From Bacillus cereus (GTDB lineage: Bacteria; Bacillota; Bacilli; Bacillales; Bacillaceae_G): DNA of 64,000 bases. Shown here piece after piece: positions 1-64,000 of this stretch (position 1 is the first letter of the stretch; each line of letters begins with the position of its first letter). A program made the position numbers and the translations under genes. The notes below the pieces were generated by a model that ran no database searches, was not told where the DNA came from, and saw only the letters and a list, made by a program, of their open reading frames with translations. The DNA lies in the NCBI RefSeq assembly GCF_002584535.1, contig NZ_NUOT01000044.1, forward strand, positions 184,330 through 248,329, read 5' to 3'.

Positions 1-1563
1 ATACCATGTGAAACGAAGATGTCGCCATCTTTACTAACACTTCAGACTGCAGAAGGTGATGTGAAGATTTGTTTTTCTCATTCTGATACAATTCGCTTTT
101 CTTCGGATCGATTGCATCTACGTTTTATTGGGATTACAAGTTCGTATGATTACTGTATTCCAAGCGAACAAGGTGGATGGGAAATTAATAGCTTTTCAAA
201 AGAAATGAGATTTCATTTATCTGCTATAGAAGGGGTTATGCATATGGATGCCCCGTTTGAGGAGCTTCGTTGTAAACATATTATTGTTGATATTTGTGCG
301 CAAGATGAAAAATCAGGGATTGATGTGGAACTAACAGAATATAAAACAGTATTACAGAAGCCGAAGGAGACGAAGACATTCACAGAGGCAGTAGATGCTA
401 CTGAGATGAATTTTGTAAATTGGTTACGCCATACATTGGCTGTCCCGAAAGACTTATTGAAAGGGAGAGAGTTAGCGGCTTATATTACATGGTCTTGTAT
501 GGTAGAAGCGGAAGGGTATTTGCCGCGAAAAGCGATGTATATGTCAAAAAACTGGATGACGAATATATGGAGCTGGGATCATTGTTTTAATGCGATGGCA
601 TTAGCGATGCATCAACCGACAGTGGCGTGGGATCAATTTATGATTTTCTTCGATAAGCAAGATGCGTGTGGTGTATTACCAGATTATATTAACGATAAAA
701 GTGGGCTGTGGAATTGTTGTAAACCACCTATTCATGGGTGGACGCTGAAATGGATGATGGAACATGCAGATTTTATAACAGAAGAGCATTTACAAGAAGT
801 GTATGAACCGTTATGCAAATGGACAGATTGGTGGTTTACATATCGAGATGATGATGGGGATGGGATTCCTCAATATAATCATGGGAATGATAGTGGTTGG
901 GATAATAGTACGATTTTTCACCGCGGTGCTCCTATTGAGAGTCCAGACTTAAGCTCATTTCTTATTTTACAAATGGAAGTATTAGCGGAGGTTGCGGAGA
1001 AACTTGGGCTTGAGGAAGAGGCAAAGCAATGGGGAGAGCGAGCAAATACAACGCTTAATCGTATGATTCAACATTGTTGGAGAGAAAACCGTTTTATTGC
1101 CCCGCAATCTGGGAATCATTCATATGAAGTATCAGATAGTCTCGTGTTATATATCCCCCTCATTTTAGGAAAAAGGTTACCTAAAGAAATTATTGAAAGC
1201 TTACTTACAGAATTGAAAAAAGAAAATCACTTTTTGACAAAACATGGATTTGCTACAGAGAGTATAAGAAGTCCCTATTATCGAGATGATGGATATTGGC
1301 GCGGACCAATTTGGGCACCGACAACATTTATTATGACTGAGGCTTTACAAGCAGTTGATCAAAATGAGTTTGCGAAGGATATTGCCTCTCGTTTTTGTAT
1401 GATGGCAAATAAAAGTGGGATGGCTGAAAATTTTCATGCACAAACCGGGCAAGGATTGCGTGATTTAGCGTTTACATGGACTTCTAGTGTGTTCCTTATT
1501 TTAGCAAATAAGTATTTGTTAACACGAAAAGAAAGTATGCTTCATCAAAAAGCGACAAGATGA
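1..1563 (+). CDS. Trehalase-like (alpha/alpha)6 glycoside hydrolase, 5' end outside window
   Basis: The frame is open from base 1 through the first ATG at 19, so the gene almost certainly begins upstream and this is a C-terminal fragment of 520 codons. Motifs such as WSWDHCFN (about residue 195), GNDSGWDNS (about 295) and DDGYWRGPIWAPT (about 435) fit the clan GH-G / MGH1-like fold shared by trehalases, GH63 glucosidases and some glycogen-debranching-like enzymes. The Asp in GNDSGWD is the likely catalytic acid by family analogy. There is no signal peptide in the visible part, but the N-terminus is missing. The substrate cannot be fixed from sequence. The gene converges on the pspC-like gene and shares a terminator hairpin with it. 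Confidence 0.75.
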   Translation: MPCETKMSPSLLTLQTAEGDVKICFSHSDTIRFSSDRLHLRFIGITSSYDYCIPSEQGGWEINSFSKEMRFHLSAIEGVMHMDAPFEELRCKHIIVDICAQDEKSGIDVELTEYKTVLQKPKETKTFTEAVDATEMNFVNWLRHTLAVPKDLLKGRELAAYITWSCMVEAEGYLPRKAMYMSKNWMTNIWSWDHCFNAMALAMHQPTVAWDQFMIFFDKQDACGVLPDYINDKSGLWNCCKPPIHGWTLKWMMEHADFITEEHLQEVYEPLCKWTDWWFTYRDDDGDGIPQYNHGNDSGWDNSTIFHRGAPIESPDLSSFLILQMEVLAEVAEKLGLEEEAKQWGERANTTLNRMIQHCWRENRFIAPQSGNHSYEVSDSLVLYIPLILGKRLPKEIIESLLTELKKENHFLTKHGFATESIRSPYYRDDGYWRGPIWAPTTFIMTEALQAVDQNEFAKDIASRFCMMANKSGMAENFHAQTGQGLRDLAFTWTSSVFLILANKYLLTRKESMLHQKATR

Positions 1564-1565
1564 AA

Positions 1566-1598
1566 GAAAGGCACCGAATTGGGCACCGGTGCCTTTTA
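1566..1598. terminator. Bidirectional terminator between glycosidase and pspC-like gene
   Basis: AAAGGCACCG (1567-1576) pairs with CGGTGCCTTT (1587-1596). T residues follow on the plus strand, and the hairpin overlaps the stop codon of the minus-strand gene, so one stem serves two convergent genes. Confidence 0.65.
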
Positions 1599-1781
1599 GT
1601 AAGAACGTGGCATAAGCAATAAACAAACAAGGTAAGCTAAAAAACCTGTACCGAAGCATAGAATCGCAATCACCCAAAGTATGCGAATCATACTAGCGCT
1701 TATATCGAAATATTCTCCTAAACCACCGCATACACCAAATAACATTTTATCAGTTTCAGATCTACGTAACTTTTTTTCCAT
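1596..1781 (-). CDS. PspC-domain small membrane protein
   Basis: This 61-residue protein consists almost entirely of a PspC domain: LRRSETDKMLFGVCGGLGEYF followed by one or two hydrophobic segments (LWVIAILCFGTGFLAYLVCLLL). PspC-family proteins sit in the cytoplasmic membrane and are often part of envelope-stress responses. The ATG at 1781 was chosen because AAGGAGAGGA lies 7 nt upstream; a longer frame starting at 1811 has no better ribosome-binding site. About 130 bp upstream of the start is a perfect TNACA-N4-TGTAA palindrome (1908-1921), so Bce-type two-component control is a reasonable guess. Function beyond the domain is not known. Confidence 0.8.
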   Translation of the reverse strand: MEKKLRRSETDKMLFGVCGGLGEYFDISASMIRILWVIAILCFGTGFLAYLVCLLLMPRSY

Positions 1782-1907
1782 TATAAAATCCTCTCCTTTT
1801 TTAATCACCATGTTATTTGTTATGCAATGATGATTCTTTATACTTTTATCTTACATGGAAAAGAATATGGAAACTATCGAATTATATTACATTTTTATGG
1901 TGGGAGA

Positions 1908-1921
1908 TTACATTTTTGTAA
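1908..1921 (-). promoter_or_regulatory. Candidate BceR-type operator upstream of pspC-like gene
   Basis: TTACATTTTTGTAA matches TNACA-N4-TGTAA, the main binding motif described for BceR-like response regulators. Read towards the pspC-like gene, a second TGTAA half-site follows 21 nt further on. A GATAAA or TATAAA -10-like box lies about 57-66 bp downstream (near 1840-1850). The motif match is seen directly; regulation is inferred. Confidence 0.45.
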
Positions 1922-1935
1922 GGCATTTTTGATGG

Positions 1936-1985
1936 TTATGCACCTAAAAGAAAGGGGGAAAACAAACCTCTATTTAGGTGCATAA
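1936..1985 (-). terminator. Hairpin just downstream of kimA
   Basis: A 13-bp inverted repeat, TTATGCACCTAAA (1936-1948) and TTTAGGTGCATAA (1973-1985), with a 24-nt loop starts right after the kimA stop codon. No strong T-run follows on the minus strand, so it may be a 3'-stabilising stem rather than an efficient terminator. Confidence 0.4.
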
Positions 1986-1990
1986 TGTTC

Positions 1991-3814
1991 TTATTTTCGA
2001 AATCGATAAGGAACAGTCGTGACAATGACGTTTTTCTTATATAGAAGGTAGACACGTAGTAATACGCTCGATTGGTTGTGTAAAACGTTATGCCAGTTCT
2101 TTTTGGTAATGAACTGCGGAATTAAAACAGTAACAAAACGGTTGTTCTCTAGTGCTTTATGTTGAATAATCGTAATTAATTTTGCGATAGGTCGCATTAA
2201 GCTTCGGTAAGATGAGACAAATGTAACGAGACGAATGTTCGGTTGCCATTCTTTCCATTTTTCCTGCATACGTAGTTCACTCTCTTTATCAAAAGCTACA
2301 TATACAGCGATAACTTGATCGCTAATGGTTTCTGCGTAATTGATGGATTGTTCGACTACTTTTGTAATGCCGGCGACGGGAACAATTACGACATTACCAG
2401 TTACTTTTTCAGGAATTTTATTGAAATTGACACGCAACTGTTCACCTACTGCAACATAGTGATTGTGGATACGATGAAAGATGAAAACAATGATAGGTAG
2501 AAAGATAAGAATGGACCATACTTGTGCAAATTTTGTAATAAAGAAAATGAGAAGAACAGTTAATGAAATAAGAGCGCCTAATAAGTTTGTAAGTAATTTA
2601 GGTAGCCATCCTTGTGGCTTTTCTCGTAACCATTTTATAATCATACCTGTTTGTGACAATGTAAAAGGAATGAAAACACCTACTGCATATAGCGGAATTA
2701 ATTGTTCGGTTTTACCCTGAAAGGCCAGAATTAGCAAGATGGAACCGATGCCTAGTGTAATAATTCCATTTGAATACCCTAAACGATCTCCGCGCATTAA
2801 ATACATACGCGGCATATATTTATCTGATGCTAAATTAAATGCTAATAATGGAAATGCTGAAAAACCTGTGTTTGCAGCTAGTACTAAAATAAGCGCAGTT
2901 GTTCCTTGAATAAAGTAGTATACAAAATTCCTTCCAAATATATTTGAAGCAATTTGGGACACGACAGTTTCATTATGTTTTGGGGCAATTCCATACCAAT
3001 AGGCTAAAAATGTGATACCCGTAAATAAAATAGCAAGAATTGTTCCCATAATGACTAATGTTTTTGCTGCATTTTTCGCAGCAGGTTCTTTGAAATTTGG
3101 AATCGCATTGGAAATTGCTTCTACCCCTGTTAAAGCGGAACAGCCCGATGAAAATGCCTTTAATAATAAGAAGAGTGTGATGCCAGGCACGACAGTTCCG
3201 ATTGGCGTATGTAAATTAGCGGGTGCTTGACCGGAAGTGATCTTAAATACACCAACAATAATTAAAACAACAAGTGCGAAAGCGAAGAGATAGACAGGAT
3301 AAGCTAGAATCGATGCTGACTCCGTTACGCCCCGCAAGTTCAAAATTGTAATAAATAAAACGAGTATGACTGCGATTGGAACTGTGTATGTGTGCAAAGT
3401 CGGAAAAGCTGATGTAATAGCATCGGTTCCAGCTGAAACACTTACAGCTACAGTAAGGATATAATCAACAAGTAGCGATCCTCCTGCAATAAGTCCAGCA
3501 TTTGTACCTAAATTTTTTTTAGAAACAACATAAGCACCTCCGCCGTGCGGATAAGAAAAAATGATTTGTCGGTATGATAAAATGAGCGCTGTTAATAAGA
3601 TTAAAACGCCAACTGCGATTGGAATGGAATACCAAAAGGCGATTGCTCCAAATGCAGCAAGAACAATTAAAATTTGTTCTGTTCCGTAAGCAACAGAAGA
3701 AAGTGCATCCGAAGAAAGGATTGCGAGTGCTTTTAGTTTATTTAATTTTTGTTCTCCTAGCGCTGTTGATTTAAGCGGTCTACCGATTAAAAATCGTTTG
3801 AAATTCGAAAACAT
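1991..3814 (-). CDS. kimA: KimA-type high-affinity potassium transporter (APC superfamily)
   Basis: The product is 607 residues, the same length as B. subtilis KimA (YdaO), and opens with the family signature FKRFLIGRPLKST and LAILSSDALSSVAYG. About 12 transmembrane segments fill residues 30-450. The cytoplasmic tail (about 460-607, with GNVVIVPVAGITK) resembles the USP-like domain that binds cyclic di-AMP in KimA. The family is a proton-coupled K+ importer; annotation pipelines often call it an amino-acid permease. The start at 3814 has GGTGGT upstream; a longer frame to 3967 has no coding support. The ydaO (cyclic di-AMP) riboswitch found before the B. subtilis gene is not recognisable in the 300 bp upstream here. 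Confidence 0.85.
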   Translation of the reverse strand: MFSNFKRFLIGRPLKSTALGEQKLNKLKALAILSSDALSSVAYGTEQILIVLAAFGAIAFWYSIPIAVGVLILLTALILSYRQIIFSYPHGGGAYVVSKKNLGTNAGLIAGGSLLVDYILTVAVSVSAGTDAITSAFPTLHTYTVPIAVILVLFITILNLRGVTESASILAYPVYLFAFALVVLIIVGVFKITSGQAPANLHTPIGTVVPGITLFLLLKAFSSGCSALTGVEAISNAIPNFKEPAAKNAAKTLVIMGTILAILFTGITFLAYWYGIAPKHNETVVSQIASNIFGRNFVYYFIQGTTALILVLAANTGFSAFPLLAFNLASDKYMPRMYLMRGDRLGYSNGIITLGIGSILLILAFQGKTEQLIPLYAVGVFIPFTLSQTGMIIKWLREKPQGWLPKLLTNLLGALISLTVLLIFFITKFAQVWSILIFLPIIVFIFHRIHNHYVAVGEQLRVNFNKIPEKVTGNVVIVPVAGITKVVEQSINYAETISDQVIAVYVAFDKESELRMQEKWKEWQPNIRLVTFVSSYRSLMRPIAKLITIIQHKALENNRFVTVLIPQFITKKNWHNVLHNQSSVLLRVYLLYKKNVIVTTVPYRFRK

Positions 3815-3997
3815 AATGACACCACCAATACATAAAATTTTGCGTACAAAGCAGATTGCTATAAATACATACATCTCTATTAGGTAGTATTGGCGCCTTT
3901 TCGATGAATCTTTCTGAAAAGAAAGAGGTAATAAATGGAGTGAAGTAATTTGGGGAGAGAACGGCAATTATATTTCAAATGGATTAAGAAGAAAATC

Positions 3998-4035
3998 CAA
4001 ACAACATAGTGGAATCCTATGTCGTTTTATTTTTT
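3998..4035 (+). terminator. Orphan terminator-like hairpin upstream of kimA
   Basis: ACAACATAG and CTATGTCGT form a 9-position stem with one mismatch, followed on the plus strand by a T-rich run (TTTTATTTTTTT). There is no plus-strand gene to its left. On the minus strand it lies between the 40-residue ORF and kimA, where its T-run is weaker. Confidence 0.45.
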
Positions 4036-4111
4036 TCAGCTGAAGAATTTTTGGAATGAGGAGAGGAAGAAAAAATACGAATAGGAGTATGCAATCTTCC
4101 GTTATTATTCT

Positions 4112-4234
4112 TTATTTTAATTCTAAAACTGATTTCATTATATGGAAAATACTAAAACCTTGTAGTATATCCATTGAAATGGCAACCCCTATTGTGGATA
4201 GTGACAAAATTATAGAGATTAACATAAGTTTCAT
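4112..4234 (-). CDS. Possible 40-residue membrane peptide
   Basis: The translation has a short basic start followed by a hydrophobic stretch (MLISIILSLSTIGVAISM) and a polar tail ending VLELK, the layout of a single-pass small membrane protein. The start ATG is preceded by a modest GGTGAT. A perfect 12-bp inverted repeat lies just upstream of that start. Its design resembles the 33-residue peptide at 15011-15112 (hydrophobic helix, then a tail rich in V, L and K). No family was recognised, and it could be spurious; the layout and the hairpin are the only support. Confidence 0.4.
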   Translation of the reverse strand: MKLMLISIILSLSTIGVAISMDILQGFSIFHIMKSVLELK

Positions 4235-4245
4235 GTCATCACCAT

Positions 4246-4278
4246 AGTATCCATTTATCTTTTGAATAAATGGATACT
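4246..4278 (-). promoter_or_regulatory. Perfect 12-bp inverted repeat upstream of the small ORF
   Basis: AGTATCCATTTA (4246-4257) and TAAATGGATACT (4267-4278) are perfect complements with a 9-nt loop. No T-run follows on either strand, so this is not a classical terminator. It ends about 11 nt before the ATG of the 40-residue ORF and could limit ribosome access, or be a protein-binding dyad. Confidence 0.4.
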
Positions 4279-4437
4279 TGTTCTATTGAGTAAGTGGCGA
4301 CAAATTAATTAAGAAATGAATAGTTATATGTAAGCGCATTTATGTTGTTTGATTTTTATAGAAGCTACTTTTTATAGCATGTGATTGAATTACATACAGA
4401 ATGTAAATAACATATGCAAATTAGCCCATTTTCATTC

Positions 4438-4465
4438 ACCACCTGCACATTTCGTTCATACAATA
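4438..4465 (+). promoter_or_regulatory. Sigma-K promoter of gerE
   Basis: AC at 4438-4439, a 17-nt spacer, then CATACAATA at 4457-4465 fits the sigma-K consensus AC-N16/17-CATANNNTA. gerE is a known sigma-K-dependent gene, so context supports the call. Confidence 0.65.
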
Positions 4466-4536
4466 TCTTGACTAAATAAACACCCACCCAACTTACAAAC
4501 GTACAGCTCTGGCTTAAGCAAGGAGGGTTATACCAG

Positions 4537-4761
4537 TTGAAGGAAAAAGCATATCAATCTAAACCGTTACTCACAAAAAGAGAGAGAGAAGTATTTGAAT
4601 TACTAGTTCAAGATAAAACAACGAAAGAAATTGCAAGTGAACTTTTTATTAGCGAAAAGACCGTACGCAACCATATATCAAATGCAATGCAAAAGCTAGG
4701 GGTTAAAGGACGTTCGCAAGCGGTTGTTGAGCTTCTTCGTATGGGAGAACTCGAATTATAA
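4537..4761 (+). CDS. gerE: Spore coat gene regulator GerE
   Basis: The product is 74 residues, identical in length and nearly identical in sequence to B. subtilis GerE. It is a stand-alone LuxR-type helix-turn-helix ([12 protein letters not shown], then [17 protein letters not shown]) with no receiver domain. GerE acts late in the mother cell as activator or repressor of coat genes and of the sigma-K gene. The start is TTG at 4537 with AAGGAGGG ending about 9 nt upstream. A sigma-K promoter lies about 70 bp upstream and a strong terminator follows directly, so it is monocistronic. Confidence 0.97.
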
Positions 4762-4768
4762 CAGGTGA

Positions 4769-4801
4769 AGCCGACTTTTTATAAAAGGTCGGCTATTTTT
4801 C
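4769..4801 (+). terminator. Terminator of gerE
   Basis: AGCCGAC...GTCGGCT stem extended by T/A pairs (AGCCGACTTTTT / AAAAGGTCGGCT), followed by ATTTTT. Confidence 0.85.
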
Positions 4802-4967
4802 TGTCTTGCAAATTGTGAAGAAAAGGAGCAAAATAAAAAAGTCCCTGGTCTATACAGGTACATATTAGAAATCTATTAAAAAGCTACTTTAGTTTTATCA
4901 GATCTAAGGTATGTGATATATAATGATATGTAAAAAAATAAGGTAATGAATAAGAAAACGGGTGATT

Positions 4968-5765
4968 ATGTTGAATAGAGCGATTGGTGTCATTGATTCG
5001 GGAGTCGGAGGATTAACAGTAGCGAAAGAATTAATTCGCCAGCTACCAAAAGAGCGTATTATATATTTAGGAGATACAGCACGTTGCCCGTATGGTCCGC
5101 GTTCTCGTGAGGAAGTGCGTCAATTCACATGGGAAATGACGGAGCATTTATTGGCCATGGATATTAAGATGTTAGTTATTGCTTGTAATACGGCAACTGC
5201 GGTTGTGTTAGAAGAGATGCAAAAGCAATTACCAATCCCGGTAGTGGGTGTAATTCACCCGGGTTCGCGTACGGCTTTAAAAGTGACCAATACGTACCAT
5301 GTTGGTATCATTGGAACAATTGGAACGGTAAAAAGTGGGGCGTATGAAGAGGCTCTGAAGTCTATTAATAACCGTGTTATGGTAGACAGTTTAGCGTGTC
5401 CGCCGTTTGTTGAACTTGTAGAAAGTGGAAACTTTGAGAGTGAGATGGCTTATGAGGTTGTGAGAGAAACGTTGCAACCGCTGAAAGCTACTGAAATCGA
5501 TACGCTGATTTTAGGGTGCACACATTATCCAATTCTAGGTCCGGTTATTAAGCAGGTAATGGGAGATAAGGTGCAGCTAATTAGTTCTGGAGATGAAACA
5601 GCTCGTGAAGTGAGTACGATTTTGTATCATAGTAAGATGTTAAATGAAGGGGAAGAACAAAGCGATCATCTCTTCTTGACAACAGGGAAAATAGATTTAT
5701 TTAAAGAAATTGCATCTAAATGGTTTGGGCAACCGATTGAAAATGTAAAGCATATTAATTTGTAA
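4968..5765 (+). CDS. racE: Glutamate racemase
   Basis: This enzyme interconverts L- and D-glutamate, giving D-Glu for peptidoglycan (and poly-gamma-glutamate where made). The length of 265 residues is normal for MurI/RacE. Both catalytic cysteines are present in family motifs: ACNTATAV (about residue 73) and LGCTHYPIL (about 184). The N-terminal [12 protein letters not shown] holds the substrate-binding Asp-Ser. Possible starts are GTG 4962, ATG 4968 and TTG 4971. ATG 4968 is used; the TTG has better spacing (about 6 nt) from GGGTG, so the true start may be one codon later. It sits next to gerE and gerM, as in B. subtilis. Confidence 0.95.
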
Positions 5766-5790
5766 CCAAATTAATAGTATATTCATAAAA

Positions 5791-5818
5791 AAACTTCTGA
5801 GAAATCAGGGGTTTTTTT
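5791..5818 (+). terminator. Terminator of racE
   Basis: AAACTTCTGA, GAAA loop, TCAGGGGTTT, then TTTTTT. Confidence 0.85.
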
Positions 5819-5916
5819 ATTTAATAAATTGTAAGATAGGTTGTCATTGCTTGTTCTAAAATGATAAAAAGATCGTATACATAATAGTACAAACTTAGAT
5901 TTTAGGGGGAAATGGT

Positions 5917-6963
5917 ATGCCTAAATCCACTTTTAAATGGCTTGTTTGTGTTACGGTAAGCGCTGTTTTACTAACGGGTTGCGGTTTGTTAAATCAGGAG
6001 AAAGAAACAGAGCAAATTGATCCGCCGAAAAAAGTCACGTATACAGATGGTGAGAAGAAAGACAGTGCAAAGAAAGAAAAGCAGGGACAAACGATACAAA
6101 GAGAGTTATACCTTGTTGATAAAAATGGATATGTTGTACCGCAAACAATAGCAATGCCTGTTCCGAAAGAAAATGAAGTTGTGAAACAAACATTAGAATA
6201 TCTTGTGAAGGATGGGCCGGTAACAAATCTGCTTCCAAATGGATTTCGAGCTGTTCTTCCAGCGAATACAACTTTGTCAGTTGATGTGAAGAAAGATGGC
6301 ACGGCGGTTGTTGATTTCTCAAAAGAAATGAAAAGCTATAAAAAGGAAGAAGAGCGCCAAATTATTGAATCTGTAGCATGGACATTGACGCAATTTAAGA
6401 ACATTAAGCAAGTCAAATTTCAAATTAATGGTGAAAAATTAGCAAAGATGCCTGTCGGAGGTACACCGCTTGGGGAAAGTGTGAGCCGTGCTGATGGTAT
6501 TAACTTTGATGATGAGCAAGTGGCAGATGTTACGAATACGAAGTCAGTTACACTTTATTTCTTGGCGCAAAATAATAAAAAACAGTATTACGTGCCGGTA
6601 ACACGCCGCGTGGCAGAAGGAAAGGGAAATGAGATTGCAACAGTTGTGAATGAGCTTGTAAAAGGGCCATCGGGTTCATCTTTACTTAATGATTTTAATG
6701 CTGATGTAAAGCTCGTTAGTGAACCGAAATTGCAGGATGGAAAAGTTACATTGAATTTCAATGAAAATATATATGCTAATAAAGGGAAAAGTGTGATTTC
6801 AAATTATGTACTGCAATCGCTCGTTTTATCTTTGACAGAAAAGCAGGATGTAAAAAATGTTTCTGTCGAAGTAAATGGAAAAGCAAATCTTGTTACTGAG
6901 AAAGGTGAGAAACTAACAAAACCTGTTAATCGTCCGCAAAACGTGAATACAGGTAGTTTTTAA
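5917..6963 (+). CDS. gerM: Spore germination lipoprotein GerM
   Basis: A 348-residue lipoprotein with signal peptide and lipobox LLTGC (Cys22), so it is exported and lipid-anchored. Two GerMN domains follow, at about residues 75-200 and 215-335; each contains the repeated scheme of a polar start, VVxxLVKGP or LVKDGP, and a VDFSKE or LNFNEN strand. In B. subtilis GerM is needed for both sporulation and germination and helps localise SpoIIIAG in the engulfed forespore. AGGGGG precedes the ATG by about 7 nt. Its position between racE and rph is conserved in Bacillus. Confidence 0.92.
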   Translation: MPKSTFKWLVCVTVSAVLLTGCGLLNQEKETEQIDPPKKVTYTDGEKKDSAKKEKQGQTIQRELYLVDKNGYVVPQTIAMPVPKENEVVKQTLEYLVKDGPVTNLLPNGFRAVLPANTTLSVDVKKDGTAVVDFSKEMKSYKKEEERQIIESVAWTLTQFKNIKQVKFQINGEKLAKMPVGGTPLGESVSRADGINFDDEQVADVTNTKSVTLYFLAQNNKKQYYVPVTRRVAEGKGNEIATVVNELVKGPSGSSLLNDFNADVKLVSEPKLQDGKVTLNFNENIYANKGKSVISNYVLQSLVLSLTEKQDVKNVSVEVNGKANLVTEKGEKLTKPVNRPQNVNTGSF

Positions 6964-7092
6964 TCATAAATAATTTGATATACTTATATAAGAAAGGGGA
7001 ATTTCTTTTTGAGTTCCTCTTCTTATTGTTATACATATCAGAATTTGAAAATGGGCTATACTAACAGGTAGCAGTTACTAGGGGGTTATTTT

Positions 7093-7830
7093 ATGCGAGT
7101 AGATGGTAGACAAGCGGCAGAACTACGCCGTATACATCTTTATACAAATTATTTAAAGCATCCAGAAGGATCTGTACTCATTGAAGTTGGAGATACGAAG
7201 GTGATTTGTTCGGCAACGATTGAAGAACGTGTACCGCCATTTATGAGAGGCGAAGGAAAAGGATGGGTAACGGCGGAATACGCGATGATTCCGCGTGCAA
7301 CAGAACAACGTACAATTCGTGAGTCTAGTAAAGGGAAAGTAACTGGTCGCACAATGGAAATTCAACGTTTAATTGGACGAGCATTACGTGCGGTTGTTGA
7401 TTTGGAAGCACTTGGGGAAAGAACAGTTTGGATTGACTGTGATGTAATTCAAGCAGATGGCGGAACAAGAACTGCGTCTATTACGGGTGCTTATGTTGCG
7501 ATGGTATTAGCATTTGAAAAGTTATTACAAGCAGAGAAAGTATCTAAAATTCCAGTAAAAGACTATTTAGCTGCAACATCTGTAGGAATTGTTGAAGGCC
7601 AGGGTGTAGTCTTAGATTTAAACTATGCCGAAGATTCTAAAGCTGATGTTGATATGAACGTCATTATGACAGGAAAAGGTCAGTTTGTTGAAGTACAAGG
7701 AACTGGAGAAGAAGCGACATTTAGCCGTGCGGAATTAAATGAATTACTTGATGCAGCAGAAAACGGGATTTTACAACTCGTTGAAAAACAAAAAGAAGCA
7801 TTAGGCGACATCGTATCTTACATAGAATAG
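7093..7830 (+). CDS. rph: Ribonuclease PH
   Basis: A 245-residue phosphorolytic 3'-5' exoribonuclease that trims tRNA 3' extensions. Recognisable family blocks are MRVDGR at the start, [16 protein letters not shown] (about residues 75-92), [17 protein letters not shown], and the phosphate-site region [19 protein letters not shown] (about 118-136). AGGGGG precedes the ATG. The gene is 10 nt upstream of the NTP pyrophosphatase, with which it forms a tight operon together with the phosphodiesterase that follows. Confidence 0.97.
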
Positions 7831-7840
7831 AGGTGGACAA

Positions 7841-8452
7841 ATGAAACAAGTTGTTGTAGCAACGAAAAACATGGGGAAAGTACGTGAATTTGCCGAGTTA
7901 TTTGAGAGATTTGATTTAGAAGTAAAATCTCTTCATGACTTTCCTCACATCGAAGAAGTCGAAGAAACTGGTGAAACATTTGAAGAAAATGCAATTTTGA
8001 AAGCGGATAGTTTATGTAAGCAGTTAAATTCAATTGTCATTGCAGATGATTCTGGACTTATTATCGATGCGTTAAATGGAAAACCTGGTGTCCGATCTGC
8101 TCGTTATGCAGGTGAACCAAAAGATGATCAAGCGAATATTGATAAAGTTTTAACAGAATTAGAGGGTACTCCGGCGGAAAACTGTACAGCGCGTTTTTAT
8201 TGCGCGTTAGCGGTTGCTTTTCCAGAAGAGAATAAGAACCCGGTTATTGTAAATGGTACATGTGAAGGAAAGATTTTAAATCAACCTCGTGGTGAAAATG
8301 GTTTCGGATATGACCCAATCTTTTATGTAGAAGAATATAAAAAAGCTATGGCCGAGCTAACTTCAGATGAGAAAAATGAAATCAGTCACCGCGGGCGTGC
8401 TCTTCGTAAGTTAGAGGAGAAAATTCCAGCGTGGTTTTTAGAAGAAGAGTGA
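7841..8452 (+). CDS. rdgB: dITP/XTP (non-canonical purine NTP) pyrophosphatase
   Basis: A 203-residue HAM1/RdgB-family protein (YsnA in B. subtilis). It hydrolyses dITP, ITP and XTP to monophosphates and so keeps deaminated purines out of nucleic acids. The family motifs are the N-terminal [11 protein letters not shown] nucleotide-binding loop, ADDSGL (about residue 67) and [11 protein letters not shown] (about 147). AGAGGTGG lies upstream of the ATG. Spacing of 10 nt from rph and 13 nt to the next gene indicates one transcription unit. Confidence 0.95.
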
Positions 8453-8465
8453 GGGAGAGAGACCG

Positions 8466-8972
8466 ATGAGAGCTTTAATTGTAAGCGATAGTCACGGTTC
8501 TACGAAAGAATTACAGCAATTAAAAGAAACATATGAGGGAAATGTAGATGTTATGATTCATTGTGGTGATTCAGAACTAACACCGGATCACCAGGATTTG
8601 CAAGGATTCCAAGTAGTAAAAGGAAATTGCGATTTCTATAATGGTTTTGAAGAAGAAATTATTATTGATGTAGATGGAATGCGCTTTTTGGTCACACATG
8701 GTCATCGGTATAATGTTAAAATGACTGTGCAAACACTTCTGTATCGTGCGAAAGAAGTGGAAGCGGATATAGTATGCTTTGGACATTCACATATGTTAGG
8801 TGCGGAATTTATTGATGATATTTTATTTATCAATCCTGGAAGCATTGTATTGCCGCGTTCCCGTAAAGAAAAAACATTTACTTTGTTAGAAGTAAATGAA
8901 AATAACATTGAAATTCGATTTGAAACATTAAATGGAAAAGTTGTTGCACATAAAACTTTTCAAAGAGGATAA
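8466..8972 (+). CDS. YfcE/YsnB-type metallophosphodiesterase
   Basis: A 168-residue calcineurin-like phosphoesterase, the equivalent of YsnB. Metal-site motifs can be seen in order: SDSHG (residues 7-11), HCGDSE (about 37), KGNCD (about 58), THGH (about 79) and GHSHM (about 103). Members of this group hydrolyse phosphodiesters in a metal-dependent way; the physiological substrate is unknown. It is the last gene of the rph operon. Its stop codon lies inside a perfect 16-bp hairpin. Confidence 0.88.
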   Translation: MRALIVSDSHGSTKELQQLKETYEGNVDVMIHCGDSELTPDHQDLQGFQVVKGNCDFYNGFEEEIIIDVDGMRFLVTHGHRYNVKMTVQTLLYRAKEVEADIVCFGHSHMLGAEFIDDILFINPGSIVLPRSRKEKTFTLLEVNENNIEIRFETLNGKVVAHKTFQRG

Positions 8973-8994
8973 GAAAAATTATCCTCTTTGAAAA
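8957..8994 (+). terminator. Perfect 16-bp hairpin at the end of the rph operon
   Basis: TTTTCAAAGAGGATAA and TTATCCTCTTTGAAAA are perfect complements with a 6-nt A-rich loop. The 3' side is followed by A, not T, residues, so plus-strand termination would rely on the T's within the stem. It may instead block exonucleases. Confidence 0.55.
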
Positions 8995-9000
8995 AAAGTA

Positions 9001-9029
9001 TTGACTTTATCCCTGTGTGCAAATATAAT
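9001..9029 (+). promoter_or_regulatory. Sigma-A promoter of the tRNA pair
   Basis: TTGACT, exactly 17 nt, then TATAAT, located 45 bp before tRNA-Gly. This is a near-consensus housekeeping promoter, as expected for stable RNA. Confidence 0.85.
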
Positions 9030-9073
9030 AAACCTTGTCGATAAGATATCAAGTAAAAATAAAAACAAAATAT

Positions 9074-9147
9074 GCGGGTGTAGTTTAGTGGTAAAACAAG
9101 AGCCTTCCAAGCTCTGGTCGAGAGTTCGATTCTCTTCACCCGCTCCA
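9074..9147 (+). tRNA. tRNA-Gly (anticodon TCC)
   Basis: Acceptor stem GCGGGTG / CACCCGC, D-arm GTTTAGTGGTAAAAC, anticodon arm AGAGC-CTTCCAA-GCTCT and a T-loop with TTCGATT fold into a complete cloverleaf. The discriminator T and an encoded CCA (9145-9147) are present. Confidence 0.95.
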
Positions 9148-9148
9148 T

Positions 9149-9222
<74 letters not shown>

Positions 9223-9261
9223 CTAAAAAACCTTTGCGGTGACGTCAAAATCCGCAATATA

Positions 9262-9331
9262 TAAGCCTTCTAATTCGTAAGTTGAATCGTACAATGTGCG
9301 GTCGCTAACGAGTTAGGAGGCTTATTTTTTT
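9262..9331 (+). promoter_or_regulatory. Hairpin and T-run sequestering the integrase RBS
   Basis: TAAGCCTTCTAATTCGT (9262-9278) pairs over 17 positions, using two G-U pairs, with ACGAGTTAGGAGGCTTA (9308-9324). Seven T's follow and then the ATG. The 3' arm contains the AGGAGG ribosome-binding site. The element is both terminator-like and a translation block for the integrase, probably shielding it from read-through of the tRNA promoter. Confidence 0.6.
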
Positions 9332-10003
9332 ATGTCCAAAAGACGTGATTCTTTAAGAATTAGCGAAGACTTAACGAATGTTTTTAGTGATAGATTGAAA
9401 AGTGATCCGCGGAAAAGAAAGACCGCAGAGGGTCGTTATACATTTAATTTAACAATCGACAAAGCACTCGAAATAGTTGTACGTCAAATAAAGGCAACAG
9501 GCTTACGTGAGCGTACGATAAATGACTACTATTTACACGTTAATCACTTTACGAAGATAACAGATACGCAATACTTAGAAGAATTAAACGTTAATCATAT
9601 TTACGAGTGGTTATCGTCTATGAACGTTAGTAATCAAACGAAATTAACTCGTTTGAAGTGTCTAAAGGCATTTCTAGGACGTTGCCACGATAACGGGTGG
9701 ATTGATATTAACTTTTGGCGCAATGTGAAGATAAAGGTGGATACGCCTGTTAAAGAAGGTGCAACAGACCGTGAAATTAATATCTTGTTATCGGTACTCG
9801 ATTTAACACGATTCTTAGATTTACGAGATGCTACCGCTATCTTACTTATGTATCAGACAGGAATACGTGTCGGCACATTGGCGCAATTAGAACATAAACA
9901 CGTTGATTTAGAAACGAAAGTATTAAGTGCTGACGGCGGTATGACTGCTTATGAAGCTCGAAGAGGATGTGACGAAGATATGGCGATTTTTGGCGTGGCT
10001 TAA
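9332..10003 (+). pseudogene. Truncated tyrosine recombinase (phage-type integrase)
   Basis: The 223 residues visible contain a SAM-like core-binding domain (about 50-140, with RTINDYYLHVNHF and LKCLKAFLGRC) and the start of the catalytic domain with the first active-site Arg in MYQTGIRVGTLAQL (about 177). The remaining HxxR and Tyr motifs are absent. After DGGM (about residue 206) the sequence becomes unlike integrases and stops, which points to a deletion junction near 9945. Intact relatives are about 350-400 residues. AGGAGG sits 11 nt before the ATG but inside a hairpin. The gene is next to the attL side, as usual for integrases. Confidence 0.8.
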
Positions 10004-10056
10004 TAGCTTCGTACTTTTTATTCATCTATTTATGAAGATAGAGAGGGAGAACTAAA

Positions 10057-10530
10057 ATGACAAAGAAAAAAATGAAGCAATGTACATACTGTAGAAAGAT
10101 GAAATCAACTGCGGGCGGTTTCCACAAAGAGGCGAAATCATCCGACGGGCTGCAATCACGATGCAAGCCATGTAACGTAAAGGCACGCAAAACTGGCGAA
10201 TATACCGTGACGGAATTTATCGAGATAGACGGTAAGGAAATCGAAGTAAAGCAATGTAAATCCTGCGCAGAAAAGTTCCCGCTAGATAGCTATTATCGAA
10301 ATGGGCGTGGGGGATTTAAGCCGATTTGCAAGTGATGCTATGAAGATAAATACGATAGAGCTAGAGCCGTAAAACAAACGTTAGATAAATCACATACAAA
10401 CAAAATGCAGCGGCAAGGAATCGCATCGTTTAGCGTAACTGCCGTCGGCTCATTCACATTCGAAGAAAATAACGTTTCTAGTGCGATTAAGCAGCTATTA
10501 TCGGAACTTATCCCCGACAGTGTGTTATAA
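10057..10530 (+). pseudogene. Zinc-finger (Cys-rich) phage-type protein with in-frame TGA
   Basis: The first 92 codons encode two Cys4-like modules: CTYCRKMK with CKPC, then CKSCAEKF with a final CK. The frame is then stopped by TGA at 10333-10335 but continues open for 64 more codons to TAA at 10528-10530. The residue after the TGA is Cys, so reading through restores a CxxC pair (C-K-stop-C), exactly the half still missing from the second finger. This indicates a recent nonsense mutation in a 157-residue protein; programmed read-through is less likely. The start has AGAGGGAGA upstream. HNH-like or DNA-binding phage proteins often look like this, but no specific family is claimed. Confidence 0.65.
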
Positions 10531-10626
10531 TTAATGGAAGCGGAAAACGAGAATCTCCAATTGACTGGACGTGTGATTGGTTGGACAGTTTAAGAAGGTT
10601 GTATAAAAAAGGGAGATGGCGCAAAG

Positions 10627-10827
10627 ATGGCGAGATCAAATGAGAATGATTTAACGGAGAAATTGGCAGAAGGTAACCGAAAATATGGTGACGGCAACTT
10701 TACAGTACAGAATATCGGCGATGAAACTAACCCGAATTGGACTGTTGTAAAAAATGTGAGGAAGGGATCGGCAGGTATTCGCGAAGAGAAAGATATATTA
10801 AGACTGCGATCAAAATATATAAAATAG
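10627..10827 (+). CDS. Hypothetical 66-residue element protein
   Basis: A small, soluble, charged protein (LTEKLAEGNRKYGDGNFTVQNIGDETNPNWTVVKN and a basic tail ending RLRSKYIK) with no transmembrane segment. GGGAGATGG lies about 10 nt before the ATG. It resembles small orphan phage proteins and is probably a leftover of the integrated element. It could be non-functional; no family was recognised. Confidence 0.5.
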   Translation: MARSNENDLTEKLAEGNRKYGDGNFTVQNIGDETNPNWTVVKNVRKGSAGIREEKDILRLRSKYIK

Positions 10828-11068
10828 TGCGGAAAGGTACGCCGAGATTCGCATTTTAAGCCGATTATTTTTTATTCCGTGGATAAGGGATTCATCTAAA
10901 TGCGTCAGAAATTCCGCTAGGGAATTGATAGAACAAAAAGGCATTCAACATTGACGTAGAACTACTATATAGCGTATAATATTAATTAACAAAAACGGTC
11001 AGTTGACCGCCCAAATGAACGTTCAGCAAACGATGAAAGAATCGTTTATATATCGTAGGTAATTGACG
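10828..11068. other. Non-coding right end of the element
   Basis: No gene is seen. The segment holds two short dyads, GGTCAGTTGACC (core of 10996-11012) and AACGAT-GAAAG-AATCGTT (about 11031-11048), close to attR. They could be integrase-arm or regulator sites of the former attP region. Confidence 0.35.
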
Positions 11069-11097
11069 GGTCGGGAGTTCAAATCTCTCCTGGGACG
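11069..11097 (+). repeat. attR-type direct repeat
   Basis: A 29-nt copy of the tRNA-Arg 3' end with one mismatch (TTCAAAT for TTCGAAT). Only the tail of the tRNA is present, so this is the right junction of the element. Confidence 0.85.
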
Positions 11098-11103
11098 TCT
11101 TTT

Positions 11104-11146
11104 AAAACCGTTAAGTTCATTATGGACTTAACGGTTTTGTGTTTTT
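11104..11146 (+). terminator. Original tRNA operon terminator, now displaced
   Basis: AAAACCGTTAAGT and ACTTAACGGTTTT form a 13-bp perfect stem followed by GTGTTTTT. It starts 6 nt after attR, where the tRNA-Arg terminator would be before insertion. Confidence 0.8.
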
Positions 11147-11182
11147 AGGTAATAATAAAACGATTCTACCTTTGAAGAAATC

Positions 11183-11214
11183 AACTTCCTAAATATAGTT
11201 TAGGGAGTTTTTTT
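11183..11214 (+). terminator. Second plus-strand terminator
   Basis: AACTTCCTAAA / TTTAGGGAGTT (one G-U) with a 5-nt loop, then TTTTT. No separate gene precedes it; it may back up the tRNA terminator. Confidence 0.6.
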
Positions 11215-11248
11215 GCGACTAAAAAAAGAAGTGTTTTGAGGTTTTATT

Positions 11249-11287
11249 TAATAAAAAAGAACCCTAAAATTTTGGTCTTAGGGTTCT
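11249..11287 (-). terminator. Terminator of the MFS gene
   Basis: AGAACCCTAA (11258-11267) and TTAGGGTTCT (11278-11287) form a perfect 10-bp stem. Read on the minus strand, it is followed by TTTTTTATT. Confidence 0.85.
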
Positions 11288-11309
11288 CACATTTAAGGTT
11301 ATTATAAAT

Positions 11310-12698
11310 CTATTTTGTCGCTTTTCGGCCCACTAATATCCAGTACAGAGATAAACTGAAAAGGGTAATGAGTACGAGGATAAATAGGATATTACTAAAC
11401 ATGGAAGCATCCGAATTGTTTATAATCCCTAGGAAATTTTTTCTCAATGCAGAATGGTCCATCATTGCGGCTGTATAGGCAATTCCGATTGACATAGCGA
11501 CATTAAGTGTTAAATTATAAAATCCGATTGCTGTTCCTGTTTTTTCTTTTTCAATCGTACAAATGCAAGAATCAAGTAATGGTGCATACATGAATGCAAA
11601 TGAACTAGAGAAAAGAACCATAGATATTACGAATACAATAACAGAAGTTTTTATAAAGAATCCGCCTAATAGCAAGCTGATCATAATGCTAACCATAGCG
11701 ATTGTAATACATTGCTTGCTTCCCATAACCTTCGCAATTTTTCCAGAAAGAGCCCCGACTATCGTAGCTGCTATATAGCCAGGAATCAATAATAGTGAAA
11801 TGGTATCTAGCTTCAAACCATACATCTTTTCAAGCAAGAATGGAAATAAGAAAATATATGCTAACTGTACAGAGTAAATGATAAAAGCAACGCCAAGCAA
11901 TGAGATAAACTGTTTATTTTGAAAGAAGGATATACCGATAAAAGCCTTTGAGTTCTTGCTGATATAAGTAAGGAACAAGGCAATTGCAACAATAAACAAG
12001 AGAAGGTACATCCAATTGAAATCGGTAATATATAGTAGTAGGGATGCTGAAATCGTTCCTACTAGAAATAATCCTAATACATCTACATGACTGTTTGTCG
12101 CTTCTTCCTTAGGAAGATATTTTAAAATAAAAGGAAGAGTGAAAAGTGTTACTAAAGAAATTAAAAATAGAGTTGTCCAGTGGAAGTATGTTGAAACATA
12201 ACCTCCAGTTAATGCCCCGATAAGCTGTGAAAGAGCAAAACTACTTGTACTTAATCCTAAAAATTTCTTTTGTTCATCTGCAGGTAAATGCTTTGTAACA
12301 AATATTACATATAACGTTTCAGCTGATGCTAAACCGGCAGTTTGGATAATACGTGAGATAACAACTAGTATAAACGAGTGTTGCAAAATATATCCCATAG
12401 CGGAACCAACGCAGATTAAAATGATCCCAACAGTAAAAAGTTTTCTAAAACTAACAGAATCCGCTAAAGCAGCGTAAACGACTGCCCCAATTCCAATCAC
12501 AAGACCAGCTAATGTTGCCTGCCAGCTAACAGTTGTCGCTGAAATGTGAAAATCCTTTGCCATATCAACAGAAATAATCTTAAATGAATTGTCAATTACT
12601 AAACATAATAGAAATAACAGTAAGGTAAAAGGTACTGCTTTTTTAGCGCTAAATTCCTGCGTTTTTTTCGTGCTTACATCTGCACTTATTGTAGACAT
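11310..12698 (-). CDS. MFS drug exporter of the DHA2 / Tet(L)-like type
   Basis: A 462-residue integral membrane protein with about 14 hydrophobic segments. The length and layout resemble the Tet(K)/Tet(L) and QacA group: motif-A-like YAALADSVSFRKLF in the first loop, the motif-C-like LSTSSFALSQLIGALTGGYVSTYFHW at about residue 150-175, and conserved acidic residues in early helices. These are proton-coupled exporters of drugs or toxic organic molecules; the substrate cannot be told from sequence. AGAGAGGA precedes the ATG by about 8 nt. It lies downstream of the GntR-type regulator on the same strand, separated by 630 bp that contain a duplicated sequence, so it is probably the regulator's target. 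Confidence 0.8.
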   Translation of the reverse strand: MSTISADVSTKKTQEFSAKKAVPFTLLLFLLCLVIDNSFKIISVDMAKDFHISATTVSWQATLAGLVIGIGAVVYAALADSVSFRKLFTVGIILICVGSAMGYILQHSFILVVISRIIQTAGLASAETLYVIFVTKHLPADEQKKFLGLSTSSFALSQLIGALTGGYVSTYFHWTTLFLISLVTLFTLPFILKYLPKEEATNSHVDVLGLFLVGTISASLLLYITDFNWMYLLLFIVAIALFLTYISKNSKAFIGISFFQNKQFISLLGVAFIIYSVQLAYIFLFPFLLEKMYGLKLDTISLLLIPGYIAATIVGALSGKIAKVMGSKQCITIAMVSIMISLLLGGFFIKTSVIVFVISMVLFSSSFAFMYAPLLDSCICTIEKEKTGTAIGFYNLTLNVAMSIGIAYTAAMMDHSALRKNFLGIINNSDASMFSNILFILVLITLFSLSLYWILVGRKATK

Positions 12699-12887
12699 AG
12701 TTATATTCCTCTCTTCTTGTTATTTAGGGAATGGTCTTCCTGGGTCATGATTGTTTGGCCTTTAACTACCAATTAATTCTTTTGTAAAAAGATGGTTTCA
12801 GTAATTTCTAAACCATTTGTTTCATATGCGGGGGTTCCTTGTGCACAGTTGTACCCATTTTTGTTCGTTTCTTCTTATGATGCTTAA

Positions 12888-13025
12888 AAGGAAACGTTCT
12901 CATAAACAACCAAAAGCATCTTTCTTTTTGATTGTGTTTTCATGATGATGCATAATAATTTTTTGAACTATATAATATTGTCTGTTTATCTAAAAACTTG
13001 TATGCGCCTTAATAATGAAAAGGAT
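12888..13025. repeat. Tandem direct repeat, copy 1 (162-bp period)
   Basis: This 138-bp unit runs from AAGGAAACGTTCTCAT to AATGAAAAGGAT and aligns along its whole length with 13050-13188 at roughly three-quarters identity by eye. The best conserved part is TGTCTGTTTATCTAAAAACTTGTA-like sequence at 12980-13003. It lies upstream of the MFS gene and probably duplicates a promoter or operator region. Confidence 0.75.
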
Positions 13026-13049
13026 ACCTGTCCTTTTTACGAAGTTAAT

Positions 13050-13188
13050 AAGGAAACGTTTTCATGAACAACCAAAAAATATTTCACTCAGTGATTACGC
13101 TTTCATGATTGTGCATGATAACTCTGTTGAATATACAATATTATCTAGTTGTCTAAAAACTTGTACGCATCTGAACAATGAAAAGGAT
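13050..13188. repeat. Tandem direct repeat, copy 2
   Basis: This 139-bp unit starts AAGGAAACGTTTTCAT and ends AATGAAAAGGAT. Its core near 13141-13165 contains TATCTAGTTGTCTAAAAACT, where TRTCTA is repeated with an 8-bp step, as in copy 1. An open frame across this copy has no ribosome-binding site and is not called a gene. Confidence 0.75.
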
Positions 13189-13246
13189 ATCATACCTTTT
13201 CTTTGTTCACAACCTATCTTTCTTTTGGAATTTGTCTTTTTTGTTA

Positions 13247-13284
13247 CAAAAAAAGCGATGTATTTCGTATGAAATACATCGCTT
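13247..13284 (-). terminator. Terminator of the gntR-type gene
   Basis: AAGCGATGTATTTC and GAAATACATCGCTT form a perfect 14-bp stem with a GTAT loop. On the minus strand a run of T's follows. Confidence 0.88.
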
Positions 13285-13332
13285 CCAAATTAAATATAGA
13301 ACTTTATAAGAGATGATGAATTATTCATTCGG

Positions 13333-14073
13333 TTATTTAGATGTTTTAATCCTAATTTGACTGAATTCTATTGGTATATAGTATTTATTATAAACCACAG
13401 GGTATTTATCGCTGATATATACACTTTCTAAAATTAAATCAAATTCCTCCCCGTGGAAAATTTGATATTTTAATGATGGGGTATTGGCGGAATTAGAACG
13501 TTTAATTTCAATGGTAGAGGAATTAGCAAGTTCATATACTTTCTCCTCCAACATTTCCAATACTTGCTTCTCGTTATGCAAGTCAAGGTCTAATTTAGAA
13601 ACGGCTTCTATTGGCATCATGGTAAAAGCAAACGCTACTATCTTATCGTGATTTTTATACCATCGTTCCAATGCAACCACCGCGGTCATCTCTTGATTTA
13701 ATACTTGCATTGCATAGTCCGTTACTAGGTCAATTCGGAAATTAAGTTCGATAGCATCTATTTTTTCTGCATAGCATTTATATAAGGGATTCCCCAACTT
13801 CTCCAAGCCATCGCTACTTTCATTATGATGAAATTTTGTAATGAAATTTCCTTTTCCATGGATATTTTTAACCAATCCATCTTCCTGTAAAAGTGCTAAC
13901 GCGTGTCTTAATGTCATTCTGCTTACACCAAAGATTTTAGCCAATTCAGGTTCTGTTGGAAGTTGACTGTCTAAAGGAAATGTTCCATCCATAATTAATT
14001 TATATAATTGGTCATACACAGTGACGAATAGTGGTTTTTTTTGTTTATTGAGTTCGTGAAGTTTATTGTCCAT
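13333..14073 (-). CDS. GntR/HutC-family transcriptional regulator
   Basis: A 246-residue protein. The N-terminal winged helix (residues 15-80) has the GntR signature: YDQLYKLIMDGTF, LPTEPELAKIFGVSRMTLRHAL, GLVKNIHGKGNFI. The C-terminal part (about 95-240) fits the UTRA ligand-binding fold, with ALERWYKNHDKIVAFAFTMMPIEAV and a final YYIPIEFSQIRI strand. Such proteins are usually repressors released by a small effector. The nearest likely target is the MFS exporter downstream; the TATAGT-14 nt-ACTATA dyad in its own promoter (near 14090-14120) could be an autoregulatory site. The strong terminator separates the two transcripts. Confidence 0.85.
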   Translation of the reverse strand: MDNKLHELNKQKKPLFVTVYDQLYKLIMDGTFPLDSQLPTEPELAKIFGVSRMTLRHALALLQEDGLVKNIHGKGNFITKFHHNESSDGLEKLGNPLYKCYAEKIDAIELNFRIDLVTDYAMQVLNQEMTAVVALERWYKNHDKIVAFAFTMMPIEAVSKLDLDLHNEKQVLEMLEEKVYELANSSTIEIKRSNSANTPSLKYQIFHGEEFDLILESVYISDKYPVVYNKYYIPIEFSQIRIKTSK

Positions 14074-14205
14074 GTTTTTATACCTCTATAGTTTTTCCAG
14101 TTTATGACTATAAAGTCCGTTTCGTCTCGTTTATGGTAGATTATTTTCATTTTCTATATTCAACGACCTTTTAGGACGGCTTCTTCGCTTTTATTTGTTT
14201 TCCAA

Positions 14206-14820
14206 TTAGTTGTTAATAAATTTTTCAAACACAAACCCATAATCTTTCACGTTATATTGTTTTTTCGTGTCAACAAGCCAGTTGAAGGCAATTTGATTCA
14301 TTTCTTTAAATTGCTCTGCTAAATTAAGTTGGGCGTTTGTAATACGGCTAAATGTATTCGAAGCCATGTCTAAGCTTTTTTGAGCGTATTGTAATGTAAT
14401 ATCATTTTCATAGGAAATTTCCTCAATTTTGTGAAGTGCTTTATATAAGTCTTTAAGCTCTTCGATGTGCTTTTTATGAACATCAATTGAGTAATATTCA
14501 TCTCCCATATGAAATTTAATTTCTACATCTAAATCAATGGTACCAGCAGTTTCTAACGTTACATTTCTAATTTGATATTTGCTATAGCTAAAGCGTCGTA
14601 GTGTGCGTTTTTTACTCGTTGCACTCGTGCCATCTAAGTGAATTAACCCTTTGTTTGTAAAACAATACTCATCTGATTTTGATTTAATGAGAAAATAAAT
14701 CTTTTCACCATCTTCATGCATAACATAATCGTCGGCATCGACTTTATCGTAATCTTTCGGTGTAATCACAGAACCTACATCGCTTAATCCGAGAACATCA
14801 GCAGCTACTTTTTTGAACAT
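14206..14820 (-). CDS. YvbH-like PH-domain protein
   Basis: A 204-residue soluble protein. Residues about 10-125 look like a bacterial pleckstrin-homology domain (strands DYVMHEDGEKIYFLIKS, DEYCFTNKGLIHLDG, then YSKYQIRNVTLETAGTIDLDVEIKF). Residues about 130-200 form a helical extension like the YvbH oligomerisation region. The start at 14820 was chosen because AAGGGGATG lies 6 nt upstream. Function is unknown; related bacterial PH proteins have been linked to envelope stress. It is divergent from the 33-residue peptide gene, and a BceR-type palindrome lies between them. Confidence 0.75.
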   Translation of the reverse strand: MFKKVAADVLGLSDVGSVITPKDYDKVDADDYVMHEDGEKIYFLIKSKSDEYCFTNKGLIHLDGTSATSKKRTLRRFSYSKYQIRNVTLETAGTIDLDVEIKFHMGDEYYSIDVHKKHIEELKDLYKALHKIEEISYENDITLQYAQKSLDMASNTFSRITNAQLNLAEQFKEMNQIAFNWLVDTKKQYNVKDYGFVFEKFINN

Positions 14821-14912
14821 AGGTATCATCCCCTTCAGTTTTTGAATTCTGAATTGCATGAAATTATTTTAACATGATTGAAAGAGGAGCGTTTAAGTTT
14901 TATTTTGTAATC

Positions 14913-14926
14913 TTACAATTCTGTAA
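14913..14926 (+). promoter_or_regulatory. Candidate BceR-type operator upstream of small peptide gene
   Basis: TTACAATTCTGTAA is a perfect TNACA-N4-TGTAA match. A further TGTAAGG follows at 14933, and a TATAAT -10 box lies at 14970-14975 without a good -35, which suits an activator-dependent promoter. The geometry resembles the site in front of the Bce-type transporter at 54020-54033. Confidence 0.5.
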
Positions 14927-15010
14927 GGTAAGTGTAAGGAAGTTCGATGGTAACAATTGGTCAGTTCTTTATAATAGAGGTAACAAAGATGAAACGAGGA
15001 GGAAGAAAAC

Positions 15011-15112
15011 ATGAAAGGATTAATTGTAACAGCTTTAACGGTAGCTTTTGGGTTTGTTGCATATGAGAAGTTAACAGATGTAATTGATGTTGTAAAACAT
15101 TTAATGGCATAG
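15011..15112 (+). CDS. 33-residue membrane peptide
   Basis: The short peptide has a hydrophobic helix (LIVTALTVAFGFVAYE) followed by an amphipathic tail (KLTDVIDVVKHLMA). GAGGAGG lies 8 nt before the ATG, a near-perfect ribosome-binding site, which is the main reason to accept it as a gene. The TATAAT box at 14970 gives a short leader. A BceR-type palindrome upstream suggests induction by cell-wall-active compounds. No family was recognised. Possible roles are a stress-response regulator peptide or a small subunit of a membrane complex, but this is speculation. Confidence 0.65.
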   Translation: MKGLIVTALTVAFGFVAYEKLTDVIDVVKHLMA

Positions 15113-15145
15113 AGAGAATGGTTATGAGAGGGAAAGGGTAGATGA

Positions 15146-15394
15146 ATGGAATGGTTATTCGGAATTATAGGTATCTGTAGTGTTATACTATTGTTATTTG
15201 TTCCTAGCGGAATACTGAGTTCTACTACAAGTTTATTTTTTATGTGTGTACTTATCTGCATTATGCTTATTATTATGTTTCTTATGAAACAAAGTAAGCC
15301 GATCTTCTTTTTTAGTATGATTGTTGTTACAATTATTGTTCTCCAAATGATTACTCTTTTCTTATATCCTACAATTATAAAAGCTTTCCATTAA
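15146..15394 (+). CDS. Hypothetical 82-residue membrane protein
   Basis: Three hydrophobic segments (about residues 2-20, 27-46 and 52-75) separated by a short basic loop (MKQSKP) make this an integral membrane protein. AAAGGG lies 7-9 nt before the ATG. It follows the 33-residue peptide gene by 33 nt and ends just before a terminator, so the two probably form one transcript. No family was recognised. The opposite strand has an open frame of 122 codons, but it lacks a ribosome-binding site. Confidence 0.6.
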   Translation: MEWLFGIIGICSVILLLFVPSGILSSTTSLFFMCVLICIMLIIMFLMKQSKPIFFFSMIVVTIIVLQMITLFLYPTIIKAFH

Positions 15395-15399
15395 TGCGA

Positions 15400-15432
15400 A
15401 AATCCTCTGCGTCATTTGCTGAGGTTTTTTTT
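15400..15432 (+). terminator. Terminator after the small membrane genes
   Basis: AATCCTC...GAGGTTT stem with a small internal loop, followed by eight T's. Confidence 0.65.
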
Positions 15433-15589
15433 ATATAATAAAGATTTTCTAGTGTGAATTTTTTATTTTAATCATAAAAGTTAAATATTTTTATATTTCA
15501 AACAAATGTGTTTGGAAAGTTGTTTTCTTAACAGTCATTTGTTATATTTACTTTGAAGAGATTTAAAATCTAAAAAAAGAGGCGGACGT

Positions 15590-16588
15590 ATGGATAAAAA
15601 AGAAAATACGGTCGTATTGTTTCCACAGTTGTCAGAGCGTTATATTGACCAAGGGTTTATGGCGCTGCGGGAGCGGAAGTTCGAGGATGCATTGCGCTGT
15701 TTTGAAATATTACGTCAGTATAATGGAGAAACAGAACAAACAGAATTAGCTTCGGTTATTTGTTTATTAGAATTAAAGCGAATGGAAGATTCAAAAGAGC
15801 GATGTGAGAAGTTGCTTGAAACAGGAACAGTTTTGTTTGGGGATATTCTTGAAACATACGTGACAATTTTAGTTCAAACAAATGATTATGTAGGTGTAAT
15901 TGAAACTGTTGAAGAAGTTTTGCAGAAGAAAGAATTGACCGTAGAGCAAAGAGAGAAATTAGCACAGCTTGCCCAGTTTGCGGAAAGTATGCTAAACGGC
16001 GATGAAACAACACTGATAGAATCCGATTTTGATCTGGAAGAATTTTCGGAGAATCTATTTGTGGAAAGTTTTGGGCAGCAATTGCAGGTAATTAATGCTC
16101 TTTCAATTAAGAACCTCGAAAAAGCTTTGCCAGCTTTACAGAAATTTCTTATTGATAGCACGCGACATCCGTATTTAAAAACTTCTATTATATACAAAAT
16201 GGTAGAAAAGCGTATAGAAGAAGAAATAGAAGTAGAGAAATTTGGCGAAAAAATAATGGTTATCCCAGCTCATTTGGGTCATAATGATGAGTGTTCGAAG
16301 CGGGTTATACATATATTATCTAATCGATTAGAAAATGATCATCCAGATATATTTGAGGCAATTATTACATATTGGAGAGAGATGCAAACTAGTATTTTCC
16401 CGTTTCCATTACTAATGGATAAGCACGAAGTGTGGGCAGCTGTTCTAGAGCGGATCGGGAGAAAACGTTTCGGATTGATCATCGATGAAGAGGCCCTTAT
16501 GGCAGCGTATAATATTACTGTTGAAGAGTTTCATATTGCTTATCAATGGTTTTTACGCGTGGAGAGGGAAGGGCATTTACCCGTATAA
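15590..16588 (+). CDS. ysoA: TPR-repeat protein YsoA
   Basis: A 332-residue soluble protein. The N-terminal half shows tetratricopeptide-like helix pairs (YIDQGFMALRERKFEDALRCFEIL; LASVICLLELKRMEDSKERCEKLL; YVTILVQTNDYVGVIETVEEVL). The C-terminal half is acidic and contains a helical domain typical of YsoA homologues. Its position directly upstream of tig is conserved in Bacillus, which supports the name. TPR proteins are adaptors; a specific role is not established. AGAGGCGG precedes the ATG. Confidence 0.85.
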   Translation: MDKKENTVVLFPQLSERYIDQGFMALRERKFEDALRCFEILRQYNGETEQTELASVICLLELKRMEDSKERCEKLLETGTVLFGDILETYVTILVQTNDYVGVIETVEEVLQKKELTVEQREKLAQLAQFAESMLNGDETTLIESDFDLEEFSENLFVESFGQQLQVINALSIKNLEKALPALQKFLIDSTRHPYLKTSIIYKMVEKRIEEEIEVEKFGEKIMVIPAHLGHNDECSKRVIHILSNRLENDHPDIFEAIITYWREMQTSIFPFPLLMDKHEVWAAVLERIGRKRFGLIIDEEALMAAYNITVEEFHIAYQWFLRVEREGHLPV

Positions 16589-16612
16589 TTATGAAAAAGA
16601 ATCGTTCAGTTA

Positions 16613-16640
16613 TTGAAACGAGAATATTCTATGTTATAAT
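16613..16640 (+). promoter_or_regulatory. Sigma-A promoter of tig
   Basis: TTGAAA (16613-16618), 16 nt, TATAAT (16635-16640) with an extended -10 TG (16632-16633). It implies a transcription start near 16647 and a leader of about 280 nt. Confidence 0.75.
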
Positions 16641-16646
16641 GTAAGG

Positions 16647-16923
16647 GTTGCAAAAGGCAGAGTTCTGCCTGTTTGTAAGAGAAGAGGAGTGCAATTCTCT
16701 TACTTAATATGTTTCATATTATTCTCGAACAAAATATACCGTGTTTGTCTTATAGACAAATAATAGATTGAGATCTCGCATGTCTTAAGGCTTATTGCTA
16801 GAAGATTAGAAAGCCTGAATAAATTGGCTTTCATGCTTTTTGTTGTTTCTAAAAAAGAAATAATAGGAAACTCAATCTGTAGAGGTATGTGCATACATTA
16901 TTATAGTTGGAGGGAAAGAATAA
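16647..16923 (+). ncRNA. Long structured 5' leader of tig
   Basis: From 5' to 3' the leader holds: AGGCAG/CTGCCT hairpin (16655-16670); a perfect 9-bp GTAAGAGAA/TTCTCTTAC hairpin (16675-16703); a long-range helix AGATTGAG (16765-16772) with CTCAATCT (16871-16878). Inside that are AGGCTT (16788) with AAGCCT (16811), which competes with GAAAGCC (16809-16815) pairing to GGCTTTC (16826-16832) and followed by a U-rich tract. GCATG (16778) can also pair with CATGC (16832). Mutually exclusive stems inside a closed junction are typical of attenuators or riboswitches. No known Rfam family was recognised. Confidence 0.55.
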
Positions 16924-18207
16924 ATGGCTGCAAAATGGGAAAAATTAGAAGGTAACGTTGGCGTTTTAACAATTGAAGTTGATGCTAAAGAAGTAAACAA
17001 CTCTATCGACGCTGCGTTCAAAAAAGTAGTAAAAACAATTAACGTACCTGGTTTCCGTAAAGGAAAAATGCCTCGTCCGTTATTCGAACAACGCTTTGGT
17101 GTGGAATCTTTATACCAAGATGCTTTAGATATTATCTTACCAAAAGCATACGGTGAAGCAATCGATGAAACTGGTATCTTCCCAGTTGCTCATCCTGAAA
17201 TCGACATCGAGAAGTTCGAGAAAAATGAAAACTTAATCTTCACTGCAAAAGTTACTGTTAAACCTGAAGTAAAATTAGGTGAATACAAAGGACTAGCAGT
17301 AGAAAAAGTTGAAACAACTGTAACTGACGAAGATGTAGAGAACGAATTAAAATCTTTACAAGAGCGTCAAGCTGAGCTTGTTGTTAAAGAAGAAGGTACT
17401 GCTGAAAACGGCGATACAGCTGTAATCGACTTTGAAGGTTTCGTTGATGGCGAAGCATTCGAAGGCGGAAAAGGCGAGAACTACTCTCTAGCAATCGGTT
17501 CTGGTACATTCATCCCTGGTTTTGAAGAGCAATTAATTGGTCTAAAAGCTGGCGAGTCAAAAGACGTTGAAGTATCATTCCCAGAAGAGTACCATGCGGA
17601 AGAACTTGCTGGTAAACCAGCAACATTTAAAGTAACAGTTCATGAAATTAAAGCAAAAGAACTTCCTGCTTTAAATGATGAGTTCGCTAAAGATGCAGAC
17701 GAAGAAGTTGCAACTCTTGATGAGTTAAAAGCAAAACTTCGCACAAACTTAGAAGAAGGCAAAAAGCACGAAGCTGAGCACAAAGTTCGTGACGAAGTAG
17801 TAGAAAAAGCTGCTGCTAACGCTGAAATCGAAATTCCAGAAGCTATGATTGAAACTGAGTTAGATCGTATGGTTCGTGAATTCGAGCAGCGCTTAAGCCA
17901 ACAAGGTATGAACCTTGAGCTTTACTACCAATTCACAGGTACTGATGCTGACAAGTTAAAAGAGCAAATGAAAGAAGATGCACAAAAACGTGTAAGAATC
18001 AACCTTGTTCTTGAAGCTATCATTGAAGCTGAAAAAATCGAAGTTACTGAAGAAGAAGTAACTGCAGAAGTTGAAAAAATGGCTGCAATGTACAACATGC
18101 CAGTTGACGCTATCACACAAGCTCTTGGAAGCTTAGATGCTTTATCTGAAGACCTTAAAGTTCGTAAAGCTGTAGACTTCTTAGTAGACAACAGCAAAGC
18201 TGCATAA
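16924..18207 (+). CDS. tig: Trigger factor
   Basis: The 427-residue ribosome-associated chaperone binds at the exit tunnel and folds nascent chains. The N-terminal ribosome-binding domain (1-145) contains the signature GFRKGKMP (residues 43-50). An FKBP-type prolyl isomerase domain follows at about 160-247 ([20 protein letters not shown]... [12 protein letters not shown]), and the remaining helical arms form the substrate cradle. GGAGGG is 9 nt upstream of the ATG. It is followed by its own terminator and then by clpX, the usual order. Confidence 0.98.
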
Positions 18208-18213
18208 TAAAAT

Positions 18214-18247
18214 AACAAGGCGCGATTTTTTGATCGTGCCTTGTTTT
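18214..18247 (+). terminator. Terminator of tig
   Basis: AACAAGGC-CGAT stem pairing with ATCG-GCCTTGTT, followed by TTTT. Confidence 0.85.
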
Positions 18248-18373
18248 GTAAATATAGCTATAAATATATTTACAAAACTTTTCGATGAAGAAGGAAATGA
18301 TCCTTCTAAAGTCGAATATACATATTTCAAAAGTTTTAAAAATTTTTTATTTGTACATAACTAGTCATATTAT

Positions 18374-18402
18374 TTGTATTTCTCGCCACGTAGTGACATA
18401 AT
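18374..18402 (+). promoter_or_regulatory. Possible sigma-A promoter of clpX
   Basis: TTGTAT, 17 nt, CATAAT, about 75 bp before the clpX start. This is a moderate match to consensus. Confidence 0.4.
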
Positions 18403-18477
18403 ATGTATTTACATACGATACATTTATCGTGTACATACGAGGGCAAGAGATTAGCACTTTGTAAGGGGTGTGAAAAT

Positions 18478-19737
18478 ATGTTTAAATTTAATGATGAAAA
18501 AGGACAATTAAAATGTTCTTTCTGTGGTAAAACACAAACGCAAGTCCGAAAGCTTGTTGCTGGTCCAGGTGTTTACATTTGTGATGAATGTATTGAGCTT
18601 TGTACAGAGATTGTGCAAGAGGAGCTTGCGAAGGACGAAGAAGTAGAATTCAAAGATGTACCGAAACCGGTAGAGATTCGTGAAATCTTAGATGAGTATG
18701 TCATCGGACAAGATAATGCGAAGAAAGCATTATCGGTAGCGGTATATAATCATTACAAACGCATCAATTCTAACAGCAAAATTGATGATGTAGAATTAGC
18801 GAAGAGTAATATCGCCCTTATCGGGCCAACGGGTAGTGGTAAAACATTACTAGCTCAAACGTTAGCGCGTATTTTAAATGTTCCATTTGCAATCGCAGAT
18901 GCAACATCTCTAACAGAAGCTGGATATGTAGGTGAAGATGTAGAAAACATTTTACTAAAACTTATCCAAGCAGCTGATTACGATGTGGAGAAAGCGGAAA
19001 AAGGAATCATTTATATTGATGAGATTGATAAAGTGGCACGTAAGTCAGAAAATCCATCAATTACACGTGATGTATCTGGTGAAGGGGTACAGCAGGCACT
19101 TCTGAAAATTTTAGAAGGTACTGTAGCAAGTGTACCGCCTCAAGGTGGCCGTAAACATCCGCATCAAGAGTTTATTCAAATTGATACAACGAATATCTTA
19201 TTCATTTGTGGTGGTGCGTTTGATGGCATTGAGCCAATTATTAAACGTCGCCTTGGTGAAAAAGTAATTGGATTTGGTTCAGAGAAGAAAAATGCTGATG
19301 TAAATGAAAAGCATGTTTTATCTCACGTATTACCAGAAGACCTTTTACGCTTTGGTTTAATTCCAGAATTTATTGGTCGTCTGCCAGTTATTGCGAACCT
19401 AGAACCACTTGATGAAGGTGCTCTTGTTGATATTTTAACAAAACCGAAAAATGCGCTTGTAAAACAGTTCCAAAAATTATTGGAGCTTGACGATGTTGAG
19501 TTGGAATTTGAAGAAGGAGCACTGATTGAAATTGCGAAAAAAGCAATTGAACGTAAAACAGGTGCCCGTGGACTTCGCTCTATTATTGAAGGCTTAATGC
19601 TAGATGTAATGTTCGAGCTTCCATCTCGTAAAGATATCGAGAAGTGTATTCTTACAAAAGAAACAGTAGTGGACAATGCACCGCCAAAATTGGTGTTACA
19701 AGACGGTACTGTACTTGATACAAAGACATCTGCATAG
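18478..19737 (+). CDS. clpX: ATP-dependent Clp protease ATP-binding subunit ClpX
   Basis: A 419-residue AAA+ unfoldase that feeds substrates to ClpP. The N-terminal zinc-binding domain has Cys13/Cys16 (CSFC) and Cys35/Cys38 (CDEC). Walker A is GPTGSGKT (about residue 117), Walker B is IIYIDEIDK, and the pore loop GYVGED (about 155) and the ClpP-docking IGF-type loop (VIGFGSEKK, about 270) are present. The start at 18478 has AAGGGGTG upstream; an upstream in-frame ATG at 18403 gives a non-conserved extension and is not used. Confidence 0.98.
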
Positions 19738-19744
19738 TGAAAAA

Positions 19745-19780
19745 GAGAAACAGCAATTTTTATAATTGCTGTTTCTTATT
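19745..19780 (+). terminator. Terminator of clpX
   Basis: GAAACAGCAAT and ATTGCTGTTTC perfect stem, then TTATT. Confidence 0.8.
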
Positions 19781-19782
19781 AT

Positions 19783-19811
19783 GTTTAGCACCTTTCCTCC
19801 CAGGAAATACT
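19783..19811 (+). promoter_or_regulatory. Sigma-F promoter of lonB
   Basis: GTTTA (19783-19787), exactly 15 nt, GGAAATACT (19803-19811) fits the sigma-F consensus GYATA-N15-GGNNANANT. lonB is forespore-expressed under sigma-F in B. subtilis. Confidence 0.7.
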
Positions 19812-19843
19812 AAATGGTAAAACATAGCGGGAGGAAATGAATT

Positions 19844-21514
19844 ATGAGCTGGACAAATATATTCTTACTTGTTCAACTTGTTTTTGGTGTAATTGTCGGA
19901 TTGTATTTTTGGCATTTGCTCAAAAACCAGCGAACACAAAAAGTTTCAATTGATCGAGAATCGAAAAAAGAATTAGAACAACTTCGCAAGATGCGCGAGA
20001 TTTCTTTGACAGAACCGCTTGCTGAAAAAGTACGTCCTACGTCTTTTTTAGATATTGTTGGGCAAGAGGATGGGATTAAATCATTAAAGGCAGCACTTTG
20101 TGGACCAAACCCACAACATGTTATTATATATGGACCTCCTGGAGTCGGAAAAACAGCGGCAGCACGTCTGGTGTTAGAAGAAGCAAAGAAAAACCAAAAA
20201 TCTCCATTCCGTATGAATGCAACATTTATTGAACTGGATGCAACAACCGCTCGATTTGATGAACGTGGCATTGCTGATCCGTTAATAGGATCAGTGCATG
20301 ATCCCATTTATCAAGGTGCAGGTGCAATGGGACAAGCGGGAATTCCTCAGCCGAAAAAAGGTGCTGTAACAGATGCGCATGGCGGCATTTTATTTATTGA
20401 CGAAATTGGTGAATTGCATCCAATCCAGATGAATAAAATGTTAAAAGTATTGGAAGATCGCAAAGTGTTTTTGGAAAGTGCATACTATAGTGAAGAAAAT
20501 TCAATGATTCCAACATACATACATGATATTTTTCAAAAAGGATTACCAGCAGATTTTCGCTTAGTTGGAGCAACGACTCGTTCTCCGGAAGACATTCCTC
20601 CTGCCATTCGTTCTCGTTGTTTAGAGGTTTTCTTCCGTGAACTTGATACGGAAGAAATTCAAAAAGTAGCAAAGAATGCGGCTGAAAAAGTAAAGATGGA
20701 AATTGGAGAGCAAGGTATTGAACTGATCGGAATGTATTCAAGAAATGGAAGAGAGGCCATTAATCTTGTACAAATTTCTGCAGGGATGGCAATAAATGAG
20801 GGACGCTCATTTATTAAAGATGAGGATATTGAATGGGTCGTTCATTCTAGTCAGCTTACTCCGAAATATGAAAAGCATATTTATCCAATTCCGAAGATTG
20901 GTCTTGTAAATGGTCTTGCAGTATATGGACCGAATACAGGGGCACTATTAGAAATCGAAGTAACGGCAATTCCAGCTACGGACAAAGGTACGATAAATGT
21001 TACAGGAATTGTGGAAGAAGAAAGCATTGGTAATCAAACGAAATCAATTCGTCGTAAAAGTATGGCGAAAGGCTCAGTTGACAATGTTTTAACAGTTCTT
21101 CGTTCTCTCGACTTGTTACCAGAAGGGTACGATATACATATTAATTTTCCTGGTGGTGTTCCAATTGATGGGCCGTCGGCAGGAATTGCAATGGCAACAG
21201 GGGTATATTCAGCGCTTCATCAATTGTATGTGAATAATGAAATAGCGATGACTGGAGAAATAAGCATTCATGGAGAAGTCAAACCAGTAGGCGGCGTATA
21301 TGCAAAAGTGAAAGCAGCGAAAAAGGCAGGAGCAAAAAAAGTTATCATTCCTGCTGAAAACATGCAACCATTTCTATATACGATAAAGGGTATTGAGATT
21401 ATTCCTGTTCGAAAACTAACAGAAGTTTTTGCGTTAACATTCGTTCAGGAAAAATTACATCGTGAAATCGATGTGCATCGCAAGCTAGATGAAGGTGATG
21501 TGCAATCGATGTAA
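19844..21514 (+). CDS. lonB: Sporulation-associated membrane Lon-type protease LonB
   Basis: A 556-residue AAA+ serine protease. One N-terminal transmembrane segment (residues 4-24) anchors it, unlike classical Lon. The AAA+ domain has Walker A GPPGVGKT (97-104) and Walker B GGILFIDEIGE. The C-terminal Lon proteolytic domain carries the Ser in DGPSAGIAM (about 448) and the Lys in YAKVKAAKKAG (about 490). Proteases of this type work in the forespore. GGGAGGA precedes the ATG by 8 nt. It is monocistronic between clpX and lon, with its own promoter and terminator. Confidence 0.95.
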   Translation: MSWTNIFLLVQLVFGVIVGLYFWHLLKNQRTQKVSIDRESKKELEQLRKMREISLTEPLAEKVRPTSFLDIVGQEDGIKSLKAALCGPNPQHVIIYGPPGVGKTAAARLVLEEAKKNQKSPFRMNATFIELDATTARFDERGIADPLIGSVHDPIYQGAGAMGQAGIPQPKKGAVTDAHGGILFIDEIGELHPIQMNKMLKVLEDRKVFLESAYYSEENSMIPTYIHDIFQKGLPADFRLVGATTRSPEDIPPAIRSRCLEVFFRELDTEEIQKVAKNAAEKVKMEIGEQGIELIGMYSRNGREAINLVQISAGMAINEGRSFIKDEDIEWVVHSSQLTPKYEKHIYPIPKIGLVNGLAVYGPNTGALLEIEVTAIPATDKGTINVTGIVEEESIGNQTKSIRRKSMAKGSVDNVLTVLRSLDLLPEGYDIHINFPGGVPIDGPSAGIAMATGVYSALHQLYVNNEIAMTGEISIHGEVKPVGGVYAKVKAAKKAGAKKVIIPAENMQPFLYTIKGIEIIPVRKLTEVFALTFVQEKLHREIDVHRKLDEGDVQSM

Positions 21515-21583
21515 AATGAAATAGGATTCTAAGAAGTGATTTCTTTTTGGATAAATGCGAAATAGAACATATAATATTTGCCA

Positions 21584-21630
21584 GACTTCGTTTAAGTTTG
21601 TATGCTTAAGCGAGGTCCCTTTTTTCTTTT
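21584..21630 (+). terminator. Terminator of lonB
   Basis: GACTTCGTTTAAG and CTTAAGCGAGGTC pair over 13 positions (with G-U pairs), followed by CCTTTTTTCTTTT. Confidence 0.88.
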
Positions 21631-21741
21631 ATGGAAAGGAAAAACAGGAGATTTGCAATTGCAAGGAATCTCTGTAATTGCATCAAGGTGTATTGTAATA
21701 TAAAATAGTTGAACAGGAGTTTAATTTATTATGGAGGTGCT

Positions 21742-24072
21742 ATGTCTAGTATGAATACGAACGAAAGAATTGTGCCCCTCCTACCATTAAGAGGCGTTCT
21801 CGTATATCCAACGATGGTTCTGCATCTTGATGTAGGACGTGATAAATCGATACAAGCACTAGAGCAGGCAGCAATGGATGAAAATATCATCTTTTTAGCA
21901 ATGCAAAAAGAAATGAATATCGATGATCCAAAAGAAGATGACATATATAGTGTGGGTACAGTAGCGAAAGTAAAGCAGATGTTAAAGTTGCCAAACGGTA
22001 CGCTTCGTGTCCTTGTAGAAGGTTTACATAGAGCAGAAATAGTAGAATTTATTGAAGAAGAAGATGTAGTAAAAGTTTCGATTCAAACAGTAACAGAAGA
22101 AGAAGAGGGCACTCTAGAGGAAAAAGCTCTTATGCGCACGTTGCTAGAACATTTCGAGCAATATATTAAAGTTTCGAAAAAAATATCGAATGAAACATTT
22201 GCAACAGTAGCAGATGTGGAAGAACCAGGTCGCTTAGCTGATTTAATTTCTTCCCATTTACCAATTAAGACAAAGCAAAAGCAAGATATTTTAGAAATTA
22301 TATCAGTAAAAGAAAGATTACATACACTTATTTCCATTATTCAAGATGAACAAGAACTACTTAGTTTAGAAAAGAAAATTGGACAAAAAGTGAAACGTTC
22401 AATGGAGCGTACGCAAAAAGAATATTTCTTGCGTGAACAAATGAAGGCAATTCAAACCGAGCTTGGTGATAAAGAAGGTAAAGGTGGCGAAGTAGAAGAA
22501 CTTCGTGAAAAAATCGAAGAGGCAGGAATGCCGGAAGAGACGAAAAAAGCCGCTTTAAAAGAATTAGATCGTTATGAAAAGTTACCAGCAAGTTCTGCAG
22601 AGAGCGGTGTTATTCGCAATTATCTAGATTGGTTATTAGCACTTCCGTGGACAGAAGCAACAGAAGATATGATTGACTTAGCACATTCTGAAACAATTTT
22701 AAATAGAGATCATTACGGTCTTGAGAAGGTGAAAGAGCGTGTGCTAGAGTATTTAGCTGTTCAAAAGCTAACCAATTCTTTAAAAGGACCAATTCTTTGC
22801 TTAGTTGGCCCTCCAGGTGTTGGAAAAACATCTTTAGCACGTTCTATTGCAACATCGTTAAATCGTAATTTTGTCCGTGTCTCTCTTGGTGGTGTTCGTG
22901 ACGAATCTGAAATTCGTGGTCACCGTCGTACATACGTTGGAGCAATGCCGGGCCGTATTATTCAAGGGATGAAGAAAGCGAAAACAATCAATCCAGTCTT
23001 TTTATTAGATGAGATTGATAAGATGTCCAATGATTTCCGTGGTGATCCATCCGCTGCGTTACTTGAAGTATTAGATCCAGAACAAAACCACAACTTTAGC
23101 GATCATTATATTGAAGAGCCTTATGACTTATCTAAAGTAATGTTTGTTGCAACGGCAAATACACTTGCGAGCATTCCAGGCCCGCTTCTTGATCGTATGG
23201 AAATTATTTCGATTGCTGGTTATACAGAGATTGAAAAGGTGCATATTGCTCGTGAACATTTATTACCGAAGCAATTAACAGAACACGGTTTGCGAAAAGG
23301 AAATTTACAAATTCGTGATGAAGCACTTCTTGAAATTATTCGTTATTATACACGTGAAGCGGGTGTTCGTACGCTAGAGCGTCAAATTGCAAAGGTTTGT
23401 CGTAAAGCGGCAAAAATCATTGTTACAGAAGAGCGTAAACGTATTGTTGTAACGGAAAAAAATATTACAGACTTACTTGGGAAACATATATTCCGTTATG
23501 GGCAAGCTGAAACGAAAGACCAAGTTGGAATGGCAACTGGTTTAGCGTATACAGCCGCTGGCGGTGATACATTGGCAATTGAAGTATCTGTTTCACCAGG
23601 AAAAGGGAAATTAATTTTAACAGGGAAACTTGGGGATGTTATGAAAGAATCCGCACAGGCTGCATTTAGTTATATTCGCTCTCGTGCAGAAGAACTTCAT
23701 ATTGATCCAGATTTCCACGAAAAGAATGACATCCATATTCACGTTCCAGAAGGAGCAGTTCCGAAGGATGGTCCATCAGCAGGTATTACGATGGCAACAG
23801 CTCTAATTTCTGCACTAACAGGTGTACCTGTAAGTAAGGAAGTAGGGATGACCGGAGAAATTACGCTACGTGGTCGTGTATTACCAATTGGTGGTTTGAA
23901 AGAAAAAACATTAAGTGCTCACCGCGCGGGCTTAACAAAAATTATTTTGCCAGCCGAAAATGAAAAAGATTTAGATGATATTCCAGAAAGCGTAAAAGAA
24001 AACCTTACGTTTGTGCTTGTGTCTCATTTAGATGAAGTATTGGAGCATGCATTAGTAGGAGTGAAACAATGA
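21742..24072 (+). CDS. lon: ATP-dependent protease Lon
   Basis: A 776-residue cytoplasmic Lon protease. The N-terminal substrate domain ([19 protein letters not shown], residues about 10-205) is followed by the AAA+ domain with Walker A GPPGVGKT (about 355) and DEIDKM, then the protease domain with catalytic Ser in [10 protein letters not shown] (about 677) and Lys in [12 protein letters not shown]. The start at 21742 has GGAGGTG directly upstream at short spacing; an in-frame ATG at 21751 is possible. The last bases overlap ysxC in an ATGA arrangement, so the two are translationally coupled. A perfect TTGCAATTGCAA palindrome lies in the leader (about 21653-21664). Confidence 0.97.
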
Positions 24073-24665
24073 AAGTAACAAAAGCAGATATTGTCATTAG
24101 TGCTGTTAAACCAGAACAATATCCAGATAGCGACTTACCGGAAATTGCATTAGCAGGTCGTTCTAATGTTGGGAAGTCTTCCTTCATTAATAAAATTTTA
24201 AATCGTAAAAAGTTAGTACGTATTTCTTCTAAACCAGGAAAAACGCAAACACTTAACTTTTTCTTAATTAATGAAATGATGCACTTTGTTGATGTGCCTG
24301 GTTATGGATATGCGAAAGTATCGAAATCAGAGCGAGCGGCATGGGGTAAAATGATCGAAACATACTTTACAACGCGTGAGCAATTAGATGCGGCTGTATT
24401 AGTAGTTGATTTACGTCATCCGCCAACAAACGATGATGTCATGATGTATGATTTCTTAAAGCATTATGAAATCCCAACGATTATTATCGCAACGAAAGCT
24501 GATAAAATTCCGAAAGGGAAATGGCAAAAGCATTTGAAAGTTGTAAAGGAAACTCTTGATGTCGAGGCTGGCGATGAAGTCGTTCTATTTTCTTCAGAAA
24601 CAGGACTTGGAAAAGAAGAGGCGTGGAAAGCAATTCATAAATTTACAAAAACAAAAAACGTGTGA
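24069..24665 (+). CDS. ysxC: Ribosome-biogenesis GTPase YsxC/EngB
   Basis: A 198-residue TrmE-Era-EngA-type GTPase required for 50S subunit assembly. G1 is GRSNVGKSS (residues 30-38), G3 is DVPGYG, G4 is TKAD and G5 is FSSETG. The gene overlaps the lon stop codon by 4 nt, the conserved Bacillus arrangement. It ends at a terminator that starts within the last codons. Confidence 0.97.
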
Positions 24666-24690
24666 CGATTTGTCGCACGTTTTTTTGTTT
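24654..24690 (+). terminator. Terminator of lon-ysxC
   Basis: AAAACGTG-GAC...GTC-CACGTTTT stem followed by a run of T's. Confidence 0.85.
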
Positions 24691-24773
24691 ATTTATAGTA
24701 CAGGTTCAAAAGGGAAGATATAGAGTGCGAAGAAATGCGAAAGCTATCTTTACCGGACTTTTTGGACATCCTC

Positions 24774-24860
24774 TTACAGTACGTTTAATGTGATTTCAAA
24801 ATTTCCTCTAGTTGCTTTTGAATATGGGCATACGTCGTGTGCAATATGAAATAATTTGTT
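24774..24860 (-). pseudogene. C-terminal fossil of an Ohr/OsmC peroxiredoxin gene
   Basis: Reading the minus strand, 28 codons ending at TAA translate to KLFHIAHDVCPYSKATRGN then FEITLNVL. This is the typical C-terminus of organic hydroperoxide resistance proteins, including the resolving Cys in VCPYS. Nothing upstream in any nearby frame continues the roughly 110 missing residues, so only the tail survives. A perfect PerR box lies 140 bp upstream on that strand and may be part of the lost gene's promoter. Confidence 0.7.
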
Positions 24861-24999
24861 ACATTTTGGAACAATCATACATATTTTTCTGTATGATGAA
24901 AGAAGATAAACAAAGATAGTTTTTCTATTTCCTATGGAATAGTTTCCATCACTTGATTCTGACAAATTTTTTTGGTAACGTACAAATAGAGTTGTTATT

Positions 25000-25014
25000 T
25001 TATAATGATTATAA
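25000..25014. promoter_or_regulatory. Perfect PerR box
   Basis: TTATAATGATTATAA is an exact match to the PerR operator consensus TTATAATNATTATAA. It lies 340 bp upstream of hemA (a PerR target in B. subtilis) and 140 bp from the ohr fossil on the other strand. Which gene it controls is unclear. Confidence 0.75.
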
Positions 25015-25063
25015 AGTAAGATGTACATACATTTTGATTTTCCAACATATAAGTTGCTACTAT

Positions 25064-25108
25064 AAAGAGCAAAAGATGATCTTTACTTACTTGCTCTTTT
25101 GTTTTTAC
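25064..25108 (+). terminator. Terminator-like hairpin between PerR box and hemA
   Basis: AAAGAGCAA (25064-25072) and TTGCTCTTT (25091-25099) form a perfect 9-bp stem followed by TTGTTTTTA. It could end a short transcript starting at the PerR box or attenuate a long hemA leader. Confidence 0.65.
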
Positions 25109-25121
25109 TTGGTATTAGAAA

Positions 25122-25212
25122 GAGGTTCTGATTGCTTCTATGCATGGCCGGATGCTCTCACCCACCTAAAGGTTAGGTTTTTATGTCGGTTTTTCAATTT
25201 GTATTTATATAG
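25122..25212 (+). repeat. Dispersed repeat, truncated copy
   Basis: The stretch from AGGTTCTGATTGCTTCTA through TTAGGTTTTTATGTCGG and TTTTTCAATTTG to ATATAG aligns with the 3' part of the longer element at 32932-33009, with one insertion of about 13 nt. No coding frame is supported here. Confidence 0.65.
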
Positions 25213-25355
25213 TTAGCTGAGTAACGTATTTCTTACTAGATGTGAAAATCCGAAAAATAATTTGTCGATGTTCACACGATTGTCAGATTCATAACAGGAA
25301 AGTTGTATTATGATAGTAGATAAAGTGATAAAAAGGTTGAAGGGGGACATGCTGC

Positions 25356-26693
25356 GTGCATATTCTTGTTGTTGGTGTAAATTATCGAACAGCCCCTGTA
25401 GAATTTCGTGAGAAACTAACATTTCAGACAGCAGAGTTAGAGCAGGCAATGACAACATTACAAAATCAAAAGAGCGTGTTAGAAAACGTCATTGTATCAA
25501 CGTGTAACCGCACAGAAATCTATGCTGTCGTCGATCAATTACACACGGGACGATATTACATTAAGAAATTTTTAGCTGATTGGTTTCAGCTTGAGATAGA
25601 AGAAATTTCACCATACTTGTCTATTTTTGAACAAGATGGTGCGATTGAACATTTATTCCGTGTAACGTGCGGATTAGATTCTATGGTAGTTGGTGAAACG
25701 CAAATTTTAGGTCAAATTCGAAATAGCTTCTTAGAGGCACAAGAGGTAAAAGCAACAGGGACAGTTTTTAATGAATTGTTTAAACAAGTCATTACATTAG
25801 CAAAGCGCGCTCATTCAGAAACAACAATTGGTGAAAGTGCAATGTCTGTTAGTTATGCAGCTGTTGAGCTTGGAAAGAAAATTTTTGGTGATTTAACAGA
25901 TTGTCACGTGCTAATTCTTGGTGCTGGAAAAATGGGTGAACTTGCACTACAAAATTTATACGGAAGCGGGGCTCATAAGGTAACGGTAATGAACCGCACA
26001 CTTACGAAAGCGGAAACAATGGCCGAGAAGTATATGGGACATGCGAAGCCGTTAAGTGAATTGCAGTGTGCATTATTGGAAGCGGACATTTTAATTAGTT
26101 CAACTGGGGCGTCTGACTATGTAATCACGAAAGAAATGATGACACGGGTGGAGCGTATGCGCTCAGGTCGTCCACTATTTATGGTTGATATTGCAGTACC
26201 TCGTGATATTGATCCCGCAATTGATGAGTTAGAAGGTTCGTTCTTATACGATATTGATGACCTGCAAGGTGTAGTAGAAGCGAATCGTGCTGAGCGTTTA
26301 AAAGAGGCGGAAAAAATTCAACTTATGATTGAAGAGGAAATCGTTATATTTAAGGCATGGTTAAATACACTTGGTGTTGTTCCGTTAATATCAGCTCTTC
26401 GTGATAAAGCACTAGCAATTCAAAGTGAGACGATGCAAAGTCTTGAAAGAAAAATTCCAACGCTTAGTGATCGTGAGAGAAAAGTGATTAGTAAGCATAC
26501 AAAAAGTATTATTAACCAAATGTTGAAAGATCCAATTTTAGTAGCAAAAGAGTTGGCTACTGAAGAAGAGGCTGCAGAAAAGCTTGCTTTATTTGCAAAG
26601 ATTTTTGATTTAGAGGTACAAGAAGAGACTGCGAAACATATAGAAGAGCCGGAACAAAAACGAGTGTGGACAGCATCCGTTCCATCTTTATAA
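25356..26693 (+). CDS. hemA: Glutamyl-tRNA reductase
   Basis: The enzyme reduces Glu-tRNA with NADPH to glutamate-1-semialdehyde, the committed step of C5 haem synthesis. The product has 445 residues, with the catalytic Cys50 in STCNRTEIY, the NADPH domain ([14 protein letters not shown], about 180) and the C-terminal dimerisation helix. The start is GTG at 25356 with AGGGGG about 10 nt upstream. It is the first gene of hemAXCDBL. Control may involve the PerR box and hairpin in the long upstream region. Confidence 0.97.
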
Positions 26694-26709
26694 CTGGAAG
26701 GATGATCGG

Positions 26710-27543
26710 ATGGGCTTTTTAAATAACAGTATTATTTATCATATTGCAATTATTTTATATGCTTGTAGCATTAGTTTATATTTTATAGATTATTTCCAAA
26801 GTAACCGAAAGGCGAATCGAATTGCTTTTTGGTTACTTGCGATTGTATGGGTATTACAGTCTATTTTCATGTTACTTCGGGCCACGGAATCAGAGACGAA
26901 TCCGATTTTAACATTATTGTCAGGAATTTATTTTTACGTGTGGTTATTAATTACAATGTCACTCGTAATCAATCGATTTATGCGCATTGACTTTTTAGTT
27001 TTTTTTACAAATGTCATTGCTTTTGGCGTAAGCGCTTTTTCTATTTTCACCCCGCTCGGAAAAATGTCGCCGGTACTTGCGCATCAATTAGTTTCAGAGC
27101 TTGTATACGTACATGTAGGAATGGCGATTATTTCTTATGCGGCGTTTACAGTGTCGTTTATTTTTTCCATTATGTACTTATTGCAATATCGATTGTTAAA
27201 ACAGAAAAAATGGAATGCGAGATTAAGGCGGTTGGGAAATTTACGGAAGCTTGAGTCGATGTCATATGGATTAAATTTATTTTCTGTTCCGTTTTTTCTA
27301 TTAGCTATTTTGCTTGGATGTATATGGGGATATACCAAACTAGATAATTTTCATTGGTATGACACGAAAGTAATCGGGTCTTTTGTTGTTTTATTTGCAT
27401 ATTGCATGGGTTTATATTTACGAGGATCAGACATATTGCAAGGTAAGAAGATTATAAGTTGGAACATTGGAGCCTTTCTTGTTATGTTAATCAATATTTT
27501 TCTATTCAGCAGTTTATCCAATTTCCACTTTTGGTATTTATAA
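26710..27543 (+). CDS. hemX: HemX, CcsA-like membrane protein
   Basis: A 277-residue integral membrane protein with eight predicted hydrophobic segments, similar in layout to the CcsA/ResC cytochrome-c assembly family. In B. subtilis HemX lowers the cellular amount of HemA. Its place as second gene of the hem operon is conserved. GGAAGGATG lies upstream of the ATG, 17 nt after hemA. Confidence 0.92.
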   Translation: MGFLNNSIIYHIAIILYACSISLYFIDYFQSNRKANRIAFWLLAIVWVLQSIFMLLRATESETNPILTLLSGIYFYVWLLITMSLVINRFMRIDFLVFFTNVIAFGVSAFSIFTPLGKMSPVLAHQLVSELVYVHVGMAIISYAAFTVSFIFSIMYLLQYRLLKQKKWNARLRRLGNLRKLESMSYGLNLFSVPFFLLAILLGCIWGYTKLDNFHWYDTKVIGSFVVLFAYCMGLYLRGSDILQGKKIISWNIGAFLVMLINIFLFSSLSNFHFWYL

Positions 27544-27558
27544 TGAGGAGAGAAAATT

Positions 27559-28488
27559 ATGCGCAAAATTATTGTAGGTTCAAGAAAGAGTAAGCTAGCA
27601 TTGACGCAAACAAATTGGTTTATTGATCAGTTAAAAGCGCTTGGTTTGCCATATGAATTTGAAGTGAAAGAAATTGTTACAAAAGGCGACGTTATTTTAG
27701 ATGTGACGCTTTCCAAAGTAGGTGGGAAAGGTTTATTTGTAAAAGAAATTGAACATGCACTGCTTACAAAAGAAATTGATATGGCTGTACATAGTATGAA
27801 GGATATGCCAGCTGTACTTCCGGATGGATTAACAATTGGATGTATACCAAAGCGTGTAGATCCGCGTGATGCGTTCATTTCAAAAAATGGGGAATCATTT
27901 GAGGATTTAGCAGAAGGTGCGATTCTTGGGACAAGTAGTTTACGACGAAGTGCACAGCTACTAGCTGCTAGACCAGACTTACAAGTAAAGTGGATTCGTG
28001 GAAATATTGATACGAGATTACGTAAATTAAAAGAAGAAGACTATGATGCAATCATCTTAGCGACAGCTGGTTTAGAGAGAATGGGCTGGGCAGATGATGT
28101 TATTACAGAGCACTTAGATGAAAAGGTATGCGTGCCAGCTGTTGGACAAGGTGCATTAGCAATTGAATGCCGTGAGGATGATCAAGATTTATTACGATTA
28201 TTATCACATATCAATGACTCTGTCACAGAGCGAACAGTCGCAGCAGAGCGAGTATTTCTTCATAAACTTGAAGGCGGTTGCCAAGTACCAATTGCTGGTT
28301 ATGCAACACTTGGGGAGAGAGATGAAATTGAATTAACAGCGCTTGTCGGTTCTATGGATGGTTCCATTTTGTTAAAAGAAATTGTCACAGGTGTGGATCC
28401 GGAGCAAGTTGGTTTAGAGGCAGCGAATCGTTTAATTGAGCAAGGAGCAAAAGAACTCATTCTCGCTGCAAATAAGGAGCAACATTAA
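27559..28488 (+). CDS. hemC: Porphobilinogen deaminase (hydroxymethylbilane synthase)
   Basis: A 309-residue enzyme that joins four porphobilinogens into hydroxymethylbilane. The dipyrromethane cofactor attaches to Cys241 in [12 protein letters not shown]. Other family blocks are [12 protein letters not shown] (7-18), VHSMKDMP (about 77-84) and [11 protein letters not shown] (about 124). GAGGAGAG is 7 nt before the ATG. hemD starts 2 nt after its stop. Confidence 0.98.
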
Positions 28489-28490
28489 TC

Positions 28491-29249
28491 ATGGATGCCC
28501 TTGCTGGAAAAACAGTACTAATTACGCGTGCCCAGCATCAAGCAAAACAAATGAGTGAAGCGGTGAACAAACAGGGCGGAATTCCATTGGAAATTCCGCT
28601 TTTGCATATAGAAGGCGTATCTCAGCAGGAATTTCAAAATGTATCTCAACAGCTTAACACATATGACTGGGTTATTTTTACGAGTAAAAATGGTGTGGAA
28701 TGTTTTTTAGATGGTTTGTATAAGAGAATTCCCTCTACTGTTCGCATTGCTGCAGTAGGCGTGAAAACAGGGCTAGAATTAAAAAAGCGAGGTTATGAGG
28801 TTCATTTTGTCCCAACGGATTTTGTTGCGGAAGCTTTCGCTAAAGAATTTGTAAGAGAGTTAAATGGGACAGAACGTATTTTATTTCCAAAAGGGAATTT
28901 AGCTAGAGATATTATTCCAAATAAGCTGCGTAAACTTGGTGTGTTTTTAGAAGAGTTTGTTGTGTATGAAACGAAAGCGAATCATGAGAAGCGGCAAGAT
29001 CTCATCGCCAATCTAGAATCAGGTAAGATAGATATTGTTACATTTACGAGTCCTTCTACCGTTACTAGCTTTGTGAAATTACTTGAAGGCACAAACTGGA
29101 GAGAATGGATAAAAAAATGTACAATTGCTTGTATAGGACCAATAACAGCGCAAGAGGCAAGTCGTTATTTCTCTGATGTAATTGTTCCGAAAGAATATAC
29201 AGTAGAAGCGTTAATACAATGCATTTCAACATATAATCAAAATGCATAA
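28491..29249 (+). CDS. hemD: Uroporphyrinogen-III synthase
   Basis: A 252-residue enzyme that closes and inverts ring D to give uroporphyrinogen III. The family is poorly conserved; here WVIFTSKNGVECF (about 63) and IVTFTSPSTVTSF (about 180), then CIGPITAQEA are the recognisable motifs, and the position between hemC and hemB makes the call firm. Confidence 0.95.
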   Translation: MDALAGKTVLITRAQHQAKQMSEAVNKQGGIPLEIPLLHIEGVSQQEFQNVSQQLNTYDWVIFTSKNGVECFLDGLYKRIPSTVRIAAVGVKTGLELKKRGYEVHFVPTDFVAEAFAKEFVRELNGTERILFPKGNLARDIIPNKLRKLGVFLEEFVVYETKANHEKRQDLIANLESGKIDIVTFTSPSTVTSFVKLLEGTNWREWIKKCTIACIGPITAQEASRYFSDVIVPKEYTVEALIQCISTYNQNA

Positions 29250-29279
29250 TTTAAATAAAAGAATGGGAGATAGAAATCT

Positions 29280-30269
29280 ATGAATTCTTTACAGTTTAAT
29301 CGTCACCGTCGTTTAAGACAAAGCGGAAATATGCGTGCACTTGTACGTGAAACATTTTTACATACAGAAGATTTTATTTATCCTATTTTCGTACTAGAGG
29401 GAGAGAATGTTCGTAACGAAGTTCCTTCTATGCCAGATGTATATCAAATTTCTTTAGATCTTCTGCAAGCTGAAATGCAAGAAGTGGTAGATTTAGGTAT
29501 TCGATCTGTTATCGTATTTGGCTTGCCTGCTGAAAAAGATGAAGTTGGATCTTCTGCATTTTGTGAGCATGGTATTGTACAACGTGCAATTAAACAAATT
29601 AAAGAACAGTTCCCAGAGTTAGTAGTAGTTGCAGATACATGTTTATGTCAATATACAAGTCATGGACATTGCGGTGTTATTGAGGATGGAATCATTTTAA
29701 ATGATGCATCGCTAGAAGTTCTTGCGAAAACAGCGGTAAGTCAAGCGAAGGCAGGAGCGGATATTATTGCCCCATCTAACATGATGGATGGATTTGTAAC
29801 GGCGATTCGCCATGCATTAGATGAGAACGGTTTTTCACACGTGCCGGTTATGTCATATGCTGTGAAATACTCATCTGCATTTTACGGTCCATTCCGCGAT
29901 GCAGCACATGGTGCACCACAATTTGGCGATCGTAAAACGTATCAAATGGATCCAGCAAACCGTATGGAAGCATTCCGTGAAGCGGAATCAGATGTAATGG
30001 AAGGAGCAGATTTCTTAATTGTAAAACCAGCTCTTTCTTACTTAGATATTATTCGCGATGTAAAGAACAATTTCAATTTACCAATTGTTGCTTATAATGT
30101 GAGCGGAGAATATTCGATGATTAAAGCAGCAGCGCAAAATGGTTGGATTAATGAAAAAGACATTGTACTTGAGAAATTGTTAAGCATGAAACGTGCAGGG
30201 GCAGACTTAATCATTACGTATCATGCAAAAGATGCAGCACGATGGTTACAAGAAGGAGGCGCACAATAA
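29280..30269 (+). CDS. hemB: Delta-aminolevulinic acid dehydratase (porphobilinogen synthase)
   Basis: A 329-residue enzyme that condenses two 5-aminolevulinate molecules. The Cys-rich zinc site is present ([14 protein letters not shown], about 118-131), so it is the Zn-dependent type. The Schiff-base lysines lie in [17 protein letters not shown] (about 195) and [13 protein letters not shown] (about 248). GGGAGATAG precedes the ATG. Its stop overlaps the hemL start (TAATG). Confidence 0.98.
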
Positions 30270-31558
30270 TGAAAAAGTTTGATAAGTCGATTGAAGCATT
30301 TGAAACAGCACAAAATTTAATGCCTGGTGGTGTGAATAGTCCGGTTCGTGCATTTAAATCCGTTGGTATGAATCCGCTCTTTATGGAGCGCGGGAAAGGT
30401 TCTAAAGTGTACGATATCGATGGGAATGAATATATCGACTACGTATTATCATGGGGACCACTGATTCATGGGCATGCCAATGATCGTGTTGTAGAATCAT
30501 TAAAGGCTGTTGCGGAAAAAGGAACAAGCTTTGGTGCGCCAACAGAAATTGAAAATAAATTAGCGCAGCTTGTAATTGAGCGTGTGCCGTCTATTGAAAT
30601 TGTACGTATGGTAAACTCTGGAACAGAAGCGACAATGAGTGCGCTTCGTCTAGCACGTGGTTATACAGGGCGTAATAAAATTTTGAAATTTATCGGTTGT
30701 TATCATGGGCATGGCGATTCCCTATTGATTAAAGCTGGTTCTGGTGTTGCGACGCTTGGTTTACCAGATAGCCCTGGTGTACCTGAAGGTGTAGCACAAA
30801 ATACAATTACAGTAGCTTATAACGATTTAGAGAGCGTAAAATATGCTTTCGACCAATTCGGTGACGACATTGCTTGTGTGATCGTCGAGCCGGTCGCTGG
30901 AAATATGGGTGTTGTGCCACCTCAGCCAGGATTTTTAGAAGGACTTCGTGAAGTAACAGAGAAAAATGGTGCTTTGCTTATCTTTGATGAAGTAATGACA
31001 GGGTTCCGTGTTGCTTATAACTGCGGACAAGGGTATTACGGTGTAACGCCTGACTTAACTTGTTTAGGAAAAGTAATCGGCGGTGGTCTGCCAGTAGGAG
31101 CATATGGTGGTAAAGCGGAAATTATGCGTGAAGTTGCACCGAGCGGACCAATTTATCAAGCAGGTACATTATCCGGTAATCCTTTAGCGATGACTGCAGG
31201 TTATGAAACGTTAGTACAATTAACGCCAGAGTGTTATCAAGAGTTTGAACGTAAAGCTGAAATGCTAGAAAATGGTCTGCGTAAAGCGGCTGAAAAACAC
31301 GGTATTCCGCACCATATCAACCGTGCCGGTTCTATGATTGGTATATTCTTTACGAATAAACCAGTTATTAACTACGATGCGGCAAAAACTTCAAACTTAG
31401 AGTTCTTTGCAGCTTACTATCGTGAAATGGTAGAGCAAGGTGTATTCTTACCACCTTCTCAATTTGAGGGCTTATTCTTATCAACAGCACATAGTGATGC
31501 TGATATTGAAGCAACGATTGCAGCGGCAGAAATTGCAATGTCAAAATTAAAAGCATAA
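30269..31558 (+). CDS. hemL: Glutamate-1-semialdehyde 2,1-aminomutase
   Basis: A 429-residue PLP enzyme making 5-aminolevulinate from the HemA product. The PLP lysine is in [16 protein letters not shown] (about residue 268), with [18 protein letters not shown] (about 120) and [10 protein letters not shown] (about 240) as further signatures. The start at 30269 has AAGGAGGC upstream and overlaps the hemB stop by one base; an upstream frame extension is not conserved. It is the last gene of the hem operon. Confidence 0.97.
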
Positions 31559-31562
31559 AGTA

Positions 31563-31602
31563 AAAAGGTTGTCAGGGATCATATCCTGGCAACCTTTTTT
31601 TA
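31563..31602 (+). terminator. Terminator of the hem operon
   Basis: AAAAGGTTGTCAGG and CCTGGCAACCTTTT stem, then T-run. Confidence 0.9.
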
Positions 31603-31756
31603 TATATAGCTGAAAATTATGGGGATATTGTTGGAAAGCTGATATATGAAAAAAATCAATCAGAATCCCATGTATGCAGTTCGATTTTTTTACTCATAAA
31701 ATGACTCTCATGCACATAAATCTGTAATGACATACAGTTTGGGAGGGGGAAAAAAA

Positions 31757-32749
31757 GTGACAACAAATCATTCGTTACGTTTTTCATTGAAAGAATCGGT
31801 TTGGTTCCAAAAAGGACAGGAAGTCGAAGAACTTTTGTCAATTTCGTTAGATCCAGACGTTGAGATAGAAGAGCTTGAATACGAAGTGATTGTGAGAGGG
31901 CAATTAGATTTAACAGGGGAATATGTTGCAAGGAAAGATGAGGTTGAGTTTTCATTAAGAGACGTATCTCCAGCGAAATCCATTGATTATGTAGAAATGA
32001 GAGAAGATGGTGTCAACGAACTTGTACACTCTTTTCCGTTAGAAATTTCGATTCCGCGAAACCGAGTGAAACAAGTTGAAGAATTGTATGTTTCCATTGA
32101 GGAATTTGATTATGAATTAAAAGAAAATGGTTGCTTGCAACTATTAGCAGATATATCGATTTCTGGTTTATGCGAGGACGAGAGAATGCAGTATGAAGTA
32201 CAAGAGGAAGAAATGGAGAATGTGGAAGTTGGTAGAGCTGAGGAAACAAAAGTGGTGGATGAGGATAAAGGATCAGTGGAGGAAGTAGTAGTTCATACAG
32301 AATCAGACGGATGGGAAGATTATGCATTTGAGCCGTTTCAATTAGAGGAGCGCAAAGAACAAGAATTAGAAGAGGAAGAACATCTACTAGAAGGACATGA
32401 AGAAGAAAGGGAAGAAGTGAAAGAAACTACCCCACAGTTTGAATTGTTCGGCCGGAAGGATTTTAAGAAAAAACAAGCAGAGAAATTACAAGAAGAGCAA
32501 GAGGAAGCATCCTACTCGCAACGAGATGAAAATGCATTATACTTAACAAAATTATTTACGAAAGAGCCGGAAGAAGAGTTTACGAAATTACGTATGTATT
32601 TTGTGCAAGAAGGGGATACAATTGAATCGGTCGCGGAGCGATATGAAACGACTGTCCAGCATTTACATCGCGTGAACCAAACAGATGATGTGTATTTAAC
32701 TACAGGACAAATTATATATATACCTGTGCCAAAAGCAAAGACAAAGTGA
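31757..32749 (+). CDS. spoVID: Spore coat assembly protein SpoVID
   Basis: The N-terminal 130 residues match the SpoVID morphogenetic domain (LRFSLKESVWFQKGQEVEELLSISLDP). A long acidic, Glu-rich middle follows, and a C-terminal LysM domain (about 283-327: YFVQEGDTIESVAERY...VYLTTGQIIYIPV). SpoVID guides coat proteins to encase the forespore. At 330 residues it is much shorter than B. subtilis SpoVID (575), the loss being in the middle. The start is GTG at 31757 with GGGAGGGGG 7 nt upstream. The order hemL-spoVID-ysxE is conserved. Confidence 0.92.
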   Translation: MTTNHSLRFSLKESVWFQKGQEVEELLSISLDPDVEIEELEYEVIVRGQLDLTGEYVARKDEVEFSLRDVSPAKSIDYVEMREDGVNELVHSFPLEISIPRNRVKQVEELYVSIEEFDYELKENGCLQLLADISISGLCEDERMQYEVQEEEMENVEVGRAEETKVVDEDKGSVEEVVVHTESDGWEDYAFEPFQLEERKEQELEEEEHLLEGHEEEREEVKETTPQFELFGRKDFKKKQAEKLQEEQEEASYSQRDENALYLTKLFTKEPEEEFTKLRMYFVQEGDTIESVAERYETTVQHLHRVNQTDDVYLTTGQIIYIPVPKAKTK

Positions 32750-32781
32750 GTGAAGAGGATTCTTCACTCACCTCTTTTCTT
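32746..32781 (+). terminator. Terminator of spoVID
   Basis: GTGAGTGAAGA, GGAT loop, TCTTCACTCAC perfect 11-bp stem, then CTCTTTTCTTT. The stop codon lies inside the stem. Confidence 0.85.
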
Positions 32782-32782
32782 T

Positions 32783-33010
32783 CGTCCTAGTTTATCCTGC
32801 TATGAGCGGGCAGTAAGATCCTCACCTCAAGATTTAGATGGAAATGAGGAAGATAGCGTGAGGGTCCCCAGCAGGAGGATGAATCCCCACTTATCTTCAC
32901 CTTTTGTTCTCACGTGGTATGGGGCGAAAAAAGGAACTGACCGCTTCTAATGCTTTCTTCCACTTAAAGATTAGGCTTTATGTCGGTTTTTCAATCTGCA
33001 TTTCTATAGA
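32783..33010 (+). repeat. Structured dispersed repeat element
   Basis: About 230 bp with no supported gene. It contains nested helices: TCCTGCT (32795) with AGCAGGA (32870), GATCCTCAC (32817) with GTGAGGGTC (32858), and CTCA (32826) with TGAG (32845). The 3' part (32932-33009) recurs at 25122-25212. The organisation suits one of the B. cereus-group dispersed (bcr-like) repeats, but the exact class cannot be assigned here. Confidence 0.6.
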
Positions 33011-33073
33011 AATCGGTTATTCCAGTTAAAAGGAATTTTATTTTACGTTTTTGAATGAGAAAGGATCATTCGT

Positions 33074-34099
33074 ATGGATATAGAATTACGGGATCGTTAT
33101 GCACCGATCGTACAGCGGTATCAATTAGATGTCCAACATATGGAAGAGCACGGAAGTATCATAAAAATTTATACGAATCAAGGGCCATATGCATTAAAAA
33201 AATTACCATCTCATCGATTGAAGCGAAATCATTTAATGTATCATATTCAATATTTACGTGAAAAGGGATTTACACATTATGCACCCATTTACCATGCAAT
33301 AGATGGGAATCACATTTTGAACGATGAAACATATAGTTATTATTTAATGCCCTGGCTGGAGCGAGCTGAAGGAAGTGGAGAGGACAATGATCAATATCAC
33401 AAAATGTTTCAGACGTTAGCGCTGCTTCACCAAAGGACGGTAAAAGAAGAATCATATACGGAAGAAACGTTAGAGAAGCATTATAAAAATGTCTCTGAGC
33501 GTTGGGAGGAAGATGGGGATTTCTTAGAGAAATTTCTTTTAGAATCTGAGGCGAAATGGTATATGTCTCCGTTTGAACTACAGTATTGTACGTATTTTCA
33601 TCACGTGATGAGAGCACGTGAATTTGCAACGAAACAGCTTTCAGAGTGGCATGAAGTGATGAAAGAGAAAGAAAAAACACGAGTTTCTTTTATCCATGGT
33701 AATGTATCAATGAAGCATTTTTTATTCGATTATGAACGAAATGGTTATTTTATTAGTTTGGAAAAATCTCAGTTTGCGACACCAGTTCAAGATCTTGTCC
33801 GTTTTTATTCCCGCTCACTGAACACATACCCAATGGCGAGAAACGATCGTTTTGAATGGTATCAGGTGTATCAAAAGAATTTTCCGTTTACGAAAGAAGA
33901 GCAACTTCTTATGTTTGCTTATCTAACATATCCTTCTCCATTTATTCGGCAAATTCAATCTTATACAAGCAAACAGCAGAGTCGTAGTGAAAAGCAAGAA
34001 CTTCAAGGTGTGAAAATGTTACAACAAGCGCATTGGCTTGTAAGTAATATAGAATATTTTATTTCACAATTACAAGCAGCGCAGCAAGGGAATGAGTAA
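33074..34099 (+). CDS. ysxE: Spore coat protein YsxE (CotS-like kinase fold)
   Basis: A 341-residue protein of the CotS/YsxE/YutH group, which share a phosphotransferase-like fold. The N-lobe has YALKKLP (about 40) at the lysine position, and the C-lobe has FIHGNVSMKHFLFD (about 205) where kinases have the catalytic loop; the usual HxD aspartate is replaced by Asn, so catalysis is doubtful. YsxE is an inner-coat protein depending on SpoVID. GAAAGGATC lies upstream of the ATG. It follows spoVID as in B. subtilis, here after the repeat element. Confidence 0.88.
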   Translation: MDIELRDRYAPIVQRYQLDVQHMEEHGSIIKIYTNQGPYALKKLPSHRLKRNHLMYHIQYLREKGFTHYAPIYHAIDGNHILNDETYSYYLMPWLERAEGSGEDNDQYHKMFQTLALLHQRTVKEESYTEETLEKHYKNVSERWEEDGDFLEKFLLESEAKWYMSPFELQYCTYFHHVMRAREFATKQLSEWHEVMKEKEKTRVSFIHGNVSMKHFLFDYERNGYFISLEKSQFATPVQDLVRFYSRSLNTYPMARNDRFEWYQVYQKNFPFTKEEQLLMFAYLTYPSPFIRQIQSYTSKQQSRSEKQELQGVKMLQQAHWLVSNIEYFISQLQAAQQGNE

Positions 34100-34134
34100 C
34101 AGCCGTAGTCTCAAGTATCTTGAGGCTACGGCTG
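34100..34134. terminator. Bidirectional terminator of ysxE and the small membrane gene
   Basis: CAGCCGTAGTCTCAAG and CTTGAGGCTACGGCTG form a 16-position stem with a 3-nt loop, between convergent genes; the minus-strand stop codon lies within it. Confidence 0.75.
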
Positions 34135-34320
34135 AAAATGCAAGCGAATCGTAGCTACAACAAAGATGATAAGGATGATAAAGTCTAAAAAGGTAGGAAG
34201 TAGTAAAGTGCGAATTCCTTGGAAAATAGTAAGTGGAATTGCAAAATCAGCGAATATGGTTTGCAAATTTCTAACCCATGAAGGGGCTGAAAAATTATAG
34301 GTGCGTTTGTAACGTCGCAT
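34126..34320 (-). CDS. Hypothetical 64-residue membrane protein
   Basis: The basic N-terminus (MRRYKRTYNFS) is followed by an amphipathic part and a transmembrane segment (PTFLDFIILIIFVVATIRL). GGAGGA lies about 7 nt before the ATG at 34320; another ATG at 34326 is too close to it. Good ribosome-binding site, own strand and shared terminator make it a real gene. No family was recognised. It lies between ysxE and the valS T-box. Confidence 0.65.
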   Translation of the reverse strand: MRRYKRTYNFSAPSWVRNLQTIFADFAIPLTIFQGIRTLLLPTFLDFIILIIFVVATIRLHFQP

Positions 34321-34544
34321 AATCATTCCTCCGTATAGAAAGGCTATTGCCGTACATGAATCTTAAAAGATGAAGGGGTAATATTACAGTATGCGGGGTA
34401 ATTACCTAAGGTGCTTGTGCTGCAGACTTTCATATATATTACAGAAAAAATAGTTAAGCTGATTGATGATTATAGGTTGTTTTTATCAAATAGGAAAGTA
34501 TAGCATCTATCCATTGTAGAAAAATGCTGAAAAATATTTTTATC

Positions 34545-34573
34545 TTGACGAATATGGTTTCGTTTTTTACACT
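34545..34573 (+). promoter_or_regulatory. Possible sigma-A promoter of valS
   Basis: TTGACG, 17 nt, TACACT. It gives a transcript start near 34580, fitting the length of the T-box leader. Confidence 0.45.
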
Positions 34574-34579
34574 ATTGTA

Positions 34580-34850
34580 TATAATAAATAACAATTATAT
34601 AAATGCGTTGAAGGGGAAGAGTATAACATTAAACGTCTGCAGAGAGGAGAATTATTAGCTGTGAGATTCTCTAGATAGTCATGTTAGAAGGTAGCCCTGG
34701 AGCATCTTTTCTGAACGGATTCATTCTCATTAGGAAAAGACGGATCTGTCCGTTATCAAATTAAGAGTATAAGCAAATTTTGAATTTGTTTGTAAATAAA
34801 GGTGGTACCACGATGTCCCTCGTCCTTTTTGGATGAGGGACATTTTTTAT
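34580..34850 (+). ncRNA. T-box leader of valS
   Basis: The T-box core AAATAAAGGTGGTACCACG (34794-34812) is followed by a terminator ATGTCCCTCGTCC / GGATGAGGGACAT and T-run. Stem I begins near AGAGAGGAGA (34641). GTC at 34678-34680 is the likely valine specifier. Uncharged tRNA-Val binding would favour the antiterminator. Confidence 0.92.
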
Positions 34851-34868
34851 TCTTAAGGAGGGAAAATA

Positions 34869-37514
34869 ATGTCAAACACGGAAAAGAATTTACCAACTAA
34901 ATATGATCATATGTCCGTTGAAGAAGGCCGCTATAAATGGTGGCTTGATGGCCAATATTTCGAAGCAAAAGGAGATGCGGAAAAACAGCCGTATACAATT
35001 GTAATTCCACCTCCAAACGTAACAGGTAAGCTACACTTAGGTCATGCTTGGGATACAACACTTCAAGATATTTTAACACGTACGAAGCGTATGCAAGGTT
35101 ACGATGTATTATGGCTTCCTGGTATGGACCATGCGGGCATCGCAACGCAAGCAAAAGTAGAAGCGAAACTTCGTGAAGAAGGTATTTCACGTTACGATCT
35201 TGGCCGTGAGAAATTCCTTGAAAAGGCATGGGAATGGAAAGAAGAGTATGCTTCTCACATTCGTCAGCAATGGGGAAAAGTTGGTTTAGGATTAGATTAT
35301 ACGCGTGAGCGCTTCACATTAGATAAAGGTTTATCTGATGCGGTTAATAAAGTATTCGTTCAATTATACGAAAAAGGTTTAATTTACCGCGGTGAGTATA
35401 TCATTAACTGGGACCCAGCAACACGCACAGCTCTTTCTGATATAGAAGTAATTCATAAAGAGGTTCAAGGTGCATTCTACCATATGAACTATCCGTTAAC
35501 AGACGGTTCTGGTCATATTCGTCTTGCAACAACTCGTCCAGAAACAATGCTTGGTGATACAGCAGTAGCAGTTCATCCGGAAGATGATCGTTACAAACAT
35601 TTAATCGGAAAAACAGTTACACTTCCAATTGTAGGCCGTGAGATTCCGATTATTGCTGATGAGTACGTAGAAAAAGATTTCGGAACAGGTGTTGTGAAAA
35701 TTACTCCAGCTCATGATCCGAATGACTTTGAAGTAGGTAACCGCCATGACTTACCACGCATTCTTGTAATGAACGAAGATGGTACAATGAATGAAAAAGC
35801 TGGTAAATATAACGGTATGGATCGTTTTGAATGCCGTAAAGAATTAGTAAAAGACTTGCAAGAAGCTGGCGTATTAGTAGAAATCGAGCCTCATATGCAT
35901 GCGGTAGGTCATAGTGAGCGTAGCGGAGCAGTTGTTGAGCCTTACTTATCAACACAATGGTTCGTAAAAATGGCACCACTTGCAGAAAAGGCTGTTGCTC
36001 TGCAACAAAAAGAAGGAGAAAAAGTAACGTTCGTACCAGATCGTTTCGAGAACACATACTTACGCTGGATGGAAAACATTCATGACTGGTGTATTTCTCG
36101 TCAATTATGGTGGGGACATCGCATTCCAGCTTGGTATCATAAAGAAACTGGTGAAGTATACGTAGGTACAGAAGCACCAGCAGATATCGAAAACTGGAAT
36201 CAAGATAACGACGTACTTGATACATGGTTTAGCTCAGCGTTATGGCCATTCTCAACACTTGGTTGGCCAAATGAAAATGATGAAGACTTCAAACGCTACT
36301 ATTCTACAGATGCGCTTGTAACGGGTTATGATATTATTTTCTTCTGGGTATCTCGTATGATTTTCCAAGGTTTAGAGTTTACAGGAGAGCGTCCATTTAA
36401 GGATGTATTAATTCATGGTTTAGTTCGTGATGAGCAAGGGCGTAAGATGAGTAAATCCCTAGGTAACGGTATTGATCCAATGGATGTTATCGATAAGTAC
36501 GGTGCAGATGCAATGCGTTTCTTCTTATCGACGGGAAGTGCACCAGGACAAGATTTACGCTTTAGCATGGAGAAAGTAGAATCTACTTGGAACTTTATTA
36601 ATAAAATTTGGAATGCATCTCGTTTCGTATTAATGAACATGGATGATATGCAATATGAAGATATCGATTTAACTGGTGAAAAATCTGTTGCAGATAAGTG
36701 GATTTTAACTCGCTTAAATGAAACGATTGAAAGTGTAACACGTAACATGGATAAATATGAATTCGGTGAAGCTGGCCGTGCGTTATACAACTTCATTTGG
36801 GATGATTTCTGTGACTGGTACATTGAAATGGCAAAACTACCATTATACGGTGAAGATGAAGCAGCGAAGAAAACAACTCGTTCTATTTTAGCTTATGTAC
36901 TAGACCAAACGATGCGTCTATTACACCCATTCATGCCGTTCGTAACAGAGAAAATCTGGCAACACTTACCGCATGAAGGTGAATCTATTACAGTAGCTGC
37001 ATGGCCAACAGTTCGCGAAGATTTACAAGATGAAGAAGCGGCAGCTGAAATGCATCTTCTAGTTGATATCATTCGCTCTGTTCGTAACATCCGTGCAGAA
37101 GTAAATACGCCAATGAGTAAAAAAGTTCAAATGCAGATTAAAGCAAAAGACGAAAAAGTTTTAGCTCAGCTTACGAAAAACAGTTCTTACATCGAGCGTT
37201 TCTGTAATCCAAGTGAATTAACGATTAAGACGGATTTACAAGCACCAGAAAAAGCAATGACTGCAATCGTATCAGGTGCAGAGTTGTTCTTACCGTTAGC
37301 TGATTTAATCAATCTTGATGAAGAGAAAGCACGCCTTGAAAAAGAACTTGAGAAGTTCGATAAAGAGGTAGAACGTGTACAGAAGAAACTTGCAAATCAA
37401 GGTTTCGTAGCAAAAGCTCCAGCAGCAGTTATTGAAGGAGAGCGTGCGAAAGAGCAAGATTACTTAGAAAAACGCGAAGCAGTTCGCCAACGTCTAGCTG
37501 ATCTTCAAAAATAA
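34869..37514 (+). CDS. valS: Valyl-tRNA synthetase
   Basis: An 881-residue class I synthetase. The HIGH motif appears as HLGH (56-59, in [16 protein letters not shown]) and KMSKS in [11 protein letters not shown] (about residue 525). The CP1 editing domain lies between ([17 protein letters not shown], about 222). A C-terminal coiled coil ([22 protein letters not shown], about 820-845) is typical for ValRS. AAGGAGGG precedes the ATG. Expression is controlled by the T-box leader directly upstream. Confidence 0.99.
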
Positions 37515-37524
37515 AAGTTTTTCC

Positions 37525-37560
37525 AAAGAGACTCACTATATTGGTGAGTCTCTTTTATTT
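37525..37560 (+). terminator. Terminator of valS
   Basis: AAAGAGACTCAC and GTGAGTCTCTTT perfect 12-bp stem, followed by TATTT. Confidence 0.88.
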
Positions 37561-37628
37561 GCGTATAATAGAGTTAAGGTGATTTCTTGCCTTGGTTCTT
37601 TTTTGGATTTGAAAGGGGAATGGCACAA

Positions 37629-38930
37629 GTGGTACATACATACGAAGAAGCAATAGGTTGGATTCATAGCCGATTAAAGTTTGGTATTAAACCAGGATTA
37701 GAGAGAATGCAGTGGATGTTAGAAGAGCTTGGAAATCCAGAGCGTCATATAAAATGTGTTCATCTTGCAGGAACAAATGGAAAAGGTTCAACTTTAACAT
37801 ATATGCGTTATATGTTGGAGGCAGAAAAATATAAAGTTGGGACATTTACGTCTCCATATATTGAAACATTTAATGAACGAATTAGTGTGAATGGGACACC
37901 AATTGCAGATAAAGAAATTACTGAGCTTGTAAACATGGTAAAACCAATTGTTGAAAAGTTAGATGAAACAAATTTAGGAGAAGCAACAGAGTTTGAAATT
38001 ATTACGGTCATGGCAATCTGCTATTTCGGTAAAATAAACTTCTGTGATATCGTCTTGTTTGAAACAGGGCTTGGAGGTCGTTTTGATTCTACAAATGTTA
38101 TTCATCCAGTACTAACGATGATTACAAATGTCGGTCATGATCATATGCATATTTTAGGTAATACGCTAGGAGAAATTGCATATGAAAAAGCAGGGATTAT
38201 TAAATCAGGTGTTCCTGTTATTACGGGCGCACAGGATGAAGAAGTACTTGGGGTTATTCAGAAGGTTGCCAAAGAAAAAAATGCAAACCTTTATGAAATC
38301 GGAAAGCAATTTACAGCAGTGCATCAGCGTTCTGATGAAGATGGAGAGCTCTTTGATTTCTCTTGTCCGTTCTCTTCTTTTGAGGAAGTTCGGATTTCAA
38401 TGAAAGGGCGTCATCAAGTAGGAAATGCGGCATTGGCGCTGATGGGAGTTATGTACCTTAAAACATATCTATCATTCTTAATGGGGGAAGAGCATATTCG
38501 CGAAGGATTAAGTGAAGCATATTGGATTGGTCGATTTGAACGACTACAAAGTAAACCTGACGTAATTATAGATGGTGCACATAATCCCGAAGGAATTGCA
38601 AGTCTTGTAAAAACAGTTGAGGCTCATTATAGCGATAGAAATGTCATTGTTTTATTTACGGCTCTTGGTGATAAGCAGCTGAATAACATGGTAGGACAAT
38701 TAGAAACAATTGCAGATGAAATGATTTTTACAACATTCACATTTGATCGTGCGATTTCTGCTAAGGAGCTTGCTTCTTATTCAAGTAAGGAAACAAAACA
38801 AATTTTTGAGAATTGGAAAGAAGCTATTGATACGAAATTGAATGCTCTTCAAGAAAAGGATGTTTTCATCATAACGGGCTCTCTTTACTTCATTTCAGAA
38901 GTTCGAAAATACATTTGTGAAAGAAACTAG
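37629..38930 (+). CDS. folC: Folylpolyglutamate synthase / dihydrofolate synthase
   Basis: A 433-residue Mur-ligase-family enzyme that adds glutamate to dihydropteroate or folates. The P-loop is GTNGKGST (about 45), with TSPYIETFNERI, ETGLGGRFDSTNV (about 140) and the C-terminal IIDGAHNPEG (about 315). GTG at 37629 is preferred because AAAGGGGA lies 9 nt upstream; ATG at 37620 (three codons earlier) is too close to that site. It is followed by its own terminator and spoIIB, as in B. subtilis. Confidence 0.93.
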   Translation: MVHTYEEAIGWIHSRLKFGIKPGLERMQWMLEELGNPERHIKCVHLAGTNGKGSTLTYMRYMLEAEKYKVGTFTSPYIETFNERISVNGTPIADKEITELVNMVKPIVEKLDETNLGEATEFEIITVMAICYFGKINFCDIVLFETGLGGRFDSTNVIHPVLTMITNVGHDHMHILGNTLGEIAYEKAGIIKSGVPVITGAQDEEVLGVIQKVAKEKNANLYEIGKQFTAVHQRSDEDGELFDFSCPFSSFEEVRISMKGRHQVGNAALALMGVMYLKTYLSFLMGEEHIREGLSEAYWIGRFERLQSKPDVIIDGAHNPEGIASLVKTVEAHYSDRNVIVLFTALGDKQLNNMVGQLETIADEMIFTTFTFDRAISAKELASYSSKETKQIFENWKEAIDTKLNALQEKDVFIITGSLYFISEVRKYICERN

Positions 38931-38955
38931 GGTAGCGGCTACCCTAGTTTTTTTG
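38925..38955 (+). terminator. Terminator of folC
   Basis: ACTAGGGTA-GCGGC-TACCCTAGT perfect stem then T-run. The stop codon lies in the stem. Confidence 0.88.
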
Positions 38956-39094
38956 TTCTACAAATGAAGTCAAATGCATACATATAGGATAACTATATGG
39001 GACAATTTGACGAACCTCTCCGACAAATATCTCGTTTTTTTGTGAAGTGAATATGTTATGATGCGGACAATGATAAGAGGTGAGGTGTGAGGGT

Positions 39095-40054
39095 ATGGAC
39101 AAGCAATCACGAACAATCTCGGTTAAAGTAAATGGAACGGAAGCAAAGTATGAAGAAAAGAAGAAGGAAAAAGTTGAGTTTGATTGGATAGTAGTAGAGA
39201 GTGAAACACCGAAAAATGTAGTGCCGTTTCAAAAAAATAAGTTGCCATCTATCAGACAGCACCGGAAGAAATGGAATAATGCTTTTATTGTTATAGTTGC
39301 TACCGCGATCATTATTGGCACAGTGTTAGGGATGGGAATGCTTCACTTGTTAACGGGGCAAGGTACAGTTCGGGAAACTACGGTGACAAGTGGAGAAAAG
39401 AATCATGAAGCAGAGCGAAATGAAGTAACGGCTGAAGAGAAAAAAGCAGAAAAAACGAAAGAGGTAAATGCAGCTGCTTTAGAACCGATCACCTTATATT
39501 TCGTGCAAGGAGGTCTCTATTCTTCTGAAGAAAAAGGACAGGCAGCTACTCAGGAGTGGAAAGATAATGGAGGCGTAGCAGCGATTAAACCGATGGATGA
39601 TAAATATTCACTTGTAGTTGGAATTTCTAGTGACGAGCAATCCGCAGAGAAATTGATTGAACAATATAAGAAAGATGGTATATCAGTTTTGAAAAAGAAA
39701 TGGGAAATTACAGACCGGGCATTGCTGAAAAATGATAAAGAATCGGGTCCATTGTTAAGTAAGTTGCAGTCCTTATACATTCATTTTGTAAAATACTCGA
39801 CTAGTATACAATCTGGAAGTAAAAGTAATCCGAAAGAAATAGAAGTGATTGAAAAGGAATGGAAGGCAATTGAAAAAGAGGGGAAATCAATTAAGCGTGA
39901 GGATGTAAAAAAAATATATACGTATGCATCAGTAGCTATGCAAACAATAAAAGAAGGACAAACTAATAAAGAAGCAGTAGCTAAATTGAATCAAGTTATC
40001 ATTGATGGTTTGCTTTCTTATGAAAAAGTGGTTTCGCACAAAGCAAAAGAGTAA
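39095..40054 (+). CDS. spoIIB: Stage II sporulation protein SpoIIB
   Basis: A 319-residue protein with a cytoplasmic basic N-terminus, one transmembrane helix (about 65-88: FIVIVATAIIIGTVLGMGML) and an extracytoplasmic SPOR-like domain (about 128-200: ITLYFVQGGLYSSEEKGQAA...YSLVVGISSDEQSAEKL). In B. subtilis SpoIIB helps septal peptidoglycan thinning at the start of engulfment. The start at 39095 has GAGGTGTGAGGG upstream. The context folC-spoIIB-maf is conserved, which supports the name. Confidence 0.88.
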   Translation: MDKQSRTISVKVNGTEAKYEEKKKEKVEFDWIVVESETPKNVVPFQKNKLPSIRQHRKKWNNAFIVIVATAIIIGTVLGMGMLHLLTGQGTVRETTVTSGEKNHEAERNEVTAEEKKAEKTKEVNAAALEPITLYFVQGGLYSSEEKGQAATQEWKDNGGVAAIKPMDDKYSLVVGISSDEQSAEKLIEQYKKDGISVLKKKWEITDRALLKNDKESGPLLSKLQSLYIHFVKYSTSIQSGSKSNPKEIEVIEKEWKAIEKEGKSIKREDVKKIYTYASVAMQTIKEGQTNKEAVAKLNQVIIDGLLSYEKVVSHKAKE

Positions 40055-40066
40055 GATAATAAAATG

Positions 40067-40103
40067 AGAAGAAAGAAGTGCCGAGACTTCTTTCTTTTCT
40101 TTT
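40067..40103 (+). terminator. Terminator of spoIIB
   Basis: GAAAGAAGT and ACTTCTTTC stem extended by A/T pairs, then TTTTCTTTT. Confidence 0.8.
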
Positions 40104-40277
40104 GGATTGTATTTTAGATCAAAGTGCTTTTTTTGTGTACAGAATATAGTCGTATACAAAGGGAAGAGTCAATTTCCTGAAAAGAAAATGATATTTTTTT
40201 CAATTTGTGGGAAAGATATTCATTTGATACGATTAAGTTATATTTTTCTGTTACGTGCAAGAAAGAAAGGAGAAAAT

Positions 40278-40853
40278 ATGAAAAAACTTATTCTAGCTTC
40301 TGGCTCACCACGCCGGAAGGAATTACTTGAACTAGCGGATGTACCATTTGAAATTGTTGTGAGTGAAATAGAAGAAACAATCGGTGCGTATTCGTCACCT
40401 TCAGATATCGTGATGTCGCTTGCTTTGCAAAAAGCCTCTGCTGTAGCAGAAAATCATGAGGATGGTATAGTGTTAGGAGCAGACACGATTGTTACATATG
40501 AGTCACGTATTCTTGGAAAGCCTTCCGATGAGGCGGAGGCAAAGGAAATGTTGCAATTACTGTCAGGGAAAACACATGAAGTATATACAGGTGTTGCGCT
40601 CATTTCAAAAGAAAAAACGGTAACTTTCTATGAACGTACGGAAGTTACATTTTGGGAACTAACAGAAGAAGAGATTGATACGTATATTGGGACGAAAGAA
40701 CCACTTGATAAGGCAGGAAGTTACGGTATTCAAGGGAAAGGTTCCATCTTTGTTCATCATATTCAAGGAGACTACTACAGTGTAGTGGGTTTACCAATTG
40801 CGCGTCTTATTCGTGAATTAAAACAGTTCGATAGTGATGCATCCCATGCTTAA
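40278..40853 (+). CDS. maf: Maf-type nucleoside triphosphate pyrophosphatase
   Basis: A 191-residue Maf protein that hydrolyses dTTP/UTP or modified NTPs and has been linked to septum inhibition. Motifs are [13 protein letters not shown] (4-16), GADTIV (about 69), [12 protein letters not shown] (about 97) and [27 protein letters not shown] (about 146). The start at 40278 is preceded by AAGGAG; an in-frame upstream extension to 40107 is not conserved. Confidence 0.96.
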
Positions 40854-40872
40854 AATTGCATGGGGTTTTCTT
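40843..40872 (+). terminator. Hairpin at the end of maf
   Basis: CCCATGC and GCATGGG form a 7-bp stem followed by GTTTTCTTT. It overlaps the final maf codons and could partly limit read-through to radC. Confidence 0.55.
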
Positions 40873-40900
40873 TGCGAAAAATTGAAAAAGGAGTGAACAT

Positions 40901-41578
40901 ATGAACGGTATTCGTGATGTTTTGAAAGAAGAACAACCACGGGAGCGTTTATTAGCAGAAGGAGCAAGTAATTTATCGAATCGGGAACTTCTTGCAGTAT
41001 TACTTAGAACGGGTTCTAAAGAAGAATCTGTTCTAACATTAGCGGATCAAATTTTATATCATTTTGACGGATTAAGAATGTTGAAAGATGCTACAATGGA
41101 AGAGATGACAAGCATTCATGGAGTAGGAGTAGCAAAGGCGTCTCAGTTAATCGCTGCTTTTGAATTAGGAAGAAGAATGGTACGTTTAGAGTACCAAAAC
41201 AGATATAGTATTCGGAGTCCAGAAGATTGTGCTAGTTATATGATGGAAGAGATGCGTTTTTTACAACAAGAGCACTTTGTTTGTTTATACTTAAATACGA
41301 AAAATCAAATCGTGCACCGTCAGACTGTGTTTATTGGAAGTCTAAATGCCTCAATTGTGCACCCCCGTGAGGTGTTCAAAGAAGCTTTTCGCCGTGCAGC
41401 AGCCTCTATTATATGTCTGCATAACCATCCTTCAGGAGACCCTACGCCGAGTCGTGAAGATATTGAAGTAACAAAGCGATTGGTGGAATGTGGGAGAATT
41501 ATTGGAATTGAAGTCCTTGATCACATTATTATAGGTGACCATAAATTCGTGAGTTTAAAAGAAAAAGGTCATATTTAA
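40901..41578 (+). CDS. radC: RadC-family JAB/MPN-domain protein
   Basis: A 225-residue protein. A helix-hairpin-helix-like region (about 45-80: MTSIHGVGVAKASQLIAAFELG) precedes the MPN+ domain with the metal motif HNHPSGDPTPSRED (about 170-183). The family was named for radC102, but a direct role in DNA repair is unproven. AAAGGAG lies upstream of the ATG. It sits between maf and mreB as in many Firmicutes. Confidence 0.95.
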   Translation: MNGIRDVLKEEQPRERLLAEGASNLSNRELLAVLLRTGSKEESVLTLADQILYHFDGLRMLKDATMEEMTSIHGVGVAKASQLIAAFELGRRMVRLEYQNRYSIRSPEDCASYMMEEMRFLQQEHFVCLYLNTKNQIVHRQTVFIGSLNASIVHPREVFKEAFRRAAASIICLHNHPSGDPTPSREDIEVTKRLVECGRIIGIEVLDHIIIGDHKFVSLKEKGHI

Positions 41579-41718
41579 GACTATTCTTTTTACTTATTTT
41601 GTTTTATAATGTGATTTATGAGTTTTTTGTAGGCATTCGCTTACAATAAAGGATAGAAAATATAAAAACGTACTGTTTTATTATAAATATAAAGTAAGAA
41701 AATGAGTCCGTGAAATGA

Positions 41719-42753
<1,035 letters not shown>

Positions 42754-42794
42754 TATTCCTGAATAAAAATCAATGAAATTAAGAGGGTGTGAAC

Positions 42795-43649
42795 GTGCCA
42801 CAGTTTTTCTTAAACAAAAGATTAATTGTTTTGCTAGTTAGTATTATTCTTCTCGTGGCATTGATTGGAATCTCATTGAAAGAACGAAAAAATCTAACAT
42901 GGCCAGAGCAGTTTGTAAAAGATACTGTCGGTGTTGTAGAGCGTGTATTCCAAAAGCCAGCGAACTATGTTGCCGGATTCTTTGAGAATGTAGAAGATGT
43001 AAAGCGCACGTATGAAGAAAATAAAACACTAAAAGAAAAATTAGATAAGTATGCGGAATTATCCGTGAAAGTAAAAGATTTGGAAAAAGATAATGCGAAA
43101 CTTCGTGAAGTGATTGATAAAAAAGATTCTCTTCGTGACTATAAGCCAATTCAAGCTACAGTGATTGCACGAAATCCAGACAAGTGGTATGACTTGATTT
43201 CAATTGATAGAGGTGCACAGCAAGGAATTCAGAAGGATATGGCTGTTATGACTTCAAAAGGGTTAGTCGGAAGAGTGAAGAGTGTGTCTCAATTCACATC
43301 AACTGTGGAGTTATTGAGCTCACTGAATCGAACAAATCGTATTTCTGCTGTAGTAGAAGGGCAAGAGCGTATTTTTGGATTAATTGAAGGATACGACAAG
43401 GAAAAACAAACTCTTGTTTTCACAAAGATTCCATCTGATGTAAAGGTAGAAAAAGATCAAACAGTTGTAACATCAGGATTAAGTGATATTTTCCCGAAAG
43501 GACTTGTAATTGGGAAAATTGTAGATGTTGCACCAGATGAATATGGATTAACACAAACAGCTTATGTAAAACCTGCTGCGGATTTAAATGATGTGGACCA
43601 TGTTATGGTTACAAAACGAGTTATGCCCTCAGCAGCGTTAGAACAGTAA
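42795..43649 (+). CDS. mreC: Rod-shape-determining protein MreC
   Basis: A 284-residue bitopic protein with a transmembrane helix (about 9-27), a coiled coil (about 65-110: YEENKTLKEKLDKYAELSVKVKDLEKDN with LREV) and the beta-rich MreC domain (GVVGRV-like GLVGRVKSVSQF, about 155). GTG at 42795 is chosen because AGAGGG lies 7 nt upstream; GTG 42789 is too close. Confidence 0.95.
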   Translation: MPQFFLNKRLIVLLVSIILLVALIGISLKERKNLTWPEQFVKDTVGVVERVFQKPANYVAGFFENVEDVKRTYEENKTLKEKLDKYAELSVKVKDLEKDNAKLREVIDKKDSLRDYKPIQATVIARNPDKWYDLISIDRGAQQGIQKDMAVMTSKGLVGRVKSVSQFTSTVELLSSLNRTNRISAVVEGQERIFGLIEGYDKEKQTLVFTKIPSDVKVEKDQTVVTSGLSDIFPKGLVIGKIVDVAPDEYGLTQTAYVKPAADLNDVDHVMVTKRVMPSAALEQ

Positions 43650-43661
43650 GGGGGAGAAGAT

Positions 43662-44204
43662 ATGGCTATTTTAAAAAGAGCAATTCTTCCTCTGCTGCTT
43701 CTTTTTGTTTTTTTATTCGAAAATATGTTTTCTACTGTAGTTCCAACAGCATTGTTTTGGAAAGACAGTATAGCAGCGCCACATTTCTTTATGATTGTCT
43801 TATGCTTTATTACTGTATATTATAGTCCTCTTCAAGGTATTTACTACGGACTATTATTCGGTTTTTTATTTGATACTGTATATACGGAACTTGTAGGGGT
43901 ATACATATTTGCTTATCCAATCTTAGCATATCTCGTTTATAGTACGATGAGAGTATTACAATTGAACTTATTTATTGTTTCTTTTATTGTATTAGCGGGT
44001 ATTGCAGCATTAGAGTATTATGTATATGGATTTTTAACTTTGCTAGGACGTATTCATGTACCAGCGCATATCTTTTTCTCAGATCGTCTCCTTGCTACTT
44101 TATTGTTAAATGGAATTTTCTTATTGCTAGTTTGTTTCCCACTGAGACGATATCTTTTACGTCTTTCAAAAGCGATGGAAGAAAAAGAAAAAAGGATTTT
44201 CTGA
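43662..44204 (+). CDS. mreD: Rod-shape-determining protein MreD
   Basis: A 180-residue integral membrane protein with five to six hydrophobic segments and the family feature of FGFLFDTVY-type residues in the third segment. It completes the MreBCD set, starting 12 nt after mreC with GGGGGAG upstream. Confidence 0.94.
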   Translation: MAILKRAILPLLLLFVFLFENMFSTVVPTALFWKDSIAAPHFFMIVLCFITVYYSPLQGIYYGLLFGFLFDTVYTELVGVYIFAYPILAYLVYSTMRVLQLNLFIVSFIVLAGIAALEYYVYGFLTLLGRIHVPAHIFFSDRLLATLLLNGIFLLLVCFPLRRYLLRLSKAMEEKEKRIF

Positions 44205-44239
44205 TTTTATGTCGAATTGAATCGTTGGGGTGAACTTTA

Positions 44240-44923
44240 GTGGAAAAAAAGCAACAGAATGTAACGATAAAAGGGACAAAAGATGGACTGACATTACATT
44301 TAGATGATTGCTGTTCATTTTCTGAATTACTGCAAGAACTGGACGAAAAACTTTCCACCCACTATTACGATGGTGATGGACGGTCATTAATCGAAGTACA
44401 TGTTAAAGTTGGCAATCGCTATTTGACAGAGGTACAGCAAGAAGAACTTCGCACTTTGATTCGAAATAAAAAAAATCTTGTTGTAGATTCAATTGAGAGC
44501 GATGTTATAACAAAAGCTGAAGCAAAAGCATGGAAAGAAGAAACAGAAATTGTCCCTGTTTCCAAAATTGTTCGCTCAGGTCAAGTATTGCATGTAGAAG
44601 GAAACCTATTATTAATTGGGGATGTCAATCCAGGCGGAACGGTTATCGCTGGAGGAAATATTTTTGTCGTTGGATCATTACGAGGAATTGCGCATGCTGG
44701 ATATTATGGGGATACAGATGCTGTGATTGCAGCATCTGTTATGAATCCAATGCAACTTCGAATTAGTGATGTGACAATGCGGGCTCCGGAAGAGAAAGAA
44801 GACGGAGCAGAGGCGGCAGAATGTGCGTATATTGATGAGAACAATCACATTGTTGTCGATCGCCTGCAACTTCTCACTCATCTTAGACCTAATTTAACAA
44901 AGTTAGAAAGGGGAATTGTATAG
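44240..44923 (+). CDS. minC: Septum site-determining protein MinC
   Basis: A 227-residue FtsZ inhibitor. The N-terminal domain (1-100) contains [16 protein letters not shown]. The C-terminal beta-helix (about 118-215) holds [39 protein letters not shown]-type repeats, given here as [16 protein letters not shown] and [11 protein letters not shown]. The start is GTG with GGGGTGAA upstream. MinD follows after 2 nt. Confidence 0.97.
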
Positions 44924-44925
44924 CT

Positions 44926-45723
44926 GTGGGAGAGGCAATAGTAATTACATCTGGAAAAGGCGGAGTAGGAAAAACTACAACGTCTGCAAACATTGGTACA
45001 GCCTTAGCATTATCCGGAAAAAAAGTATGTTTAATTGATACGGATATTGGTCTAAGAAACTTAGACGTAGTAATGGGGCTAGAAAATCGTATTGTATTTG
45101 ATCTTGTTGATGTCGTCGAAGGTCGTTGTCGTTTACCTCAGGCTCTGATTAAAGATAAGCGCTTTGATGAGCTTTATTTATTACCTGCAGCACAAACGAG
45201 CGATAAGTCAGCGGTAACTCCTGAACAAATGGATGAGTTAATACAACTATTACGTCAAGATTATGATTACATATTAATTGATTGTCCTGCTGGTATTGAG
45301 CAGGGATTCAAAAATGCGGTGGCAGGTGCAGATAAAGCAATTGTTGTAACGACACCTGAAGTATCTTCTATGCGTGATGCAGATCGTATTATTGGGCTTT
45401 TAGAAAAAGAAGATATTGAACCACCAAAACTTGTTATTAACCGTGTGCGTAGCCATATGTTACATGAGCAGGATATGTTAGATGTAGATGAAATTGTACG
45501 TACACTTTCGATTGAGCTACTTGGAGTTGTCGAGGATGATGATGAAGTTATTCGTGCTACAAATACAGGTGAGCCTGTAGCGTTGCAGCCGAGTGGGAAA
45601 GCATCATTAGCTTATCGGAATATTGCAAGGCGTTTGCTAGGTGAATCTGTACCTTTACAAGCGTTTGAACAAGAGAAGTTATCTGTTTTTACAAAAGTAA
45701 AGAATTTCTTTGGAATTCGTTAA
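44926..45723 (+). CDS. minD: Septum site-determining ATPase MinD
   Basis: A 265-residue deviant-Walker ATPase: GKGGVGKTT (10-18) with the signature first Lys, plus DTDIGLRNLD and DCPAGIEQGF. The C-terminal amphipathic membrane-targeting helix (VFTKVKNFFGIR) is present. It recruits MinC to membrane to block polar division. GTG start with AAAGGGG upstream inside minC. Confidence 0.98.
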   Translation: MGEAIVITSGKGGVGKTTTSANIGTALALSGKKVCLIDTDIGLRNLDVVMGLENRIVFDLVDVVEGRCRLPQALIKDKRFDELYLLPAAQTSDKSAVTPEQMDELIQLLRQDYDYILIDCPAGIEQGFKNAVAGADKAIVVTTPEVSSMRDADRIIGLLEKEDIEPPKLVINRVRSHMLHEQDMLDVDEIVRTLSIELLGVVEDDDEVIRATNTGEPVALQPSGKASLAYRNIARRLLGESVPLQAFEQEKLSVFTKVKNFFGIR

Positions 45724-45724
45724 G

Positions 45725-45760
45725 AGCACTTCGCATATATGCGAAGTGCTTTTCTTTTTT
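45725..45760 (+). terminator. Terminator of mre-min operon
   Basis: AGCACTTCGCAT and ATGCGAAGTGCT perfect 12-bp stem, then TTTCTTTTTT. Confidence 0.9.
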
Positions 45761-45768
45761 CTTCTCAT

Positions 45769-45798
45769 GAATATCTTCCTTCTAGGGCTCATACATAT
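45769..45798 (+). promoter_or_regulatory. Sigma-E promoter of spoIVFAB
   Basis: GAATATC (45769-45775), 14 nt, CATACATAT (45790-45798) fits the sigma-E consensus KMATATT-N14-CATACANNT. The spoIVF operon is a known sigma-E target. Confidence 0.78.
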
Positions 45799-45893
45799 GT
45801 ACAAACTGTATAAAGTTTGGTAAATAGAGCACTTTTTGATTATTAGTGTTTCACTTCTGATGCAAAAATGAGGTAAAAAAGGAAGGGGACAGA

Positions 45894-46637
45894 ATGAGGA
45901 ATAGACGGGTAGAAGATATTAAAAAACGGATTGCGAAGAGAAGGGAAGAGAAAGAGAGGCTCGAGGAAGAACGATATTTTTCTGAAGAGAACTTGGATGA
46001 GGAAACAATTTTGATTGAAGAGGGTGAAAAAGAGGTGTATCCTTTTTTTCGAAAGGAAGTATTTTTATTTAAATTTTTATTAGCGACGATTCTTGTTCTC
46101 TCGGTAGCTATATTATTTAAAAATGCACCAGCTTCTTTGGATGGAGCAAGAACGGTTGTAAAACAAGTTATGCAAGAAGAATTTCAGTTTGCTACTGTAT
46201 CAAAATGGTACGAAGATCAATTTGGAAAACCACTTGCTTTTCTACCTGCGAATGAAAAGAAGCAACCAGTGCAGCAAAAAGATTATGCAGTTCCAGCTTC
46301 GGGGAAAGTCATGCAAAAATTTCAAAAAGATGGCCAAGGTGTATTTGTGCAAACAGCTGTGAATACAGCTGTTGAATCTGTAAATGAAGGAGTTGTCATT
46401 TTCGCCGGTAAGAAAGAGGGATTTGGGAATATAGTTGAGATCCAACATGCAGATGGCACGGAATCATGGTATGGAAATTTAGGGGAGACATCTGTAAAAT
46501 TATATGATTATGTTGAAAAGAAACAAAAGATTGGAACAGTTGAGAGTAATGCGGATAACAAAAATGGCAAATTCTATTTTGCGATCAAAAAGAATGAAAA
46601 ATTTATTGATCCGATTCAGGTGATTTCATTTGAATAA
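45894..46637 (+). CDS. spoIVFA: Stage IV sporulation protein FA
   Basis: A 247-residue protein with a basic, charged cytoplasmic start, one transmembrane segment (about 61-79: FLFKFLLATILVLSVAILF) and a C-terminal M23/LytM-like domain (about 135-245: GVVIFAGKKEGFGNIVEIQHADGTESWYG). The metal-binding HxH is incomplete, as expected for a non-catalytic member. SpoIVFA holds SpoIVFB and BofA in a complex in the outer forespore membrane and is cleaved by SpoIVB. AAGGGGAC precedes the ATG. It overlaps spoIVFB by 8 nt. Confidence 0.92.
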   Translation: MRNRRVEDIKKRIAKRREEKERLEEERYFSEENLDEETILIEEGEKEVYPFFRKEVFLFKFLLATILVLSVAILFKNAPASLDGARTVVKQVMQEEFQFATVSKWYEDQFGKPLAFLPANEKKQPVQQKDYAVPASGKVMQKFQKDGQGVFVQTAVNTAVESVNEGVVIFAGKKEGFGNIVEIQHADGTESWYGNLGETSVKLYDYVEKKQKIGTVESNADNKNGKFYFAIKKNEKFIDPIQVISFE

Positions 46638-47490
46638 ATATAGTGAAGTATTGTCAAAAATTACAGTGCATCCGTTGTTTTGGGGAATTATAGCGATTGG
46701 AGTTTTGACGGCGCGTTTTAAAGAATTACTACTTTTATTTTGTATCGTTTTGATTCATGAACTTGGGCACGCCTTCGCAGCAGCTTATTATAAATGGAGA
46801 ATCAAGCAAATACAACTTTTACCGTTTGGCGGGGTGGCGGAGCTTGAGGAACATGGGAATAAGCCATTAAAGGAAGAATTAATCGTTGTAATAGCGGGAC
46901 CTATTCAACATGTATGGATGATTGGGCTAGCTTACGTCTTAGTTAGGATAGGATGGTTTAGCGAGGAACTGTATCATTATTTTGTATGGAACAATTTAAT
47001 TATTTTAGGGTTTAATTTACTTCCAATTTGGCCACTAGATGGTGGGAAAGTATTGTTTAATGTTTTGTCGCGCCAATTCCCTTATTTACAAGCGCATGAG
47101 AAAATGATGAAAATATCATGTGTTTTTTTTAGTGTGATATTAGGATGGCAACTTCTTTGGAATAGCAATAGTATTATGATGTGGATGCTTCTTTTATTTT
47201 TAGCGATTTCTCTATATCAAGAATGGAAGCAACGGCGTTATGCGTTTATACGTTTTTTATTAGAACGTTATTATGGAAACAAGCGTGATATTGAAAAAAT
47301 CGCTCCCATTGAGGTGCGAACGGAGGATCAATTATACACGATTTTCACAAAGTTCCGGAGAGGGTATAAGCACTCGATTATTGTTCATGGAAAATATAAG
47401 GAACATTATACATTAGACGAAAATGAATTGCTTTATGCTTATTTTACCGAAAAACGAACAACCTCATCTGTAGAAGAGTTAATCGGTTAG
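46630..47490 (+). CDS. spoIVFB: Stage IV sporulation protein FB, intramembrane metalloprotease
   Basis: A 286-residue M50-family site-2 protease that removes the pro-sequence of pro-sigma-K. The zinc motif HELGH lies in a membrane helix (His43, Glu44, His47), and the second metal site is NLLPIWPLDGGKV (Asp about 137). A C-terminal CBS-like domain follows (about 215-286). The start is TTG at 46630 with AGGTGAT 6 nt upstream, inside spoIVFA, indicating coupling. Confidence 0.95.
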   Translation: MNKYSEVLSKITVHPLFWGIIAIGVLTARFKELLLLFCIVLIHELGHAFAAAYYKWRIKQIQLLPFGGVAELEEHGNKPLKEELIVVIAGPIQHVWMIGLAYVLVRIGWFSEELYHYFVWNNLIILGFNLLPIWPLDGGKVLFNVLSRQFPYLQAHEKMMKISCVFFSVILGWQLLWNSNSIMMWMLLLFLAISLYQEWKQRRYAFIRFLLERYYGNKRDIEKIAPIEVRTEDQLYTIFTKFRRGYKHSIIVHGKYKEHYTLDENELLYAYFTEKRTTSSVEELIG

Positions 47491-47517
47491 TGTTGACGAG
47501 GACACTAACCTTTTATA
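47485..47517 (+). terminator. Terminator of spoIVF operon
   Basis: GGTTAGTGT and ACACTAACC 9-bp stem followed by TTTTAT; it overlaps the stop codon. Confidence 0.8.
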
Positions 47518-47557
47518 TTGTAAGAAGAAAAGAAAATGAAAAAGTGAGGAAAGTATT

Positions 47558-48946
47558 TTGAAAACGTTATACATCAACTACACTGGTTCGGAAAAACGAG
47601 TTGCTGTAGAGGAAAAACAAGAGATTGTCGAACTTTTATGGCAACGAAATCAAGTGCAAGAGATTGTTGGGCATATTTATTTAGGACGTGTAGTGCGAAC
47701 GATTGCCGGGATGAATGCAGCCTTCGTAAATATTGGTTTAGAAAAACATGCATATCTCTCCTATGACGATGTGCCATCATCATACCGAGTACATGAAGGA
47801 CAAGCTCTGCTGGTACAAGTGGTAAAAGAAGCAATTGATGCAAAAGGCCCAAAATTAACAGCGAATGTAGAATTTACCGGGAAATATGTCGTTTATATGC
47901 CTTATGATGAGATGCGTGCTGTTTCCCGGAAAATAAAAAATAATAAAAAACGACAACAATTGCTTGAAATTCAATTAGAAGGAAGCGGGGGATATATTTT
48001 TCGCTCAGCTTGTGATAAAGGTGCAATAGATGAAGTGCAGATTGAAATGCAACATTTTCAAAATCTGTTTAAGGAATTAAAAAGAAAAGAAGATCATGGA
48101 AGGGCACCGGTATTACTCCATCGCCCAGCAACGTTTTTAGACCGTTTATTTAAAGAAAATCCGATTGAAACAATTGAAAAAGTAATTGTAGATACACGTA
48201 GTATAGTACTGGAATTGCAAGAGAAAGTAGGGAAAGAGAAGGTTTCGTTTTACAATGAAAAAACTTCTATGTTCAGTCACTATGGTGTAGAACGTGAAAT
48301 TGAAAAAGCACTACAAAAAATAGTGTGGCTATCAAATGGTTCTTATTTAATTATTGAACAAATGGAGACAATGACGGTAATTGATGTGAACACTGGTAAA
48401 TTTACTGGAAAGCAGAATTTGCAAGATACGGTATTACGGACGAATGAAATAGCTGCGCAAGAAATTGCTCGCCAATTAAGGCTGCGTGATATTGGTGGTA
48501 TGATTTTAATTGATTTTATTAATATGAAAAAACAAGAAGATAGGGAAAAAGTAAGAGAGAAACTCATTTCTTCACTTCAAAGGGATCGTACATATACACG
48601 TGTTCTCGGATTTACAGAGCTCGGTATTTTAGAAATGACACGTAAGCGTAAGAAACACTCCCTGCGTGATGTATTACTAGAAGATTGTTCGCAGTGCAAA
48701 ACGAAAGGGCATGTTATTTCCGATGAAACTATTGCATACGAGCTGGAAAGAGAGCTTATTACATATAGTAGTGTAGAGGATGAAGCTGTGTTAATTGCAG
48801 CAAGAGCAGGAGTACAAAAAATATTTTTACAAAAAGAATTACAAAAAAATATACCGTTTCAAATTTATTTCAAGGATGAAGAAGTGGAGAAATATGCAAT
48901 CGTTCGGTTTGGAACGAAGCAAGAAATTATGGAGCGAAAAAAATAG
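47558..48946 (+). CDS. rng: Ribonuclease E/G family protein (RNase G)
   Basis: A 462-residue protein. The S1 RNA-binding domain is at residues about 37-120 (IYLGRVVRTIAGMNAAFVNIG, HAYLSYDD). The endonuclease core follows, with the metal-binding aspartates in TVIDVNTGKFTG (about 270) and GGMILIDFINM (about 315), then ILEMTRKRKKHSL and a CSQC zinc-link motif (about 388). It cuts single-stranded AU-rich RNA and helps rRNA maturation in proteobacteria. B. subtilis lacks this enzyme, so its presence is a group trait. TTG start with GTGAGGAAAG upstream. Confidence 0.93.
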   Translation: MKTLYINYTGSEKRVAVEEKQEIVELLWQRNQVQEIVGHIYLGRVVRTIAGMNAAFVNIGLEKHAYLSYDDVPSSYRVHEGQALLVQVVKEAIDAKGPKLTANVEFTGKYVVYMPYDEMRAVSRKIKNNKKRQQLLEIQLEGSGGYIFRSACDKGAIDEVQIEMQHFQNLFKELKRKEDHGRAPVLLHRPATFLDRLFKENPIETIEKVIVDTRSIVLELQEKVGKEKVSFYNEKTSMFSHYGVEREIEKALQKIVWLSNGSYLIIEQMETMTVIDVNTGKFTGKQNLQDTVLRTNEIAAQEIARQLRLRDIGGMILIDFINMKKQEDREKVREKLISSLQRDRTYTRVLGFTELGILEMTRKRKKHSLRDVLLEDCSQCKTKGHVISDETIAYELERELITYSSVEDEAVLIAARAGVQKIFLQKELQKNIPFQIYFKDEEVEKYAIVRFGTKQEIMERKK

Positions 48947-48961
48947 TTAGCAGAACATTTA

Positions 48962-48989
48962 TTGACAATCGTCTATGTTTCATGATAAC
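48962..48989 (+). promoter_or_regulatory. Probable promoter of rplU operon
   Basis: TTGACA (48962-48967), 16 nt, GATAAC (48984-48989). The -35 is perfect and the -10 moderate. Confidence 0.5.
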
Positions 48990-48994
48990 ATCTC

Positions 48995-49108
48995 TATGTT
49001 ATAGTTTATAGCACCTAAACTGCTATATGCTACAACCGCACAAGACAGGTTCTCAAAAGACATTCTATGTCTACCTCGTTTTGGCGAGTCTTAGTAATTA
49101 TGAGGAGG
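48995..49108 (+). ncRNA. L21 leader (ribosomal protein autoregulatory RNA)
   Basis: The leader before rplU contains ACCGCA, then GGTTCTCAAAAGACA, GTCTACCTCGTTTTGGCGAG and a final GAGGAGGTG, the layout of the Firmicute L21 leader. Binding of L21 is proposed to control this operon. Confidence 0.7.
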
Positions 49109-49115
49109 TGCAAGT

Positions 49116-49424
49116 ATGTACGCAATTATCGAAACAGGTGGAAAACAAATCAAAGTTGAAGCTGGTCAAGAAATCTACATTGAAAAATTAGATGTTGAAG
49201 CTGGTGAAACTGTTACTTTTGACAAAGTTCTTTTCGTTGGTGGCGAAAACGTGAAAGTTGGTAGCCCAGTTGTAGAAGGTGCAACAGTTACTGCGAAAGT
49301 TGAAAAACACGGTCGTGCTAAGAAAATCATCGTTTTCAAATACAAAGCGAAAAAGAACAATCGTAAGAAACAAGGTCATCGTCAACCTTACACTAAGCTA
49401 GTTGTTGAAGCAATCAACGCTTAA
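49116..49424 (+). CDS. rplU: 50S ribosomal protein L21
   Basis: A 102-residue protein matching bacterial L21: [18 protein letters not shown] at the start and the basic [21 protein letters not shown] near the end (about 68-88). GAGGAGGTG is 8 nt upstream of the ATG. First gene of rplU-prp-rpmA. Confidence 0.99.
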
Positions 49425-49435
49425 TTCTGGTTAAG

Positions 49436-49780
49436 ATGATTAAGATTACGATAAGTCGCACGAAATTAGGAAGTATCCAATCATTTAAAATGACTGGGCA
49501 TGCCGATTATGCGCCGCACGGACAAGATCTTGTTTGTGCCGGAACAACAGCGGTTGTGTTCGGATCTATAAATGCAGTGGAAGTACTTTGTAATGTGCAG
49601 GCAACTATTGAACTCGGAAGTGATGGCGGATTCTTAACGTATGAATTGCCTAATGATTTAGACACTCATACAATGGAAAAAGCACAAACACTTTTAGAAG
49701 GATTAGTTGTTTCGCTTAAGACGATCGAACTTGATTACGGAAAGTATATCCGTTTAATAGAAAAAGTGCAGGAGGTGTAA
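49436..49780 (+). CDS. prp: Ribosomal-processing cysteine protease Prp
   Basis: A 114-residue protease (YsxB). The catalytic pair is His22 (TGHADYAP) and Cys34 (DLVCAGTTAV). In Firmicutes Prp cleaves the N-terminal extension of L27, encoded immediately downstream here with an intact cleavage motif. The ATG lies 12 nt after rplU, and the ribosome-binding site is weak (CTGGTTAAG). Confidence 0.95.
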   Translation: MIKITISRTKLGSIQSFKMTGHADYAPHGQDLVCAGTTAVVFGSINAVEVLCNVQATIELGSDGGFLTYELPNDLDTHTMEKAQTLLEGLVVSLKTIELDYGKYIRLIEKVQEV

Positions 49781-49783
49781 CGT

Positions 49784-50074
49784 ATGTTAAGATTAGATCT
49801 TCAGTTTTTCGCATCTAAGAAAGGTGTAGGTAGTACAAAGAACGGTCGTGACTCTCAGTCAAAACGTCTTGGTGCTAAACGCGCAGATGGTCAAATGGTT
49901 TCAGGTGGTTCAATTCTTTACCGTCAACGCGGTACAAAAATTTATCCAGGTGTTAACGTTGGTCGTGGTGGCGATGACACTTTATACGCGAAAGTTGACG
50001 GCGTAGTACGCTTCGAGCGTCTTGGCCGTGACCGCAAACAAGTGAGCGTATATCCTGTTGCTCAAGAAGCATAA
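49784..50074 (+). CDS. rpmA: 50S ribosomal protein L27 with cleavable N-terminal extension
   Basis: A 96-residue protein. The N-terminal [13 protein letters not shown] contains the Prp site (after FF), so mature L27 would begin at ASKKG. The core [22 protein letters not shown] and [11 protein letters not shown] are typical. AGGAGGTG is 7 nt upstream. Confidence 0.99.
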
Positions 50075-50085
50075 GAAACTCACGG

Positions 50086-50118
50086 AAAACTCTAACCTGG
50101 GTGCAGGTTAGAGTTTTT
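50086..50118 (+). terminator. Terminator of rplU-prp-rpmA
   Basis: AAAACTCTAACCTG and CAGGTTAGAGTTTT stem, followed by T's. Confidence 0.88.
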
Positions 50119-50138
50119 CTATATTAAGGAGTATCTGG

Positions 50139-50687
50139 ATGAATAAAAAATGGACAATTATAGATGCATTGCGTCATTCAAGACATGATTGGCTCAATCG
50201 TATGCAGATGATTAAAGGAAACCTTTCACTTGGAAGAGTGGAAGAGATTCATGGGCTCATCGATCGTTTTGTCCAAGAAGCGAGACAAGAATCCTATCTG
50301 ATGGAGCTATCGATGCCTCTATTTTCAGAGTGGATTTTAACATATAATTGGAAACAGCAACCGTGCTTATTGGAGTACGAAGTATTAGGAGAACTACATA
50401 ACTTATCTCATGTCGATGAGGCTGTATGTACATGGACGAATCAATTTTTCTCAATACTTCAGCATAGTTTAGACGTTTATGTTGAAAATTATGTTTGTAT
50501 CACAATTGAATGTAACGCGGAGAATGCTCGTTTCTTTTTTGATTTTCGTGGTAAGCTAACGAATGTAGACGAACTACAAACGTGGCTTACGAACCAAAGC
50601 AATAAATGGTATTCCATTTCTTATACAGTGCGAGATGATGAAGTCTCGGTTATATTACAACCAATTGAAAAAAGTGTGGTGAAATAA
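50139..50687 (+). CDS. spo0B: Sporulation initiation phosphotransferase Spo0B
   Basis: A 182-residue four-helix phosphotransferase that passes phosphate from Spo0F to Spo0A. The phospho-acceptor is His16 in [12 protein letters not shown], equivalent to His30 of B. subtilis. The C-terminal part is a degenerate kinase-like ATPase fold. The protein is slightly shorter at the N-terminus than the B. subtilis one (192). AAGGAG precedes the ATG. The stop overlaps the obg start (TAATG). Confidence 0.95.
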
Positions 50688-51973
50688 TGTTTGTAGATCA
50701 GGTCAAGATATATGTAAAAGGCGGCGACGGTGGAAACGGAATGGTTGCGTATCGTCGTGAGAAGTATGTTCCGAAGGGTGGCCCAGCAGGTGGCGATGGC
50801 GGTAAAGGTGCAGACGTTGTTTTCGTTGTTGACGAAGGCTTACGTACATTAATGGATTTCCGTTACCAACGTCATTTCAAAGCTGATCGCGGTCAACACG
50901 GGATGAGCAAAGGTCAACATGGTCGTAAAGCTGACGATTTAATCGTAAAAGTTCCACCAGGAACAGTTGTAAAAGATGAAAAAACGGGTCAAATTCTTGC
51001 GGATTTAGTAACGCATGAGCAATCGGCAGTTATCGCAAGAGGCGGTCGTGGTGGCCGTGGTAACTCACGCTTTGCTACTCCAACGAACCCAGCGCCAGAA
51101 ATCGCTGAGAACGGGGAACCAGGTCAAGAACGTGATGTAATCTTAGAATTAAAAGTATTAGCGGATGTTGGACTTGTTGGATTCCCAAGCGTAGGTAAAT
51201 CAACATTATTATCCGTTGTATCATCAGCACGTCCGAAAATTGCAGAATATCACTTTACAACAATCGTTCCAAATCTTGGTGTTGTTGAAACTGGTGATAA
51301 CCGCAGCTTCGTTATGGCTGACCTTCCTGGATTAATCGAAGGAGCACATGAGGGCGTTGGACTTGGACATCAATTTTTACGTCATATTGAACGTACACGT
51401 GTTATCGTGCATGTGATTGATATGTCTGGTTTAGAAGGCCGTGATCCATATGAGGATTATGTAACAATCAATGCTGAATTAAAAGAGTACAATCTGCGTT
51501 TAACAGAGCGTCCACAAGTTGTTGTTGCAAACAAAATGGATATGCCAGATGCAGAAGAAAACTTACAAGCATTTAAAGAGAAAGTAGGAGACGAAGTTCA
51601 AATCTTCCCAATCTCTGCAGTAACAAAACAAGGTGTTCGTGATCTATTATTTGAAGTAGCAAACTTAGTGGAAACAACACCAGAATTCCCAGTACATGAT
51701 GTTGTAGACGAATCTGAAGCAAGTGTAATGTACAAATTTGAAACTGAAGGTGTTAAATTTGAAATTACACGTGAAAGCGACGGTACGTTTGTTATCTCTG
51801 GTTACGATATTGAGAAAACATTCAAGATGACGGACTTCTCACGTGATGAATCTGTGCGTCGCTTTGCTCGTCAAATGCGCGGAATGGGTATTGATGAAGC
51901 CCTTCGTGCACGTGGTGCAAAAGACGGTGACATTGTAAAAATTCTTGAATATGAGTTTGAATTTATCGATTAA
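50687..51973 (+). CDS. obg: Obg-family GTPase
   Basis: A 428-residue essential GTPase involved in 50S assembly, the stress response and sporulation. The glycine-rich OBG domain (1-158: [15 protein letters not shown] and GGRGGRGN) precedes the G domain with [12 protein letters not shown] (about 165-176), DLPG, NKMD and SAV, then the OCT domain (about 350-428). It is coupled to spo0B by a one-base overlap. Confidence 0.99.
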
Positions 51974-52000
51974 GACTGCCAAAATACGGCAGTCTTTTTT
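51972..52000 (+). terminator. Terminator of spo0B-obg
   Basis: AAGACTGCC and GGCAGTCTT perfect 9-bp stem, then TTTT. Confidence 0.88.
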
Positions 52001-52253
52001 ATAATGGAGAAAGGAGTGTAAATAAAGCTATAGAAATAAAGATTGGAAAACTTTGTGTGGTAGGGAGAGTCCGGTTGAGCGTGGAAGTGGTTAGAGCCTT
52101 TTTTCCCATACCATGTGAAGACAGAAGGAGGCTTCTTTTGTTTTCATTGTCTTTGTATGTTGGAAAATCAAAATGAATATATGTTCGTTTTAAAATTCGG
52201 AAGAATGTAAGAAATGGTCACTCCGTAGTAAGAAACAAGGGGAGAGGGAGTAT
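52001..52253. other. Gene-free spacer upstream of the Bce-type operon
   Basis: No gene is seen. There is an extended imperfect stem, TGGTAGGGA (near 52058) with TCCCATACCA (near 52106), and AGAAG/CTTCT further on. The region may be an old repeat or leader. A good ribosome-binding site, AGGGGAGAGGGAG, ends just before 52254. Confidence 0.35.
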
Positions 52254-52961
52254 ATGTATAAAATATTAATTGTAGAAGATGACGAAAAAATTGCAGAAAT
52301 ATTAGAGGAACATTTAGGAAGATATGGATATCAAACATTCAGGGTGACTGATTTACGTCACATAAAAGATGAGTTTGTAAAAGTAAATCCTCATCTAGTG
52401 TTACTTGATATTAATTTGCCATACTTTGATGGCTTCTATTGGTGCCGTCAAATTCGTACAATATCGAATGCACCCATTATTTTCGTCTCTGCAAGAACAG
52501 GGGAAATGGATCAAGTGATGGCGATTGAGAATGGCGGGGATGACTATATTACAAAGCCGTTTCATTTAGACATTGTAATGGCAAAGGTGAAGAGTGCATT
52601 GCGCCGAGGATATGGGGAGTATGCTTCTACGGCAGAAAGCGATTGTTTAGGCGTGAATGGATTGTTATTATTTCCATCACAGCACACAGTAGAGTGGAAA
52701 GGTCAACAAACTGAACTTACAAAAAATGAATTTTACTTATTAGAATGTTTAATGAAACAGGCTAATCAATACGTCACGCGTGAAGAGTTATTAGAGGCGC
52801 TATGGGATGAAGTAGCTTTTGTTGATGATAATACATTAACTGTGAACGTAAAACGCGTAAGGAAAAAATTAGAGGAGCTTGGTATTAAAAATGCAATTGT
52901 AACAAAACGTGGGTATGGTTATGCGCTTCTTACAGAGTGGGGAGAAGAGCATGAAGCTTAA
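52254..52961 (+). CDS. BceR-like OmpR-family response regulator
   Basis: A 235-residue regulator. The receiver has the phosphorylation site Asp52 (LVLLDINLPYFDG) and Lys of TKPF (about 103). The winged-helix DNA-binding domain (about 140-228) ends with VKRVRKKLEELGIKN and GYGYAL. Genetic context (histidine kinase without a sensor domain, ABC transporter) makes it a member of the Bce/Psd peptide-antibiotic module family. It likely binds the TNACA-N4-TGTAA site at 54020-54033. Confidence 0.9.
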   Translation: MYKILIVEDDEKIAEILEEHLGRYGYQTFRVTDLRHIKDEFVKVNPHLVLLDINLPYFDGFYWCRQIRTISNAPIIFVSARTGEMDQVMAIENGGDDYITKPFHLDIVMAKVKSALRRGYGEYASTAESDCLGVNGLLLFPSQHTVEWKGQQTELTKNEFYLLECLMKQANQYVTREELLEALWDEVAFVDDNTLTVNVKRVRKKLEELGIKNAIVTKRGYGYALLTEWGEEHEA

Positions 52962-54033
52962 AAGTTACTTCATAGATCGATTTTCTTTAATCCTTTCTTA
53001 TATTGTAAGTCTTTGCTTATTCGGGCTTGTGTTACAGTTACAAAGTCTTTTAGAAAAGAGATCACTTGACTTGGGAACATGGCTATATGGACTTTTATTA
53101 GGAACAGTCGTGTTTATCGTATACCTCATTTACGATTATCGAAAGAGAAGTGTATTTTTAAAAAGGATAGAACAATATATTGCTGGAGGACATACGTTAC
53201 ATGATTCTTTACTCATTGACGATTCTTATACGTCAGAGCAAGAAATGATCGTAGAAGCGTTCACATTGCTGAGACAGCAATATATGGATGAAATTCATAA
53301 GCAGCATGCAAAAGAGCAGCAGCAAATGATCTTTATGAATCAATGGATTCACCAAATGAAAACACCGGTTTCAGTTATTGAATTATTGCTGCAGAAATAT
53401 GGTAAAGAACATCGGGAAGCTAGAGAAACGGTTGAAAGTATTCGCGAAGAAAATAACCGCATTTTAAATGGCTTAGATTTAGCATTACATATGGCAAGGT
53501 TAGAGCAGTTTGCGAAAGATTACAAAGTAGAAGTAGTGAACGTAATAGATGTTGTTCGAGATATTATTAACCAAAATCGAAAATCATTTATTCAATCTTC
53601 TGTATATCCGAAACTAATGTTTGAAGAAGATACGTGTATGGTTGCATCTGATAGAAAATGGCTTAGCATTGCCATAGGTCAAATTGTTATGAATGCAATT
53701 AAGTACACAAAAATCTCACAAGTAGAGAAAAAGGAAATTCAGTTTCAAATTGAAGAGAGGGATCACAAAGTTTTATTACATATTCGTGATAATGGAATTG
53801 GTATCCCAAAGCAAGATGTAAAGCGTATATTCGATCCGTTTTTTACGGGGATAAATGGTCGTAAAACGAGAGAAGCAACAGGGATGGGATTATATATTAC
53901 AAAGGAGATTTGTGATAATCTTCATCACGGAATTTACGTGCAATCGACCGAAGGGGAAAGCACAACATTCACATTTCAATTTGCAAAAGACGAAGAATAT
54001 CATGTGTTGATGAGAAAAATGACAAAATTGTAA
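52951..54033 (+). CDS. BceS-like intramembrane-sensing histidine kinase
   Basis: A 360-residue kinase with two close N-terminal transmembrane helices (about 11-31 and 41-61) and hardly any extracellular loop, the hallmark of BceS-type kinases that sense through their ABC transporter. The phospho-His is His134 in QWIHQMKTPVSV. The HATPase domain shows NAIKYTK, DNGIGIP and GMGLYI. The start at 52951 overlaps the regulator by 11 nt and has GGGGAGAAG upstream. Confidence 0.9.
   Translation: MKLKSYFIDRFSLILSYIVSLCLFGLVLQLQSLLEKRSLDLGTWLYGLLLGTVVFIVYLIYDYRKRSVFLKRIEQYIAGGHTLHDSLLIDDSYTSEQEMIVEAFTLLRQQYMDEIHKQHAKEQQQMIFMNQWIHQMKTPVSVIELLLQKYGKEHREARETVESIREENNRILNGLDLALHMARLEQFAKDYKVEVVNVIDVVRDIINQNRKSFIQSSVYPKLMFEEDTCMVASDRKWLSIAIGQIVMNAIKYTKISQVEKKEIQFQIEERDHKVLLHIRDNGIGIPKQDVKRIFDPFFTGINGRKTREATGMGLYITKEICDNLHHGIYVQSTEGESTTFTFQFAKDEEYHVLMRKMTKL
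54020..54033 (+). promoter_or_regulatory. BceR-type operator of the ABC transporter genes
   Basis: TGACAAAATTGTAA is a perfect TNACA-N4-TGTAA palindrome overlapping the kinase stop codon. A second TGTAA half-site lies 20 nt on (54049-54053). A TATAGT -10 box is at 54087-54092 with no good -35, as expected for an activator-dependent promoter. Confidence 0.6.
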
Positions 54034-54126
54034 GATAACAAATGTTTTTGTAAGGGAAATCACTCGTTTCTTTTTCTCAATTTTTTTATAGTAAATGTAA
54101 GAAGAAAACACATAGGGGGATTAGAA

Positions 54127-54903
54127 ATGAGTGTTCTTGAAGTAAAAGGGTTAACGAAGGTGTATCAATCAAAAGGTTCAGTGGCAACGACTGCTTTACA
54201 TGATATAAATTTTAAAATTGAAGAAGGCGAATTTGTAGGGATTATGGGTCCCTCAGGAAGTGGGAAAACAACGCTTTTAAATTTATTAGCGACAATTGAT
54301 AAACAAACTTCAGGTCATGTATATGTAAACGGTGAAGAAATTAGTCAAATGCGAGCTGCAAAATTAGCAGAATTTCGTCGTACACATTTAGGATTCATCT
54401 TCCAAGATTTCAACTTACTTGATACGTTATCTATTAAAGAAAATATCATTTTACCACTTGTAATGGCAAACCGTCCTGTAAAAGAAATTGACGCAAAGGT
54501 GCTAGAGATTGCGAAATTTTTAAATATCGAAGGAGTTTTAAATAAAAAGGTATATGAAGTATCGGGTGGACAACAGCAACGTGCGGCAGCTGCACGAGCA
54601 ATCATTCACGATCCAACATTAATTTTAGCGGATGAGCCAACTGGGAACTTAGATTCTAAGTCTGCAAAATCTTTAATGGGTGCTCTACAAGATTTACATG
54701 AGCAAAAGAAAGTGACAATTGCAATGGTAACACACGATCCGGTAGCGGCTAGCTATTGCGAACGTATTTTATTTATACGTGATGGAGAAATTTTCTCAGA
54801 AATACATAAAGGAAAAACGAAGCAAACCTTTTTCCAAGAAATTTTAGACGTACTTGCGATGCTAGGAGGGGAATATCATGAACTTTCGCCAGCTCGCGCT
54901 TAA
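54127..54903 (+). CDS. BceA-like ABC transporter ATPase
   Basis: A 258-residue ATPase of the MacB/BceA type: Walker A GPSGSGKTT (41-49), Q-loop FIFQDFNLLDTL, signature SGGQQQR (about 142) and Walker B LILADEPTGNLDS. It would power antimicrobial-peptide detoxification (freeing lipid-linked cell-wall targets) and signalling to the kinase. AGGGGGA precedes the ATG. It overlaps the next gene by 26 nt. Confidence 0.93.
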   Translation: MSVLEVKGLTKVYQSKGSVATTALHDINFKIEEGEFVGIMGPSGSGKTTLLNLLATIDKQTSGHVYVNGEEISQMRAAKLAEFRRTHLGFIFQDFNLLDTLSIKENIILPLVMANRPVKEIDAKVLEIAKFLNIEGVLNKKVYEVSGGQQQRAAAARAIIHDPTLILADEPTGNLDSKSAKSLMGALQDLHEQKKVTIAMVTHDPVAASYCERILFIRDGEIFSEIHKGKTKQTFFQEILDVLAMLGGEYHELSPARA

Positions 54904-56791
54904 TAATGTAAAAGGAAATTGGCGTAATTATAAAGCCTTTCTTATTAGTAGTTGTTTATCAATTGTAGTATTTTTTATGTATGCTTCTTTCATTTATCAT
55001 CCAGATGTCGTAAACGGTAATATTAGCATGAGGACGATGATTACAAAAGGATTAGAATCTATGAATTATATCGTGGTTATCTTCTCAGCACTCTTTATTT
55101 TATATGCTAATTCAACGTTTTTACGTGCAAGAAAAAAAGAGTTCGGTTTATTAACATTAATAGGTGGAACGAAGGCTCAACTTGGCCGAATGATTATACT
55201 AGAGCAAATGATGTTAGGTTGTATTGCAATTGTAGTAGGTATTGGTCTTGGAATGCTTTGTTCAAAACTTTTCTTCCAAGCATTAGGTGTATTATTAAAA
55301 ATTGATAAAACACTTCCGCTTGTATGGAATGGAAAAGCAGTTCTTATTACAGCTGGCGTATATTTTATTCTTTTTTTAGTCTTAGCATTGTTTAGTGTTT
55401 GGACGGTAGGACGCTTACAAATTATTGATTTATTAAGAGAAGCGAGAAAGCAAAAAGTAGAACCGTTTGCATTTACATGGTTATGTGTAGTTGGGGTATT
55501 ATGTATTATTGTCGCATATGTCCTTTGTTTCCAAGTGACGCTTATGAATTTTCTTATGTACTTCTTGCCGATTGTAGGATTAACAGTTGGAGGAACATAT
55601 TTACTATTTACACAAGGAAGTACAGTTGTATTAAAAGCATTACAAAGACGAAAAAAATCATTCTATACATATCCAAATATGTTTGTGCTTAGCAATCTTA
55701 TTTATAAAATGAAAGATAATGCTCGTTTTCTTTTCGTTATTTCTATTATTACGGCTGTTGTTTCTTCAGCGGTTGGGACGCTTTACGTATTCTTTCAAGA
55801 TATGAGTTATAAAACAGTAGCAAGTACTCCTCATGCTATTTCATATATAGAAAAGGGAGTAAATACGCATAACGTCATAAGTGAAGAAAAAACGCAAGAG
55901 TTAATAAAAAAACATGGATTTGAAGAAGCGCGAAAAGTAACATATGTAAAACTTCCTGCAAAACAAAAAATAGTAATGTTTAATGGTGAGCATGAGATGC
56001 CTTTAGGTATTATCACAGAAAAAGAATATAATGCAGAAGCGCGTAAGCAAAAGAAAGAGGAAGTTCATAATGCACCAGGAAGTGCAACGATGGTTTTACT
56101 TGATATGATGAATGATTTTGTGAAGATAGATCGTACAAAGCCATTTGAGTTTACACTGAACGGACAAAAGCAGTCTATCAAGCTAAATGATCCAATTTCG
56201 CAGTCTGTTTTTAATGATGAAGGGTATCTTATCGTCAATGATCAAGACTTTGTGAAATATGCAGAGAGTGTATCAGATGAAGAAAAGACGAAATATTACG
56301 GATATTATATTGAAGATTGGAAAGAAACAGAAGATCTTGTACTAGACTTAAAAAAAGAAATTGCACAAGAACAACAAGAGAATTTCCACAATTCCATTCT
56401 TACGTATAAAGCGATAAAAGAGCAAGGTGCAATTACAATGTTCATTGGTTTCTTCGTAGCGGTACTATTCTTCTTCTTTGCTTGCAGTATGACGTACTTT
56501 AAATGGTTTAACGATAAGGAACAAGATCGTATCCAATTTAAATCATTAAAGAGAATTGGTATGACAGATAAAGAAATTCGTAAAATCGCACTTCGCCAAA
56601 TGGGAGCTATTTTCTTTATCCCGATTCTTATAGGGGCTATTCATAGCGGGTTTGCTCTTCATACATTAGGGAAGATGCTTTATTTAGATTTATGGAAATC
56701 AGGTGCAATTGTCATTGGAGCGTATATTGTAGCTTCAGCAATTTATTTTGCAATTGCACAAAGAGGATATTTAAAACACGTAAAAAGCTAG
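54878..56791 (+). CDS. BceB-like ABC permease, first copy
   Basis: A 637-residue FtsX-superfamily permease with about ten transmembrane helices (1 near the N-terminus, groups at 50-300 and 530-630) and a large extracellular domain (about 310-520) between helices 7 and 8, which is the peptide-sensing part in BceB proteins. The opening MNFRQLALNNVKGNWRNYKAF is shared with the second permease. The start lies within the ATPase gene, preceded by AGGAGGGG. The stop codon lies in a 15-bp perfect hairpin. Confidence 0.92.
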   Translation: MNFRQLALNNVKGNWRNYKAFLISSCLSIVVFFMYASFIYHPDVVNGNISMRTMITKGLESMNYIVVIFSALFILYANSTFLRARKKEFGLLTLIGGTKAQLGRMIILEQMMLGCIAIVVGIGLGMLCSKLFFQALGVLLKIDKTLPLVWNGKAVLITAGVYFILFLVLALFSVWTVGRLQIIDLLREARKQKVEPFAFTWLCVVGVLCIIVAYVLCFQVTLMNFLMYFLPIVGLTVGGTYLLFTQGSTVVLKALQRRKKSFYTYPNMFVLSNLIYKMKDNARFLFVISIITAVVSSAVGTLYVFFQDMSYKTVASTPHAISYIEKGVNTHNVISEEKTQELIKKHGFEEARKVTYVKLPAKQKIVMFNGEHEMPLGIITEKEYNAEARKQKKEEVHNAPGSATMVLLDMMNDFVKIDRTKPFEFTLNGQKQSIKLNDPISQSVFNDEGYLIVNDQDFVKYAESVSDEEKTKYYGYYIEDWKETEDLVLDLKKEIAQEQQENFHNSILTYKAIKEQGAITMFIGFFVAVLFFFFACSMTYFKWFNDKEQDRIQFKSLKRIGMTDKEIRKIALRQMGAIFFIPILIGAIHSGFALHTLGKMLYLDLWKSGAIVIGAYIVASAIYFAIAQRGYLKHVKS

Positions 56792-56814
56792 GGAACCCTC
56801 TAGCTTTTTACGTG
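56777..56814 (+). terminator. Perfect 15-bp hairpin between the two permease genes
   Basis: CACGTAAAAAGCTAG (56777-56791) pairs with CTAGCTTTTTACGTG (56800-56814). No T-run follows, so complete termination is doubtful; it may process or stabilise the upstream mRNA and lower expression of the second permease. Confidence 0.5.
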
Positions 56815-56840
56815 TGTAACAGGTTACAGGGGGAAAGTAG

Positions 56841-58751
56841 ATGAACATCAGGCAACTAGCGATACAAAATGTAAGGGGAAATTGGCGAAATTATAAAGTG
56901 TTTTTCTTGAGCAGTTGTTTTGCGATATTTGCTTCTTATGCATATATGTCCGTAATTGTCCATCCTTACATGCAAGAGACGATGTGGTATCAAAATGTGC
57001 GATTGGGGCTCATTGTATGCAACGTTATTATTGTCTCTTTTTTTATTTTATTTATTTTGTATTCTACTTCTATATTTATAGAAGCGCGCAAAAAAGAATT
57101 AGGATTATATATGTTAATGGGAGCGACGAAGTCTAACGTAATAGGGATGATAATGACCGAACAAATGTTGATTGGGATTTTTGCTAATATTTTCGGTATT
57201 GGACTTGGCATGATATTTTTAAAACTCTTTTTTATGGTATTTAGTATGCTCCTTCGTCTTCCGAAAGAGTTAACTCTTATTTTTGATGCGAAAGCGATTT
57301 TTATAACGCTTAGTATATATACTATCGTCTTTTTCGTTCTATCATTTATAAGTGCTTTACGTATATGGAATATAAAGGTTATTCGACTATTAAAAGAGTT
57401 TCGAGCAGATAAAAGAGAAGCGAAAAGTTCAAAATGGCTGTGTTTATTTGGATTTTCCTGTTTAGTGATTGGCTATAGTTTAGCTTTCCAAACGACGATG
57501 TTAACGATGGGATTATACTTTATTCCAGTTGTCATATTAACCTCTGTTGGAACGTACTTTTCATTTACACACGGTGTTACACAAATATTAGAAATGATAA
57601 AGCGAAATAAAAAAATAATGTATACGTATCCGTATTTGTTTATAGTAAATCAGCTATCACATCGAATGAAAGAAAATGGTCGTTTCTTCTTCCTTTTATC
57701 TATGGCAACGACGGTTGTTGTTACAGTCACGGGTACGGTGTTCTTATATTTTTCGGGCATGGAAGATATGTGGCGAGACGGAGGAGCACAATCGTTTTCA
57801 TATGTAGAAAAAGGTATCCATTCTCATGAAGTTTTTGAAAAAGATGCGGTAGAAAATCTATTACATAAGCATGGGTATGATGAATTTCAATATACAAGCT
57901 TTGTAGGATTGCAAACAACGTTTCAATCTCGAAACGAAAGTATAGAAGCCACCCTTATAGGAGCGAGTGAATACAATAAAGAGGCAAAAAAGCAAGGGCA
58001 GAAAGCATATAATCCAAAAAAGGGAACGGTTATGCTAGTTTATTATAATGAATATAATGGACCCGCTTTATATAATAAAAAAGAAATTCAACTACATGTA
58101 TTTGGACAATCGTATCAATATGCGTTTAACGGTCAAAAGGAAGGAGCGCAATTCAATTATCATAATTCACAAATAAATGGTACATTTTTTGTTATGAATG
58201 ATGAAGACTTTAATCATATAGAAGCGACGATTCCTGATGTAGAAAAAATCGTCTACCGAGGTTACACCTTAAATAATATTGAAGATACAAAGAAATTCAA
58301 CGAAGATTTACGTAAATATATAAAGCAAGATAAGAGTAGCGTATTTCGAAACAATATGGAACTATATGTGAATATGAAAGAGGTAGGTGAATTTACGTTA
58401 TTTATTGGCTCATTTATTAGTATATTATTCTTTCTTACTTCATGTAGCATTGTATATTTTAAATGGTTTCATAATATTTCATCGGATCGTAAGCAATATG
58501 AAGCCCTCTCTAAACTCGGAATGACAAAGCAAGAAGTGTGGGAAATTTCTCGTTGGCAATTAAGTATGTTATTCTTTGCGCCTATTGTAGTAGGGAGTAT
58601 ACATAGCGCAGTTGCATTATATACGTTTCATAATACAGTCTTTATGGAAGGATCATTTAGGAAAGTATGCTTGTTCATTATGTTTTATATTGCCGCATGC
58701 ATCATTTATTTCTTCTTTGCTCAAAGAGAATATAGAAAACATATAGACTAG
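56841..58751 (+). CDS. BceB-like ABC permease, second copy
   Basis: A 636-residue permease, paralogous to the preceding one along its length (both start with a RQLA-N-V-GNWRNYK pattern and end in a FAQR-Y-KH motif). The extracellular domain (about 305-515) is much less similar. GGGGGAAAG precedes the ATG. Only one ATPase gene is present, so either the two permeases form a heterodimer or each uses the same ATPase. Most Bce modules have a single permease. Confidence 0.9.
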   Translation: MNIRQLAIQNVRGNWRNYKVFFLSSCFAIFASYAYMSVIVHPYMQETMWYQNVRLGLIVCNVIIVSFFILFILYSTSIFIEARKKELGLYMLMGATKSNVIGMIMTEQMLIGIFANIFGIGLGMIFLKLFFMVFSMLLRLPKELTLIFDAKAIFITLSIYTIVFFVLSFISALRIWNIKVIRLLKEFRADKREAKSSKWLCLFGFSCLVIGYSLAFQTTMLTMGLYFIPVVILTSVGTYFSFTHGVTQILEMIKRNKKIMYTYPYLFIVNQLSHRMKENGRFFFLLSMATTVVVTVTGTVFLYFSGMEDMWRDGGAQSFSYVEKGIHSHEVFEKDAVENLLHKHGYDEFQYTSFVGLQTTFQSRNESIEATLIGASEYNKEAKKQGQKAYNPKKGTVMLVYYNEYNGPALYNKKEIQLHVFGQSYQYAFNGQKEGAQFNYHNSQINGTFFVMNDEDFNHIEATIPDVEKIVYRGYTLNNIEDTKKFNEDLRKYIKQDKSSVFRNNMELYVNMKEVGEFTLFIGSFISILFFLTSCSIVYFKWFHNISSDRKQYEALSKLGMTKQEVWEISRWQLSMLFFAPIVVGSIHSAVALYTFHNTVFMEGSFRKVCLFIMFYIAACIIYFFFAQREYRKHID

Positions 58752-58770
58752 CTGATGCTAGTCTTTTTTT
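58745..58770 (+). terminator. Terminator of the Bce-type operon
   Basis: AGACTAGC, TGAT, GCTAGTCT, then TTTTTT. Confidence 0.88.
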
Positions 58771-58849
58771 AATATTCGAAATTTATATAGAAGAATATAA
58801 ATAATTATGGTATAACAGTAAGAAAAACGAAGAAGAGGGGAAAACGACG

Positions 58850-59701
58850 ATGATTCGAGTTGGATATTTAGGACCGGAAGCAACATTTACAAATATGGCG
58901 GTGAGTCGTTTTTTTCCGGAAGCAGAGCATGTACCATATCGTACAATTCCTGATTGTATAGATGCAGCAGCAAATAAAAATGTAGATTTTGCAGTTGTAC
59001 CGTTAGAAAATGCGATTGAAGGTTCTGTTAATATTACTGTTGATTATCTTGTGCATGAACAACCGCTTTTTATTGTAGGGGAAATTACAGTTCCTATTCA
59101 GCAACATTTACTTGTGCATCCAGATCATGAAGAGATGTGGAAAGAAGTGTATGCTGTACATTCTCATCCACATGCGATTGCGCAATGTCATAAGTTTTTA
59201 AATGAAGAATTAAAAGGTGTAACGGTTCGAGATATGACTTCCACAAGTGCAGCTGCGCAATATGTAAAAGAACATTCGGAAGAAAGGATCGCTGCAATTG
59301 CAAATGAAGCAGCAGCGGAAAAATATGGGTTATCAATTGTTCAGCGTAATATTCATACGCATAAAAACAATCATACGCGTTTCCTAGTACTACATAAAAA
59401 GAAGCAAGCGTTATTGCCGAGAAATGGTGAGAACCGCGGAGAGAAAACGACGATTATGATAACGTTACCTGCTGATTATGCCGGAGCACTTTATCAAGTA
59501 TTATCAGCTTTTGCATGGAGAAAATTAAATCTATCAAAAATCGAATCCCGCCCGATGAAAACAGGCCTTGGAAATTACTTTTTCTTAATAGATGTAGATA
59601 AAGCATATGACGACGTATTATTGCCGGGTGTGACGATGGAGCTTGAAGCGCTCGGTTTTGCTGTAACGGTGCTTGGGAGTTATTCGTCTTATTGGTTATA
59701 G
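58850..59701 (+). CDS. pheA: Prephenate dehydratase
   Basis: A 283-residue enzyme converting prephenate to phenylpyruvate for phenylalanine synthesis. The catalytic domain has GYLGPEATFTNMA (5-17), VPLENAIEGSVNITVDYL (about 51-68) and the Thr of MTSTSAAAQYVKEH (about 130). A C-terminal ACT domain (about 200-280, with SKIESRPMKT) gives feedback by Phe. In B. subtilis obg is followed by pheB-pheA; here no pheB is seen. AAGAGGGG lies upstream. Confidence 0.97.
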   Translation: MIRVGYLGPEATFTNMAVSRFFPEAEHVPYRTIPDCIDAAANKNVDFAVVPLENAIEGSVNITVDYLVHEQPLFIVGEITVPIQQHLLVHPDHEEMWKEVYAVHSHPHAIAQCHKFLNEELKGVTVRDMTSTSAAAQYVKEHSEERIAAIANEAAAEKYGLSIVQRNIHTHKNNHTRFLVLHKKKQALLPRNGENRGEKTTIMITLPADYAGALYQVLSAFAWRKLNLSKIESRPMKTGLGNYFFLIDVDKAYDDVLLPGVTMELEALGFAVTVLGSYSSYWL

Positions 59702-59708
59702 TAAAACA

Positions 59709-59748
59709 AAAATAAATCCCATCGCATATGTGGTGGGATTTATTTTAA
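59709..59748. terminator. Bidirectional terminator of pheA and the MOSC gene
   Basis: AATAAATCCCA and TGGGATTTATT perfect 11-bp stem with T-rich ends on both strands between convergent genes. Confidence 0.82.
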
Positions 59749-60387
59749 TTTTGCTAAGCGATCTGTTAGTTGCTCACGCCAAACTTCTGCTAATTCTGGA
59801 ACAGCAATAATTTTTTCCATTGCTTCTTTGTCTTTCCGTCTATGAAAATATACTTCGTTAGAAAATAGAATGGAAACTTGATTTGGATGGCGCTCTAATA
59901 GTTTTATTTGTGAGTCTTGACGAACAATACCTTCTTGAAGAACGCGACATAAATATCCAGTATAACCCGTTTCTACAATGCGCGGTAAAATGCCGGGAAT
60001 GCCGAGCCTTTTTGAAATGGTACTACACGGTACTCTAGCTTGTGTAACTTGAATGATTGCCTCACCTAATTGATAGATATCCCCGATACAAACATCACGT
60101 TCTAACATATTTAGGACAGTAATATTTTCGCCAAATGTAGAAGCTGGAAGCGATGTTTGAAATTCTTGTTCCCAAAGTGCGTAATGCTCATAGGGATAAA
60201 CGCAAACGGCGCGATCAGGTCCGCCGTGATGTCGTAAATCAGCTACATCATCACCACGGAAGCCATCTTTTGAAAGAAACGATTCTTCAGTAAGCTCTTT
60301 ACAAATCCCTGTTACCATTTCTTTATCTTCGTTATATTTCATTTGTTTCGGTTTGCCAATGCTAAAGTGAACGAGTTCAATTCCCAT
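59740..60387 (-). CDS. MOSC domain protein (YiiM/YflK-like)
   Basis: A 215-residue protein. GFRGDDVADLRHHGGPDRAVCVYP (about 42-66) and FGENITVLNMLE with VCIGDIYQLGEAIIQVTQARVPC (about 84-121) are the MOSC signature, with the conserved Cys121. Relatives handle molybdenum cofactor or detoxify N-hydroxylated bases such as 6-hydroxylaminopurine. A C-terminal helical extension (about 170-215) is as in YiiM. GGAGAGC is upstream of the ATG on the minus strand. Confidence 0.88.
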   Translation of the reverse strand: MGIELVHFSIGKPKQMKYNEDKEMVTGICKELTEESFLSKDGFRGDDVADLRHHGGPDRAVCVYPYEHYALWEQEFQTSLPASTFGENITVLNMLERDVCIGDIYQLGEAIIQVTQARVPCSTISKRLGIPGILPRIVETGYTGYLCRVLQEGIVRQDSQIKLLERHPNQVSILFSNEVYFHRRKDKEAMEKIIAVPELAEVWREQLTDRLAKLK

Positions 60388-60432
60388 ATTTGCTCTCCTT
60401 TACAATTGATTTCAATATTATATCATTTTGTA

Positions 60433-60468
60433 AATTAAAGCACAGAGAATGTTGAAAAAACTCTGTGC
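60433..60468 (-). terminator. Terminator of nifS-niaR
   Basis: GCACAGAG (60440-60447) and CTCTGTGC (60461-60468), followed on the minus strand by TTTAATTT. Confidence 0.55.
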
Positions 60469-60474
60469 GTTACA

Positions 60475-61017
60475 TTAATAAACGAGAAATCCAGCTCGGT
60501 CTAGCGCATCACAAGCTGCATCTAATTTCTCTTGGGAATCTGCTTCAATTGTATGTAAGTGAACACCATCAGTTAGTTGAGAGAGATAGGAAGCATTTGT
60601 ATCTTCAATCTTTTGCAAATATTGCTCCACATCAAAACGGTTGCTCACCATAATAGAAGCTGTTAAGTCGCCGTATACAGGATGCTCTACTTTTACATCT
60701 TTAATCGTAACGCCGTGATCGACCAGCGTTGTTAGTTCTTGGCGGACTTCCTCTGGTTTATGTTGGCAGACGATGACACGTTCAAAAGTCTGCTGCTTCG
60801 TCTGTGGCTTTAAATATAAGTATCCTTGTGCAGTTGCGATAATTGGTTCATTTCGTGCTTTCAGTAAAGAGATATCTTGCACAATGACCTGTCTACTGAC
60901 ATTTGTTTTTTTAGATAATTCACTCCCAGATAATGGTTCATTCGCAGCAAGGAGCCATTGCAGGATGAGCTGCCTTCTTTCTTCACCTAAAATTTTTTTT
61001 TGGTCATTTTGTTTCAT
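60475..61017 (-). CDS. niaR: Nicotinate-responsive repressor NiaR (YrxA)
   Basis: A 180-residue repressor of NAD synthesis genes. The N-terminal HTH (RRQLILQWLLAANEPLSGSELSKKTNVSRQVIVQDISLL, residues 14-53) is followed by the 3H domain, whose conserved histidines are seen in CQHKPEE (about 79), VEHPVYGDL (about 108) and DGVHLHTIEAD (about 151). It responds to nicotinic acid. It is translationally coupled to nifS (TAATG overlap) and divergent from its target nadB. Confidence 0.94.
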   Translation of the reverse strand: MKQNDQKKILGEERRQLILQWLLAANEPLSGSELSKKTNVSRQVIVQDISLLKARNEPIIATAQGYLYLKPQTKQQTFERVIVCQHKPEEVRQELTTLVDHGVTIKDVKVEHPVYGDLTASIMVSNRFDVEQYLQKIEDTNASYLSQLTDGVHLHTIEADSQEKLDAACDALDRAGFLVY

Positions 61018-62156
61018 TATAATTTAACACCTCTATAAAATTGATTTCCAATTGTGAGTAGTGCATGAATGGTTGTGTCAATATTTTCTTTTGTTGTGTG
61101 GCGTCCAAATGAAAAACGGACGTATTGTTTTGCCTCTTCATACGTTTTTCCAATTGCAAGCATTGTTTTTGAAGGCTCTTGTTTGCCGACTTGGCAAGCG
61201 CTTCCTGTTGAAATCGCGATGCCATGACGGTTACATTCTAACATTGTGTACTGACCTTCGATTCCTTTTATTGTAACCCCAATGATATGAGGTAAACAAG
61301 AAGTAGAATGGCCTTCTACTTGAATTTCAAGAGGTAGAGGCTGTAATTGCTCGATAAAATAAGAGCGCAATTGCCTGAAACGAGTTTGTTCTTCTTCATG
61401 ATTATCTAATATATGCTCTGCTGCTGTCAGAAAAGAAGCAATGCCAGGAACATTGACAGTACCGGGACGAAATCCTTTTTCATGAGATGTTCCAGGAAAA
61501 ACTTCCTCCCAACGGACTTGTGGATTTATATAGCAAGCTCCTACACCTTTTGGTCCATAAATTTTATGCGCGGAAATAGAAAGGCTATCAATTTGCATCG
61601 CTGTCACATCAATTGGGAGTTTACCAAATGTTTGAACACAATCTGTATGGAATAAAATATTACGCTTTTTGAGTATTTCTCCAATTTCTGAGATTGGTTG
61701 AATTGTTCCAATCTCAGAATTCCCGTGTTGAATACTTGCTAAAACTGTATCCTCTGTAATTGCCTCTTCTAATGCTCTTAGATCGATAAGCCCATATGAA
61801 TCAACAGGGATTTCGGTAATTGTGTAACCTTGCTGCGCTAAAAATTGAAAATAGCTGCGAATCGATGCGTGCTCCATTGGTGTTGTAAGTATATGTTTAC
61901 CACTTTTTGTGTTTAAGAGTGATTGGATTGCAAGATAATTAGATTCAGAACCACCGCTTGTGAAAAATACACCTTGTTCTTTTCCACCAATCATTTGTGC
62001 CAATGATACCCTGCAAACTTGTAGTAAAGACGAAGCTGTTCCTCCGATATCGTGTAAGCTTTGTTCATTACCGAAGTATTGCTCTGCTGCTTTTGTGTAT
62101 GTTTCAATCGCTTCTTTGCTCATTGGTGTTGTAGCTGCATAGTCAAGGTATATCAT
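61017..62156 (-). CDS. nifS: Cysteine desulfurase NifS (NadA-linked)
   Basis: A 379-residue PLP enzyme that releases sulfur from cysteine. The PLP lysine is Lys198 (SISAHKIYGPKG) and the catalytic Cys is Cys321 (STGSACQVGK). Beside the nad genes in Bacillus, this enzyme builds the Fe-S cluster of quinolinate synthase NadA. The divergent position from nadB and coupling with niaR are conserved. AGAGAGGA lies upstream of the ATG. Confidence 0.95.
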   Translation of the reverse strand: MIYLDYAATTPMSKEAIETYTKAAEQYFGNEQSLHDIGGTASSLLQVCRVSLAQMIGGKEQGVFFTSGGSESNYLAIQSLLNTKSGKHILTTPMEHASIRSYFQFLAQQGYTITEIPVDSYGLIDLRALEEAITEDTVLASIQHGNSEIGTIQPISEIGEILKKRNILFHTDCVQTFGKLPIDVTAMQIDSLSISAHKIYGPKGVGACYINPQVRWEEVFPGTSHEKGFRPGTVNVPGIASFLTAAEHILDNHEEEQTRFRQLRSYFIEQLQPLPLEIQVEGHSTSCLPHIIGVTIKGIEGQYTMLECNRHGIAISTGSACQVGKQEPSKTMLAIGKTYEEAKQYVRFSFGRHTTKENIDTTIHALLTIGNQFYRGVKL

Positions 62157-62288
62157 AATGTATAGTCCTCTCTATAATGGAGTTATATTCGTTTTTATTT
62201 TAAAGTTCCGTGAAAAATTCGTTAAACTCCTTGGTGAAAATACCACTTTCTAAAAAACTCTTGTCATTATTTTAAATCTATGTAAATA

Positions 62289-62306
62289 TAGGTGTCAAGA
62301 CAGTTG
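62289..62306 (+). promoter_or_regulatory. Candidate NiaR operator upstream of nadB
   Basis: TAGGTGTCAAGACAGTTG lies 28 bp before the nadB start and contains the GTGTC/GACA core reported for Bacillus NiaR sites. A TTGTCA -35 box at 62261 and an A/T-rich -10 around 62283-62290 would overlap it. Confidence 0.55.
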
Positions 62307-62333
62307 AAAAGTGTAAACTAGGAGGCAATAATT

Positions 62334-63860
62334 ATGCCAAGGGCAGATGTCTTAATTATCGGAAGTGGTGTCGCGGCACTTAGTGTTGCGAAAGAGATTT
62401 GTCACGAAAAGAATGTGATGATTATCACAAAGAAAACAGGACGAAATAACAATACGCATTTAGCGCAGGGCGGAATTGCAGCAGCTGTAGCTACCTATGA
62501 TAATGCGAGTGATCATTATGAAGATACGATAGCAGCTGGTTGTGGTTATAACAATGACGAAGCAGTTCGATATTTAGTTGAAGAAGGGTCAAAAGAGATT
62601 CATAAGCTCATTGCAAATGGGATGAAATTTGATGGTGATGAAAAAGGACCTCACCTTGGAAAAGAGGGCGCGCATCGAAAACGACGTATTTTACATGCTG
62701 GGGGAGATGCGACAGGAAAAAACTTATTAGAGCATTTGATTAAAGAAGTAGTTCCTTACGTTACAGTAGTGGAGCGAGAAATGGTGCTCGATTTAATTAT
62801 AGAAAATAATACATGTAGGGGTGTGTTGACCCGAGATAGCGAAGGAAATATACATCGTTACTATGCTGAACGAATTGTATTAGCTACAGGCGGTGTTGGC
62901 GGCGTGTACGCATTTACGTCTAACGATGAGACGATTACAGGCGACGGACTAGCAATCGTGTATCGAGCTGGTGGAGAACTTGTTGATTTAGAGTTTATTC
63001 AATTTCATCCAACGATGCTCTATGTAGACGGGCGTTGCTGCGGACTTGTTTCAGAAGCGGTACGAGGTGAAGGCGCTGTTCTGTTAAACGAAAAAGGACA
63101 GCGTTTTATGTTGAACGTACATCCACAACACGATCTTGCACCGCGTGACGTAGTAGCACGTGCGATTCATGAACAGCTTCTTGCAGGTGAAAGTGTACAC
63201 CTGGATATTTCGTCTATTCAAAACTTTGAAGAGCGTTTTCCTACTGTATCGGCATTATGCAAAAAGAATGGTATAGATGTAAAACAAAATAGAATTCCAG
63301 TTGTTCCAGGCGCTCATTTTCATATGGGTGGTGTGAAAACCAATTGTGATGGAGAAACATCTATTTCGCATTTATATGCTGTAGGTGAAGTAGCTTGTAA
63401 CGGTGTGCACGGTGCAAATCGTTTAGCGAGTAATTCATTGTTAGAAGGCCTTGTGTTCGGGAAACGAATTGGAAAGCATATTTTAGCCCATCCAGTACAA
63501 GGACGAGAAGACAGTTGTGAAAGAATACATGGAATATCTCAAGTTTCTCAGTTACCTATGAAGAAAGAGATACAAAAATATATGATGACGTACGTGGGGA
63601 TTGTCAGAACAGAAACGAGTTTATTGTATGCAAAACAATGGTTGGAGCAGTATCGTGTACAAAGTGTTCAAACGCAATATGAAGCTCTTACAAATGAAGA
63701 TATAACAATTATGAATATGCTAACGGTCTGCCAGCTCATTACAGAAGCGGCACTGCAAAGAAAAGAGAGCATAGGTGGTCATTATCGTGGTGATTACCCA
63801 AGTCGAAATAAATTCACGAAAGAAATTATTCATGCTAACAAAAAATTACAACTTGTGTAA
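62334..63860 (+). CDS. nadB: L-aspartate oxidase
   Basis: A 508-residue FAD enzyme oxidising aspartate to iminoaspartate, the first step of de novo NAD synthesis. The FAD-binding GSGVAALSVAKE (9-20) and TKKTGRNNNTHLAQGGIAA, LEFIQFHPTMLY (about 222) and GANRLASNSLLEGLVFG (about 362) are typical. GGAGG is 10 nt upstream of the ATG. It starts the nadB-nadC(-nadA) operon and is probably repressed by NiaR. Confidence 0.97.
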   Translation: MPRADVLIIGSGVAALSVAKEICHEKNVMIITKKTGRNNNTHLAQGGIAAAVATYDNASDHYEDTIAAGCGYNNDEAVRYLVEEGSKEIHKLIANGMKFDGDEKGPHLGKEGAHRKRRILHAGGDATGKNLLEHLIKEVVPYVTVVEREMVLDLIIENNTCRGVLTRDSEGNIHRYYAERIVLATGGVGGVYAFTSNDETITGDGLAIVYRAGGELVDLEFIQFHPTMLYVDGRCCGLVSEAVRGEGAVLLNEKGQRFMLNVHPQHDLAPRDVVARAIHEQLLAGESVHLDISSIQNFEERFPTVSALCKKNGIDVKQNRIPVVPGAHFHMGGVKTNCDGETSISHLYAVGEVACNGVHGANRLASNSLLEGLVFGKRIGKHILAHPVQGREDSCERIHGISQVSQLPMKKEIQKYMMTYVGIVRTETSLLYAKQWLEQYRVQSVQTQYEALTNEDITIMNMLTVCQLITEAALQRKESIGGHYRGDYPSRNKFTKEIIHANKKLQLV

Positions 63861-63879
63861 TGAGGGGAAGAGGGATTGT

Positions 63880-64000
63880 ATGAACGTGTTAAAGGTAAGA
63901 AAGGCATTAGAAAGTTTTTTTCTAGAAGACATTGGGGAAAGAGATGTAACATCTCAGCTTATTTTTCCTGAAAATTTAAAGGCAAAGGGAACGTTCCTTG
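63880..64000 (+). CDS. nadC: Quinolinate phosphoribosyltransferase, N-terminal part
   Basis: The first 40 codons are seen and the gene runs out of the window. The sequence LRKALESFF-like VRKALESFFLEDIGERDVTS matches the N-terminus of NadC (nicotinate-nucleotide pyrophosphorylase, carboxylating), which makes nicotinate mononucleotide from quinolinate. It starts 19 nt after nadB with GAGGGG upstream. Confidence 0.88.
   Translation, partial: MNVLKVRKALESFFLEDIGERDVTSQLIFPENLKAKGTFL

What the first reader, a model, noticed from the sequence alone, without database searches (positions are those of the whole stretch)
14913..15112. A 33-residue membrane peptide under a BceR-type operator
TTACAATTCTGTAA (TNACA-N4-TGTAA) lies 44 bp before a clean TATAAT that drives a peptide gene with a near-perfect ribosome-binding site. 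The same palindrome stands in front of the Bce-type transporter in this window. Together they suggest that an undescribed hydrophobic mini-protein belongs to the peptide-antibiotic stress response. By a rough base-composition estimate, about one such motif is expected by chance in 64 kb, so the promoter placement matters more than the match itself.
Basis: partly seen in the sequence, partly recalled or inferred. Interest (0 to 1): 0.72.

Follow-up and report, generated by a model that had tools for sequence, protein, structure and literature searches.

The report
Bce-type promoter drives tiny membrane peptide

Summary
TTACAATTCTGTAA (14913-14926) is only the first part of a composite operator: palindrome M1, a second element TGTAAGG...CGATGGT 11 bp on, and TATAAT at +57 with no -35 box. 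A matrix from 34 promoters of Bce-type loci in Bacillales relatives scores it at 40.6 bits; the next best place elsewhere in the window scores -2.6. The exact core (TTACAN4TGTAAGN5TGTAAG) has 32 sites in 23 of 397 Bacillales genomes searched, its reversed control none. Fifteen precede Bce transporters; 17 lie elsewhere, 8 of them before recognisable envelope-type families and 4 before small (40-46 residue) one-span peptides.

The window's own Bce operon uses another operator class (M1-M2 spacing 20, -10 at +68), and its regulator lies outside the regulator clade that goes with the peptide's class. The likely controller is another BceR-like regulator, encoded elsewhere. The peptide is borderline for a membrane span and has no relative in the data searched. 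No close relative of this genome turned up, so conservation is untested; induction and function are inferred.

The parts
14913..14926 (+). M1, primary palindromic half of the composite operator, TTACAATTCTGTAA
   Evidence: composite matrix score 40.6 bits on the + strand, -2.0 for the same palindrome read on the - strand
14933..14951 (+). M2, second element TGTAAGGAAGTTCGATGGT; TGTAA starts 11 bp after the TGTAA of M1 and sets the direction to the right
   Evidence: alignment with promoters of relatives; TGTAAG-N5-TGTAAG seen in none of 200 shuffles
14970..14975 (+). -10 box TATAAT, 57 bp from the start of M1, no -35 hexamer
   Evidence: in the 37 class B promoters the commonest best -10 positions are 58-59 bp from M1, ties counted
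14996..15003 (+). Shine-Dalgarno sequence GAGGAGGA
   Evidence: read
15011..15112 (+). 33-aa peptide gene MKGLIVTALTVAFGFVAYEKLTDVIDVVKHLMA
   Evidence: one predicted helix 2-32, pLDDT 91.8, pTM 0.44, from a single sequence
15146..15394 (+). 82-aa hydrophobic ORF downstream, same strand, possibly co-transcribed
   Evidence: hydropathy; no family over its cut-off
15404..15432 (+). stem-loop followed by a T run, possible terminator
   Evidence: fold -11.6 kcal/mol, z -2.0, 8 of 200 shuffles as stable; not listed by the stricter scan
14206..14859 (-). divergent neighbour, bacterial PH domain plus YvbH_ext; M2 points away from it
   Evidence: Pfam
52254..52961 (+). BceR-like response regulator of the window's own operon, outside the class B clade
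54020..54093 (+). promoter of the window's own Bce operon, class A: M1 54020-54033, TGTAAGGG from 54049, TATAGT 54088-54093

Best explanation
The 14913-15432 stretch is a small satellite transcription unit of a Bce-type (peptide-antibiotic detoxification) regulon. A phosphorylated BceR-like response regulator binds M1 (TTACAN4TGTAA), then M2 (TGTAAGG...CGATGGT) 11 bp on, and activates a promoter that has a TATAAT but no -35 box. The transcript carries the 33-aa peptide and possibly the 82-aa hydrophobic ORF. The regulator is most likely not the one encoded at 52254 but a paralogue of the class B clade encoded elsewhere in the genome. The peptide, a single helix with a hydrophobic N-terminal half and an amphipathic C-terminal half, would insert in or lie on the membrane when lipid II-cycle antibiotics are present and act as an accessory to the envelope-stress response, in the way that VraH assists VraDE. 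Shown: the operator architecture and its class. Inferred: binding, regulator identity, induction, translation, membrane location and function.
For: Matrix of 34 non-redundant class B promoters: 40.6 bits at 14913, inside the leave-one-out range of its members (18.2-59.4); best place elsewhere in the window -2.6, at 41062; rank 1 of 127,894 on columns not used for selection. Core pattern: 32 sites in 23 of 397 genomes, 0 for the reversed pattern; 15 of 32 precede a BceA-type ATPase. The other 17: DUF1093 2, PAP2 2, VanZ 1, CAAX protease 2, DCC1-like 2, transglycosylase 1, peptides of 40-46 aa with one hydrophobic stretch 4, and 3 others (one not scanned, one without a family, one with no ORF recognised). 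By one mechanical rule 4 of 14 satellites with an ORF begin with a small hydrophobic ORF against 3 of 584 intergenic -10-like control sites with an ORF. Class B promoters go with one RR clade: 35 of 36 in a 47-row clade supported 99/96 that holds none of the 10 class A rows; the window RR is outside. M2 with TGTAA rather than TGAAA goes with a 9-row subclade of it: 8 of 8 classed rows, against 0 of 27 class B rows in the 34-row clade beside it.
Against: No RNA or protein evidence. The peptide has no convincing relative in 397 Bacillales genomes drawn from the order, in plasmids or phages, or in viral contigs by a degenerate pattern of its first codons, and in G027, which has yvbH and ysoA divergent, I saw no such peptide between them. 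Its hydropathy is borderline. The matrix was trained on sites chosen by the palindrome and the spacing, so the full score is inflated. The classes are my own and not perfectly tied to the tree: L218 (B) and L231 (A) are sisters, and in G027 a TGTAAGG-type transporter promoter (L254) lies about 3 kb from a kinase whose RR is in the TGAAAG clade (L240). No class B RR could be shown in this genome. Related genomes share sites, so the 32 are not independent: L258/L271, L272/L279 and L263/L265 among the satellites and several transporter pairs are orthologues. One of the 17 satellites (L268) scores low (13.3) and has no ORF. With mismatches allowed the reversed control is no longer empty: 5 against 17 at two mismatches, 2 against 23 at one. 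By my mechanical rule the window's own first ORF is an out-of-frame 25-codon ORF; its only RBS-like bases lie between the -10 box and the expected start of transcription.
Confidence: 0.7

Rival explanations
1. The RR encoded at 52254 itself controls the peptide, despite the different spacing.
For: Half-sites are alike, it is the only Bce RR I saw in the window, and cross-regulation by paralogous Bce-like RRs is reported in L. paracasei (passages of PMC10858260).
Against: Its own promoter and that of the operon in G027 with a 65%-identical kinase are class A (20 bp; -10 at 68 in the window), the peptide's is class B (11; 57); RR outside the class B clade.
Confidence: 0.2
2. The 82-aa ORF is the effector and the 33-codon ORF is a translated leader or coupling peptide.
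For: Same strand, 33-base gap, possible terminator only after the 82-aa ORF.
Against: The 33-codon ORF has the stronger Shine-Dalgarno sequence; behind the small peptides of L274 and L242 the next same-strand ORFs of 30 codons or more that one search shows are short (39 and 46 codons) and start 411 and 248 bases from the site. The 82-aa ORF has no convincing relative either.
Confidence: 0.2
3. The peptide is a type I toxin or the transcript is a regulatory RNA, and the operator is incidental.
For: Short hydrophobic ORF with strong RBS; a weak promoter-like site on the minus strand at 15288-15260.
Against: Seven promoter-like sites in 13800-16200 against 10.5 expected in shuffles, no clear antisense unit, and the composite operator is complete.
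Confidence: 0.07
4. The TGTAAG-N5-TGTAAG direct repeat is a site of another OmpR-family regulator such as WalR or PhoP.
For: The direct repeat is striking: one in the window, none in 200 shuffles.
Against: The WalR consensus (recalled) is not met at 14922; its only match in the window is at 15181, and none of the three PhoP-like matches lies there. The repeat is an ordinary part of the M1-M2 layout of Bce promoters. HitR and EdsR could not be tested: the passages I saw give no site letters.
Confidence: 0.04
5. Chance palindrome.
For: TNACAN4TGTAA alone is expected about once per 64 kb, and the 1908 copy is such a decoy.
Against: Composite score, 0 reversed-pattern matches in 397 genomes, class-typical -10 spacing within 1-2 bp.
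Confidence: 0.01

Closest known systems
BceR-like target promoters (PbceA type; consensus TNACA-N4-TGTAA)
   Same: Palindrome M1, second element, -10 without -35, on the strand that reads into the gene
   Different: It stands before a 33-aa peptide gene, not a BceAB-type transporter, and belongs to the spacing class that the window's own Bce operon does not use
VraH of the S. aureus VraDEH system (small membrane protein, third component of a Bce-type transporter)
   Same: A very small hydrophobic protein tied to a Bce-type response (passages of PMC5786555, PMC7438565)
   Different: VraH lies in the transporter operon and carries a YYKRREEKGK motif; this peptide is a separate transcription unit and lacks the motif
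YxeA/DUF1093 proteins accompanying YxdLM-type transporters (the YxeA-DUF1093 link is recalled)
   Same: Small companions of Bce modules; in relatives DUF1093 genes also sit behind the class B operator (L282, L284)
   Different: 119-120 aa here and a recognised family; no sequence relation to the peptide was seen
GraR/ApsR-type expanded regulons (dlt, mprF besides the transporter)
   Same: A Bce-like RR controls unlinked envelope genes (passages of PMC3128592, PMC10858260)
   Different: No small-peptide target appears in the passages I read; their target tables were not read

Membership tests
Bce-type (BceR-like) target promoter | TNACA-N4-TGTAA primary site | tested here: met
Bce-type (BceR-like) target promoter | second element at fixed spacing (TGWAAG...CGATRG) as in relatives | tested here: met
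   spacing 11, class B
Bce-type (BceR-like) target promoter | -10 box at class-typical distance, no -35 | tested here: met
   57 bp against mostly 58-59 in class B, so 1-2 bp short; no -35 read
Bce-type (BceR-like) target promoter | bound by a BceR-like RR, induced by peptide antibiotics | not testable with these tools
   needs binding and expression data
Target of the RR at 52254 | same operator class as that RR's own promoter | tested here: not met
   class A against class B
VraH | encoded in the Bce transporter operon | tested here: not met
   no transporter gene between 14860 and 15590
VraH | C-terminal YYKRREEKGK motif | tested here: not met
   peptide sequence against the motif given in PMC5786555
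VraH | interaction with the transporter ATPase | not testable with these tools
   needs biochemistry
SE2200 family small protein (NF040843) | score at or above 30 bits | tested here: not met
   12 bits; the family gives weak matches in 25 of 43 genomes and passes its cut-off in 0 of 43
WalR box | TGTWAH-N5-TGTWAH (consensus recalled) | tested here: not met
   only match in the window is at 15181
Single-span membrane peptide | 19-residue hydropathy of at least 1.6 (threshold recalled) | tested here: inconclusive
   best 19-residue mean 1.51, best 15-residue mean 2.23; helix 2-32
Conserved peptide gene | kept in close relatives together with the operator | not testable with these tools
   no close relative found in the collections searched

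The most novel reading that the evidence does not exclude
Class B BceR-like regulators across Bacillaceae control satellite units that repeatedly recruit unrelated 33-46-residue single-helix proteins. These mini-proteins would be a convergent class of membrane accessories that tune the BceAB-BceS flux-sensing complex or shield the lipid II cycle, a VraH-like role invented several times.
Probability: 0.3. Interest if true: 0.75.

Novelty: new variant of a known kind. Interest (0 to 1): 0.55.

Why it matters
Some Bce modules are described as regulating only their own transporter, others also dlt and mprF (passages of PMC7438565). A two-class operator code that tells which paralogous regulator serves which promoter, and a set of satellite genes that includes orphan mini-proteins, would give a sequence-based way to read these regulons in genomes with several Bce systems, and would name small proteins that annotation usually misses as candidates in the peptide-antibiotic response. 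It also corrects the inference that the nearest Bce operon must be the partner.

Tried and rejected
Looking for the peptide elsewhere: plasmids, phages, viral contigs by degenerate DNA, and 9, 19 and 397 genomes, partly the same ones. Of the 4 hits, three are pieces of 455-468-aa frames and one is a 52-codon frame with a stop inside (L106, not looked at further); my note wrongly says all four are in long frames. L081 and L082 have no like context. SE2200 family: noise. Searches with ysoA in genome contigs and viral contigs and with the 82-aa ORF in viral contigs found no relative; the 82-aa ORF in 19 genomes gave only weak hits (best E 0.012 inside a 263-aa frame). The 30 yvbH loci of relatives (L107-L136) hold no exact TNACAN4TGTAA. 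I first suspected WalR, PhoP, HitR or EdsR because of the direct repeat; WalR and PhoP fail, HitR and EdsR could not be tested. A palindrome-only count in 4 genomes is uninformative: 7-16 sites per genome against 12-16 for the reversed control. One search stopped on a script error and was redone.

Dropped or chosen before counts: of the hits I used the 30 loci returned and 40 more taken roughly down the list. L215 was left out of the tree (partial RR). Only class B promoters fed the matrix (37, reduced to 34 by similarity); 10 class A, 3 'B10', 13 'other' and 8 'none' did not, and some 'none' are failures of my rule (L157 has a class B promoter by eye). In one search I examined 36 of the 40 sites (L245, L246, L259 and L262 left out as duplicates or seen before) and 2; several of them score near zero or below and are probably chance (such as L243, L244, L249, L251, L266, L269). 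Satellites L268, L284 and L287 had no ORF by my rule and are not in the 14. The hydropathy limit of the control was first 2.4 (1 of 584) and was lowered to 2.2 because the window peptide reaches 2.23 (3 of 584). L263 and L265 are homologous and L274 was seen (as L194) before the test was framed; with that pair collapsed the test gives 3 of 13, p = 1.6e-4 instead of 6.4e-6.

Full report
What was claimed. All elements are where stated, with 43 bases between. The palindrome alone is weak: 3 distinct TNACAN4TGTAA sites in 64 kb against 0.87 expected, and one of the three, at 1908, lies between two convergent gene ends and scores -7.0 at best with the matrix described below.

The extended operator. 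To learn what a Bce-type promoter looks like I searched 299 Bacillales genomes with the window's kinase (172 of 299 had a match at E <= 1e-30), used the 30 loci returned and 40 more hits taken roughly down the list: 70 loci plus the window's. A TNACAN4TGTNA motif stands near the kinase end or between it and the ATPase gene in 63 of the 71; the other 8 had none by my rule. Most of the promoters listed share a longer design: M1 = C-TTACA (or TGACA)-N4-TGTAAG, then M2 = TG(A/T)AAG...CGAT(A/G)G, then a -10 box. Two spacing classes stand out. In class B (37 of 71) the TGWAA of M2 begins 11 bp after the TGTAA of M1 and the best -10 is mostly 58-59 bp from M1. In class A (10 of 71, the window's own included) the spacing is 20-21 bp and the -10 is mostly 67-69 bp from M1 (ties counted). 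Three had spacing 10, 13 were unclassed and 8 had no motif.

The peptide promoter is class B. It reads TTACAATTCTGTAAGGTAAGTGTAAGGAAGTTCGATGGTAAC; that of the transporter in G311 reads TTACAAAACTGTAAGGTGACTGTAAGGATAACAGATGGTAC (L158). A matrix from 34 non-redundant class B promoters, none from the window, gives 14913 a score of 40.6 bits; members left out one at a time score 18.2 to 59.4. The same palindrome read on the other strand scores -2.0, which sets the direction towards the peptide, and the best place elsewhere in the window scores -2.6. Because members were chosen by the palindrome and the spacing, I also scored only the columns not used for that choice: 14913 ranks 1 of 127,894 positions. 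A related core with TGNAAGG has 15 sites in 15 of 299 genomes, 10 of them before a BceA-type ATPase, and none reversed. The exact core TTACAN4TGTAAGN5TGTAAG has 32 sites in 23 of 397 Bacillales genomes, and the pattern read backwards has none in them. With mismatches the control is not empty: 2 reversed against 23 at one mismatch in 16 genomes, 5 against 17 at two mismatches in 19 genomes.

The window's own Bce operon is class A. Its M1-M2 spacing is 20 and its -10 lies 68 bp from M1; L141 in G027, whose kinase is 65% and whose RR is 78% identical, has the same M1-M2 spacing. In a tree of 70 response regulators, 35 of 36 class B rows sit in a 47-row clade (99/96) that holds no class A row; the window's RR and L141 lie outside it. 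Within that clade, M2 with TGTAA marks a 9-row subclade (8 of 8 classed rows), and TGAAA the 34-row clade beside it (27 of 27 class B rows). The peptide's M2 is TGTAAGG. I therefore predict a regulator of that subclade, encoded outside the window. This is an inference: the genome of the window is not held, so the paralogue could not be looked for. Exceptions: L218 (B, with TGTAA) and L231 (A) sit together in a distant group, and in G027 a TGTAAGG-type transporter promoter (L254) is about 3 kb from a kinase whose RR is in the TGAAA clade (L240).

What such operators drive. Of the 32 core sites, 15 stand before a BceA-type ATPase. The other 17 stand before: DUF1093 proteins (2; YxeA by recall), PAP2-superfamily phosphatases (2; likeness to BcrC is recalled), VanZ (1), CAAX-type proteases (2, of which one of the near-identical pair was scanned), DCC1-like oxidoreductases (2, one of the homologous pair scanned), a transglycosylase (1), peptides of 40, 42, 42 and 46 residues with one hydrophobic stretch (4: L274, L263, L265, L292), a protein that recalls DUF418 (1, not scanned), an unknown 252-aa protein (1, no Pfam family at E <= 0.001) and nothing recognisable (1, L268). 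Orthologous pairs in sister genomes are among both groups, so these are not 32 independent cases. With mismatches allowed, further sites stand before a 37-aa peptide (L242, G012; score 29.3) and a 23-codon ORF (L253, G027; low score 13.2). By one rule, 4 of 14 satellites that had an ORF begin with an ORF of at most 50 codons with a 15-residue hydropathy of at least 2.2, against 3 of 584 intergenic -10-like control sites with an ORF (p = 6.4e-6; 3 of 13 and p = 1.6e-4 with the homologous pair collapsed). With the first limit of 2.4 the control gave 1 of 584. The control sites are hexamers, not proven promoters, and one of the four peptides was seen before the test was framed.

The peptide. MKGLIVTALTVAFGFVAYEKLTDVIDVVKHLMA is predicted as one helix, residues 2-32, pLDDT 91.8 from a single sequence. 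Residues 3-17 are hydrophobic, 18-33 amphipathic (moment 0.44-0.48); the best 19-residue mean of 1.51 is just under the usual limit (recalled) for a span. It meets no family cut-off. An out-of-frame ATG upstream begins a 25-codon ORF, which my mechanical rule picks first, but its only Shine-Dalgarno-like bases lie between the -10 box and the expected start of transcription, whereas GAGGAGGA serves the 15011 start. An 82-aa hydrophobic ORF and a stem-loop with a T run follow. The divergent yvbH-like gene has relatives in many genomes, but the 30 yvbH loci fetched hold no exact palindrome, and in G027, where yvbH and ysoA are also divergent with about 2.5 kb between them, I saw no such peptide among the ORFs of 24 codons or more. 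The peptide is thus restricted, as far as the searched data go, to a group of which I found no member: ysoA found no relative in genome contigs by exact peptide patterns, and in 397 genomes drawn from the order the top-ranked DNA match was 74% identical. From memory the gene order looks like the Bacillus cereus group; no call names the organism.

Mechanism. Described for Bce modules in the passages I saw (PMC10858260, PMC7438565, PMC5786555, PMC9020739): the transporter senses the peptide antibiotic, the intramembrane kinase follows it, and the RR induces the resistance genes; TNACA-N4-TGTAA is the consensus for such RRs; accessory small proteins exist (VraH), and some modules also control dlt and mprF. 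Shown here: the peptide has such a promoter, of the class that goes with other RRs than the neighbouring one. Inferred: it is induced by lipid II-cycle antibiotics, is made, sits at the membrane and assists the response.

What is in print. In full-text searches the listed titles and abstracts show no paper on this peptide or on small-peptide satellites of Bce regulons; only the top rows were listed, passages of 10 papers were seen (a find in PMC3023708 gave none), no whole text was read, and most subscription papers are not held. Fang et al. 2017, Dintner et al. 2011 and Popella et al. 2016 were seen only in reference lists or as cited, and de Been et al. 2008 is recalled; part of the two-site architecture, and perhaps this very site, may be described there.

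Verdict.

Noticed in passing
L248, L258, L271, L272, L279, L282, L284, L288, L290, L294: In Bacillales relatives the class B Bce operator also stands before VanZ, CAAX-protease, DCC1-like, DUF1093, PAP2 and transglycosylase genes: a wider envelope regulon than the transporter alone.
   Followed up: partly
window 54878-56791 and 56841-58751: The window's Bce operon carries two FtsX-type permeases in tandem behind one ATPase.
   Followed up: no
window 9074-10003: tRNA-Gly and tRNA-Arg genes are followed by an ORF that resembles a shortened tyrosine recombinase (resemblance recalled; no Pfam family at E <= 1e-5), which suggests an old integration site.
   Followed up: partly
window 1908-1921: A perfect TTACATTTTTGTAA palindrome between two convergent gene ends scores -7 at best as a Bce promoter: a decoy that shows the 14-mer alone is not enough.
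   Followed up: yes
G027 (L191, L253-L257): This relative, whose kinase is the closest found, has six sites within two mismatches of the TGTAAGG core pattern, before a transporter, a lone permease, two lipoprotein-like genes, a transglycosylase and a 23-codon ORF.
   Followed up: partly
L211, L214, L221: Three loci have M1-M2 spacing 10 instead of 11, a possible third class.
   Followed up: no
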